The notes beneath the pieces are model-generated. The model did no database searches and was not told the origin of the DNA. It saw nothing but the letters and a program-made list of their open reading frames with translations. From contig JAIOPV010000033.1 in the NCBI GenBank assembly GCA_021413735.1, forward strand, positions 1 to 40,863: 40,863 bases of DNA. The letters are read 5' to 3'. A program made the translations under genes and the position numbers. The stretch is from Planctomycetota bacterium. GTDB lineage: Bacteria; Planctomycetota; Planctomycetia; Gemmatales; Gemmataceae. Of this stretch, positions 1 to 40,863 are shown piece after piece; the first letter of the stretch is position 1; every line of letters starts with the position of its first letter.

Positions 1-57
1 CTCGACGGCGATCTGGAGGCGAAGTACCAGCAGGCGATGAAGCAAGCCGACCTGTAA
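1..57 (+). CDS. C-terminal fragment of an unidentified protein
   Basis: An open frame enters from the left edge and ends at the TAA at 55-57. The 18 visible residues (LDGDLEAKYQQAMKQADL) look like the end of an alpha-helical protein. No family can be assigned from so little sequence. It lies inside the integrative element whose integrase is at 3285-4430 and is in the same orientation as the small genes that follow. Confidence 0.5.
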   Translation, partial: LDGDLEAKYQQAMKQADL

Positions 58-165
58 CGCGAACAAGTTGGTTGGACGGCGAGACGGCGGCACTGCCCCG
101 CAAGAGTGAGCCGCCGAGTTCCACGGCGGCAATGAATCTCACCGACCCTGAACCCGGAGGACATC

Positions 166-582
166 ATGAAGAACCCGAACGCGGTCATGGTTCGCTACAT
201 CGGAGCAGATCACGCAAGGCGGTTTGTGCTGCAACGGGCCGACTACCGCTTCTGGACCGGGAGCGAGTGGGACAAACGGCTCGACTGTGCCAAGGTCTTC
301 AACGATCACCGCTCGGCACAGAAGGCGTGTGCGGCCATCCAGTACCAGCAGTACAAGGGCAAGCCGGCGCGGACCTTCAAGGTCGAGATGGCCATCACCC
401 TGGTCGCCGACGAGGTCGAAACCATCAACCTGGGTGTGCTGGCGAGTTACCTCTCCTACGCGATGAGGATCGACATGGAGAACTCGGTACACGGCGACGG
501 CCCGGTGGCGGGCAGCTTCGTCCAGGCACGGTTGCGGCTCAAAACCCTGGAAGAGACGCGGCGTTACCGGAGGAGGTTCTGA
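166..582 (+). CDS. Hypothetical protein, 138 aa, mobile-element cargo
   Basis: The 138-residue product starts at an ATG preceded by a purine-rich stretch (CCGGAGGACATC). I do not recognise a family. The sequence is plausible as a soluble alpha/beta protein: an N-terminal beta-rich part (VMVRYIGADHARRFVLQRADYR), a middle with many Lys and Arg, and a helical C-terminus ending in RRYRRRF. There is no signal peptide or membrane segment. Position in the element suggests an accessory function, but nothing in the sequence says which. A hairpin at 604-630 follows the stop. Confidence 0.55.
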   Translation: MKNPNAVMVRYIGADHARRFVLQRADYRFWTGSEWDKRLDCAKVFNDHRSAQKACAAIQYQQYKGKPARTFKVEMAITLVADEVETINLGVLASYLSYAMRIDMENSVHGDGPVAGSFVQARLRLKTLEETRRYRRRF

Positions 583-603
583 TGAGCTAGTCGAGGAAGA
601 ACG

Positions 604-630
604 TGGCGGGGGCATCTTCTGACCCCGCCA
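604..630 (+). terminator. Hairpin downstream of the 138-aa gene
   Basis: TGGCGGGG (604-611) pairs perfectly with CCCCGCCA (623-630) around an 11-nt loop, 22 bases past the stop of the preceding gene. There is no T-run after it, so it is a terminator-like stem rather than a textbook intrinsic terminator. Confidence 0.45.
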
Positions 631-764
631 TCCCGCCGTAAGCCAGTTGTAAAGCAGCGGTGAAGGTGGCGACAACCGTAATCAGAACCAGCGGCGTTCA
701 TTTCGATTCCCTTCGAGAAGTCATGCGGTTCATCACCGTCACCGAACCTTTCATCAGCATGTCA

Positions 765-1011
765 GATCCAGCCAGATCCACTTGCATACCAATCTGGAAC
801 GCCGGTAATGCGGACATCCTTGGTTAGCAGCACGTTGCGCGGACGAGCCACAGGGATACAGGATTACAGAATTCGGCTCCTGGCCGTTCTGGAAACAAGA
901 ACCAGCGGAGGACGTTCCGCGTTTGGGATTCTCAACCGATGGCCAGCATGATGGGCCGCGACACTGGTGCCTTCTTGTTTCCAGATGCCGCATCCATCGT
1001 CTGGCTGGATC
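765..1011. repeat. Nested inverted repeats in the 583-1103 gene-free stretch
   Basis: The stretch 583-1103 carries no credible gene. It holds two nested inverted repeats: an outer 12-bp pair, GATCCAGCCAGA at 765-776 with its complement at 1000-1011, and an inner 13-bp pair, CTGGAAACAAGAA at 889-901 with its complement at 972-984. The region could fold as one long arm. It might be a relic of a small inverted-repeat element, a non-coding RNA, or a protein-binding region such as a transfer or replication origin. The sequence alone does not decide among these. Confidence 0.4.
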
Positions 1012-1103
1012 GTTCTTCACACCCCCACAGTTGAATCTGACTAGAATCTGTTGGCATTCCGAAAAGTCATTCGGAGCCGGCTACATAGCCGCAGGAGGTA
1101 ATC

Positions 1104-1331
1104 ATGAACCAATACAGTCTCGGCGAAGCCGCACAAGTCCTGGGCCGTTCGTACAGCCAGTGCTGGCACGTCTACGCCTACGGCAAGCTTCGGTGGCCGC
1201 GCCGCGTAGGCCGGACCTTCGTGCTTGACAGCGACGACCTTGCAGCCCTTCAGGCGTTCTTCAAGATCGAACGAAAGGATGACGACCGTGAGCCAGTCTC
1301 AACTGCTGATCGACGTGTTTCGCGCCTTTGA
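1104..1331 (+). CDS. Small helix-turn-helix (excisionase/MerR-like) protein
   Basis: A 75-residue protein preceded by a strong ribosome binding site (AGGAGG, 1095-1100). Residues 4-50 (SLGEAAQVLGRSYSQCWHVYAYGKL... FVLDSDDLAAL) follow the pattern of the HTH_17/excisionase family: a first helix starting with the A-A-x-x-L signature, a recognition helix, a short wing and a closing helix that begins with an acidic residue. Such proteins act as recombination directionality factors or small regulators in integrative elements. The C-terminal 20 residues overlap the start of the next gene (1279) and look unstructured. Function is inferred from fold and context only. Confidence 0.6.
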   Translation: MNQYSLGEAAQVLGRSYSQCWHVYAYGKLRWPRRVGRTFVLDSDDLAALQAFFKIERKDDDREPVSTADRRVSRL

Positions 1332-1558
1332 GAAGCGTGAACAACGTCTGAAGGTGAAGCCGAAGTCGAACGCCATGCGAATGACGTTCGGCAAATACAT
1401 CGGCCAGCCCCTGGACCAGATTCCAAGGGTATCTCCGATGGGTTGTCGGGAATGTGCCGAGCCTTGAACCAACCCTTGCGGACGCCATCGACAAGGCCAT
1501 CAAAGGAGAAGCCATTCCCGAGGACGTTGTGACCAGCGACCGCGAAGAACTGTTGTGA
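1279..1558 (+). pseudogene. DUF3820-family gene with a frameshift
   Basis: From the ATG at 1279 (or GTG at 1288, better spaced from AAAGGA), frame 1 encodes MTFGKYIGQPLDQIP, the hallmark of DUF3820 proteins. The conserved continuation, GYLRWVVGNVPSLEPTL followed by ADAIDKAIKGEAIPEDVV, lies in the +1 frame from base 1424 to the TGA at 1556-1558. The two halves join at the run CCAAGGG (1423-1429); frame 1 itself stops at 1467. One extra or two missing bases would explain the break. DUF3820 proteins are small and of unknown mechanism, often in phage and mobile elements. The copy is probably inactive unless the base call is wrong; no classical slippery heptamer is present. Confidence 0.7.
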
Positions 1559-1651
1559 ACGGTGAAGTTCTTGTCAGGACGATGAGGGCCAACCATGAGC
1601 TTGAAGGGAGGGGCGCGGTCATGACACCGCGTTCCCTCGGTAATCTCAACC

Positions 1652-2698
1652 ATGCAGGTAGCATCTCCATCATTGCCGAAGAATGCTTGCGTTCGCCATG
1701 ATTACATGGCGTACCACGGCAAGTACGACCATGATCGAGATCAATACAAGCATTCCTGTGGCGAACTGCAATGTCCGCGCCACGGTCGAGGAGCATGTCG
1801 TCAGCGTTACCATGAGAAGAAGAAGGCTCTGCACCCGGCTTGGGGCTTCACAACCGTCATCCTGTTCTTCAACTACAAGCCGACTTCACGAAAGATCAGC
1901 CAGCTACGGCCTGTCATCCGCAAGCACATCAAAGGCTGGGATCGTGACGCGAAGATCTGCATGGTCCTGCACCCCAAGAAGAAGTGCTGGCATCTAAATA
2001 TCGGTATCCAATCGAAGTGGATCTTCAGGATGAGGAACCGGCACTGGTGGAGCGAGTACGTCGAGGAACACGTTGTTGGATACTGGGATGGCAAGAAGCA
2101 CTGTCGCCCCAGAGGTAGACCCCGAGTGGCCGACTTCGACAGGATGGTCAAGCAACTCGAAACCGAAGTTCAGCATTTATGCGCCAACTCGGCGATTAAA
2201 AGACGCCGCTCGCCCCGCCTTGAGGCAGGTGAGTTCAGAAACCAGCCAGAACAGTGGCTGTGGTACGTCTTGAGGTGCAAGTCGGGCTGGAAAAAGGTCG
2301 AAAAGCTGCCTCGACGCATGGGATACCGGCTGACCTCGGGCTTTGTGGTGCGGCGGAAAAAGCCGGCGACATCATCGACCAGCCCCAGTTGCCCTGCGGA
2401 GTCTCGTTCTTCGAGGGATGTGGCCGGCTGTCTTCTGATCCTGTCGATGGCGTGGTTGATTGCACGGAGGCCACTGTCTCCTTCTTCCGACCGGGGCTGG
2501 TGTTTCTGCTGCCCGGAATGCTTGGTCGCCACACTGCCACCGCCTCTCTTGCGTCCAAAGGCCCGGTCACCTCCTCGGTCCTTGCCCCATCGCCCGACTG
2601 TGACGGCAGCAACGTGGGACATTCTGCGTGAAAGGTGCGGCAATTCCGTCGCGTCTCGGCATCCGCACGCACCGAGGTGTTTTGGAGCGATCTCATAA
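1652..2698 (+). CDS. Hypothetical Cys/His-rich basic protein; C-terminal part doubtful
   Basis: An open frame of 348 codons inside the element. Residues 1-230 look protein-like: many Lys, Arg, Trp and His, a possible metal-binding cluster (SCGELQCPRHGRGAC) near residues 35-50, a hydrophobic strand (FTTVILFFNY), and CWHLNIGIQSKW near residue 112. The composition would suit a nucleic-acid-binding protein, possibly a Rep relative, but I cannot place it in a family and the HUH motif is not convincing. After about residue 235 the composition turns Ser/Pro/Arg-rich, as out-of-frame GC-rich DNA does, so a frameshift near 2360 or a spurious tail is likely. No good ribosome binding site precedes 1652. 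Confidence 0.35.
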   Translation: MQVASPSLPKNACVRHDYMAYHGKYDHDRDQYKHSCGELQCPRHGRGACRQRYHEKKKALHPAWGFTTVILFFNYKPTSRKISQLRPVIRKHIKGWDRDAKICMVLHPKKKCWHLNIGIQSKWIFRMRNRHWWSEYVEEHVVGYWDGKKHCRPRGRPRVADFDRMVKQLETEVQHLCANSAIKRRRSPRLEAGEFRNQPEQWLWYVLRCKSGWKKVEKLPRRMGYRLTSGFVVRRKKPATSSTSPSCPAESRSSRDVAGCLLILSMAWLIARRPLSPSSDRGWCFCCPECLVATLPPPLLRPKARSPPRSLPHRPTVTAATWDILRERCGNSVASRHPHAPRCFGAIS

Positions 2699-2759
2699 TC
2701 CGCTCAAGTTTACAAGTCGCGGGTATTTGCCTAACGTGACTGTGAAGGAGAGCAAGATC

Positions 2760-3311
2760 ATGCAACTGAACACCAACCGCCTCAACAGGCTGTTGTCCTT
2801 CGAGGACATCGTGGAGAAGTACGGCGGACCTCCCAAGGTCTGGGAGAGTCTCCGACCTTACCTGCCTGTTTGGCAAAACCATGAAGGGCAGCCAATCTAC
2901 CTTGAATCGCAGGTGGATGACTTCCTTCGCGCACTTCAGCATCGCTGGTCAGTCCCAACCGCCACGACTGCGGTCGCGACGGTCGCCGAGCAGCCGGTCA
3001 CGGAAGAGTTCCTGACTATCGCGGAGGCTCAGGAACGATTCCTTGGCGGGAAGAGGTCGAGGGGATGGTGGTATAAGAAGGCGAAGTCTGGCAAACTGAT
3101 CGCTCACGATGCCGGCGGGTCGATCCTCCTCAAGACTACCGACATCGTTCGCTTCATCGACGCGATGCAGCACGAACACGAACCAGAGGAGTTGCCGCCG
3201 CTGACCCGGCCAGAAGATGTGACGGCGTCTCAGACCGCACCACCGGCGAAGCCTTCCAAGCTTCGAGGTGCAGCCGATCAGCGTTCAGGCATGAAGTTCT
3301 TCAGGAAGTGA
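2760..3311 (+). CDS. Excisionase-like DNA-binding protein with two helix-turn-helix segments
   Basis: The ATG at 2760 is preceded by AAGGAGAGC, giving 183 residues; an in-frame upstream extension to 2628 is open but lacks a ribosome binding site and conserved character. Residues 9-60 (LLSFEDIVEKYGGPPKVW... IYLESQVDDFL) and about 83-140 (EEFLTIAEAQERF... GWWYKKAKSGKL... DIVRFID) both have the helix-turn-helix-wing-helix layout of excisionase/HTH_17 domains. The C-terminus is Pro/Ala-rich and ends in basic MKFFRK. The gene converges on the integrase and overlaps its 3' end by 27 bp, a common int/xis layout. A role as recombination directionality factor is inferred. Confidence 0.6.
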   Translation: MQLNTNRLNRLLSFEDIVEKYGGPPKVWESLRPYLPVWQNHEGQPIYLESQVDDFLRALQHRWSVPTATTAVATVAEQPVTEEFLTIAEAQERFLGGKRSRGWWYKKAKSGKLIAHDAGGSILLKTTDIVRFIDAMQHEHEPEELPPLTRPEDVTASQTAPPAKPSKLRGAADQRSGMKFFRK

Positions 3312-4430
3312 ACCACGGTCCTTCATGACCTTGGTCATGATCGCGCGGACGCGATCCTTGTCCACCATTAGGTGGCCGTAGTGGCGCTCGATCATCGTAA
3401 CCGACGTGCCGATCAGGTCGGCCAGAACCTTGATCGAGCCAGCGTTGAGAAGCCAGTCGGTCGCGAAGGTGTGGCGAAAGCCGTAGGCGGTGGGGGCCGG
3501 CGTGATCTTCAGCTTCTTGGCGTACCATCGCAGGTTCACGGACATCGCCTCAGTCACCCACTTCGTCTTCCGTTTTGTTCGGAAGATCCGGCCTTCGGGG
3601 TAGCGGGCGATCCTCTCCTCGACCATTTCAGCCAGCCCGTCCGACAAGAAGATCACACGGTCCTTCCCCGTCCTCCGCGCGTTCTTCCAGACGAAGTCGT
3701 TCGGCCCAGGATCGCCGGGGTAGATGACACACTTGTCGGCCCTGTGGTAGTAGCGGGCCTCGACGTGGTATGCCTCCGAAGGGCGACAGCCCGTCTCGTA
3801 CAAGAATCGCAAGAGATCGGCGAACCCCTGATTCGACGCACCGACGAAGTCCATCAACTTCTTACAGGTCGCAGGTGGGATGTACGCCTCCTGGCCTCGG
3901 CTCCGCTTCTTGCCCCTGATCTGCACCGCCTTCGTATTCTCCAGGCAGTGCCGCGAAATCAGCCCCTGCCCCTTGGCCCAGTTCAACGCCGTCACAAGTG
4001 TCCGCAGGGCGATCCCCTGATAGGTCGGTTTCCACTTTACTGTCCTGTTCTTGGAGTCGATCCTGGGTTTCGCTTTCAGAGCGAGCCAATCGGTGATGTG
4101 GATGGGCTTCAGATCCCCGATGTGGCAGTCTCCGAATGCTTCCACAGCGGATGTGCAGGTGTCGAGCAGGATTTTCAACGACCGCTCCTGGCCGTTCCGT
4201 TCGAGGTGCTGGCCGTACAGGTCAACGATGAGCCGGACGGTGTTTCCCTGGTCGGCCACGTCCGCGACGCTGACGGCCATCAGTTCACGGAACTTGTCCA
4301 GGGCTGCAAGGTAGGTCGGCCCAGTCGGCCCATCGTCCGGCCCTTTGACCAAAGGGATCTGCCGCCCTTCAAAGTGGGTGAAGTATGCCTCTCGGCTCTT
4401 GTAGTACCGCACGGATGCTCGTCGTCCCAT
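3285..4430 (-). CDS. Tyrosine site-specific integrase
   Basis: A 381-residue phage-type integrase catalysing integration and excision of the element. The start at 4430 (MGRRASVRYYKSREAY) has GGAG 8 nt upstream; the frame stays open to a TTG at 4559 inside the attachment repeat, but that extension is unlikely to be translated. The N-terminal half is the arm- and core-binding region. In the catalytic domain TGCRPSEA gives Arg216, TGKDR gives Lys256, YGFRHTFATDW gives Arg319, and MIERHYGHL gives the nucleophile Tyr351. The first His of the HxxR box is Tyr and the later His is replaced in GTSVTMIE, a variant common in this branch. Its 5' end lies 114 bp from the duplicated mnmE tail, so the attachment site is the mnmE 3' end. 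Confidence 0.92.
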   Translation of the reverse strand: MGRRASVRYYKSREAYFTHFEGRQIPLVKGPDDGPTGPTYLAALDKFRELMAVSVADVADQGNTVRLIVDLYGQHLERNGQERSLKILLDTCTSAVEAFGDCHIGDLKPIHITDWLALKAKPRIDSKNRTVKWKPTYQGIALRTLVTALNWAKGQGLISRHCLENTKAVQIRGKKRSRGQEAYIPPATCKKLMDFVGASNQGFADLLRFLYETGCRPSEAYHVEARYYHRADKCVIYPGDPGPNDFVWKNARRTGKDRVIFLSDGLAEMVEERIARYPEGRIFRTKRKTKWVTEAMSVNLRWYAKKLKITPAPTAYGFRHTFATDWLLNAGSIKVLADLIGTSVTMIERHYGHLMVDKDRVRAIMTKVMKDRGSLPEELHA

Positions 4431-4543
4431 CGCCGTGTCTCCAGGCCAACTTCCCCTTGCTCCCAGAGTCAGTATAGGCATTCCGTGCGTATTCCGTGCG
4501 TGACCTTCCCCAGAAACCATGAAAAATGCCGAAAAACACGGCT

Positions 4544-4586
4544 CTATTTGCCGATGCAAAAGCGGTTACTTGCCGATGCAGAAGCG
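4544..4586 (-). repeat. Tandem duplicate of the mnmE tail: attachment-site core
   Basis: Read on the minus strand, 4586-4566 is the authentic mnmE end and 4564-4544 is a second 21-bp copy one base further on. The two agree at 18 of 21 positions and both read Arg-Phe-Cys-Ile-Gly-Lys-stop. The three differences are third-position C/T and A/G changes and TAA versus TAG. An 18-bp core at the end of trmE/mnmE is the known SGI1 target. This is therefore very likely the element's attachment site, here doubled. Confidence 0.75.
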
Positions 4587-5924
4587 CGAGAAGATTCGGT
4601 CCAGCAAGTCGTTCGTGTAGATCACGCCCGTGACTTCCCCCAACTGATCGAGTGCCGCCCGAAGCGCCGCCGCTGCCAACTCTGGCGGATCGTCGGACGC
4701 GACGTGTTCTCGCGCAGCCCGCAGGTGATCGGTACACGTCGCGATGTGGTGCCGGCAGCGACTTTGGCTCGGTGCGAGTGCTGGCCTCGCAAGCGAAACC
4801 ACACGCTCGGCGAGTTCACGGCGAAGTGCGTCGGTGCCTCCGGGGACGGAACACGGAATCGCCTGAACCGTCGAGCTTACGCCCCGACGCTCCCCAAGAT
4901 CACACTTCGTTCGCACAGGGACCACATCGGCACCGGTTGCCGCCAGTCGGTTCGCATCAGCAGAGTTGAAGTCGCCGCGTTCGTCGCACCACAGAATCAC
5001 GTCGGCCCGCGAAGTTGCATCGCGACCGAGCCGTTGTGCCTGCTCTTCGATCGTGTCGGTCGAATCCTGCCAGCCGGCCGTGTCGAGCAACTCGACGTTC
5101 ACGCCGGCAAGCTCGAACTGTTTCGTCAGGTAGTCGCGTGTCGTGCCCGGAATCGGACTCACCAGAGCAGTGCCGCCAGTCAACGCATTGAACAGGCTAC
5201 TCTTCCCAGCGTTCGGCAACCCCACGAGACTGATACGCACCGGTCGCCCCGAAACCGTGCGATCATCGAGTTGACGCAGCAACGCAACAAGCTGATTCAC
5301 CGCTGCGTCGATGCGTGCGAGCGTTTCCGATTCGCCAACGAAGTGAATGTCTTCGTCGGCGAAGTCGAGGGCCGCTTCGAGGTCCGCGAGCAGATTCAGT
5401 AGATCATCGCGAAGAACCGAGAGCGGTTGCGAAACGCCACCGGCAAGCTGTGTGAGTGCCGTCCGAAGTTCGGCATCGGTGCCGGCCTCGATGACAGCGT
5501 GAACGGCCTCGGCACGCGGCAAATCCTTCTTCCCGGCGAGGAATGCCCGCAATGTGAACTCGCCTGCTTGTGCTGATCGCGCTCCGGCGTTTAGCAGATC
5601 CGCAACGAGTCGTTCGACGAGCGGTGGCGAGCCAATGGTGTGGATTTCGGCGAGATCCTGACCCGTGTAGGAACGCGGCCCAGGGAAGAAGTACAGCGTC
5701 GCCGGCAGCGGTGAATGCACACCCGAAAGCCGCAGCGAACCGGGGGATGCGTAGCCGCGACGCGGAGAGGAGCGCGAGTCCGCGAGAAACATGCTGTCGA
5801 TGACCGTTCGGGTGTTTGGTCCGCTGATGCGCACGATGGCCCGCGCACCCGCTCCGGGTGCCGACGACACCGCAACAATGGTGTCCTCGGGATGTGGGCC
5901 CGCGCTCGATGCCGTGAGGGTCAC
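4566..5924 (-). CDS. mnmE: tRNA uridine-5-carboxymethylaminomethyl modification GTPase MnmE (TrmE)
   Basis: MnmE with MnmG modifies the wobble uridine of certain tRNAs in the cytoplasm, using methylenetetrahydrofolate. The N-terminal domain (DTIVAVSSAPGAGARAIVRISGP) is the folate-binding fold. A G domain is inserted in the helical region: GLPNAGKSSLFNAL (G1), PGTTRDY (G2), DTAGW (G3) and TKCD in place of NKxD (G4). The C-terminus is FCIGK, whose Cys is conserved. The GTG at 5924 overlaps the TGA of the upstream gene (GTGA), so translational coupling is likely and the product is 452 aa, the usual length. An ATG at 5960 lies inside the upstream gene. mnmG is not adjacent. The gene's 3' end is the integration target. 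Confidence 0.93.
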   Translation of the reverse strand: MTLTASSAGPHPEDTIVAVSSAPGAGARAIVRISGPNTRTVIDSMFLADSRSSPRRGYASPGSLRLSGVHSPLPATLYFFPGPRSYTGQDLAEIHTIGSPPLVERLVADLLNAGARSAQAGEFTLRAFLAGKKDLPRAEAVHAVIEAGTDAELRTALTQLAGGVSQPLSVLRDDLLNLLADLEAALDFADEDIHFVGESETLARIDAAVNQLVALLRQLDDRTVSGRPVRISLVGLPNAGKSSLFNALTGGTALVSPIPGTTRDYLTKQFELAGVNVELLDTAGWQDSTDTIEEQAQRLGRDATSRADVILWCDERGDFNSADANRLAATGADVVPVRTKCDLGERRGVSSTVQAIPCSVPGGTDALRRELAERVVSLARPALAPSQSRCRHHIATCTDHLRAAREHVASDDPPELAAAALRAALDQLGEVTGVIYTNDLLDRIFSRFCIGK

Positions 5925-6498
5925 ATGTCCAGCAAGAATGTGAAGTAGAACGGAAGCCACGCCAGACCCGCAAGGGCCAGCACAAGTGCGATGGAACGGT
6001 TGAGTTGACCTGTCCGCGAGATCTCACCCTCACCGAACGTCGCGTTCATGTAAAGATACAAAGCATACCCCGCGACCGGCGGAATCATCAGACCGAGAAT
6101 CGAGGTGAGAACCGCTCGTCTGGCGTATTCATCGCGTTCCGATTTGGGCGGATCAGGCTCCGCAGCCGCCGATGGCGAGATCGGTTCCGGCCGCTCCTCT
6201 CCTTCATCGGGTATCGCGGCCTGCGCTTGAGCCGCCAAATCTTCCGGCGTCACCTTCACGCCAAGTCCTTCGCCGTGTTCCCCGAACTTATTCTCCAGCA
6301 CCGCGATCGCCTTATCCGCGTCTCATCCCAGACCTGCACCTTGATGCCACCGATCGCATTGGAAAGCAACCAATCCATCGATACGAGGCTCGCATCGGCT
6401 ACGGTCGCCTGAATTCCAGCTTCATCGAGAGCGTTTTTCGCCAGGTGCGCCGGCGTCGGCTGGTCGAAGGTCGCGATTGTGACGAGTCGTTTGCCCAC
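5921..6498 (-). pseudogene. DUF2007-domain membrane protein, split by a frameshift
   Basis: From a GTG at 6498 the first frame encodes a DUF2007 (putative signal-transducing) domain: KRLVTIATFDQPTPAHLAKN, then LDEAGIQATVADAS and IKVQVWDE. It then loses sense near 6322. The expected continuation (DADKAIAVLENKFGEHGEG) is in another frame that runs to the TGA at 5921-5923. That part has an acidic linker, then two membrane segments (VLTSILGLMIPPVAGYALYLY and IALVLALAGLAWLPFYFTFLL). Restoring one base between 6320 and 6325 gives a single protein of about 192 residues. It is either a recent pseudogene or an error; both halves look well conserved. The C-terminal half is coupled to mnmE. Confidence 0.72.
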
Positions 6499-6577
6499 GG
6501 TATCCCCGTTCTTCCTGTTGTCGTTCTCAGTACACCGACAATACCCGAATGAGTGTGGTTCGCAAAGGAGCTGCTGA

Positions 6578-8095
6578 ATGACCGCTGCCGACGCTTATGC
6601 CGAACTGATCCGCCGAAGCAAAGAACTCGGCGTCCTGAACTCCTGCGCCGCCGTGCTGAGTTGGGATCAGCACACCTACATGCCCGCACGCGGAGCAGGT
6701 CTGCGCGGCGAACAAATGGCATTCCTCGCGTCGCTGTCGCATCAGAAGTTCACCGACCCCAAGATCGGCGAGTTGCTGGCCGCCGTCGAAGGCTCCGACT
6801 TGGTGAAGGAACCGGACGCCGATGCCTCTGCCAACGTCCGCGAACTTCGTCGAGCTTACGATCGCGCCACGAAGATTCCGGCGTCGCTCGTCGATGAATT
6901 GGCCCGCGTTACCACGGCCGCTCAGCAAGCATGGGAGCAGGCGAAGAAAGCGAATCAGTTCGCCACGTTCCGACCGCACCTCGAACGCATCGTCGAACTG
7001 AAGCGCCAGGAAGCCGATGCCGTCGGCTTCAAGGATCACCGCTACAACGCGCTCATTGAGGAATACGAGCCCGGCACCACCGTTGTCGAACTGAAGGAGC
7101 TGTTCGCCGGACTCACCAAGCGACTCGTGCCGTTGATTCAGAAGGTCGCGGATAGCCCGAAGAAGCCTGATCGCACCATTCTCGAACGCGACTTCCCGGT
7201 CGAACGGCAGAAGATCTTCGCGGAATCGGCTGCGGTCGCGCTCGGCTTCAACTTCGCAGCCGGTCGGCTCGACACGACTTCTCACCCGTTCTGTTCGGGG
7301 TTCGGGCCAGGCGATTGCCGCATCACGACACGCTACAATCCGCGGTTTTTCCCGGAGGCATTCTTCGGAGTGATGCACGAAACCGGGCACGCACTTTACG
7401 AACAGAACCTGCCAGCCGAGCACTTCGGAACGCCGCTCGGTGTCGCATGTTCATTCGGCATTCACGAGTCGCAATCGCGACTGTGGGAGAACCAAGTCGG
7501 ACGCAGCCGGCCGTTCTGGGATCATTTCTTCCCGCGACTTCGACAGACGTTCCCGGCGCTCGCGGATGTGAGCTTGGAGGCATTCTACTTCGCCGTCAAC
7601 GACGTGAAACCGTCGCTCATCCGAGTCGAGGCAGACGAGGCAACCTACAACCTTCACATCGCGTTACGCTTTGAATTGGAGCTGGCGTTACTGTCGGGGG
7701 ATTTGGCAGTTGTCGATCTTCCGGGCGCATGGAACGAGCGTTTCGCTGCTCTGTTCGGGCTGGCGGTGCCCGACGACGCTCGCGGATGTTTGCAAGACAT
7801 CCATTGGAGTTTCGGTGGTTTGGGCTACTTTCCCACGTACACTCTGGGCAACCTGTACGCTGCTCAGTTCATGGTCGCGGTGAAAAGTGATCTCGGAGCA
7901 GAATCGCTCACGGAGGACATGCGGCGGGGCGACTTCGGGCGACTGAAAGACTGGCTGGTTAATAACATCCATCGAAACGGACAGCGATATCGGGCCGGAG
8001 AATTATGCCGACGAGCGACTGGAAATCCGCTCTCCCCGGAATCTTTCCTTCTGTACCTGAATGAAAAAAATTCCGAACTGCGGGGTGTGTGCTAG
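6578..8095 (+). CDS. M32-family metallocarboxypeptidase (carboxypeptidase Taq type)
   Basis: A zinc or cobalt carboxypeptidase that trims C-terminal residues from peptides in the cytoplasm; 505 residues is the family length. The metal site is HETGH at residues 267-271, with the second-shell motif HESQSRLWE about 30 residues later. Other M32 signatures are HPFCSGFGPGDCRITTRY ahead of the metal site and GLGYFPTYTLGNLYAAQ near the C-terminus. The ATG follows AAAGGAG at good spacing. There is no signal peptide. It is transcribed divergently from the DUF2007 gene, with 79 bp between the starts. All key residues are present and the gene looks intact. Confidence 0.93.
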   Translation: MTAADAYAELIRRSKELGVLNSCAAVLSWDQHTYMPARGAGLRGEQMAFLASLSHQKFTDPKIGELLAAVEGSDLVKEPDADASANVRELRRAYDRATKIPASLVDELARVTTAAQQAWEQAKKANQFATFRPHLERIVELKRQEADAVGFKDHRYNALIEEYEPGTTVVELKELFAGLTKRLVPLIQKVADSPKKPDRTILERDFPVERQKIFAESAAVALGFNFAAGRLDTTSHPFCSGFGPGDCRITTRYNPRFFPEAFFGVMHETGHALYEQNLPAEHFGTPLGVACSFGIHESQSRLWENQVGRSRPFWDHFFPRLRQTFPALADVSLEAFYFAVNDVKPSLIRVEADEATYNLHIALRFELELALLSGDLAVVDLPGAWNERFAALFGLAVPDDARGCLQDIHWSFGGLGYFPTYTLGNLYAAQFMVAVKSDLGAESLTEDMRRGDFGRLKDWLVNNIHRNGQRYRAGELCRRATGNPLSPESFLLYLNEKNSELRGVC

Positions 8096-8247
8096 GTTAT
8101 AATGCCAGTTATTGCGTCGTTGCGGAATTTGACGCCGGCATCTCCGGCGAGTTGCGAGTCGATTTCCACCACCGGCCACAGGTGAGCGGCGCCACTGGCA
8201 TAGGATGTGCAAAGCCCACGGCGGGAGGTGTTCGCCCCGCCAGCCCC

Positions 8248-9249
8248 ATGGGATCCCCTGACGTCATGCTTCCTCCAACCAGTACCCCAGACGGCCGAAC
8301 AACATCGGACGACGTGAAGGGCACTGTGTCTGCGCAAGCAGGCGACACTCAGTCCCTTCCACACCTTCAACGGGAGATTCCAACTCCCCCGCCCAACGAA
8401 CCCGCGCCGCCACCAGAAACCGGCGCCCGCGTCGGAACTTACGTCCTTCGCGAGAAGCTCGGCGAAGGCGTGTCCTGCCACGTCTTCTGTGGCTGGGATG
8501 AAGCGACGTCGACTCGCGTCGCGATGAAGATCCTCAACTGGGCGAACGTCTACGACCGCTCGGCAGCGCTGAAGCAACTCCGAATGGAAGCGGCGGCGCT
8601 TTCGCGAGTCAAGCACACGCTCGTCGTTCGCTTCATCGACTTCGGCTTCGACCCGCGTTGGCCATACCTTGTCACGGAATTCTTCGAGGGCCAACCCCTT
8701 GGCGAAATTCTCCGCTCAGGTGGAGCGTTGCCGCCAGCGTGGTCGCTGTACATCATCTCGCAGATGGTCGATGCACTCGGAGCGGTTTGGCGAGCCGGAC
8801 TGGTTCACCGCGATGTGAAGCCCGACAACATCATGCTCGGGGCCAACGGAGCCATCAAGCTGATCGACTTCGGACTGGCGAAAGCCGACGCCCTCCAGGC
8901 CCAACGCGAAAACCTCGGAGCGGAACTGGCAGGCACAGCCGCGTACATCTCGCCCGAACAAGCGAAAGACGCGAGCCTCGTCGATCTGCGAGCCGACATC
9001 TACTCGCTGGGTGTGACGCTTTACGAAGCACTCACGGGGCGGTTGCCGTTCGAGGGTCGCAACCGAATGCAGGTGATTTTCCAGCACCTGAACACGGCCC
9101 CGGTGCCGCCAGCACAGCGAGTTCCTGGGATTCCGCCGCTGGCCAGCGACGTCTGCTTGTGGATGCTCTCAAAGGATCCCAACGACCGACCCCAGAACTA
9201 CGAAGAACTCCGACAAGCGTTCGACACTGTCATGAGCGTCGTTCGCTGA
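8248..9249 (+). CDS. Soluble Ser/Thr protein kinase (Hanks type)
   Basis: A 333-residue protein consisting of a Pro-rich N-terminal segment of about 60 residues and one kinase domain. Visible subdomains: Gly-rich loop LGEGVSCHVFCG, ATP-anchoring Lys in VAMKIL, catalytic loop HRDVKPDN, DFGLA, and the activation segment GTAAYISPEQ, followed by DIYSLGVTLYEALTGRLPF. There is no transmembrane segment or C-terminal sensor, unlike many planctomycete kinases, so it is probably cytoplasmic. The start is uncertain: ATG 8248 or 8266; the frame is open further upstream to 8089, but that part overlaps the preceding gene's end. It converges on another kinase, with a palindrome between them. Confidence 0.88.
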   Translation: MGSPDVMLPPTSTPDGRTTSDDVKGTVSAQAGDTQSLPHLQREIPTPPPNEPAPPPETGARVGTYVLREKLGEGVSCHVFCGWDEATSTRVAMKILNWANVYDRSAALKQLRMEAAALSRVKHTLVVRFIDFGFDPRWPYLVTEFFEGQPLGEILRSGGALPPAWSLYIISQMVDALGAVWRAGLVHRDVKPDNIMLGANGAIKLIDFGLAKADALQAQRENLGAELAGTAAYISPEQAKDASLVDLRADIYSLGVTLYEALTGRLPFEGRNRMQVIFQHLNTAPVPPAQRVPGIPPLASDVCLWMLSKDPNDRPQNYEELRQAFDTVMSVVR

Positions 9250-9261
9250 GTTGGGTTTGCG

Positions 9262-9320
9262 ATTGGTATCGCCGCTTGCGGCGCAGCGCTCCCGAGGGTG
9301 CTACGCCGCAAGCGGCGAAA
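9262..9320. repeat. Twin-hairpin palindrome between convergent kinase genes
   Basis: CGCCGCTTGCGGCG (9270-9283) and its inverted copy CGCCGCAAGCGGCG (9304-9317) face each other across 20 bases. Each arm is itself a perfect 6-bp stem with a 2-nt turn, and flanking bases extend the outer pairing imperfectly. The same arm recurs at 17505-17518 and 18862-18903. It lies between two gene 3' ends and could act as a bidirectional terminator. The architecture is that of REP/REPIN elements. Confidence 0.7.
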
Positions 9321-12059
9321 TCATTTCACGGGCTTCGGATTCACCACCGACCACACGAAGATGCCATCCGCTCCGGTCGCGACAAGGGTGTTGCCATCCG
9401 ACGTGAACTGGATGTCGTGAATCTTCCCGGTGTGCCCGGTCACGTCGTCACTCTCTTCGGGCAATCCCGGCGACTTGCGGATACGGATTCGCCCATCTTC
9501 CCCCACTGCCGCGAAGATGGTGCCCGCTGGGTTGAACGCGCCCCGGACGATCTTCATTTCGCGCCCGACGCTCCAGTTCGCGGACTCGTCTCTTTCCAGT
9601 TCGTAGGCGAGGGCCGACTTCGTGCCGATGGCAACGATCCGGCGATTGTCGCCCGCAAAGAGCAGTTGCACGGGATCGCCTGTGGGGACGGTTGAATAGT
9701 TGCGAATACCCTCGCCCGAGTTCATCGACCAGTTAGTCATTTCTGCCTCATGCCAGGTCGCGAGCGATGCTCCGGTCGAACTGAACGCACCCAACCGAGG
9801 CGGCGCGAGGCCAAGCTGAAACCGACACTTCCAGCTATCGACATCGAACACTGCCGTTGAGTCAATTCCCGGCCGAACGATGGCCAGATGCTTTGCCGTG
9901 GCGAGTGTCGAATCGAAGAGGAACTGCGAATTCGCGTCAACCCGCAACACGGCCCCGTTCTCGTCGGTCAGCGTCTTGCCATCGGCACCCGGTGTTGCGA
10001 CGTTCCGCACAAACACCCAGCCCGCACTGACGAGAACGGAGCTGCCATCGGGACTATACCCAACCCACGACGGACGCAGTTGCAGTTCGGGAACCCTCAG
10101 CGGGGGAAGCATCGCCTCGACGACCTTCACAAGAACCGCACACCCACGCAGATCCAATTCAGCCATCGGCACGTCGAACAACTTGCTGCCGTTGGAGGCC
10201 GATACCACCTTCGCGCCTGTGGGTGTCGCCACCACGAGACGCTGACTATCCGGGCTGAAACCGAAGGCATTCGGGTTAGTGCCAGGTTCGAGGTCGAGTC
10301 GAACTTTCGCCGTCGTGTTCGAGAGGTCCGCAACAGCAAGAAACGCCGTGGATTTGTCCGCGAATCCGCCGATGGCGATCGACTTCCCCTCTGGCGAAAT
10401 CCGCAACGTCCCGAGCTTCGCTGCTGGGATCCTGATCGCACGCACGAACTCGGCGGTCTTGCGTTGCGGCGACTCTTTCGTTGCCATGGTCGCCGTGAGG
10501 GGTGGTTTAATACCACCCGGACCGAACAACAAAGCCAGCGCGACGATGCACACGACCATGACCTGCGCACCGACAACGACCAACGCCACAAGTTTGCGAG
10601 TGGTCCACCACGATTGCTTGTTTGCAGCAACGCTTGCTGCCATTGCCTGAATCGCTTCCGCTTGGCGTTTCTCCTGTTGGTCGCGATTCGCTTTCTTCGG
10701 AGAGACATTCACCGTCTGCGACTGAACCAATTGCCGGCGTGGCGTTGGTGGCAGCGCAACGCGGCCGAGTGCTTCTAACCGCACGGCGAGTTCGGCAGCG
10801 TCCTTCAGGCGGTTCTCGGGATCGTGTGCGGCACAGTCGCCGAGCAGTTCGATGAGCGATTCCGACACGCCGAGCCGACGCAGCGTTTTGGCGTAATCGG
10901 CGCCGAGCGTCGCGTCGAGTTTCCCCGTGAGCATCTGGAAGCCGATGACGCCCAGAGCGTGAACGTCGTCTCGCGGATCGGGCGATTCGCCGCGCTGCTG
11001 TTGCGGGCTGGCATACAGGGGCGTGTACGACCCGCCCAACTGCGACATGATCGAATGCGTCGAACCCATTCGGCTCGCCTCAAGCGCCAGCGACGCAGCG
11101 GCCGCAACGCCACCGATACCGAAGTCCGCTACACAAAGGCGGAAGGCAGAAGGCGGAAGGCGGAGTTCAGAATCCAATTCCGCCTTCTGCCCTCCGCCTT
11201 CCACCTTCCCGAGCAGCACATTTGCGGGCTTCAGATCGCGATGAACCAACGGCGGCGCAAGCCGATGGAAGTGACCGACAGCGCACGCAAGTGTCTGAAG
11301 TGCTGCCAGCACACGCTTCACACGTTCATCCGCCGGCAGCGATTGCCACGCCAGCACGAGGCCGCTCAGGTCGCCCCCCGGAACGTATTCGTACATGAGC
11401 CAGGGAACATCGCCTTCGAGATGTGCGTCAATCAACTGCACGACGTTCGGATGTCGGCCGTGCTCCATCACGCGATTGATGAGCGAACCTTCGTGCCGCA
11501 ACAACCGTTCGCGGGCAGTGGGATCGAGTCCGAACTTCACCGCTCCTTGAAGTGCCGTGAGAGTCGGATTGCGAGCGAGCCAAACTTCGCCGAAGCCGCC
11601 AGAACCGAGGAACTCGATCAGTTTCCAGCCAGGCTTGCCGGGTAGTGAGTCGCCAGCCCGAAACTTCGCGACTCGCTGCGGCAACCGACGAAGGAGTTCG
11701 GTGGCGCCGTTGAGGCTGAAGTCGGCGGGAACGGTTTTGCCGCTGGGGTCGTCGGCTCGCTTCAGCGATTGGCGGATGGTTCCGGGGATCTGTGTGAGGT
11801 ACATTTCCAGGGCGATGCGATCTTCGACGGGTCCGGCACCCGCGACGTCTCGTGCGACCTCGGCAGCGGTGCGTTTCACTTCGTCGAGGGTGGCGTTCGC
11901 GGTGGAAAGGACTTCGTTTCGCAGGTCAGCGGCGCGTTTGCGTTCTTTCATGCGCCTGACGGCATCGCCTGCGATTTCGTAGAGGTATGGGGCGCCTGGA
12001 ACGAGTTCGGCGAGACCGCGGACGCCTTTGTGCATCACCGCTTCGGCCACGCACTGCAT
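9321..12059 (-). CDS. Membrane Ser/Thr protein kinase with beta-propeller-like C-terminus
   Basis: About 912 residues. An N-terminal alpha-helical region (LAELVPGAPYLYEIAGDAVRRM) precedes the kinase domain: FLGSGGFGEVW loop, Lys in GAVKFGL, HRDLKPAN, VADFGIGG, and SYTPLYASPQQ in place of the usual APE region. A Gln/Ala-rich linker leads to one transmembrane helix (LVALVVVGAQVMVVCIVALAL). The C-terminal 370 residues have repeated blades such as GFSPDSQRLVVAT and FTSDGNTLVATGADGIFVW, typical of WD40/YVTN propellers. An extra stretch of about 25 residues between VLLGK and CVADFG is encoded by a palindrome (11138-11198). Start choices are ATG 12059 or GTG 12071, the latter with GAGGG nearby; the frame is open to 12152. 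Confidence 0.88.
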   Translation of the reverse strand: MQCVAEAVMHKGVRGLAELVPGAPYLYEIAGDAVRRMKERKRAADLRNEVLSTANATLDEVKRTAAEVARDVAGAGPVEDRIALEMYLTQIPGTIRQSLKRADDPSGKTVPADFSLNGATELLRRLPQRVAKFRAGDSLPGKPGWKLIEFLGSGGFGEVWLARNPTLTALQGAVKFGLDPTARERLLRHEGSLINRVMEHGRHPNVVQLIDAHLEGDVPWLMYEYVPGGDLSGLVLAWQSLPADERVKRVLAALQTLACAVGHFHRLAPPLVHRDLKPANVLLGKVEGGGQKAELDSELRLPPSAFRLCVADFGIGGVAAAASLALEASRMGSTHSIMSQLGGSYTPLYASPQQQRGESPDPRDDVHALGVIGFQMLTGKLDATLGADYAKTLRRLGVSESLIELLGDCAAHDPENRLKDAAELAVRLEALGRVALPPTPRRQLVQSQTVNVSPKKANRDQQEKRQAEAIQAMAASVAANKQSWWTTRKLVALVVVGAQVMVVCIVALALLFGPGGIKPPLTATMATKESPQRKTAEFVRAIRIPAAKLGTLRISPEGKSIAIGGFADKSTAFLAVADLSNTTAKVRLDLEPGTNPNAFGFSPDSQRLVVATPTGAKVVSASNGSKLFDVPMAELDLRGCAVLVKVVEAMLPPLRVPELQLRPSWVGYSPDGSSVLVSAGWVFVRNVATPGADGKTLTDENGAVLRVDANSQFLFDSTLATAKHLAIVRPGIDSTAVFDVDSWKCRFQLGLAPPRLGAFSSTGASLATWHEAEMTNWSMNSGEGIRNYSTVPTGDPVQLLFAGDNRRIVAIGTKSALAYELERDESANWSVGREMKIVRGAFNPAGTIFAAVGEDGRIRIRKSPGLPEESDDVTGHTGKIHDIQFTSDGNTLVATGADGIFVWSVVNPKPVK
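11138..11198. repeat. In-frame palindromic insertion inside the kinase gene
   Basis: Two 21-bp arms, 11138-11158 and 11178-11198, are complementary at 20 of 21 positions around a 19-nt centre. The left arm holds internal GGCGGAAGGC-type repeats. It is translated on the minus strand as part of the kinase, at about residues 288-308, between the catalytic loop and DFG. The length keeps the frame open. A conventional kinase has only a few residues here, so the palindrome looks inserted. Confidence 0.7.
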
Positions 12060-12177
12060 GAGCACGATCACGGCGAAAGCCCTCGATGGTGGAGTGCTGC
12101 GTGTCGGGTGATTCGTTCGCTGCTGGAAAAGATTGCGGCGAATTCCAACCAATCACGCCGTGAGCAACCAGAATCGC

Positions 12178-12756
12178 TTACTTGAGCGTTTTCAGGTACT
12201 CAACCACAGCGGGACGCTTCTGGTCTTGGGCGATCTGGAGGGCTGTTCGGGCAGGAATCGCGGGACACTTCTCCACGGGTTTCCCACCGAACGATTCAGG
12301 CCCAGGGTCGGCATTGTCGGGGTAGTATTCGGGAAACGCCATCGTCTTCGCGTCGAGCTTGGCTCCGGCTTTCACCAGTCGCTTGACGACATCGAGGTGT
12401 CCCTTCTCCGCCGCAAAATGCAGTGGCGTGTATCCGTGGTCGTCGGCCGTGTTGACATCCGCTCCCTTGTCGAGGAGGTAGACCACGACCTTTTCGTTGC
12501 CATACCACGCTGCGAGTTGCAATGGAGTGCGGCCAGTAGAGTGTGGCTTTCCCGAGGGGAACCGTGGGAAAATCCGCTTCGCATCGACGAGATTCGGATA
12601 CTTCTCGATGATCGCGCGAACGTGAGCCAGTTCGCCGTCCGTAGCGAAACGGTGCAGCGCCGCGATGATCGCAGCCTGAAAGGGATCGTACGGAACCAGT
12701 TGCTCTCCGGGATCCGGTTTGACGAACATTAGCAGAACGAACGCCGCGGTTATCAT
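12178..12756 (-). CDS. Ankyrin-repeat protein with N-terminal membrane anchor or signal
   Basis: A 192-residue protein. Residues 1-13 (MITAAFVLLMFVK) are hydrophobic and could be a short signal or anchor. Ankyrin repeats follow: a degenerate one (LHRFATDGELAHVRAII), then GRTPLQLAAWYGNEKVVVYLL and GYTPLHFAAEKGHLDVVKRLV, and a final partial one (RTALQIAQDQKRPAVVEYL) after a 30-residue Pro/Gly-rich insertion. Ankyrin repeats mediate protein-protein contacts; no enzymatic domain is present and the partner is unknown. It is 118 bp upstream of the kinase on the same strand, so co-transcription is possible but unproven. Confidence 0.82.
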   Translation of the reverse strand: MITAAFVLLMFVKPDPGEQLVPYDPFQAAIIAALHRFATDGELAHVRAIIEKYPNLVDAKRIFPRFPSGKPHSTGRTPLQLAAWYGNEKVVVYLLDKGADVNTADDHGYTPLHFAAEKGHLDVVKRLVKAGAKLDAKTMAFPEYYPDNADPGPESFGGKPVEKCPAIPARTALQIAQDQKRPAVVEYLKTLK

Positions 12757-12919
12757 TGGCTACGCTCTGATCGGGAGTCGTCCGGAACTCAAGCACCGCC
12801 TTTGTTATACCCCCAGCGGGATCATGAACGCAACTAATCAGACGATTGGTAGACGGGCACGTTCGCACATGGAATAATGCACCGTTCACTCACCGGCACC
12901 ACCTTCGGAGCAACCCGCT

Positions 12920-14416
12920 ATGCCGCCCACCGTGCGGGCCGAAGACCTGCCTGCTCAGATCGACCCCGCCACACTCGCCACAACCGCGTACCCCGACCCC
13001 ATTGCCGACGTCGGCCGTGGACTCATCCGCAAGTTGTCTTGCCTTGTCGAGTGTCCGAAGGAAGTCAGCCCGTTCCTGGCTCACGCGATCCGCACATGGA
13101 TCAGTCCGCACGGGCTGAAGGGCACCATCATCGATGCCCGTGCCGAGACCGGCGAACGCACGCCGTTGTCGTCAACCGGGTTGGTCGGCAACATGCGGAT
13201 GGCTGTGGCGAAGGTTGCGTCGGGGCCGGTTGCGAACACCGTGCTTCTGTTGCCGCATCTCGATCTGCTCGCGGGCAGCTCCGGGCTGATTGGCGAAGCT
13301 CGCGAACTGATCGCGTTGCTGGTCGAGAATCCTGATTTGCTTTGGGTCGGGTTCCGCGATCCGGCCGTGCCGTTGCCGCGACTGCTGGAGCAGTTGCCGC
13401 TCAATCGGGTTCGCGTCGGCGGTGTTCCGTTGCAGCGACTGCGCCACCTCGTCACGCAGCGAGAGGCCCGCAAGTTCGGCGGCGAGATCGACCTTGGCCG
13501 TTTGCATCGCGTGACATCCGGGTTGAACGTCTTGCAGTTGCGGAAGTATCTCGCGGCGCTCGACCGCGAAGATTTGCCGGCGGGATCTGCGCCCGCGTTC
13601 ACGGAGTTTCGTCGGCTCACGCTGTCGCACGGCTTACCGATCCCAGACGAGACGTTCAACCACATTGGAGGCTATGCCAGCGCGAAGCAGAAATTGCGTG
13701 AAGAGTTGCTCGACGTGTTCGATCTCGCGGACAACGCCGCAACGGAATCTCAGCGTGATCGTCTAGATCGCCTTGCGCCGCGTGGGGTGTTGTTGGTTGG
13801 GCCGTCGGGTGTGGGGAAGCGGTTGATGGCTCGCGCACTGGCGAACGCCATGAACGGTGTGTTCATCGAAACAACCGGGGCGGAACTCAAGAGCCGATAT
13901 CTTGGCGGCAGCGAGGAGAACCTGCGGTTGCTGTTCGCTCGTGCTCGTGCTGCGGCGCCTGCCGTGCTGCTGTTCAAGGAACTGGACGCATTCGCGGCAC
14001 GTCCGACTCGCGGCGCAGCGGAGCCGTCGTTGTTCCTGCAACTGCTGCAAGAGATGGATTCGCTACCGGCGGGCGAGCGTGTGATTCCCGTGGCGACCGC
14101 ACCGAGCGCAAACTCGCTCGACGCAGCAATTGTGCAACCCAGTCGCTTCGAGTTGGTGGTAGAACTGCGGCCGCCGTCGCAGGGTGACGTGTCGGCGATT
14201 GTCGAGAAGATGGCGACGCCGTTGGGGATCACGTTCTCGACGGAGTCGCTGGCGCGCACGACGAAGTTGATTGAGTTCAACCAGACTGCGGGGCCGCCGT
14301 TCAACTGTGCGAGACTCTCGGCGTTGTGTCGTTCGCTGGCTCGCTTGCGTGCCCGCATGGGAAGTGTTGACCCGATTACGGTTCCCGAAGTCGAACGCAT
14401 CTGGGCGGGGTTGTAA
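12920..14416 (+). CDS. AAA+ ATPase-like protein with altered Walker B
   Basis: 498 residues. The C-terminal AAA module resembles the FtsH/p97/proteasomal-ATPase clade: Walker A GPSGVGKRLMARALA (about residue 293), pore-loop-like SRYLGGSEENLRLLF, Walker B region VLLFKELDAF, and PSRFELVVEL at the arginine-finger position. In Walker B the Mg-coordinating Asp is replaced by Lys while the following Glu stays, so hydrolysis may be impaired. The N-terminal 240 residues contain LLLPHLDLL and look like a second, degenerate AAA-type domain without Walker A. No transmembrane segment or protease motif is present. It may be a remodelling or scaffold ATPase. The product and substrate cannot be named from sequence. 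Confidence 0.8.
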   Translation: MPPTVRAEDLPAQIDPATLATTAYPDPIADVGRGLIRKLSCLVECPKEVSPFLAHAIRTWISPHGLKGTIIDARAETGERTPLSSTGLVGNMRMAVAKVASGPVANTVLLLPHLDLLAGSSGLIGEARELIALLVENPDLLWVGFRDPAVPLPRLLEQLPLNRVRVGGVPLQRLRHLVTQREARKFGGEIDLGRLHRVTSGLNVLQLRKYLAALDREDLPAGSAPAFTEFRRLTLSHGLPIPDETFNHIGGYASAKQKLREELLDVFDLADNAATESQRDRLDRLAPRGVLLVGPSGVGKRLMARALANAMNGVFIETTGAELKSRYLGGSEENLRLLFARARAAAPAVLLFKELDAFAARPTRGAAEPSLFLQLLQEMDSLPAGERVIPVATAPSANSLDAAIVQPSRFELVVELRPPSQGDVSAIVEKMATPLGITFSTESLARTTKLIEFNQTAGPPFNCARLSALCRSLARLRARMGSVDPITVPEVERIWAGL

Positions 14417-14464
14417 CCGCTGCTGTGCGAAGGTACGCTTCATGGCGACCTGGAGAAAACCGCA

Positions 14465-15100
14465 ATGACCTTCACGACGCTGAACGATTTACTTGCCCGA
14501 TTCGCGGACTACGCGCCGGAACGGATTCGGCTTCGTCCAACGCCCGGCACAGCCACAAAGGAAGACGTGCTCGACATCGACCGAGCCGAGGGGAAACTCT
14601 GCGAACTGATCGACGGCGTCCTTGTGGAGAAAGCCGTGGGATTCAAGGAAGCGCTTCTCGCGACGTGGCTGAGTACGCAGTTGAGCGTCTTCGCTCGGCA
14701 ACGCGGTCTTGGCGTTGTTCTCGGGGCGGATGGCACGGTCGAGTTGTTCCCCGATCAGGTGCGAATCCCGGACGTTGCGTTTTATGCGTGGGCGACACTC
14801 CCTGGGCGTCGCATTCCCGATGAGCCGATTCCGGAGTTGCATCCAGATTTGGCCATCGAGGTTCTGTCGAAGTCGAACTCACGCGGCGAGATGTTCGCGA
14901 AGCGAAAGGACTATTTCTTTGCAGGGGTGAAACTGGTGTGGATCGTCGATCCTCGAACTGAAACGGTCGCGGTCTATACTTCGCCCGATGATGCCACCAC
15001 GCTCGCGGGCACCGACATCCTCAGCGGCGGCGACGTGCTGCCGGGATTCACTGTCGCCGTTGCGGACATCTTCGCCGCCGATCAGCCACCAACTCCGTGA
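14465..15100 (+). CDS. Uma2-family (DUF820) restriction-endonuclease-fold protein
   Basis: 211 residues with the Uma2/DUF820 pattern: a beta-rich segment CELIDGVLVEKAVGFKEALLA, VRIPDVAFYAW, then PDLAIEVLSKSNSRGEMFAKRKDYFFAGVKLVWIVDPRTETVAVY. The Asp of IPDV, the Glu of IEVLS and the Lys of KRKDYF form the usual PD-(D/E)xK nuclease core. The ATG overlaps the stop of an 8-codon open frame at 14443-14467 (ATGA), which may assist initiation but is probably chance. Uma2 genes occur in large families in planctomycetes and cyanobacteria and their cellular role is unknown. It ends 10 bp before the convergent PLP-enzyme gene. Confidence 0.88.
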   Translation: MTFTTLNDLLARFADYAPERIRLRPTPGTATKEDVLDIDRAEGKLCELIDGVLVEKAVGFKEALLATWLSTQLSVFARQRGLGVVLGADGTVELFPDQVRIPDVAFYAWATLPGRRIPDEPIPELHPDLAIEVLSKSNSRGEMFAKRKDYFFAGVKLVWIVDPRTETVAVYTSPDDATTLAGTDILSGGDVLPGFTVAVADIFAADQPPTP

Positions 15101-15110
15101 AGCTGCTCCA

Positions 15111-16043
15111 TCACACGAATGGCTTGAATAACTCAGTCGTGAAGTAGCGTTCCATCCGGTCGGGGAACACCGTGACAACCTGTGCGGAGTCGCCGAGTTT
15201 TCGCTGCACTTCAACCGCTGCCCGGTAGTTCAACCCGGAACTCGGGCCAACCGGAAACCCAAGCCGAATCAGTTCGCGAGTCGTCGTCATCGCATCTTCG
15301 TCTTGCACTTCAACGGTCACCAATCCCGGCACTCGCTCCGGTCGGAATATCTCCGAGATGGAATCGGCCACGCCCGGAATACGCGACGAGAAACTACAAC
15401 ATTCCGCGTCGTGAGTTCGTGTGAGATTCACGGGTCGTGCCAGCACTGGCACCACCTGACAGCCGCTTTCACGCAGCCCCTCGAACAGGCCGACAAGCGT
15501 GCCGCCGGTGCCGACGCCCGAGACCACCGCATCGACGCGGCCACCCGGAATCTGATCGACCATCTCGCGAGCCGTGCTGATGCGATGTGCCTCGGCATTG
15601 TCCGGATTCGCAAACTGACGCGGGAGGAAGTAGCCCGGTTCAAGCCCGAGCCGTTCGACTTCCGCGATGGCTCCCCGGATGCCGAGTTCCCGTGGGGTTG
15701 TCTTCACTTCGCCGCCGTAAGCCCGAATGATGAACACGCGCTCGCTGCTCACGCCTTCCGGCAGCACCGCGAGGAACCGCAGTCCCATCTGAGCGCACGC
15801 CAACGCCAGCGCGATGCTCGTGCTTCCGCTCGACGCTTCAACAACGCGATCTTCGCACTTCAGCCGACCTTGCCGCCAGGCTTTTTCGAGGATGAAGCGG
15901 GCAATGCGATCCTTCGTCGAACCGCTCGGGTTCAGGAATTCGAGTTTGCACCACACCGTCGCCGACTCCAGTCGAACGGGAACGAGTGGTGTCGCTGCGA
16001 TGCGGTTGATGTAACGATGATGACCGGGCAACTCGGCAGACAT
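15111..16043 (-). CDS. PLP-dependent cysteine synthase / cysteine desulfhydrase family enzyme
   Basis: 310 residues, fold-type II PLP enzyme. Lys44 in NPSGSTKDRIA forms the Schiff base, GVGTGGT binds the PLP phosphate, and PSSGLNYRAAVEV is the C-terminal signature. The substrate loop is EASSGSTSIALA instead of the SGNTG of O-acetylserine sulfhydrylase. The Asn-to-Ser change resembles Cds1-type cysteine desulfhydrases and some cysteine synthase homologues, so the preferred reaction is uncertain. GAGGAG lies 6 nt before the ATG. No cysE or cystathionine lyase gene is adjacent to fix the pathway. Cytoplasmic; no signal peptide. Confidence 0.85.
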   Translation of the reverse strand: MSAELPGHHRYINRIAATPLVPVRLESATVWCKLEFLNPSGSTKDRIARFILEKAWRQGRLKCEDRVVEASSGSTSIALALACAQMGLRFLAVLPEGVSSERVFIIRAYGGEVKTTPRELGIRGAIAEVERLGLEPGYFLPRQFANPDNAEAHRISTAREMVDQIPGGRVDAVVSGVGTGGTLVGLFEGLRESGCQVVPVLARPVNLTRTHDAECCSFSSRIPGVADSISEIFRPERVPGLVTVEVQDEDAMTTTRELIRLGFPVGPSSGLNYRAAVEVQRKLGDSAQVVTVFPDRMERYFTTELFKPFV

Positions 16044-16091
16044 GGCAACTCCTCACGGGTGCCCATGTTGTACGGACCAGATAAGAGATTG

Positions 16092-16192
16092 AACCACAGA
16101 GGCACAGAGACACAGAGAAGACAAGAGAGAATCAGAGTTTGAAAACCAACTCCTCTCTCTCGTCTTCTCTGTGTCTCTGTGCCTCTGTGGTT
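16092..16192. repeat. Long inverted repeat of the AACCACAGAGGCACAG type
   Basis: Perfect 31-bp arms at 16092-16122 and 16162-16192, with imperfect pairing continuing inward through AAGAGAGA/TCTCTCTC. The arms are purine- or pyrimidine-biased with repeated CACAGAG units. It lies between the 3' end of a prenyltransferase-repeat gene and the 5' end of the PLP-enzyme gene, so it may terminate the former. The composition differs from both neighbours, which suggests a mobile or amplified element. Confidence 0.8.
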
Positions 16193-16217
16193 AGTCCTGA
16201 TTTCGATTCAGAACAGC

Positions 16218-17378
16218 TCATCGTTGGTAGATCGGCAGAACGGCTTTATCGAGTTGGAGAATGGCCAGGTTCACCGAAGTCCCGAACACAGGACCGATGA
16301 AGCCGCTGTTCCACGCACCGGTCTTCTTGTCTTGCTGCTCAATCAGATACGGATACATCGCTTCCTTGTACTTCGTCCAAGTGAGCCAATCCGCTTTGTC
16401 TTCCTTTGGGAACAGTGCCCCGTAGCGGTCGTCGCCGAGAACATACATGAACTGCGCGAAGTAATAGCTCTGATATTCGTCGTGTGCGATGCGGCCCTTC
16501 GCAACCGGGATCTTCTCCTTGCAGAACTTGATCCACTTCTTCGCGAGTTCGCCCTTGTACTGACCGGCGCTGAACGAGCCAGCCACGGCAGCCACCGTCA
16601 GCGGAGGGCGCTCAGCACCAGCCGCCGCTTTGCCGTTTATACTCACATAACTGTAGACCAACCCGCCGTTCGGCGTCGTACACGCTTCCAGATACGCCAG
16701 CGACTTGTCGATCGTTTCTCGCGGCACGTTGATGCCCGCATTCCGGGCCGCTCGCAGCGCCTGAAGCTGTGTCACGGTGATGGAACCCTCGTCAACTCCT
16801 GACTCGGCGGCGCTCGTGTAGCCCCAACCGCCGAGCGTCACAGTTCGGCCATCCGGGAACGTGTGCTTCTTGGTGGATTGTGCCTTCGAGCTGAACTCGG
16901 CAGCCTTCTTGATGGTCTGTTCCAGCTTGTCTTGCTGATCCTTGTCTTCCGATTCGCCGTAAGCGCTGGCGAGGAACATTGTGGCGAAGCCGTGCCCGTG
17001 CATGTAGCTGCCGAAATCGCCCGCGTTCTGGTTGTGCGCCAGCAGACCGTTCTGCTGCTGCTTCTTCTGGAGCCACTCCACTGCTTTCCGGATCTGATCG
17101 GAGTATTTGCCTTCCTTGAGGTTGCTGCCCTCCATCATCAGAGCCATTCCCGCCAAACCCGTCATGGCAATATGGTAAGCGCCATTGGTGGCCTCCCAGT
17201 GTCCGTCTTCGGCTTGCGAAGTCTTGAGCCAGGCCAGCCCTTTATCGACCGCGTCTTCGACTTGCTTCTTCGCATCCGCCTTGTCATCCGCGAACCCGAC
17301 ACCTGGAACGCTGACCGCAGCACCGAAAGCGCCGGCTGCCGTGGCGAAGAATTGTCGGCGTGATTGAGGGGTGTTCAT
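16218..17378 (-). CDS. Tat-exported prenyltransferase/squalene-oxidase repeat protein (copy 1)
   Basis: 386 residues from the ATG at 17378, which follows GGAG; a 24-codon upstream extension is not credible. The N-terminus NTPQSRRQFFATAAGAFGAAV is a Tat signal with a twin Arg and a hydrophobic core. The mature part has alpha/alpha-toroid repeats: GLAWLKTSQAEDGHWEA, IRKAVEWLQKKQQQNGLLA, SLAYLEACTTPNGGLVYSY, and MYPYLIEQQDKKTGAWNSG. The QW-like TPNGG/DGHW motifs belong to the terpene-cyclase/prenyltransferase-like toroid fold; planctomycetes have many secreted members with no known activity. It is a close paralogue of the next gene and both end in LPIYQR. A cyclase role is not supported, since no DxDD motif is visible. 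Confidence 0.85.
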   Translation of the reverse strand: MNTPQSRRQFFATAAGAFGAAVSVPGVGFADDKADAKKQVEDAVDKGLAWLKTSQAEDGHWEATNGAYHIAMTGLAGMALMMEGSNLKEGKYSDQIRKAVEWLQKKQQQNGLLAHNQNAGDFGSYMHGHGFATMFLASAYGESEDKDQQDKLEQTIKKAAEFSSKAQSTKKHTFPDGRTVTLGGWGYTSAAESGVDEGSITVTQLQALRAARNAGINVPRETIDKSLAYLEACTTPNGGLVYSYVSINGKAAAGAERPPLTVAAVAGSFSAGQYKGELAKKWIKFCKEKIPVAKGRIAHDEYQSYYFAQFMYVLGDDRYGALFPKEDKADWLTWTKYKEAMYPYLIEQQDKKTGAWNSGFIGPVFGTSVNLAILQLDKAVLPIYQR

Positions 17379-17463
17379 GGCTCGTCTCCTCGGAGTGGTC
17401 GCGAATGTGTCGCGGCTGGTAAAGAGACGACCTGAGGTGCAATGTCTCACAGTCGAAATAAAA

Positions 17464-17487
17464 AACCGGCCTCTGATGAAGCCGGTT
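17464..17487 (-). terminator. Intrinsic terminator of the upstream paralogue
   Basis: On the minus strand AACCGGC (17487-17481) pairs with GCCGGTT (17470-17464) around a 10-nt loop and is followed by TTTTATTT. It lies 40 bp past the stop of the gene ending at 17527 and 86 bp before the start of the next one. This is a classic rho-independent terminator, so the two paralogues are probably separate transcripts. Confidence 0.75.
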
Positions 17488-17504
17488 GAGTTCGAGGAGC
17501 GCTA

Positions 17505-17518
17505 CGCCGCAAGCGGCG
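17505..17518. repeat. Single copy of the CGCCGCAAGCGGCG palindrome
   Basis: One arm of the repeat family seen as facing pairs at 9270-9317 and 18862-18903. It is preceded by GCTA as at 9301-9303. The solitary arm lies between the stop of the gene ending at 17527 and the terminator at 17464-17487. Confidence 0.7.
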
Positions 17519-17526
17519 AGAAGGCG

Positions 17527-18708
17527 TTACCGCTGATAGATCGGCAACACGCCGCGTTCCAGTTGGAGAATCGTGAGATTCACGGCGCTCGTAAACACTG
17601 GGCTAATGTGGCCGCTGTTCCACGCTCCGCTAGTCTTGTCCTGCTGCTCGATCAGGTACGGGTACATCGCTTCCTTGTACTTCGTCCAGGTCATCCAGGT
17701 GGACTTATCTTCCTGCGGGAACATCTGACCGTAGCGGTCGTCGCCGAGAACGTACATGAACTGGGCGAAGTAATAGCTCTGGTATTCGTCGTGTGCGACG
17801 CGACCCTTCGCAAATGGGATCTTTTCCTTACAGAACTTGATCCACTTCTTACACAGGTCGCCCTTGTACTGCCCGGCGCTGAACGAACACGCCACGGCTG
17901 CGGCCGTGATCGGTGGCCGTTCGGAACCATTCATCGCTCGGCCGTTCGCGTAGCTGTAGATCAAGCCGCCGTTCGGCGTCGTGCAGGCTTCCAAGAACGC
18001 GAGCGCCTTGTCCATCGTCTCTTTCGAGACCGCGATGCCCGCGTTTCGGGCGGCTCGCAACGCCTGAAGTTGCGTCACCGTGATGGAACCTTCGTCGCCA
18101 CCGCCATTCTCCGTGGCGCTGGTGTAGCCCCAACCGCCGATATCCACCGACTTACCTTCCGGCAGCGCGTGCTTCCGGTTGATCTGTGCCTTCGAGCAGA
18201 AATCTGCCGCCTTCTTCACGGCCTTTTCGAGCTTCTGTTGCTGTTCCTTGTCCTCGGCTTCGCCATACGCACAAGCGAGGAACATCGTGGCGAAACCGTG
18301 GCCGTGCATGTAACTGCCGAAGTCGCCGCCCTGGTTGAAGCCAAGTAGCCCGGTCGGTTGCTGGCTCTTTTTAAGGAACCAGTCAACGGCCTTGGCGATT
18401 TGCTCGGAATACTTGCCTTCCTTGAGGTTACTGCCTTCCATCAGGAGCGCCATGCCAGCCAGCGCGGTCATCGCAACGGGGTAGGCTCCGCCGTTGGCAT
18501 CCCAGTGACCGTCGGCATTCTGCGTTTTCTTCAGCCAATCAAGCCCCTTCTCGACGGCTTCCTCGTGCTTCTTCTTGTCGATGGCGGGGGTCGGATCGGC
18601 AGCGTCTCCCAAACTTGGCAGCCCGACAGCAGTTCCAAGAGCGCCAGCCGTGGCCGCGAAGAATCGTCGGCGTGACAGGGAACCAGGGAACAGGATGTCA
18701 GAGTTCAT
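17527..18708 (-). CDS. Tat-exported prenyltransferase/squalene-oxidase repeat protein (copy 2)
   Basis: 393 residues from the ATG at 18708, with GAGGAG upstream. SLSRRRFFAATAGALGTAVGLP is a Tat signal. The mature protein matches copy 1 nearly end to end: GLDWLKKTQNADGHWDANGG, MALLMEGSNLKEGKYS, FGSYMHGHGFATMFLA, GGWGYTSATENG, DEGSITVTQLQALRAARNAG, ACTTPNGGLIYSY, HDEYQSYYFAQFMYVLGDDRYG. It differs by extra Cys residues (DFCSKAQ, AAVACSFS, DLCKKW) where copy 1 has Ser, Gly or Ala. The pair is clearly a tandem duplication. Role unknown: a secreted alpha-toroid protein, perhaps a scaffold or a glycan- or lipid-binding protein. Confidence 0.85.
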   Translation of the reverse strand: MNSDILFPGSLSRRRFFAATAGALGTAVGLPSLGDAADPTPAIDKKKHEEAVEKGLDWLKKTQNADGHWDANGGAYPVAMTALAGMALLMEGSNLKEGKYSEQIAKAVDWFLKKSQQPTGLLGFNQGGDFGSYMHGHGFATMFLACAYGEAEDKEQQQKLEKAVKKAADFCSKAQINRKHALPEGKSVDIGGWGYTSATENGGGDEGSITVTQLQALRAARNAGIAVSKETMDKALAFLEACTTPNGGLIYSYANGRAMNGSERPPITAAAVACSFSAGQYKGDLCKKWIKFCKEKIPFAKGRVAHDEYQSYYFAQFMYVLGDDRYGQMFPQEDKSTWMTWTKYKEAMYPYLIEQQDKTSGAWNSGHISPVFTSAVNLTILQLERGVLPIYQR

Positions 18709-18851
18709 GGTTCTTCTCCTCAGTTGGCCGCGTTGGACAGCCTTCAAAACGTCGGCCGGATTCGGCGCGGACGTTCGCGGATAGGGATAAGACGACCCAG
18801 GTCGGGTTATCTCACACATTTTGGAGAGGAGAAACGGAGAACGGGTGCTGA

Positions 18852-18913
18852 ATTTGGTATTCGCCGCTTGCGGCGTTCCATGTTTACGACGCCGCAAGCG
18901 GCGAATACCAAAT
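18852..18913. repeat. Perfect 24-bp twin-hairpin inverted repeat
   Basis: Arms 18852-18875 and 18890-18913 are perfectly complementary around a 14-nt loop. Each holds the CGCCGC-GCGGCG palindrome flanked by TTTGGTATT. The last base overlaps the TGA of the Clp N-domain gene (18913-18915), so it probably terminates that gene. It also sits 144 bp upstream of the start of copy 2 of the toroid gene. Confidence 0.8.
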
Positions 18914-19407
18914 CATTTAATTGGCGCATCGCGTTCGGCGAGCACGGCCAGTTCCGTGAGCTTCGCGGCGGTCACGCCGATTCGCTCGAAACACTCAGCC
19001 ACAATACTGTTCGGCGTCGTGAACAACGTGATAAGCAAATCCATCGGCGTGACATTGTGGCGACCGCAGTCGCCGGCGCGACCGTGAGCATCTCTGAGCA
19101 GTCGGATTACGTTATCCGACAGAAATTCGCGGTTCAGCAACAATGGCGGAATCTGTTCGGCGTTCGCTTGGGAGAAAAGTTCGCGGAATTGGTCGAGAAG
19201 CCCCGGAAGGTCGGCTCCGAGGCGGCCTGCCCACTTGGAAACCCCGTAATCCGGAGCGGCGAGCAGACCCATGAATAGGTGGGGGGTCCGGACACTATCC
19301 CAGTTGGTCGAACGGGTGAGTGAGAGTGCTTCTCTCAGCACACGCGCCGTCGGCTCATCCAGGATGTCCGGGCGAAGGCGACCACTGGGCAAAAATATGT
19401 CGTCCAC
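18913..19407 (-). CDS. Stand-alone Clp N-terminal (double Clp repeat) domain protein
   Basis: 164 residues made of two Clp_N repeats and nothing else. The first is ARVLREALSLTRSTNWDSVRTPHLFMGLLAAPDYGVSKWAGRLG and the second NVIRLLRDAHGRAGDCGRHNVTPMDLLITLFTTPNSIVAECFERIGV, in two segments of about 60 residues. These domains are the adaptor- and substrate-docking parts of ClpA/B/C; here there is no AAA module. Such orphan proteins (compare plant ClpT/ClpD-type or actinobacterial ClpC N-domain paralogues) may bind Clp substrates, adaptors or arginine-phosphorylated proteins. This is inferred. The ATG at 19407 has only a weak ribosome binding site. Confidence 0.82.
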   Translation of the reverse strand: MDDIFLPSGRLRPDILDEPTARVLREALSLTRSTNWDSVRTPHLFMGLLAAPDYGVSKWAGRLGADLPGLLDQFRELFSQANAEQIPPLLLNREFLSDNVIRLLRDAHGRAGDCGRHNVTPMDLLITLFTTPNSIVAECFERIGVTAAKLTELAVLAERDAPIK

Positions 19408-19632
19408 GTTTCGACTCGTTCCCCGTCTCGGCGTCCGCTGAAACCGTACAGGTCGTGGAGTTGTTCACGGCTGGAACTTTTACGATTATGTCGCGCCAGT
19501 GCTCCGTCCGCAAGTCAGCCTCTTCCGCCAACTAACACTTTTTTCTCCTTGCTACCCTTCCGGTTCCGCCCGAACATGAATCATCGACCGGACAATCACC
19601 GGTTGTGACGACCGATAACTCGGGGGTTTGCG

Positions 19633-20532
19633 ATGCATCGCGCCTGGTGTGGCGTTTTCGGAGTTCTTCTCGCCTGGACGTTTGCCTCGGGAAACGCGGC
19701 TGATGAAAAGCCTAAAGTCGGCGGCGACATCACGTACACCGACCTCGACGGCAAGGAAATCAAGCTTCCCGGAGCAAAACTGACCGTCGGCACTCGTCGC
19801 CTTGCGTGGCTGGCCGACCCGAAAGGCACCACCCCTGACGAGAAGTTCGGGCCGCTGGCTCTCAAGGTTCGCGAACCGGTTTCGACGACCCTCGTCGATG
19901 GCGTTCTGACGCTCATCCCGGCCGGCAGCCTCGAATCGGCGAAGTACGATTACGAGAAACTGAGTGTCAGTCTGAATCTTAAGGGTTGGAAAGAACCGGT
20001 TCTGGGGTCGCTTCAGTATAAGGGGCTGAACACGCTGGGCATCGCGACCGCGGTTGACGGGAAAATCACAACCATTACGGCGGGCGTTCCAGGCAAGACA
20101 GCCGTGAAGACCATTACCTTTCCAGATGCGAAGCCGCTCCAAGCTCCGAAAGCTGTTGGGTTGAACTGGGCAGTGCAGATCATTCAGAAGGAGCCGAGCA
20201 ATCCCACCGTAAAGGTTCGGAATTTGAAGGTACTGTATCACGCCCCGGATGGCAGCGAGCGACTGAGCAACGACATCCCGGTTCGGAAGGGAACGCCGAT
20301 CCCGCTCGATGAGAAACTGACGCGATTGGAATGGCTCGCGACCGACACGAACACCAACTTCGCGGCTGTTGAGGTTGAGGTTGGCGGCACACCGGAGAAG
20401 CTGGTCGTGATCCCCTTAACGGGAGATATGGACAAGAAGACTGGCAGCGTTGTCGGACTGCTCGGGGAAATTGACACTGGCTATAAGCTGTTCCCGCTTC
20501 ATACGATCAAGAGTATCGCGCCTGCGAAGTAG
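19633..20532 (+). CDS. Secreted protein of unknown function
   Basis: 299 residues with a Sec signal peptide (RAWCGVFGVLLAWTFASGNAADE; cleavage probably after NAA). The mature part is beta-rich with no catalytic motif that I recognise. It contains ITYTDLDGKEIKLPGAKLTVGTRRLAWL, an IPAGSLESAKYDYEKLSVSLNLKG section, and a C-terminal segment (EVEVGGTPEKLVVIPL...GYKLFPLHTIKSI) reminiscent of a small PilZ- or SH3-like barrel. Probably periplasmic. It is flanked by a divergent Clp-domain gene and, downstream, the cruciform at 20534. Confidence 0.75.
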   Translation: MHRAWCGVFGVLLAWTFASGNAADEKPKVGGDITYTDLDGKEIKLPGAKLTVGTRRLAWLADPKGTTPDEKFGPLALKVREPVSTTLVDGVLTLIPAGSLESAKYDYEKLSVSLNLKGWKEPVLGSLQYKGLNTLGIATAVDGKITTITAGVPGKTAVKTITFPDAKPLQAPKAVGLNWAVQIIQKEPSNPTVKVRNLKVLYHAPDGSERLSNDIPVRKGTPIPLDEKLTRLEWLATDTNTNFAAVEVEVGGTPEKLVVIPLTGDMDKKTGSVVGLLGEIDTGYKLFPLHTIKSIAPAK

Positions 20533-20533
20533 T

Positions 20534-20607
20534 CGAGCCACGGGGTTTACCCCCGTGGTCTTCTCGTCCTGTGCGGCCAAGACCACGGGGGGAAACCCCG
20601 TGGCTCG
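20534..20607. repeat. Twin-hairpin cruciform element
   Basis: The arms 20534-20562 and 20579-20607 are complementary over about 29 bp with a single-base variation in the TTTA/GAAA centre, separated by 16 bases. Each arm is a hairpin in its own right: CCACGGGG-TTTA-CCCCCGTGG. It starts 2 bp past a stop codon, so it may terminate that gene and shield the histidine-kinase gene start at 20683. Confidence 0.8.
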
Positions 20608-20682
20608 CCAGGTTTGAGGATTCCGACAAAGGCCCAACACGATTGCGTTTGAAATCGCCCTGCTCGCCCTAATCTGTTGCGA

Positions 20683-23397
20683 ATGATGACCTATAACCAG
20701 GCTGAACTCGCGGAAGCTCTCCTCCAAGAGATCGGGGACGCTCTATTCCTCCTCGATCCGGAGACCGACCGGCTCATTGAGGTGAACCCGGTCGTTCTGC
20801 GACTCACCGGCTTCACACGCTACGAACTCCTCCAACTGCCCGCGACTCATCTCTTCCGCTACGAAGCTGCAGGCGGCGTCCAGCGACTTCGCTCCGCATT
20901 CAGCAAAACAATGGTCTTCCACGGGCAGGACGGCTTCCTTCTTCGCACCAAGGATGATGCCTGGATTCCCGTCAACCTGACCGTTTCGCGTCTGCACATC
21001 AACCCGACGACACTCGGCCTCATCATCGCCCGCGATGATCGCGAACGGCGACAGGCATTCGCACAGGCCCGCCGCGTCGAGTCCGAGCTTCGGCAAGTTC
21101 TGAGCAATTCGCCGGCCGCGCTATGGAGCGCCGAGCGAAACCCCGGACCCGATGTGATGGTCGGCTGGCAGTTCCGTTACGTCTCGCCGCTGCTCGCCAG
21201 GCTCGCCGGCCGACCCGCGGATTACTTCGACCATCCGTTCAAGTGGGCCGAAGTCATTCACCCCGTCGAACGCGATTCGTACCGAAACGGACTCCGCCGA
21301 TTGCTGACTGGCTCAACCGCAGACGCCGAGGCTCAGTACCGCGTTGTCGCTGCCGACGGAACTGTTCGCTGGATTCGTGATCGGTTGCAAGTCGTTCGCG
21401 ATGCGTCCGGACGGCCAACTCGCCTCGACGGATGTTTGGTCGATGTGACCGAGCAACGGCAATCCGAGGAGGCACTGCGACAACGCGAACAGCGGTTTCG
21501 TGCGCTTGTGGAGAAGAGTCGTGATGGAATCATGCTGCTCGATGAAGGAGCCGTGATCCGCTATGCGACGCCGGCCATTTGGGACATTTTGGGATACGAC
21601 CCGGCCAGCATCACCGGGCGAATCGGTTTCGATTTCGTGTACCCCGAGGACATGGAAGATGCTCACGCGACATTCGAGGAGTTTCTGAATCGACCAGGGG
21701 AAGACGTCGCGAGCTCGCTCCGTGCGATTGCGGCAGACGGAAGCATTCGCATCATCGAACTGAACGGTTGCAACCGCCTCGACGATCCGAGTGTCCGTGC
21801 CGTGGTGGTGAACTATCGGGATGTCACCGAACGCGAAACGACCGCGTTGGCTCTCGCCCGCCACAGTGCTTTGCTCGAAGGACTGTTCGCGTCGGTTCCG
21901 GACATTGTCTGCTACAAGGATCGTGAACGTCGATTCCTGGGCGGCAACCCGGCGTTCGAGGAACTGACCGGTCAACCGATGGTGGAGATGATCGGTAAGA
22001 AGCGCGATGAGTTATCGGTTCCCGGCGACTGGGCAGAGCGGATGCGGGTTGTCGAAGAGGAAGTGCTTGCAACAGGCGAAACGAAGCGTGCGAAGGAGTG
22101 GGTTGCGTTTCCGAACGGTCGGCAAGTATTGCTCGACATCGCCGTTTCACCGTTGCGGGGTGACACCGGCGAACTCGCAGGTTTGATCGTCACCGGCCGA
22201 GACGTGACCGAGCAGAGCCGACTTGAGGATCAACTTCGTCAGTCGCACAAGTTGGAAGCGGTCGGTCGGCTCGCGGGCGGAATCGCGCACGACTTCAACA
22301 ACCTGCTCACGATCATTCTCGGGAACCTGGAACTGATTCGCTCTGGCGGAGCGGGCGACGAAGAACCCGACCTACTGCTCTCCGCTGAGCGTGCTGCGAA
22401 GCAAGCTGCCGAACTCACCAAGCAGATGCTCGGGTTCGCACGTCGTCAACCGCTCAAGACCGAGACGCTCGACCTGAACACGGTGGTCAGCGAAGCGATC
22501 AAACTCTTGCGGCGAACGATCGACCCGCGGATCAGCATTCGCGTGACACTGGCATCTGATCTCAACCCGGTTGCTGCCGATCTGGTTCAGGTTCAGCAAG
22601 TGCTGATGAATCTGTCGTTGAATGCCCGCGACGCGATGCCCGACGGCGGCACGCTGACCATCGAGACATCGAACGCACCCGACGCTTGTTCGCCAGGCGC
22701 AAGCACCGACGAACCTGGCCCGGCGTTCGTGCGGGTCAGTGTGTCGGACACCGGTATCGGAATGACCGACGAGGTGCGAGCGAAGATCTTCGAGCCATTC
22801 TTCACGACGAAGGATGTGGGGCAGGGCACGGGGTTGGGTTTGGCGGTGGTGTACGGGGTGGCTCGGGCACACGGCGGATGGGTGGAGTGCAGCAGCGAGT
22901 TGGGCGTCGGCAGCCGTTTCGACGTGTATCTGCCGCAGGGAACCATTTCGGAAGAAGCCGTCCCCGAGGTCGTCGAGGCGAAGCCCTCGGTGGAGCGTGG
23001 GCACGGCGAAACGGTTCTGGTGGCAGACGACGAACCGCTGGTTCTGGCGCTGGCTCGCGGCGCACTGGAACGTCAAGGCTATCGCGTGTTGTTGGCCTCA
23101 GACGGCGCGGAAGCAGTGGAAGTCTTCCGTCGTGAACGAGCAAAGGGCGAGATTGCGCTGGTGATTCTTGATGTGAGTATGCCGGCGTTATCGGGTCGGC
23201 AGGCATCGCAGTTGATTCGCAAGATCGACCCGGCGGTTCCGGTGTTGTTCGCGAGCGGTCACCCGAATGCGGACCTTGGCATGGAACCGGGCACGGGCTT
23301 CATGCAGAAGCCGTACACGCCAAGTTCGCTGGCCGCGGCGATTCGCAAGATCCTCGACGCAGCCCCGACAGCTTCGACAAATCACTCCGTGGTATGA
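20683..23397 (+). CDS. Multi-PAS hybrid histidine kinase with receiver domain
   Basis: About 904 residues. Four PAS-type segments come first: [17 protein letters not shown] at about residue 20; one with [18 protein letters not shown] and [14 protein letters not shown]; one with [25 protein letters not shown]; one with [23 protein letters not shown]. The HisKA phosphoacceptor is His536 in [15 protein letters not shown]. HATPase boxes are [16 protein letters not shown] and [13 protein letters not shown]-terminal receiver has VADDE, phosphoacceptor Asp830 in [13 protein letters not shown], and QKPYTP. No membrane segment is visible, so it is a cytoplasmic sensor; the output partner is not adjacent. 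The start is ATG 20683 or 20686. Confidence 0.92.
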
Positions 23398-23422
23398 TGA
23401 CGTTGCCCTTGGAGGAACGAAC

Positions 23423-23725
23423 ATGACCGCAAATCCGCCACCTGTTCCAGAACGAGAATCAGACCCCGACGGCTTCCCCACCTACCCCGGCTTCGGCTCC
23501 GCGGACGACGTCCAGGCTCGAATCAGGTTGTTGCAGTGGATTCCGGTGCAACTCGCTGCCGAAGGGCTTGAACTACAAGTCGGAGATTACGTTCTTGCGA
23601 CGGACGGCCGCATCCTCGGCTTCGGCCCGGACTTTGAAGAATTGAATCGGCGAATTGAGGCTGCTGAGCCAGAAATGCGAAACGCACGAGTCGTCGTCAT
23701 CAGAATCCCGCCACGGGATTACTAA
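23423..23725 (+). CDS. Hypothetical protein paired with retropepsin-like gene (DUF5678-like)
   Basis: 100 residues from an ATG preceded by GGAGGAAC. The N-terminus is Pro/Glu-rich. The C-terminal half, LEVGDYVLATDGRILG-type (here LQVGDYVLATDGRILGFG) followed by FEELNRRIEAAEPEMRNARVVVIRIPPRDY, fits the short alpha/beta DUF5678-like pattern: a strand, a G-x-I-x-G turn, a helix and a final strand. It stops 8 bp before the next gene, with which it probably forms an operon. No function can be named. Confidence 0.65.
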   Translation: MTANPPPVPERESDPDGFPTYPGFGSADDVQARIRLLQWIPVQLAAEGLELQVGDYVLATDGRILGFGPDFEELNRRIEAAEPEMRNARVVVIRIPPRDY

Positions 23726-23733
23726 CCCGGAAT

Positions 23734-24270
23734 GTGGTGACGAAGGTGCTGAAACTCTATCTCGACCACTCCGAATCGTTTCATGTAATTTGGTTCCGAC
23801 GACCAGACGGTACCCGCGGTTCGCTGCCAGCATTGCGACTCACTGCGTATTGCAACTTCATGCGGTCTCTCGCTCCATCGAGGAACGCAAGTAAGTACGG
23901 GATTACGACCGCGATTATCGACACCGGAGCGCATTTCAGCGTCATTGCGCATGACTTGTGGCAGCACTTTCGCCCAGGCTTCGTGACGCCGTTGCCGTTC
24001 GATCCTCTGACGCCTCCACAACTGCGAGTCATCACCATCGCGGGCGGCACCTTCCCCTACGGACTTGGCCAACTGACGATCCAACTCGAAGATATGGACC
24101 GCAACGTTCTTCCTGTTACGGTTATCGCCAAGTTGACGCAAGACGGCGGACGACTTCCGATTCCTCTGGCGCTTGGTTTGTGAGGCGGATTCGTCGAGGG
24201 TCGCAGACTTCGCGCCGAACCACTCGCCACGGCTGCGTTCGGTCAAGAATGGATACTCGAAGATCCGTGA
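23734..24270 (+). pseudogene. Retropepsin-like aspartic protease with in-frame TGA
   Basis: From GTG 23734 the frame encodes 149 residues to a TGA at 24181-24183. The retropepsin active-site motif IIDTGAHFSVI has its Asp at residue 63, followed by a beta-rich region (LRVITIAGGTFPYGLGQLTIQLED) and LPIPLALGL. Beyond the TGA the same frame continues sensibly for 28 codons, GGFVEGRRLRAEPLATAAFG then QEWILEDP, ending at TGA 24268-24270. The expected residue at the stop is Arg (CGA to TGA is one transition). The gene therefore looks recently truncated, mis-sequenced or read through. The core protease is complete apart from this tail; dimerisation may need it. Confidence 0.65.
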
Positions 24271-24364
24271 TGCTCACCTCCCGCGAATTTGTGACAGACT
24301 CTTCCGCCTTGCTGCAATAAAGTGTTTGTACCCTCCCCACTGCACTTTCACCGGAGTCCCACCA

Positions 24365-25618
24365 ATGCCGCGCTTTGTCTTGGCACTTCCGCTCGCGCTC
24401 CTCTTCACGCCAACACTCTCGGCTGCGGAATGGTCACAGTTCCGAGGACCTACGCAGGACGGCCACGCCGACGCCGCGAAGTTGCCCACCGAATGGGACA
24501 AGACCAAGAACGTCACCTGGCGTAAGGAATTGCCTGGAAACGGTTGGTCGTCACCTGTTGTCGCGGCAGGCAACATCTACCTGACGACTGCGGTTCCCGG
24601 TGCTGGCAAAGGGGACTACTCCCTGCGAGCAATCTGCCTTAACGCGAAGACCGGTGAGATCGTCTGGAACGTCGAAGTGTTCAAGGAAGACGAGAAGAAC
24701 ACCGCGAAGATTCACGGGAAGAACAGTCACGCAAGCCCGACGCCTGTCGTGGATGGTGAATCCGTTTTCGTTCACTTCGGCCACCTGGGCACGGCTTGCC
24801 TGAAGACCAAGGATGGCAGCAAAGTCTGGACGCAGGAGACGCTGAAGTACAATCCCGTTCACGGTGCCGGTGGGTCGCCCATTCTGGCCGACGATAAGCT
24901 GATCTTCTGCATCGACGGAACAGACAAGCAGGCGGTCATCGGCCTCAACAAGAAGACTGGCAAGATCGACTGGCAGACACCTCGGAAGGCCAACGCCAAG
25001 AAATCGTTCTCGTTCAGCACACCGCTTCTGATCTCCGTGGATGGCCGCGACCAATTGATCGCCGCGGGCAGCGATGTCGTGATGTCGCTTGATCCGAAGT
25101 CGGGCGAAGAAATCTGGCGTGTGAAGTACGACGGCTACTCAGTGGTGCCGAAGCCCGTGTTCGGCAATGGACTCGTGTATGTCTGCACCGGGTACGACAA
25201 CCCAGGGCTTTACGCGATCAAGCCGAACGGCAAGGGAGACGTGACCGAGACGCACGTTGCGTGGTCGTTGACGAAGAACGTTGCGATGCCACGAAACGCT
25301 TCGCCGCTATTGGTTGGCGATTCGCTTTACCTCGCTGCGGATAGCGGAGCGGTCACCTGTCTGGAAGCGAAGACCGGAACTCAGCGTTGGAACGAGGCTC
25401 GAGTGGGTAAGGCGTATTCGTCGTCGCCGGTCTACGCGGGGGGGCACGTTTATCTGCTCGACGAAGACGGCTTGGCAACAGTGTTCAAGCCCGGTTCGAG
25501 TTACGATCCCGTCGCGACGATCAAGATGGGCGAGAAGAGCCTCGCGAGCTACGGCATCGACGGCGACGCTCTCCTACTTCGCACCGAGAAGGCACTGTAT
25601 CGCATCGAGAAGAAGTAA
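24365..25618 (+). CDS. Secreted PQQ-like beta-propeller protein
   Basis: 417 residues from ATG 24365. The N-terminus PRFVLALPLALLFTPTLSA is a Sec signal, so the product is exported. The mature protein has repeated PQQ-type blades: AEWSQFRGPTQDGHAD, NGWSSPVVAAGNIYLTT, LNAKTGEIVWNVE, ASPTPVVDGESVFVHF, LNKKTGKIDWQTP, LDPKSGEEIWRVKYDG, ASPLLVGDSLYLAADSGAV and LEAKTGTQRWNEARVG. The opening WxxFRGP motif is typical of planctomycete secreted PQQ-like proteins. No dehydrogenase active-site residues are evident, so it is probably a binding or scaffold propeller rather than an enzyme. Hairpin 25625-25706 follows. Confidence 0.9.
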   Translation: MPRFVLALPLALLFTPTLSAAEWSQFRGPTQDGHADAAKLPTEWDKTKNVTWRKELPGNGWSSPVVAAGNIYLTTAVPGAGKGDYSLRAICLNAKTGEIVWNVEVFKEDEKNTAKIHGKNSHASPTPVVDGESVFVHFGHLGTACLKTKDGSKVWTQETLKYNPVHGAGGSPILADDKLIFCIDGTDKQAVIGLNKKTGKIDWQTPRKANAKKSFSFSTPLLISVDGRDQLIAAGSDVVMSLDPKSGEEIWRVKYDGYSVVPKPVFGNGLVYVCTGYDNPGLYAIKPNGKGDVTETHVAWSLTKNVAMPRNASPLLVGDSLYLAADSGAVTCLEAKTGTQRWNEARVGKAYSSSPVYAGGHVYLLDEDGLATVFKPGSSYDPVATIKMGEKSLASYGIDGDALLLRTEKALYRIEKK

Positions 25619-25624
25619 GTCGAT

Positions 25625-25706
25625 GGGCCGCCACGGAGGGCGGTCCAGGGCGGTCCCTACAAATCAAGCTGTTTTCTCGATTAGGGGCCGCCCTCCGTGG
25701 CGGCCC
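25625..25706. repeat. Inverted repeat between propeller and hydrolase genes
   Basis: Perfect 19-bp arms, GGGCCGCCACGGAGGGCGG (25625-25643) and its complement (25688-25706), separated by 44 bases. The left arm is followed by a second partial copy (CAGGGCGGTCCC). It ends 30 bp before the hydrolase start and may act as a terminator for the propeller gene or as a repeat of the REP class. Confidence 0.75.
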
Positions 25707-25735
25707 GGCTCTCCGCTCTCCCTGGAGTTTCCCTC

Positions 25736-26512
25736 ATGTTTCGGATGCTACTCGCCATGACCGCGTTCGCCGTATCGCCCGCCGTAGATGTCCTCGCGGC
25801 GGAGCCGGAAGCCAAGGAATTCAAGGCCGGCGACAAGGTTCTCCTGTATCGATTGCTGAAGCCAGCCGAGGTCGAAGCGGGCAAGAAGTATCCGCTTGTG
25901 GTGATGCTTCACGGGGCTGGCGAACGTGGCAAGGACAACTCGAAGCAACTCGTGTGGTTCTGGAATGCGAAGAACCCCAGCCCGATGACCCACCCGCAGG
26001 TCGTGGCTGCGAAGGCGTTCGTGCTCGTGCCGCAATGTCCGGATGGCAAGCAGTGGGTGGACGTGCCTTGGGGCAAGGGAAGCTACAAAAGCCCCGAGGT
26101 GAGCGAGCCGCTGAAGTTGACGCTCGACCTCGTGGATTTGCTCGTGAAGGAACTGCCGATCGACGCGGATCGTGTGAGTGTCATCGGGATGTCAATGGGT
26201 GGCTTCGGTGCGTTCGACGCGGCTCAACGTCGCCCCGATCTCTTCGCGGCGGTTGTGCCGATCTGCGGAGCGGGCGATCCGTCGAAGGCCAAGGAGATCG
26301 CGCATATCCCAGTGTGGGCGTTTCACGGCACGGATGACAGTGTCGTTCCGGTGTCGGGTTCGCGTGACATGGTGAAGGCGTTGAAGGATGCGGGTGCCAG
26401 CCCGAAGATCACGGAGTATCCGAAGGCAGGACACAACTCGTGGTCGCCCGCGTTCGCAGAGAAGGAGTTTTGGGATTGGGTCTTCGCCCAGAAACGAACG
26501 CCCAAGCAGTGA
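25736..26512 (+). CDS. Secreted alpha/beta hydrolase (prolyl-oligopeptidase / phospholipase-carboxylesterase type)
   Basis: 258 residues with a signal peptide (FRMLLAMTAFAVSPAVDVLAAE). Oxyanion region VVMLHGAGERG, nucleophile elbow GMSMGGFGAFD, acidic residue region HGTDDSVVPVSGS and catalytic His in KAGHNSW complete the Ser-Asp-His triad. The family contains secreted esterases and feruloyl-esterase-like enzymes; planctomycete genomes have many. The substrate is not predictable. It lies 117 bp after the propeller gene on the same strand. The ATG 25736 is chosen because it begins the signal peptide; the upstream frame to 25697 overlaps the hairpin. Confidence 0.88.
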   Translation: MFRMLLAMTAFAVSPAVDVLAAEPEAKEFKAGDKVLLYRLLKPAEVEAGKKYPLVVMLHGAGERGKDNSKQLVWFWNAKNPSPMTHPQVVAAKAFVLVPQCPDGKQWVDVPWGKGSYKSPEVSEPLKLTLDLVDLLVKELPIDADRVSVIGMSMGGFGAFDAAQRRPDLFAAVVPICGAGDPSKAKEIAHIPVWAFHGTDDSVVPVSGSRDMVKALKDAGASPKITEYPKAGHNSWSPAFAEKEFWDWVFAQKRTPKQ

Positions 26513-26520
26513 GCTGTACT

Positions 26521-27063
26521 TCATCTGAGAAGAGCCTTCAATGCCACGGCCATCGACGGAAACGCGATCTCCTCATCGGGGATCTCGTTCGGTAATCGCC
26601 ATTCCACGCTCACGACCGCGTCGAGCGCCTGAGCCTTCTCGGGGTTTAACGCCAACGCGGTGAAGTATAGATCGACGACGGGATACGTCACTTCGCGGTA
26701 GTGGTAGATATTCGGGAACGACACCAGGAACCGCACGTTATCGAGTTCCAAGCCGACCTCTTCCCGCACTTCGCGGCGCATGCCTTCCTCTGCGGATTCA
26801 CCGAAGTCGATGAACCCACCGGGGACGCCGAGTTTCCCCGCGCTGGGGTCTTTGGCGCGACGAATGAGCAGCACGCGACCATCGCTATCGAACACGAACG
26901 CGGCAGCCGCCACGATGGGGTTGAAGTAGAAGACGAGTCCGCAGCCAGCACATCGGAACGGCGTTTGAGCGTGGTTGTCCGTGTGTCGGCTGACGCCACA
27001 ACGCGGACAGAACTGGAACATCTCGACGGGCTTCATGTGCCGCCTTGGATAGAGATGGAACAC
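26521..27063 (-). CDS. Nudix hydrolase with N-terminal zinc ribbon
   Basis: About 180 residues (ATG 27063 or, more likely, 27036 at MKPVEMFQFC). Two CxxC pairs (CPRCG and CAGCG) form a zinc ribbon. The Nudix box is GGFIDFGESAEEGMRREVREEVGLEL, in segments GGFIDFGESAEEG and REVREEVG, which fits GX5EX7REUXEEXGU. The domain order is that of NudC-type NADH pyrophosphatases, but the protein is shorter and lacks the SQPWPFPxS motif, so the substrate remains open (a nucleoside-diphosphate derivative). It is convergent with the alpha/beta hydrolase, 8 bp from its stop. Confidence 0.9.
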   Translation of the reverse strand: MFHLYPRRHMKPVEMFQFCPRCGVSRHTDNHAQTPFRCAGCGLVFYFNPIVAAAAFVFDSDGRVLLIRRAKDPSAGKLGVPGGFIDFGESAEEGMRREVREEVGLELDNVRFLVSFPNIYHYREVTYPVVDLYFTALALNPEKAQALDAVVSVEWRLPNEIPDEEIAFPSMAVALKALLR

Positions 27064-27164
27064 TGAACCCAGGTTAGGATATGGGCGTCGCTGCGGGAGC
27101 GTGCAACTTGACCACCCCCGTGGTCACCTGGTAGGCTGGCGCTAGCTCCCCCTGGAGGATACAC

Positions 27165-27356
27165 ATGCCCTCAGAACCGTTGCCCCCGGCCGATCCACCG
27201 ACTTCCGTCCCGGTCCCGCCCGAGTTGTTGGCGTGGGCACAGCAGACCTTCGATGTTCGGGAGTTCCTGGAGGGCGTCCGCGACATCAAGGCGACCGGGG
27301 GCCAGCCTCTGGAGGCCTTCATCGCTGAGGTCGAAGCTGTCGTGCGTGGGTCGTGA
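27165..27356 (+). CDS. Small hypothetical protein coupled to the TIGR02996 gene
   Basis: 63 residues, preceded by TGGAGGATACAC. A Pro-rich first third is followed by a probable helix pair (PELLAWAQQTFDVREFLEGVRDIKATGG and LEAFIAEVEAVVRGS). Its TGA overlaps the GTG start of the next gene (GTGA, 27353-27356), so the two are translationally coupled and probably work together. Similar short Pro-rich ORFs are frequent upstream of planctomycete TIGR02996 genes. No activity can be named. Confidence 0.65.
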   Translation: MPSEPLPPADPPTSVPVPPELLAWAQQTFDVREFLEGVRDIKATGGQPLEAFIAEVEAVVRGS

Positions 27357-28186
27357 GCGACGAAGATGCTTTGCTCGCGGCGATCATCGCGACCCCTGAC
27401 GAAGACACTCCCCGGTTGGTGTACGCCGACTGGCTCCAGGAGAACGGGCAAGCGGAACGGGCCGAGTTTATCCGCTTGCAGATTCAATCGGCGACTCTCG
27501 ATCAATCGGGGAGTGAAGCGGTTGGCCTCAAGTTGCGGGCACAACAACTAGTCAATGAGCACGCTTCCGTGTGGCTGGAACCGCTTTCGCTCTTTCCGGC
27601 GCAGGTCCGGTGGGTACGCGGCTTCGTTGAACACGTCACTCTCACACCGAAAAATCTACTTCCGCACTTGGAGCGTCTCTTTCCACTCGCCCCCGTGTGT
27701 TCGTTGGAGCTTGTATCAGGTCATGGCGCATACGGCTCGCTGAGGTTGCCCGCCAGCGTCGAGCCGATTTCACCAACAGGTGAGGCGCCCTTCCTTCGGG
27801 AGTTGGCGAAATGGCCTCAACTGACCCGAATCCGCCGACTCCGGCATTTCAGCCTTTGGGTCGCGGATCGGGAAATCCGTGCGTTGGTTGAGAGCCCATT
27901 CATCACCAACCTCCAAGTCTTGGATTTGAGCAGGAGTTCGATCGGAGAGGAGGGGATAATCGCAATCGCAAACTCAGCTAATCTGCAAGGCCTCAAGCAT
28001 CTCTGCCTCTTCGACAACCAGATCGATGCTGCTGATGTATTTGCACTGGCCCGGTCGCCGTACCTGCAACAGGCGTACTTGGATCTAACGTGTACACTGT
28101 GCGATTCCGAACCAGACTACACGCAAGCTGTCGAGGCGTTGACTCAGCGATACGGAGATCGTGTAGCTTTTTCGATTCGCGACTGA
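27353..28186 (+). CDS. TIGR02996-domain repeat protein (Gemmata type)
   Basis: 277 residues from GTG 27353. The N-terminus DALLAAIIATPDEDTPRLVYADWLQENGQAERAEFIRLQIQ carries the TIGR02996 domain, an approximately 40-residue module nearly confined to Gemmata-like planctomycetes and typically fused to LRR-like repeats. The rest has leucine-rich segments (LRHFSLWVADREI, ITNLQVLDLSRSSIGEEGI, LQGLKHLCLFDNQIDAADVFALAR), a few LRR-like repeats. No signal peptide. LRR parts suggest protein binding. It is the strongest single marker of the host lineage in this window. Confidence 0.9.
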   Translation: MSDEDALLAAIIATPDEDTPRLVYADWLQENGQAERAEFIRLQIQSATLDQSGSEAVGLKLRAQQLVNEHASVWLEPLSLFPAQVRWVRGFVEHVTLTPKNLLPHLERLFPLAPVCSLELVSGHGAYGSLRLPASVEPISPTGEAPFLRELAKWPQLTRIRRLRHFSLWVADREIRALVESPFITNLQVLDLSRSSIGEEGIIAIANSANLQGLKHLCLFDNQIDAADVFALARSPYLQQAYLDLTCTLCDSEPDYTQAVEALTQRYGDRVAFSIRD

Positions 28187-28189
28187 CCC

Positions 28190-28963
28190 TCAGCACGCCC
28201 TGCCGAGGATGTATCTTCCCGGATCGACCTCCGTTCGCAGAATCCGCAACTGCTCCTCGTTCGGCTCCACGGTCGTTGTGAGCGGGTCGCACGCCTCCAA
28301 CTCGAAACCCGTCGCCGCTCGAATCTGCTCCAGCGTCTTGCCGGGGTGGAGGCTCTTCACTCGCATTCGCTTCGTGGCAGGGGCGAAGTCCAGCACGCAC
28401 AAATCCGTGATGACGCGGTGCGGCCCCGTACCCGAAAGCAAGCCAGCGGCTTCGCGTGCCCCGGGACCGGTCAGGTAGCCAGGCGTCGTCAGGAAATCCA
28501 GCTTCGCCGCGAACTTCTTGGCGTCGTGCTTCATCACGATCAGCGTTCGCCAACAGAACGACGCCAGATCATTCGCGCCTCCGCTGCCAGGCAAACGAAC
28601 CTTCGGCTTGTCGTGCGTGCCGCCAATGAAAGTCGAGTTCAGATTGCCATACGGGTCGATCTGGGCGCCGCTCAGGAAGGTGTAATCCACCATGCCACGC
28701 TGGCAGAACTGCATCACGTCAGCCATCGACGTCGCCATCACCGCCCGGTGAAACGTCGTGCTATCGCCGACACTTACCGGCATCGTCGGGAGTTGCGGAG
28801 CGACGCCGCCAGCCTCGAACATGATGACCAGATTCGGGGCGTGCGTTCGCTGGGCGAGCATCGCGGCTGCGCACGGTAAGCCGGTACCCACCGCAACGGT
28901 CTTGCCGTCTTCGAGTTCCCGTGCCGCACAACAGATCATCAGTTCCATCGCGGTGAACGACAT
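28190..28963 (-). CDS. CoA-transferase family I, beta subunit (glutaconate CoA-transferase B-like)
   Basis: 257 residues from ATG 28963, where MSFTAMELMICCAARELEDGKT begins; the frame is open further upstream but has no family similarity. Features of the GctB/OXCT beta type: GTGLPCAAAMLAQ, FEAGGVAP carrying the candidate catalytic Glu, FLSGAQIDPYGNLNST, the Gly-rich PGSGGANDLASF, and the C-terminal VTDLCVLDF-type block (here ITDLCVLDFAPATKRMRV). The reaction is CoA transfer between acyl-CoA and an acid. The alpha subunit is normally the immediate neighbour; here none is visible on either side, so it must be elsewhere or absent. Confidence 0.82.
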   Translation of the reverse strand: MSFTAMELMICCAARELEDGKTVAVGTGLPCAAAMLAQRTHAPNLVIMFEAGGVAPQLPTMPVSVGDSTTFHRAVMATSMADVMQFCQRGMVDYTFLSGAQIDPYGNLNSTFIGGTHDKPKVRLPGSGGANDLASFCWRTLIVMKHDAKKFAAKLDFLTTPGYLTGPGAREAAGLLSGTGPHRVITDLCVLDFAPATKRMRVKSLHPGKTLEQIRAATGFELEACDPLTTTVEPNEEQLRILRTEVDPGRYILGRAC

Positions 28964-29031
28964 GGTTGGGACTCTGGGGTATTTGGTGGGCGGTTCGTGA
29001 TGACACACGCCGTTCGATCGCCTATTCTTAA

Positions 29032-30075
29032 TTGAAGCACGCCCGCACGCAATCCTACCGAGATTTAGCCACAGTGAGTACAGCTCCTGCCGTTCTTCCC
29101 GTTGCCACGCCACTGCCCCGCCCGAAGCTCGTGGTGTGGTTCCTCATCACCATAATCACGATTCACTTGCTCGCGCTGACTGCGTTCCTGCCGTACACGT
29201 TCGTATGGTGGGGAATCCCGGTCATTCTCGTCGGCAACTTCATCTTCGGCTCGCTCGGCATCAACCTCGGCTACCACCGGATGCTGACGCACAAAGCCGC
29301 GACGTTCCCGACGTTCCTCGAACGGCTGTGGGTGCTGTGTGGCGTGTGCAGTCTGGAAGGGTCGCCGTTGTGGTGGGTGTGTGTGCATCGCATTCACCAT
29401 CAGCACAGCGACGAAACCGGCGACCCGCATAGTCCCCGCGAGAGCTTCTTCTGGGGGCACATGCAGTGGATCTACACCGCCGACCCTCGGCAACGGTCGC
29501 TGTCAACGTTCGAGAAGTACATCCCGGACCTGATGACCGATCCGTTCCTTCGCTGGCTGCATCGCGGCAACAAGTGGATTCTCGTGTATGTGGTTCACGC
29601 TCTGCTGATCGCGGCGATCGGCTTCGGCCTCGGCTTCCTGATCGAAGACACGACTGAAGCGGCGGTGCAACTCGGCGTGCAGATCTTCGTGTGGGCTGTG
29701 CTGGTTCGCACCGTGTACGTCTGGCACATCACCTGGCTGGTGAACTCCGCGGCGCACCGTTGGGGTTACCGCCCATACCAGACGAACGACCGCAGCCGGA
29801 ACAATGCGGTGGTGGCACTGCTGACGAACGGCGAGGGCTGGCACAACAACCATCACGCGACGCCGCGAGCGTGTTCGCAGGGGCACCGCTGGTGGGAGAT
29901 TGATCTGACGTACACGTTCGTGCGGATGCTTCAAGTTGTTGGGCTGTCGTGGGACGTGGTGCCGGTGAAGGTGCCGAAGCACATCGCGGAGAAGAAGGAA
30001 GAGGAGACCAAGAAAGAGGGGGAGACACGGGGACAAGGAGACAAGGAGACGGCAAGCAAAGCGGGAACGTCATGA
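29032..30075 (+). CDS. Acyl-CoA/fatty-acid desaturase, membrane di-iron
   Basis: About 347 residues (TTG 29032; GTG 29074 is an alternative that would shorten the protein by 14). The three His boxes are HRMLTH, HRIHHQHSDE and EGWHNNHH, which hold the di-iron site. Hydrophobic pairs flank them (VVWFLITIITIHLLALTAFL, IPVILVGNFIFGSLGI; ILVYVVHALLIAAIGFG, VQIFVWAVLVRTVYVW). This is the delta-9-type stearoyl-CoA desaturase family. The C-terminus (EKKEEETKKEGETRGQGDKE) is encoded by the tandem GGAGACA-type repeat at 30003-30050 and looks added. It overlaps the next gene by ATGA. Confidence 0.9.
   Translation: MKHARTQSYRDLATVSTAPAVLPVATPLPRPKLVVWFLITIITIHLLALTAFLPYTFVWWGIPVILVGNFIFGSLGINLGYHRMLTHKAATFPTFLERLWVLCGVCSLEGSPLWWVCVHRIHHQHSDETGDPHSPRESFFWGHMQWIYTADPRQRSLSTFEKYIPDLMTDPFLRWLHRGNKWILVYVVHALLIAAIGFGLGFLIEDTTEAAVQLGVQIFVWAVLVRTVYVWHITWLVNSAAHRWGYRPYQTNDRSRNNAVVALLTNGEGWHNNHHATPRACSQGHRWWEIDLTYTFVRMLQVVGLSWDVVPVKVPKHIAEKKEEETKKEGETRGQGDKETASKAGTS
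30003..30050 (+). repeat. GGAGACA/GGAGACC purine repeat in desaturase 3' end
   Basis: Imperfect GAGACA/GGAGAC units in a purine-only stretch encode the charged C-terminal tail of the desaturase. Near-identical sequences are familiar as dispersed intergenic repeats in other bacteria. Family membership is from memory of such repeats and not tested here. Confidence 0.5.
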
Positions 30076-30539
30076 CCGCCACCGTCATCGAAGCGCCGCA
30101 GGAATACGACGGTTCGGGCCCGAGCGTCTTCCTCGCGGGCGGCATCAGTGGCACCCTCGACTGGCAAACGGTCGTGGTTGAAGCGATCAGCGAGCTGCCG
30201 ATCACCATTCTGAATCCGCGTCGCAAGAACTACCCCTGGAACGAACCCAGCGCCGCGGCAGCTCAGATCGAATGGGAGTTTAGGCATCTCCGACGAGCGA
30301 CCGCCGTGCTGTTCTGGTTCCCGCCCGAAACGCTCTGCCCCATCGCGCTGTTCGAACTTGGTGGCCGCGTGCAGGTTCGCGAGCAGACATTGTTCGTCGG
30401 CACCGACCCCAACTACGCCCGCAAACTCGACGTCGAGATTCAACTGCGGCTCGCCCGTCCCGAGGTGCGATTGGTGACAAGTCTTGGCGAACTTAGTCAG
30501 CAGGTGCGTGATTGGTTCGCGTCGCCTAAGCCATCGTGA
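30072..30539 (+). CDS. Nucleoside 2-deoxyribosyltransferase-domain protein
   Basis: 155 residues, start ATG 30072 overlapping the desaturase stop (ATGA). Conserved features of the Nuc_deoxyrib_tr_2 family: FLAGGISGTLDWQ, ILNPRRKNYPW, IEWEFRHLRRATAVLFWFPPETLCPIALFELGGR (in segments IEWEFRHL and LFWFPPET), then HTD-type VGTDPNYARKLDVEIQ. The Glu of FELGG is the expected nucleophile. In related proteins the fold cleaves N-glycosidic bonds; the substrate here is unknown. Probably co-transcribed with the desaturase although the functions seem unrelated. Confidence 0.82.
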   Translation: MTATVIEAPQEYDGSGPSVFLAGGISGTLDWQTVVVEAISELPITILNPRRKNYPWNEPSAAAAQIEWEFRHLRRATAVLFWFPPETLCPIALFELGGRVQVREQTLFVGTDPNYARKLDVEIQLRLARPEVRLVTSLGELSQQVRDWFASPKPS

Positions 30540-30627
30540 TGAAGTGATTGGCACGCTGCGTGCATTATTATCTTTCGGCATGGCAACCCCCGACAGAATC
30601 GCAAGGTTTTGTCGGAGGCTTGGGCGG

Positions 30628-30660
30628 ATGGGCCGTTGGGGGTGGTCCCCAACGGCCCAT
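30628..30660 (+). terminator. Strong hairpin in the 30540-30893 gene-free stretch
   Basis: ATGGGCCGTTGGGG (30628-30641) pairs perfectly with CCCCAACGGCCCAT (30647-30660), loop GTGGT, followed by TCTATTTCTATTT. This is a good intrinsic terminator for the upstream operon. An additional CCGACA/TGTCGG stem lies near 30590-30615. The rest of 30540-30893 has no gene; the final 60 bases before 30894 are the leader of the DUF1080 gene. Confidence 0.7.
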
Positions 30661-30893
30661 TCTATTTCTATTTCGCACTTCTCCCTGACACCTCCCAAAA
30701 CGCTGACGCACAGCCAACCACAACCTCTGATCGTTCCCCTTCCACACTGATTGACTGCAACTCACCAGAACACCACGCCTCTCGCTCCGAGAACTCCGAA
30801 ACCAAGAAAAATTGTTGACCACTTCGCCCAATGTCACGAGACTGACCCAAGACGAAACCCGCCCGCGTTTGCTCTCCCCAAAGGATCACTGAC

Positions 30894-31469
30894 ATGCTTC
30901 GCACGCTCTCTCGCGTTACGTTCGCGTTTGCGCTCTGCCTCGCTCCAGCGATGGCCGCCGACGAGAAACTCGAACCCGGCACCATCGAACTGTTCAACGG
31001 CAAAGACCTTACCGGCTGGGGCTACAAGTCCAAGGACGGCAAGTTCGAGTCGTTCGACGGCAAGACCGAAGCGTCCGACAAACGCTACTCCGCGAAGGAT
31101 GGCGTCCTCGTTGTGAACCCCGGCAAGGGCACCGCCCAACTGTGGACCGCCCAGCAGTTCCCGAAAGACTTCGAGTTGCGGTTAGAGTTCCGTGCGGCCG
31201 TGAACGCCGACAGCGGCTTGTTCCTCCGTGGTAAGCAACTCCAGGTGCGTGACTATCCGGTTGCGGGTCCGTACAAGAACCTGAAGAAGTACAAGCCGCA
31301 GGACTGGAACGAAATCGTCGTGGTGGTGAAAGGCGAAGTCGCACACTGCACCTGCAACGGCGAAGTGCTCGAAGAAGCGTTCAAGATCCCGGCGACCGGC
31401 CCGATCGGTCTTGAGGCAGACCGCGACACGATGGAATACCGCAAGATTCGCCTCAAAGAGATCAAGTAA
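30894..31469 (+). CDS. Secreted DUF1080 (3-keto-disaccharide hydrolase-like) protein
   Basis: 191 residues with a signal peptide (LRTLSRVTFAFALCLAPAMAADE). The concanavalin-like DUF1080 fold is marked by GTIELFNGKDLTGWGYKS at the start, LVVNPGKGTAQLWT, FELRLEFRAAVNADSGLFLRG, VRDYPVAGPYKNLK, DWNEIVVVVKGEVAHCTCNGEVL and GPIGLEADRDTMEYRKIRLKEI at the end. Members occur in large families in planctomycetes; some cleave 3-keto-glycosides, but activity differs between subgroups, so only the family is asserted. It is followed after 35 bp by a broken GDSL hydrolase. Confidence 0.9.
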   Translation: MLRTLSRVTFAFALCLAPAMAADEKLEPGTIELFNGKDLTGWGYKSKDGKFESFDGKTEASDKRYSAKDGVLVVNPGKGTAQLWTAQQFPKDFELRLEFRAAVNADSGLFLRGKQLQVRDYPVAGPYKNLKKYKPQDWNEIVVVVKGEVAHCTCNGEVLEEAFKIPATGPIGLEADRDTMEYRKIRLKEIK

Positions 31470-31504
31470 TTCTCGCTCCCGATCCCCAACCGAAAGGCTC
31501 TCCA

Positions 31505-31971
31505 ATGCGTCTCCGCAATCTGCTCCTCACCGCGATCACACTCGCGCTGCCGACCAGAAGCCGAGCGTGGTTGTGATCTACATCGGCATCAACGACGTGT
31601 GGCACGGTCTGAGCGACCCCAGCAAGGGCACGTCGAAGGAGAAGTTCGAGGAAGGGCTGAAGGACATCATCGGGAAGATCAAGGACGGCGGCGCTCGCGT
31701 GATCCTTTGCACGCCAACCGTGATCGGCGAGAAGAAGGCTGGCGGGAACAAGGCCGACGCTCAACTTGATGAGTACGCCGAGATCAGCCGGAAGGTCGCG
31801 AAGGACACCGGCTCGAAACTCTGCGATCTCCGGAAGGCGTTCGTGGATCACCTCGCGAAGAATAACGCCGACGACAAGGATAAGGGCGTTCTGACCAGCG
31901 ACACCGTTCACCTGAACGAAGCCGGCAACAAGCTCGTCGCCGAGACGATCCTGGCTGTGCTGGACAAATAA
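31505..31971 (+). pseudogene. GDSL/SGNH hydrolase relic with internal deletion
   Basis: The ATG at 31505 starts a signal-peptide-like MRLRNLLLTAITLALP, which then goes out of frame (stop at 31574-31576). From about 31547 the other frame gives DQKPSVVVIYIGINDVWHGL, containing block III (GIND), then the helix region and block V (DTVHLNEAGNKL), ending at TAA 31969-31971. Block I with the nucleophilic GDS and block II are missing, so perhaps 60-90 residues were deleted at the junction near 31546. Without the nucleophile Ser it cannot be active. A short gap (35 bp) to the DUF1080 gene suggests a former operon. Confidence 0.8.
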
Positions 31972-32006
31972 CCGCGAAATTAGCCCCAGGCTTGCCTGGG
32001 GCTTTA

Positions 32007-33105
32007 CTGATCGCTGCGCAAAGAACTAAACTTCGCGCGGCGTAAAATTGGGGTATGGAAAGCAGGACATCCTCTCCCCACGACTGGAAGGAATGGCGGC
32101 GACTCCGGGCCTGGGAGTTGAAGCGGCATGGTTGGACGCAACACGACATTGCCATCGCCTTGGGTGCGTCTGCCGGAGCGGTTAGCCAGTGGATGCGGGC
32201 GGCTGCTACCGACGGCCTGGATGCCTTGCGACATCATGCTTCGCCCGGTCATCCCGCCAAACTGACACCCGAGCAGCGACTGCTGATTGCCGACTGTCTG
32301 TGGCACGGAGCGGAAGCATATGGGTTCCGGGGCGATGTCTGGACGTGTGCTCGAGTGACCCAAGTCATCGAAAAGGAGTTCGGGGTCTCTTACCACAAAG
32401 ACCGTGTCTCCCGCGTGTTGAAGGAGTTGGGTTGGACACCGCAAATCCCGATCATACGAGCCATCCAACGCGACGAAGTAGCGATTGCCAACTGGCGAAC
32501 TGAGATGTGGCCGCGGTTGCTTCGACAGGCGTCCCGAGAACGCCGAACCCTAGTTTTCGTTGATGAATCAGGGTTCTACTTGTTGCCGGGCGTGGTCAGA
32601 ACCTACGGACCCAAAGGACAGACGCCAATTGTGGACGAGAAACAGAGCCGAGATCACTTGTCGGTAATGGCCGGTGTCACGCCCGCAGGCAAGCTGTACA
32701 CGCTCGTGCGTCAAGAGTCGTTGTCGAGTTCGCACAGTGTCGTTTTCCTGAAGCACCTGTTGTTGGAAACGGGGACGAAGTTATTGGTGATCTGGGATGG
32801 CTCGCCCATTCATCGCTGGGGAGCGGTGCAGGAGTTTCTCGCCGAAGGAGGTGCGAAACGAGTCCATCTGGAGGCGATGCCGGGATACGCTCCGGACCTG
32901 AGTCCGTTGGATCAAGGCTGTTGGCAACATCTCAAGCACGTCGAAATGCGGAACGTGGCGTGTTTAGACCTCGAAGAGTTGCATCTGGAAGTCCATTTGG
33001 CCATCGGACGCTTGCGGCAGAAAGCACGCCTGATTCGGTCGTTCTTTGCCGCAGCGGGTCTGACGCTACGCGGTGGGAAAGTTTAGTTCATTGCGCAGCG
33101 ATCAG
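32007..33105 (+). mobile_element. IS630-type insertion sequence, 1099 bp
   Basis: Terminal inverted repeats of 27 bp, starting CTGATCGCTGCGCAA at 32007 and complementary to the sequence ending at 33105, with one mismatch in 27. TA dinucleotides at 32005-32006 and 33106-33107 are the expected IS630/Tc1-mariner target duplication. One transposase gene fills the element. The ends and duplication are intact, implying recent insertion. Confidence 0.93.
32055..33086 (+). CDS. IS630 family transposase (catalytic Glu apparently replaced)
   Basis: 343 residues. The N-terminal helix-turn-helix (RAWELKRHGWTQHDIAIALGASAGAVSQWMR) is followed by a second one (YGFRGDVWTCARVTQVIEKEFGVSYHKDRVSRVLKELG, in segments). 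The DDE core has FVDESGFYLLPG (first Asp), LLVIWDGSPIHRW (second Asp) and PGYAPDLSPLDQGCWQHLK. In most relatives the last motif reads NPxEGxW or DEGVW, with the third acidic residue Glu; here it is DQGCW, so Gln stands there unless the preceding Asp serves. The frame is open throughout, so the protein would be made but its activity is doubtful. Confidence 0.9.
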   Translation: MESRTSSPHDWKEWRRLRAWELKRHGWTQHDIAIALGASAGAVSQWMRAAATDGLDALRHHASPGHPAKLTPEQRLLIADCLWHGAEAYGFRGDVWTCARVTQVIEKEFGVSYHKDRVSRVLKELGWTPQIPIIRAIQRDEVAIANWRTEMWPRLLRQASRERRTLVFVDESGFYLLPGVVRTYGPKGQTPIVDEKQSRDHLSVMAGVTPAGKLYTLVRQESLSSSHSVVFLKHLLLETGTKLLVIWDGSPIHRWGAVQEFLAEGGAKRVHLEAMPGYAPDLSPLDQGCWQHLKHVEMRNVACLDLEELHLEVHLAIGRLRQKARLIRSFFAAAGLTLRGGKV

Positions 33106-33151
33106 TAGATCGCGTGGCCCCAGGCAAGCCTGGGGCTAATTGAAACAACAC

Positions 33152-35494
33152 TCACTCCGCCTTCGCGGTTTCGGCGTACTCCTTCAACGCCTTCTCTTGC
33201 TTCGCCATCTCGACCCGCAACTCTTTCACTTTCGCCTGTCGCTTCTCGATCTCCGTCTCCTGGTCATCGAACTTCTTGACGTACCGCTTATACGCCTCCG
33301 ATTCCTTCGGTGCTCGCTCGATGTTCTTGCGGATGCGGTCCTGATCCTCGGCGATCTCCTTCAGCCCTTCCAACTGCTCCTCAATGCCCTTCTTGGCGTC
33401 CTCGATTTTGCGGTGGAATTCGAGCAACTTGGTCAGCACCGCCCGCACCGCAGGCTTGACGTGTTCGTTTTCCGAGTACGACCGCAAGACGCTGACGTCG
33501 AGCCTTTGGAGGGTCCATGTTTCCTTCGAGCCCCACTGTTCGACCACATCAAGCGTGGCCAGTTCCCCGGCCTTTACCGGCACATCAAAGCGGCGGAAGC
33601 TCCGCGTCTGGTCTGTCGCCTTCGCCGGGGCAACGAGCTTGCGCCCGTCGATCAACGGGTGCTCGATAATCACCAGCCGTTCCTGGGAGTTGCGATTGCG
33701 GACCAGATACTTTGCCGACGACTGGGAGTTGAATTCCGCGTGGAGGACGCCGCCCGTAATGCTGTTGGCGACCATGACGGATTTCTCGTCGCCGTCACGA
33801 CGAACCACCTCCGTGCCGAGGTCGATGGCGTAACTGACCAGTCGCGTTTCGCCGGGCTTCAGATCGGGTAGCCGGGCGTCGCCCGCAAACGTGCCGTTGT
33901 CGTAGACCGCGATTGGCCCCTGTGCGAGGTGCAGTTCGGTCTTGTTCTTGACCTGCAATCCCAGCAGCGGGTGCTTCGCGAGCACGGCGTTGTTGAAGAT
34001 GCTGACCCGCGAGCCTTCGAGCGTTTCATTCAGGATCGGCAGCAGTGCCGACTTCTGCCGGGGCAGCGAAACCGGCTCCTCGATCTTGTACTCGAACATG
34101 TCGCCGAGTCCGCCCTCGGCCGCTGCCAGCGCTCCGCTCTTTTTGTCGAGCGGGTCGCGAACCACTGGCTTCGGTTCCTGCTGGGCGTTCGGGTCGCGGC
34201 CGGCGTTGAGGTCGCCACGCTGACGGGCCAGGTAGTCCTCGAAGCTCAGGCGTTGACCGTAGAGCGTTCGCACGTCCGGTCGCGCGATTCGCGGTAGGTA
34301 GCCCGTGAGGTTGCCGCCCTGCAAGCCGAACTGCCCGCCGTAGTTCCCAATCTGCCCGCCCTGGTTCCCGAATTGATTGCTACCGAAGAAATTGCCCTGC
34401 CCGAGACCACCCTGAAAGCCGCCGCCAACACCAAGGCCACCCGCACCGAATCCCTGGTTTCCGGCACCGTTCCCGCCGAAGCCCTGGTTCTGGGCTGCGG
34501 CCATGCCCATCATGCCCACAGCAGGATTCAACCCGCCCTGATACATCGGCGGACGCAGCGACGCGAACAACTCCGGCTCCACCGTCGGTCGCGGCACGAA
34601 CAGCGGATCGTACATATCCATCTGGAACGTCATCGGCCGACCAGCGACAAGCCCGACCTTCACATTGTTCCAGTCCTCGTCGGTCGTGTTTTCGACCGAG
34701 GCATATCCTTGCAGTTTTAACGCACCCTTCGCGTCAACCGTCATGCGGTAGCTCGCTTTCCACAGCGGTGCCTCCATCACGTATCCGATCGCAACGCGAC
34801 GCTTGCCCGGCCCGCCGAACACCACCGACACCGTTTTCTTGTTGTCGCCACGCGATGCCGCCAGCAGTTCGAGTGCCTTCTTGAACTCGGCCTGAAGTTC
34901 TTGCCGCACGAACTTCAGTTTCTTCACTTGCTTCAACTCGACCGTTTGCAGGCCGTCTTCGGTGAGAAGGTTAATCTTCTCGCCGGGGTCGGTTGCCGCC
35001 GCCGGCCCCGCAGGTTGACGTTCGACACTTGCGAGCTGCCCGGTGATGATGCCGCCCGACTTGTCCGTGACTTCGATCTTCTCACCACGAACCTGATGCA
35101 GCAGTTGCCCCATGCTGGGGTTCTCGGTCACGTCCACTGCGAAGCCCTTGAGGGTGTACTCGATGGGCAGGCGGTTGTCGTAAGTGATGGTCTTGGGTTT
35201 GCCGCCCGCCGCGTCGGTGAGAATGAGGCTCTTGAGCAGATCGTTTACGTCGGCTTCGTCGAAGCGAAGATCGAGGCGAGCGTCGCCGGTGACTTCGCCT
35301 TCACGGTGGAAGTAGCCGATGCCCGCGTTAAACAGCACGACTCGCGTGAGCGGCAACTCGACCGCCGGCGCAGCTTTGATTTCAACGCGAGCAGCCTTGG
35401 GGGCGGGTTTCTCGTCGGGCTGACTTCGCACAGCCGGAGCGAGGAACAGCAAGACGACCGTTAAGGCGGCCAGTGGGATGATGTAGGGACGCAA
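33152..35494 (-). CDS. Secreted DUF4139-type protein with Gly/Asn/Gln-rich insert
   Basis: 780 residues from a TTG at 35494 with GAGG 6 nt upstream. A signal peptide (RPYIIPLAALTVVLLFLAPAV) precedes a region with ELPLTRVVLFNAGIGYFHREGEV, typical of the mucoidy-inhibitor-A/DUF4139 family; VGYVMEAPLWKASYRM-like text (here AIGYVMEAPLWKASYR) and EDWNNVKVGLVAG are further signatures. Between about residues 325 and 395 is a low-complexity Gly/Asn/Gln/Phe segment with repeats such as NQGFGGNGAGNQGFGAGG. The last 130 residues form a coiled coil (KIEDAKKGIEEQLEGLKEIAEDQ...). Probably an exported structural or envelope protein; no enzymatic residue known. Confidence 0.85.
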   Translation of the reverse strand: MRPYIIPLAALTVVLLFLAPAVRSQPDEKPAPKAARVEIKAAPAVELPLTRVVLFNAGIGYFHREGEVTGDARLDLRFDEADVNDLLKSLILTDAAGGKPKTITYDNRLPIEYTLKGFAVDVTENPSMGQLLHQVRGEKIEVTDKSGGIITGQLASVERQPAGPAAATDPGEKINLLTEDGLQTVELKQVKKLKFVRQELQAEFKKALELLAASRGDNKKTVSVVFGGPGKRRVAIGYVMEAPLWKASYRMTVDAKGALKLQGYASVENTTDEDWNNVKVGLVAGRPMTFQMDMYDPLFVPRPTVEPELFASLRPPMYQGGLNPAVGMMGMAAAQNQGFGGNGAGNQGFGAGGLGVGGGFQGGLGQGNFFGSNQFGNQGGQIGNYGGQFGLQGGNLTGYLPRIARPDVRTLYGQRLSFEDYLARQRGDLNAGRDPNAQQEPKPVVRDPLDKKSGALAAAEGGLGDMFEYKIEEPVSLPRQKSALLPILNETLEGSRVSIFNNAVLAKHPLLGLQVKNKTELHLAQGPIAVYDNGTFAGDARLPDLKPGETRLVSYAIDLGTEVVRRDGDEKSVMVANSITGGVLHAEFNSQSSAKYLVRNRNSQERLVIIEHPLIDGRKLVAPAKATDQTRSFRRFDVPVKAGELATLDVVEQWGSKETWTLQRLDVSVLRSYSENEHVKPAVRAVLTKLLEFHRKIEDAKKGIEEQLEGLKEIAEDQDRIRKNIERAPKESEAYKRYVKKFDDQETEIEKRQAKVKELRVEMAKQEKALKEYAETAKAE

Positions 35495-35579
35495 AGGTGA
35501 ACCTCGTGGTAAGGAGAGAACACGACCACACGCAAGTGAAACGGCAGGACCGCTTCGGCGTTGGTTGGGTTATGAAGAC

Positions 35580-35616
35580 GGGTTAGCGGTCGCCCCGTTG
35601 GAGCGACCGCTAACCC
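35580..35616. repeat. 14-bp inverted repeat in the 35495-35828 gene-free stretch
   Basis: GGGTTAGCGGTCGC (35580-35593) pairs perfectly with GCGACCGCTAACCC (35603-35616), loop 9 nt. It lies between the divergent DUF4139 gene and the NRPS operon, so it is not a simple terminator of either. Apart from this repeat, 35495-35828 holds only the presumed promoter regions of the two transcription units, without motifs that I can place firmly. Confidence 0.6.
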
Positions 35617-35828
35617 GAACGTGCCCGAATTCTGTCTTTTCCCGTGCTGTCCGTTCCGCCTCATCCGCCTGCCATAACCGTACAATAACCACCTCCCTGA
35701 TCCGATGATCGGGTTTGCTGAACTCGGAGTCACTCCCATGCCGCTCCGAATCGGCAAGGATTTTCGTTTGTTTTTGGTCACTCGCTGCTCGCCGGGTTTT
35801 GCCGCCTCACGCAAAATCATCCGCCACG

Positions 35829-35942
35829 ATGGCGGCCGATGAAGATGAAAAATTCCTCACGCTCGAAACACGGGTTTCGGCCGAGGGTTCAGTGCTTAGA
35901 GCTCGTTCGGTAGCGACTGATGTTCCGCAAGGTGACTATTAA
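35829..35942 (+). CDS. 37-residue ORF coupled to the Pls-like synthetase
   Basis: ATG 35829 to TAA 35940-35942, whose last A is the first base of the synthetase ATG (TAATG). The peptide, AADEDEKFLTLETRVSAEG then SVLRARSVATDVPQGDY, is acidic at the N-terminus with no membrane segment. The frame is open upstream to 35715 but that part lacks a start signal. The overlap implies translational coupling. It could be a leader controlling the synthetase, or a small partner protein; MbtH-like proteins often sit here in NRPS operons, but this one is too short and lacks the MbtH Trp residues. Confidence 0.5.
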   Translation: MAADEDEKFLTLETRVSAEGSVLRARSVATDVPQGDY

Positions 35943-38900
35943 TGCCGCACGGTGTGACCTCTCCACGCCAGTCTGGGAAGATGGTTTTGCGAGATGAGTT
36001 CGACGACGAACCGCGACTGCTCCACGAATTCTTCACCCGAGCAGCCCGACGCTGGCCGGGGAACGTTGCCATTGATGTTCCGCCGTCGCCTTCACACCCA
36101 CAGCGTCGCACCCTCACATACTCCGAACTCGACCGGCAATCCGACGCGCTCGCTGCGTACCTCCGCGAGTTCGTGACGGGTGAATACGTCGTTGCGGTCA
36201 TCCTTCCGCGAAACTCCGAACACGTCTACCTCGCACAGCTCGCGATCCTCAAAGCAGGCGCGGCGTACGTGTGCGTCGATCCGTCGTTCCCCGATATTCA
36301 GGTGAACACGATCCTCGCTGACGCTCGCCCGGTGGCTGTGCTGACCGATGCCGTCGGGCTGAGTCGAACCCGCGGTCTCGACGCCTTCCAGGGCTGCGTT
36401 GTGGATGTGGTTGGCTGGGCGGCGAAGATCGACACTCGCGTCTCGACACTCGCTCCAGCAAGTTGGCTCACGCCGAGCAGTCTCGCGTACGTGATCTACA
36501 CCTCCGGCACCACGGGTCGCCCCAAGGGCGTGATGATCGAACACGCGGCTGTCGCGAATCTCGTTCGCGGCGATCTCGCCACGTTCCCCGCGAAGCCCAA
36601 CGACCGCGTCTCCCAAAACTCCTCATGCGCCTACGATTCGAGCGTCGCGGAAATCTGGATGGCGTTCGCGGCCGGTGCCACACTCGTCGTCATGGATGAT
36701 GATGTAATACGCCTCGGACCGGACCTCGCCTCGTGGATGCGAGCCGAGCGAATCAGCGTGTTCTCCCCACCGCCAACGCTGCTTCGCACAAGCGGTTGCG
36801 AGAACCCGAAACTCGCGCTGCCAGAGTTGACTCGCCTGCACGTTGGGGGTGAACCGCTCCCGCGCGATGTCGCCGACCGCTGGGCACCCGGCAAAACCTT
36901 CGTCAACGATTACGGCCCCACCGAGTGCTCCGTCGTTGCGCTGCGGGCTGTGATTCGTGCTGGCGATGAGATCACGATTGGGAAGCCCGTGCCCGGCATT
37001 CTCGCGTGGGTCTTGAACGAACGTCTTGAAGAAGTGGCGACTGGCGAAACGGGTGAACTCTGTCTCGGCGGTGCGGGACTTGCTCGCGGTTACCTGAACG
37101 ACGCCGAACTCACGGCTCGCAAGTTCCCGGTTCATCCCCGATTCGGTCGCATTTACCGCACGGGCGATCTCGTTCACCGCGACGCCGACGGCAACTACCA
37201 CTGCCACGGCCGCATTGACTCGCAGGTGAAGATTCGCGGTTATCGCATCGAACTGGAAGCGATCGAGTCGAGGCTCGCGGCATGTGCTGGCGTGCGTGAA
37301 GCCGCTTGCCGCGTGCAAGGCGAAGGACCGCAACAGCAGATCGTGGCGTTCATTGTGCCCATCGATCCGGCGAATCCGCCGCACTTCGACGACCTGAAAA
37401 CGGCAGTGCGTGTGCAGCTTCCCGAATACACCGTGCCTGCACATTTCGGGCTGCTGGCGTCGCTACCAACAGCCGTCAGTGGCAAGCTGAATCGGCGGGC
37501 GTTGCCGACCCTGGAGATTCACGCCCCCGAACCACGCGGGCACATCGTCGACCCACGCGACGAGTTCGAGCAGAAACTCGCCGTCGCCGTCCAGCGCGTG
37601 TTTGACCTGAAGGAACGCGTCTCGGTCGATCACGATTTCTTCAACGATCTCGGCGGCGATTCGCTGCGTGCCGCCATGCTGATCTCGACGCTACGCGATG
37701 ACCCCGCAACGGCTTCGCTCACAGTCCGCGACCTGTACGAAGCCCGCACCATCGCGGGACTGGCGAAACGTGCCCGACCGCTCACGGCACACAAGGTTGC
37801 CACGACCGAACCCACGCCACGAGTGAATCCATTCTTAGCGACCGTGGTGCAGATGTCGTGGTTGTTAATCGGGCTGGTGATTGCGGGACCGCTGCTTTAT
37901 CTGCTGGCGTTCCATGTCGTTCCCGATCTGGCCCAAAGCCTTGGGCTGAACTCGTTCCTGCTCGCGACGCCGTTGATGTACGCGAGCGGCATCTGCCTGT
38001 ATCTCGTTGGCTCCGTGGTCTTCGCCGTGCTGGTGAAGAAGGCTTTGATCGGCCGGTATCAACCGACCCGTGCGCCGGTTTGGGGGAGCTTCTATGTCCG
38101 CAACTGGATCGTTCAGCAAACCGTGCGGATCATTCCCTGGCAACTCCTCGAAGGCACCGTTTTTCAGAGCGTCGTGTTGCGCGCACTGGGTGCAAAAATC
38201 GGTTACGGCGTACACATTCACCGCGGCGTAAACCTGACGCAAGGCGGCTGGGATCTGCTGGAGATTGGTGACAACGTCACCATCAGTCGAGATGCGACGA
38301 TTCGACTCTTCGATCTCGAAGATGGGCAGATCATCGTTGGGCCGATCAGCATCGGAACCGATTGCACGCTCGATGTTCGTGCGGGAGTTGCCCCCGATAC
38401 CTGCATGAAACCTAACAGCTATCTCGCAGCGCAAGCGTACCTGCAATCGGGCGACACGGTCCCCGAGGGGAAACGCTGGGCGGGCATTCCCGCTGCCCCC
38501 GCTGGCGAGGCTCCCCCGGCTCCTGAGTTACCCGAGGGCAGTCGCGAGATGTCGCCGGTGATGCACGGTATCGTGCTGTTCGCGGCGCGGCTGCTGCTCG
38601 CCGGTATGACGATGTTGCCGTTGGTGCTCATTGCAATGGCGTATTGCTCGATCCAGGGGATCGACACCGGCGTTGCGACCGAATGGCTCCTGCATCCCTC
38701 GATTGATGTCGAGGAATTCTTGGTCTCGGCGCTGCTGGTCGTGTGCATCATTCCCGCGATGCTCGTCTCTCGCTGCTTCTCGATACGAACGCTCGGAAAG
38801 ATTCCCGAAGGCGTGGTGAGTCGGTGGAGCCTGACGTACATTCGCGTGATCCTGAAGCGCGACATTCTTGACTGGTCGAACGACTGGCTCAACGGCACGC

Positions 38901-39955
38901 TGATGTGGCGTGTCTGGCTGCGTGGTGCGGGGATGAAAATTGGTCGCGACACGGAGTTGAGCACGATCTTCGACACGATTCCGGAGTTGGTCGAGCTCGG
39001 TTCGGGGACGTTCTTCGCAGATGGAATTTACCTTGGCTCGCCGGTCGTTCACCGTGGCACCGTGACCCTCGCTCGCACGAAACTCGGCGACGGCGTCTTT
39101 TTGGGGAACTATGCGATCATCCCCGCTGGTCAGACGATTCCGAGTGGAGTGTTGCTGGGCGTCTGCACAGTGGCGGACGATCGGATCATCGCTCCTGGCA
39201 CGTCGTGGTTTGGGGAACCGCCGTTCGAGCTGCCGAAGCGTGAGATCGTGGAAGCCGACGCCAGCCTGACGCACAAGCCGTCGTGGATTCGATACGTGAA
39301 CCGCGTCTTCTGGGAACTGTTGCGATTCGCGATTCCGCTCGTGCCAATGCTGTTGATCCTTGCGTGGTTCGCGGCCATCGAGATGGCGGAGCCAGAGGTT
39401 TCCTTTGAGGTACTCGTTTTCGGCGTGGTGCCGTTGCTCGATCTGGGTTTCTTACTGGCGTTGGCGTTCCTTGGGCTTGCGATGAAGTGGTTCCTGCTCG
39501 GTCGCGTTCGCCCGGCGACACATATGCTCTGGTCGTGTTGGTGCAGCCGGTGGGACTTTAACTACACGGCGTTTCATCACCTTGCGGTAACTCCGGCACA
39601 GACGCTCGAAGGCACTGTACTGTTGAACTGGTATCTCCGAGCGCTCGGCGTGAAACTCGGGCGAAACGTGATTGTGGGAGACGTATTCGCGTTTGTTGTT
39701 GATCCGGACATGATCGAAGTGCAGGACGGCGCCACGGTGAACTGTCTGTTCCAGGCTCACACGTTTGAGGATCGGGTCTTGAAGCTTGATCGCGTTGTGA
39801 TCGGGAAGAACGCATCGGTGGGAACCGGTGCTGTGCTGCTGTATGGCTGTCACATTGGCGATGGCGCTCGAGTTCTTGGGCATAGCGTTGTGATGAAGCG
39901 CGAGCGACTGCAACCGGATCATGTCTATGCTGGCTGCCCAACCCGTCTGATTTGA
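35942..39955 (+). CDS. Membrane non-ribosomal peptide synthetase of the Pls (poly-lysine synthetase) architecture
   Basis: 1337 residues. Adenylation domain, about residues 20-520: A3 YTSGTTGRPKGV, A4 YDSSVAE keeping Asp235 (GrsA numbering) for the amino group, A5 NDYGPTE, A7 YRTGDLV, A8 GRIDSQVKIRGYRIELEAIE, A10 Lys in SGKLNRRAL. Thiolation domain: Ser574 in DLGGDSLRAA. No condensation or thioesterase domain follows. The C-terminal 700 residues have six or so membrane segments (first WLLIGLVIAGPLLYLLAFHV) alternating with three hexapeptide-like soluble blocks (GAKIGYGVHI, GMKIGRDTEL, GVKLGRNVIVGD), the TIGR02353 NRPS terminal region. Poly-epsilon-lysine synthetase has this layout, making an isopeptide homopolymer. 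The monomer here is not predictable. Confidence 0.9.
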   Translation: MPHGVTSPRQSGKMVLRDEFDDEPRLLHEFFTRAARRWPGNVAIDVPPSPSHPQRRTLTYSELDRQSDALAAYLREFVTGEYVVAVILPRNSEHVYLAQLAILKAGAAYVCVDPSFPDIQVNTILADARPVAVLTDAVGLSRTRGLDAFQGCVVDVVGWAAKIDTRVSTLAPASWLTPSSLAYVIYTSGTTGRPKGVMIEHAAVANLVRGDLATFPAKPNDRVSQNSSCAYDSSVAEIWMAFAAGATLVVMDDDVIRLGPDLASWMRAERISVFSPPPTLLRTSGCENPKLALPELTRLHVGGEPLPRDVADRWAPGKTFVNDYGPTECSVVALRAVIRAGDEITIGKPVPGILAWVLNERLEEVATGETGELCLGGAGLARGYLNDAELTARKFPVHPRFGRIYRTGDLVHRDADGNYHCHGRIDSQVKIRGYRIELEAIESRLAACAGVREAACRVQGEGPQQQIVAFIVPIDPANPPHFDDLKTAVRVQLPEYTVPAHFGLLASLPTAVSGKLNRRALPTLEIHAPEPRGHIVDPRDEFEQKLAVAVQRVFDLKERVSVDHDFFNDLGGDSLRAAMLISTLRDDPATASLTVRDLYEARTIAGLAKRARPLTAHKVATTEPTPRVNPFLATVVQMSWLLIGLVIAGPLLYLLAFHVVPDLAQSLGLNSFLLATPLMYASGICLYLVGSVVFAVLVKKALIGRYQPTRAPVWGSFYVRNWIVQQTVRIIPWQLLEGTVFQSVVLRALGAKIGYGVHIHRGVNLTQGGWDLLEIGDNVTISRDATIRLFDLEDGQIIVGPISIGTDCTLDVRAGVAPDTCMKPNSYLAAQAYLQSGDTVPEGKRWAGIPAAPAGEAPPAPELPEGSREMSPVMHGIVLFAARLLLAGMTMLPLVLIAMAYCSIQGIDTGVATEWLLHPSIDVEEFLVSALLVVCIIPAMLVSRCFSIRTLGKIPEGVVSRWSLTYIRVILKRDILDWSNDWLNGTLMWRVWLRGAGMKIGRDTELSTIFDTIPELVELGSGTFFADGIYLGSPVVHRGTVTLARTKLGDGVFLGNYAIIPAGQTIPSGVLLGVCTVADDRIIAPGTSWFGEPPFELPKREIVEADASLTHKPSWIRYVNRVFWELLRFAIPLVPMLLILAWFAAIEMAEPEVSFEVLVFGVVPLLDLGFLLALAFLGLAMKWFLLGRVRPATHMLWSCWCSRWDFNYTAFHHLAVTPAQTLEGTVLLNWYLRALGVKLGRNVIVGDVFAFVVDPDMIEVQDGATVNCLFQAHTFEDRVLKLDRVVIGKNASVGTGAVLLYGCHIGDGARVLGHSVVMKRERLQPDHVYAGCPTRLI

Positions 39956-40118
39956 GAAGTTGGTCGAGGGTTCGCGAGCGTCGAGGCGCAAGCCCGACGG
40001 TGTCCGCGAAACCGCCCGCGTCACGAACTCAGCCATCGGACTAAGGATCGACGCTCACCAAAGCTGAGCGATTCAAGCACAGCAATTCACCCATCTAAGG
40101 CCAGCACTGGACAATTGG

Positions 40119-40163
40119 AATCTTAGTCGCTAAGATTAATATCATAGAGTTGACTTTCAACTC
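40119..40163. promoter_or_regulatory. Paired palindromes upstream of the small basic gene: putative operators
   Basis: AATCTTAG-TCG-CTAAGATT (40119-40137) is a perfect 8-bp palindrome with a 3-nt spacer. A second, GAGTTGA-CTT-TCAACTC (40147-40163), is a perfect 7-bp one with a 3-nt spacer, 10 bases later. Both are AT-rich compared with the surroundings and lie 21-65 bp before the ATG. TTGACT within the second resembles a -35 box. They suit dimeric repressor sites. Confidence 0.5.
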
Positions 40164-40183
40164 CACGTTAGTCGGAGATTAGC

Positions 40184-40516
40184 ATGTCAAAGAAGAGTCC
40201 TTCCGAGAACGGCGCGCCTGTCAACAAGTCAGACGCGATCCGAGATTACTTGGGCACAAACCCCAAGGCAAACTCGAAAGAAGTCGTCGCAGCGCTGGGT
40301 GAAAAAGGAATCAAGGTTGCGCCATCTCTGATTTACTTCGTGAAGAGTCGGGCCAGCCATGCGAAGCGGAAAGCTCGTCGCGAGCAGATGGCCGAGGGTC
40401 TGAGCAAGTCGGGCGTGGTGACTCCAGTGGATTTGGTGATCCGCGTCAAGAACCTCGCCAACGAAGTCGGCGGAATCAAGAACCTCAAGAAACTGGTCGA
40501 TGTGTTGGCCGAGTAG
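40184..40516 (+). CDS. Small basic DNA-binding-like protein, 110 aa
   Basis: 110 residues from ATG 40184 with GGAG 6 nt upstream (40174-40177). Residues 15-60 (KSDAIRDYLGTNPKANSKEVVAALGEKGIKVAPSLIYFVKS) have a winged-helix pattern of the kind found in small planctomycete proteins; then a Lys/Arg-rich stretch (KRKARREQM) and a C-terminal helix pair (VDLVIRVKNLANEVGGIKNLKKLVDVLAE). It is likely nucleoid-associated or a transcription regulator; the two palindromes upstream suggest autoregulation. The family is known mainly as hypothetical and the function is inferred. Confidence 0.75.
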   Translation: MSKKSPSENGAPVNKSDAIRDYLGTNPKANSKEVVAALGEKGIKVAPSLIYFVKSRASHAKRKARREQMAEGLSKSGVVTPVDLVIRVKNLANEVGGIKNLKKLVDVLAE

Positions 40517-40820
40517 TCTTCGCCGTTCAACACGTTGATTGCATCAATCGTCGGCTCATCACACGCACCACCAGCCACTCGCTGGTCACTTCGGTGCGTC
40601 GCAACAAATCACTTCATTCACAGGCACGCTGGTTGTTACTGAAGCGTTGCGCCATCTTTTGCGAGCCGACGTTATACTCCGCTTGTCAGTGGCCCTTCCG
40701 CTCCAACACAGAAGGTGAACCAGGTTCTTCCGTTTTTAGGTGCGGAACCAGGCGATTTGGCCGTTGGAGCCTAAAGTAGTGGCAGTTGGCAGCGAGCCGA
40801 TTTTTGCCAGGGATGGACTC

Positions 40821-40863
40821 ATGGCCACCACTTCAACGGTTGAAATTCAAGTCGATGTGCCCG
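40821..40863 (+). CDS. 5' end of a gene running off the window
   Basis: ATG 40821 (MATTSTVEIQVDVP) follows AGGGATGG at suitable spacing and the frame is open to the edge. The 14 residues visible do not identify a family. The 304-bp stretch before it (40517-40820) has no gene; TTATACT near 40671-40677 could be a -10 box but its -35 is not clear. Confidence 0.5.
   Translation, partial: MATTSTVEIQVDVP

Follow-up and report, generated by a model that had tools for sequence, protein, structure and literature searches.

We suggest, tentatively, that the 1337-residue NRPS-like protein encoded at 35942..39955 of the window (the whole 40,863-nucleotide stretch of planctomycete DNA analysed here; the gene and its parts lie on its forward strand) is a Pls/PosA-like membrane synthetase from an arginine-activating subfamily, in which the charge of the substrate pocket has been relocated and the substrate is still basic. 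As a single-module inner-membrane enzyme it would work like Pls and PosA: the adenylation (A) domain would activate an amino acid and load it onto the enzyme's own carrier domain (a role deduced from domains and motifs that are present), and the membrane part, made up of three pairs of helices and three beta-helix domains with an acyltransferase-like fold, would link the activated units to form an oligomer or polymer of cationic character. The ancestral pocket, DSECYGGVTK, would have taken L-arginine or an arginine-like bulky basic substrate and not lysine, ornithine, Dab or Dap, as one assay and our reasoning from it indicate. The Gemmata lineage would then have rebuilt this pocket by bringing in His-5 and Asp-7, after which the present species would have exchanged Glu-3 for Ala; because the charge that binds the side chain has most likely shifted from position 3 to position 7, the substrate is expected to have remained basic.

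The large gene is real, and comparison with three same-genus relatives indicates that it is under purifying selection (dN/dS 0.125–0.166, at dS above 1). A Shine–Dalgarno-like AAGGTGA (35929..35935) lies 6 bases 5' of its ATG at 35942, and a GCAAGGT core ahead of the start is also present in the aligned relative L026/G016. The A domain (about residues 31–523; 36032..37510) is matched by PF00501, PF13193 and TIGR01733, the last with 362.2 bits, above the model's cut-off, and its structural model (pLDDT 87.8) finds 5n82 as the best row of the fold search (Z 55.1) and the PosA A domain 8g98 with Z 50.3 and an rmsd of 2.0 Å over 381 residues. Alignment places the catalytic Lys515 (GrsA Lys517, motif A10) at 37484..37486. 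The carrier (thiolation) domain with its GGDSL motif (PF00550; 37574..37768), whose attachment Ser aligns at 37661–37663, is followed by the membrane/polymerisation region (37829..39952), delimited by an AlphaFold2 model (812 aa; pLDDT 89.1, pTM 0.88) and a TIGR02353 match. In that model the long helices form three groups (37829–38047, 38555–38791 and 39284–39499), a predicted six-helix, three-pair layout with three soluble, strand-rich beta-helix domains (about 38129–38521, 38924–39241 and 39644–39952). The fold search with the membrane model mostly addressed the first of these domains and barely probed the other two; accordingly a hexapeptide acyltransferase fold was found for 38129–38521 only (O-/N-acetyltransferases, best Z 15.3, rmsd 2.0 Å, 103 residues), the others being assigned from the secondary structure of the model. 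The third domain carries QAHTFEDRVLK (39752..39784), in which Q, H, F, E, D, R and K are invariant in 44/44 aligned membrane domains, three of them Pls-type. Profile searches detected neither a condensation nor a thioesterase domain in the synthetase. The Pls-like A-T-membrane architecture that a preliminary description had recognised in this planctomycete therefore stands; its TIGR02353-type C-terminus is present as a match at residues 685–1333 and scores 365.4–367.8 bits, below the curated cut-off of 423.1 bits.

Our evidence supports a synthetase gene that stands alone. A Pfam scan of 29 ORFs among those of the window, the synthetase included, revealed no transporter and no second NRPS, and the sole peptidase-like genes, for an M32 carboxypeptidase (6578–8095) and an alpha/beta-hydrolase (25697–26512), are both more than 9 kb away; the organism's own genome (9.8 Mb, 95.74% complete) yielded no MbtH gene and two matches to PF01648 (4'-phosphopantetheinyl transferase family). 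These results agree with the earlier remark that no obvious transporter, degrading enzyme or MbtH lies nearby. Clustering of the neighbours in 20 stretches and the window gave no widely common partner for the family; the most frequent were a FUR-type regulator (5 loci), endonuclease V (4) and a sigma-factor-like gene (3), and the sharing of the first two probably reflects mere kinship.

The 37-codon ORF directly upstream (35829..35942) does exist and ends in a TAATG that overlaps the synthetase start, as previously described, yet, contrary to that description, the two reading frames are out of phase, since 113 bases separate the two ATGs. No Shine–Dalgarno-like run was seen in the sequence before it, its GC3 is 43% vs 72% in the synthetase gene, and single-base shuffling of the 300 bases upstream gave, in 2316 of 5000 cases, an ATG ORF of equal or greater length, with any end, starting at that place. 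Lack of conservation of the ORF in homologues had been named beforehand as a refuting result, and a like peptide was found in 0/8 relatives: L026/G016, with the most similar upstream DNA, has a 31-base block in common but not the frame or the TAATG, and the TGATG stop/start overlap that recurs in three of the eight (G009, G010 and G012, near kin) terminates ORFs of 4, 4 and 31 codons encoding unlike peptides. Considering phase, composition, shuffles and relatives, we judge it a chance ORF, and we reject it as a leader peptide because the peptide is unconserved and chance alone often produces ORFs of this kind.

Aligned to the GrsA and PosA positions, the pocket code of the window enzyme reads DSASHGDVVK, with positions 8 and 9 read from the YGPTE motif. 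The pocket Asp235 named in the preliminary description is conserved, as Asp232 at position 1 (GrsA 235; 36635..36637), and Lys-10 is likewise retained; position 3 (GrsA 239, PosA Glu221; 36647..36649) is Ala236 (GCG), position 5 (GrsA 299; 36839..36841) His300, and position 7 (GrsA 322, PosA Thr304; 36908..36910) Asp323. The enzyme is thus missing the position-3 Glu that is described as 'conserved in all CHPAs' (PMC10522769). The E221A variant of PosA (the delta-poly-L-ornithine synthetase of Acinetobacter baumannii; 8G95–8G98) had no detectable activity, and Thr304 touches the terminal amine of the substrate (PMC10522769). PosA, whose code is DMEHNGTVSK, has the layout and A-domain fold of the window enzyme, which differs in carrying Ala and Asp at those two positions.

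The proposed assignment to an arginine-activating subfamily follows from Bdello_A (OFZ39577.1), a Bdellovibrionales A domain with the code DSECYGGVTK, for whose sequence L084 (Bacteriovoracaceae) stands in here as a proxy. It preferred L-Arg and did not prefer diamino acids; the assay used the A domain in isolation, its activity was modest and no polymer was shown, and a larger analogue was suggested by the authors as the possible true substrate (PMC10522769). Exactly this code was read in 67 of 92 distinct codes (4 of the 92 from outside the subfamily; the code table omits 11 of 94 loci, whose ORF carries no A-domain core), and it recurs in L030/G060 of the window's own family. The subfamily is present in planctomycetes, verrucomicrobia, acidobacteria, actinomycetes and sphingomonads, and the DSECYGGVTK relatives span eight phyla by record title. 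The window code itself departs from it at five of ten positions (3, 4, 5, 7 and 9). Both the membrane-domain tree and the profile score show that the membrane domain of the window, as judged from sequence, belongs to this separate multi-phylum subfamily: the 17 rows of this type from its family nest among DSECYGGVTK rows, apart from the Pls-type rows. The tree omitted 11 duplicates of genomes already included, L119, and L055, L091, L101 and L105, which have no A-domain core; L022, the second copy in G028, whose branch was very long in an initial tree, does not enter the second. Membrane-domain identity is 56–76% within the window's own clade, 43–54% for subfamily rows beyond its group (51–62% in the A domain) and 28–30% for Pls-type rows (39–41% in the A domain).

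On this tree Asp at position 7 was gained in the window's lineage, and Glu-3 was lost in three tips (the window, L031/G013 and L035/G017), requiring at least three changes. All three losses fall within the Asp-7 background, which makes up 11.9% of the tree length, a pattern noticed post hoc; 12 further Asp-7 rows retain Glu-3, as intermediates would. (L062 and L064 carry GWGPTE in place of YGPTE; position 7 is Asp in L062 by eye and Gly in L064.) Since Glu-3 losses lie only in Asp-7 lineages and position 7 of PosA contacts the substrate, we infer that the charge has been relocated and that the substrate is bulky and basic. Lysine, too, might be bound by a charge moved in this way, given that by letters alone the window code is no nearer to DSECYGGVTK (five of ten positions) than to that of Pls (five of nine readable ones). 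It also counts against arginine that its side chain offers no ordinary amine through which an isopeptide bond could form.

A broader proposal, which we regard as possible rather than likely, is that the window enzyme and its DSECYGGVTK relatives form an undescribed class of membrane synthetase that polymerises a bulky basic amino acid absent from the known products of such enzymes, either arginine or else a methylated lysine that a translationally coupled SET-domain methyltransferase would provide, and that the Gemmata branch lost this partner and moved its pocket charge from the third code position to the seventh. A SET-domain methyltransferase gene lies directly upstream in 29 of 72 assessable subfamily loci, in other phyla; none occurs in the window, or in the organism's own genome at E <= 1e-10. 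We considered, but do not claim, that drift of the pocket and SET-gene loss are linked, because sphingomonad copies retain DSECYGGVTK with SET absent and L115, with HGD in its code, has a SET match, though a weak one (76.7 bits). In open-access PMC text, supplements aside, we recognised no paper on a poly-arginine synthetase, a planctomycete Pls or a SET gene beside Pls.

The loss of Glu-3 could instead signal that the pocket has opened to a new neutral, polar or aromatic substrate, giving a non-cationic polymer or conjugate. Such a change would accord with Ala-3 and with the five departures from the ancestral code, but we think it rather unlikely, given that every Glu-3 loss occurred where position 7 was already acidic and that Asp-1 and Lys-10 persist. 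Improbable, too, is a membrane domain that makes no polymer and hands just one aminoacyl unit to an acceptor such as a lipid, a glycan or a protein: the first beta-helix domain does resemble acetyltransferases that move one acyl group, but the same layout polymerises in Pls and PosA (PMC10522769), and QxHxFEDRxxK is also found in Pls-type proteins. Further, one ORF in L034/G007 couples a subfamily membrane domain to an A-T of the Pls type whose code is Dap/Dab-like, a natural A-T swap which could also be an assembly chimera (a MAG of 960 contigs) and because of which the subfamily membrane domain probably handles diamino-acid-type donors.

Epsilon-poly-lysine, a food preservative, was the product first proposed, and we now hold it to be quite improbable. 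The domain order, the similarity to TIGR02353, the missing condensation and thioesterase domains and the solitary gene, as reported for posA (PMC10522769), would all suit a poly-L-lysine synthetase such as Pls, and with the Pls code read from the A-domain structure 7WEW (D-A-E-S-I-G-T-V-V) the window has five of nine readable positions in common (Asp-1, Ser-4, Gly-6, Val-8 and Val-9), position 2 being small in both. The lysine pocket is nevertheless not sustained, for Pls has Ala-2, Glu-3, Ile-5 and Thr-7 and the window Ser-2, Ala-3, His-5 and Asp-7, so that the Glu essential in PosA is lost; moreover, the subfamily's assayed code did not favour diamino acids (PMC10522769). Three Pls-type proteins of the same planctomycete order and layout (L040/G028, L041/G051 and L042/G006) pass the TIGR02353 cut-off (612–670 bits), unlike the window enzyme, carry the near-Pls code DAESIGTVIK and have membrane domains only 29–30% identical to its own. 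A decaying gene, with a pocket altered through loss of function, is very improbable, for despite a patchy distribution (the gene is present in 9 of 19 genomes in the genus) and the threefold loss of Glu-3, the low dN/dS, the full-length ORF and the intact core A, T and membrane motifs speak against it.

Finally, the Pls/PosA products listed in PMC10522769 are all cationic polymers of diamino acids, some with antimicrobial activity, and a widespread subfamily with a nearly invariant and different pocket suggests an overlooked common biopolymer. The SET-domain partner offers a lead to the building block or to its modification, and the Gemmata branch supplies natural variants, including intermediates with both Glu-3 and Asp-7, in which the evolution of A-domain specificity is directly testable.

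The synthetase gene (35942–39955, + strand; 1337 aa) has a firmly established layout: domain profile searches place AMP-binding at residues 31–385, AMP-binding_C at 441–515, PP-binding at 545–609 and hexapeptide repeats at 1285–1317, and TIGR02353 matches residues 685–1333 (365.4 bits, under the cut-off of 423.1). Its start is supported by a Shine–Dalgarno-like AAGGTGA (35929–35935, + strand) and by the same-genus homologue at locus L026, in which MPQGVSS aligns to the window's MPHGVTS. The modelled A domain (pLDDT 87.8) has the standard A-domain fold, its top structural match being 5n82, a TycA variant (Z 55.1, rmsd 1.5 Å, 385 residues); against the delta-poly-L-ornithine synthetase PosA (8g98) the values are Z 50.3, rmsd 2.0 Å and 381 residues. 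In the predicted carrier-plus-membrane model (812 aa, pLDDT 89.1, pTM 0.88) the long helices form three groups, read as three pairs, alongside three strand-rich beta-helix domains, and this predicted membrane topology is the helix-pair/beta-helix layout reported for the epsilon-poly-L-lysine synthetase Pls in PMC10522769. The first beta-helix domain resembles hexapeptide acyltransferases, e.g. serine acetyltransferase 3mc4 (Z 15.3, rmsd 2.0 Å, 103 residues). Purifying selection acts on the gene: dN/dS is 0.125, 0.139 and 0.166 against G010, G013 and G017, approximate values because dS is above 1, and 0.041–0.131 in three closer pairs among relatives. Also on this contig are an ORF for a transposase (32055–33086; DDE_3 and winged-helix domains) and one of the phage-integrase family (3285–4559).

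The ten specificity residues were read by alignment in 92 distinct sequences (104 rows before duplicate removal); as a ruler check, aligned PosA gave the first nine letters of its published DMEHNGTVSK, and Pls (7WEW) gave D-A-E-S-I-G-T-V-V. DSECYGGVTK, taken as ancestral for the multi-phylum subfamily to which the window's enzyme belongs, is exact in 67 sequences, the Pls-type DAESIGTVIK occurs in 3, and the form DS(E/A/S)xHGD(V/I)(V/T)K in 14 (13 planctomycete genomes and one gammaproteobacterial MAG, L115); 5 have other codes, 2 are unreadable at positions 7–9 and 1 is without positions 1–3. Four sequences (L022, L040–L042) lie outside the subfamily. The window's code is DSASHGDVVK; its position 3 is Ala and its position 7 Asp, where PosA has Glu221 and Thr304. 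According to PMC10522769, PosA E221A has undetectable activity, Thr304 touches the substrate's terminal amine, and the T304A variant is 33-fold worse. Since both positions contact the substrate in PosA, the window's enzyme has lost an acidic residue at one contact position and has one at another. The same source describes a Bdellovibrionales enzyme with code DSECYGGVTK that preferred L-Arg over diamino acids, with modest activity, its authors proposing a larger analogue as substrate. We suggest that the window encodes a Pls/PosA-like membrane synthetase whose substrate would be basic and Arg-like, whose pocket charge would have been relocated from position 3 to position 7, and which may polymerise; as a whole, we place this explanation a little short of an even chance.

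The membrane-domain tree (86 rows, then 85 without L022; a quick method with SH-aLRT support only) splits Pls-type rows from all others and unites 17 rows of the window's family with L115 (SH-aLRT 99), this group being nested among DSECYGGVTK rows from other phyla. Glu-3 is lost in three tips, by at least three changes, all in the Asp-7 background, which makes up 11.9% of tree length; a simple length-proportional draw gives this pattern, noticed post hoc, a probability of 0.0017. Glu-3 is retained in 12 further Asp-7 rows, as intermediates would be expected to do. The Bryobacterales homologue L062 acquired Asp-7 independently, alongside retained Tyr-5 and Glu-3.

The preliminary description likened the enzyme to Pls, the maker of epsilon-poly-lysine. 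By letters, the window's code is as near Pls (5/9) as the ancestral code (5/10), and we therefore weighed poly-lysine higher, and our preferred explanation and two rivals lower; however, the window is set apart from Pls by its subfamily and by code positions 2, 3, 5 and 7, and poly-lysine is an unlikely product of this gene. Within the order, Pls-type genes in genomes G028, G051 and G006 (L040, L041 and L042, respectively), with the near-Pls code DAESIGTVIK, are stronger poly-lysine candidates; a second synthetase copy of G028 (L022) reads DFECLSAVTK.

Locus L034 of genome G007 (3899–8092; identical in sequence to L056, 'Fimbriiglobus sp. isolate 338R') joins a Pls-type A–T to the membrane domain of the window's subfamily in a single open frame. 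Per 60-column block, A and T identity is 35–69% to Pls-type proteins versus 28–54% to the window (one block equal), and membrane-domain identity is 36–70% to the window versus 12–45% to Pls-type, with the switch just past the end of the carrier domain, around residues 607–650 in the numbering of the window's protein. A chimeric assembly is possible, but the switch falls on a domain border. At position 2 of its code, DFEALGTVTK, stands Phe, as PMC10522769 gives for Dap/Dab synthetases. The swap suggests that the subfamily's membrane domain can use diamino-acid donors, and hence Pls-like chemistry.

A TIGR02353-like protein occurs in 21 of 102 genomes of the order (E ≤ 1e-30): three (G006, G028, G051) are Pls-type, over the cut-off, and 18, including the window's, share the membrane-domain type of the window's enzyme (17 at 347–380 bits, a partial copy in G014 at 226.5). 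Within the window's genus, to which Gemmata sp. IIL30 (G009, identical to L043) belongs, 9 of 19 genomes have the synthetase. Of 392 evenly drawn planctomycete genomes, 15 were positive at E ≤ 1e-60, one over the cut-off. With the membrane-domain alignment as query, genome contigs yielded at least 594 stretches and at least 210 relatives, of which the best 80 were kept; by record title, the matches listed, many of them MAGs, include Planctomycetota, Verrucomicrobiota, Acidobacteriota, Actinomycetota, Pseudomonadota, Armatimonadota, Gemmatimonadota, Bdellovibrionota and Myxococcota.

A 37-codon ORF (35829–35942) had been described as in phase with the synthetase; it exists, but in a different frame. 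Its GC3 is 43% versus 72% in the synthetase, no ribosome-binding run is visible ahead of it, and when the 300 bases upstream were shuffled singly 5000 times, an ATG ORF at least as long started there in 2316 cases, whatever its end. Nor did its conservation hold: the small-ORF frame and TAATG are absent from L026 (genome G016), the most alike in upstream DNA although other relatives are closer in the membrane domain. A TGATG overlap at the synthetase start, missing in five of eight relatives compared, is present in G009, G010 and G012, close kin of one another, where the ORFs ending in it (4, 4 and 31 codons) encode peptides dissimilar to each other and to the window's. On these grounds we judge the ORF a chance feature. 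A 31-base block shared with L026 (35841–35871; GAAGATGAAAAATTCCTCACGCTCGAAACAC), identical there between diverged flanks, is perhaps a regulatory leader. In three relatives a sigma-factor-like gene lies upstream of the synthetase (L023, 1177–2613; L025, 9138–10573; L038, 6471–7013), possibly reflecting regulation; in two of them a gene of ~300 aa intervenes, and the one searched against Pfam gave no match.

What does recur in the subfamily as a coupled gene is a SET-domain gene (PF00856, one tested). Among the best 80 of at least 210 relatives (72 loci assessable, 8 not), it lies directly upstream on the same strand in 29 of 72: 12/12 in Actinomycetota, 7/10 in Verrucomicrobiota, 3/4 in Armatimonadota, 2/7 in Acidobacteriota, 2/15 in Planctomycetota, 2/18 in Pseudomonadota and one further locus with no phylum named (examples L063, L066, L069, L072 and L099), with 0/3 in Gemmatimonadota, 0/1 in Bdellovibrionota and 0/1 in Myxococcota. 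Its stop and a possible synthetase start codon overlap by four bases in 19 of the 29; at L058 the nearest start is 306 bases beyond, and two matches are weak (L065, 66.9 bits; L115, 76.7 bits). The proteins, mostly 165–215 aa, conserve NHxCxP, Tyr and CxCGxxxC in 13/13 aligned; NCBIfam models at E ≤ 0.001 named none of three searched. At E ≤ 1e-10 such a protein is absent from the window's genome, and no SET match lies within the stretches examined around the synthetase genes of its family, in which 23 of 95 genomes have weaker matches (48–88 bits). A search of open-access PMC text found no paper on a SET gene beside such a synthetase. This SET-domain methyltransferase gene offers a clue either to the building block or to some modification.
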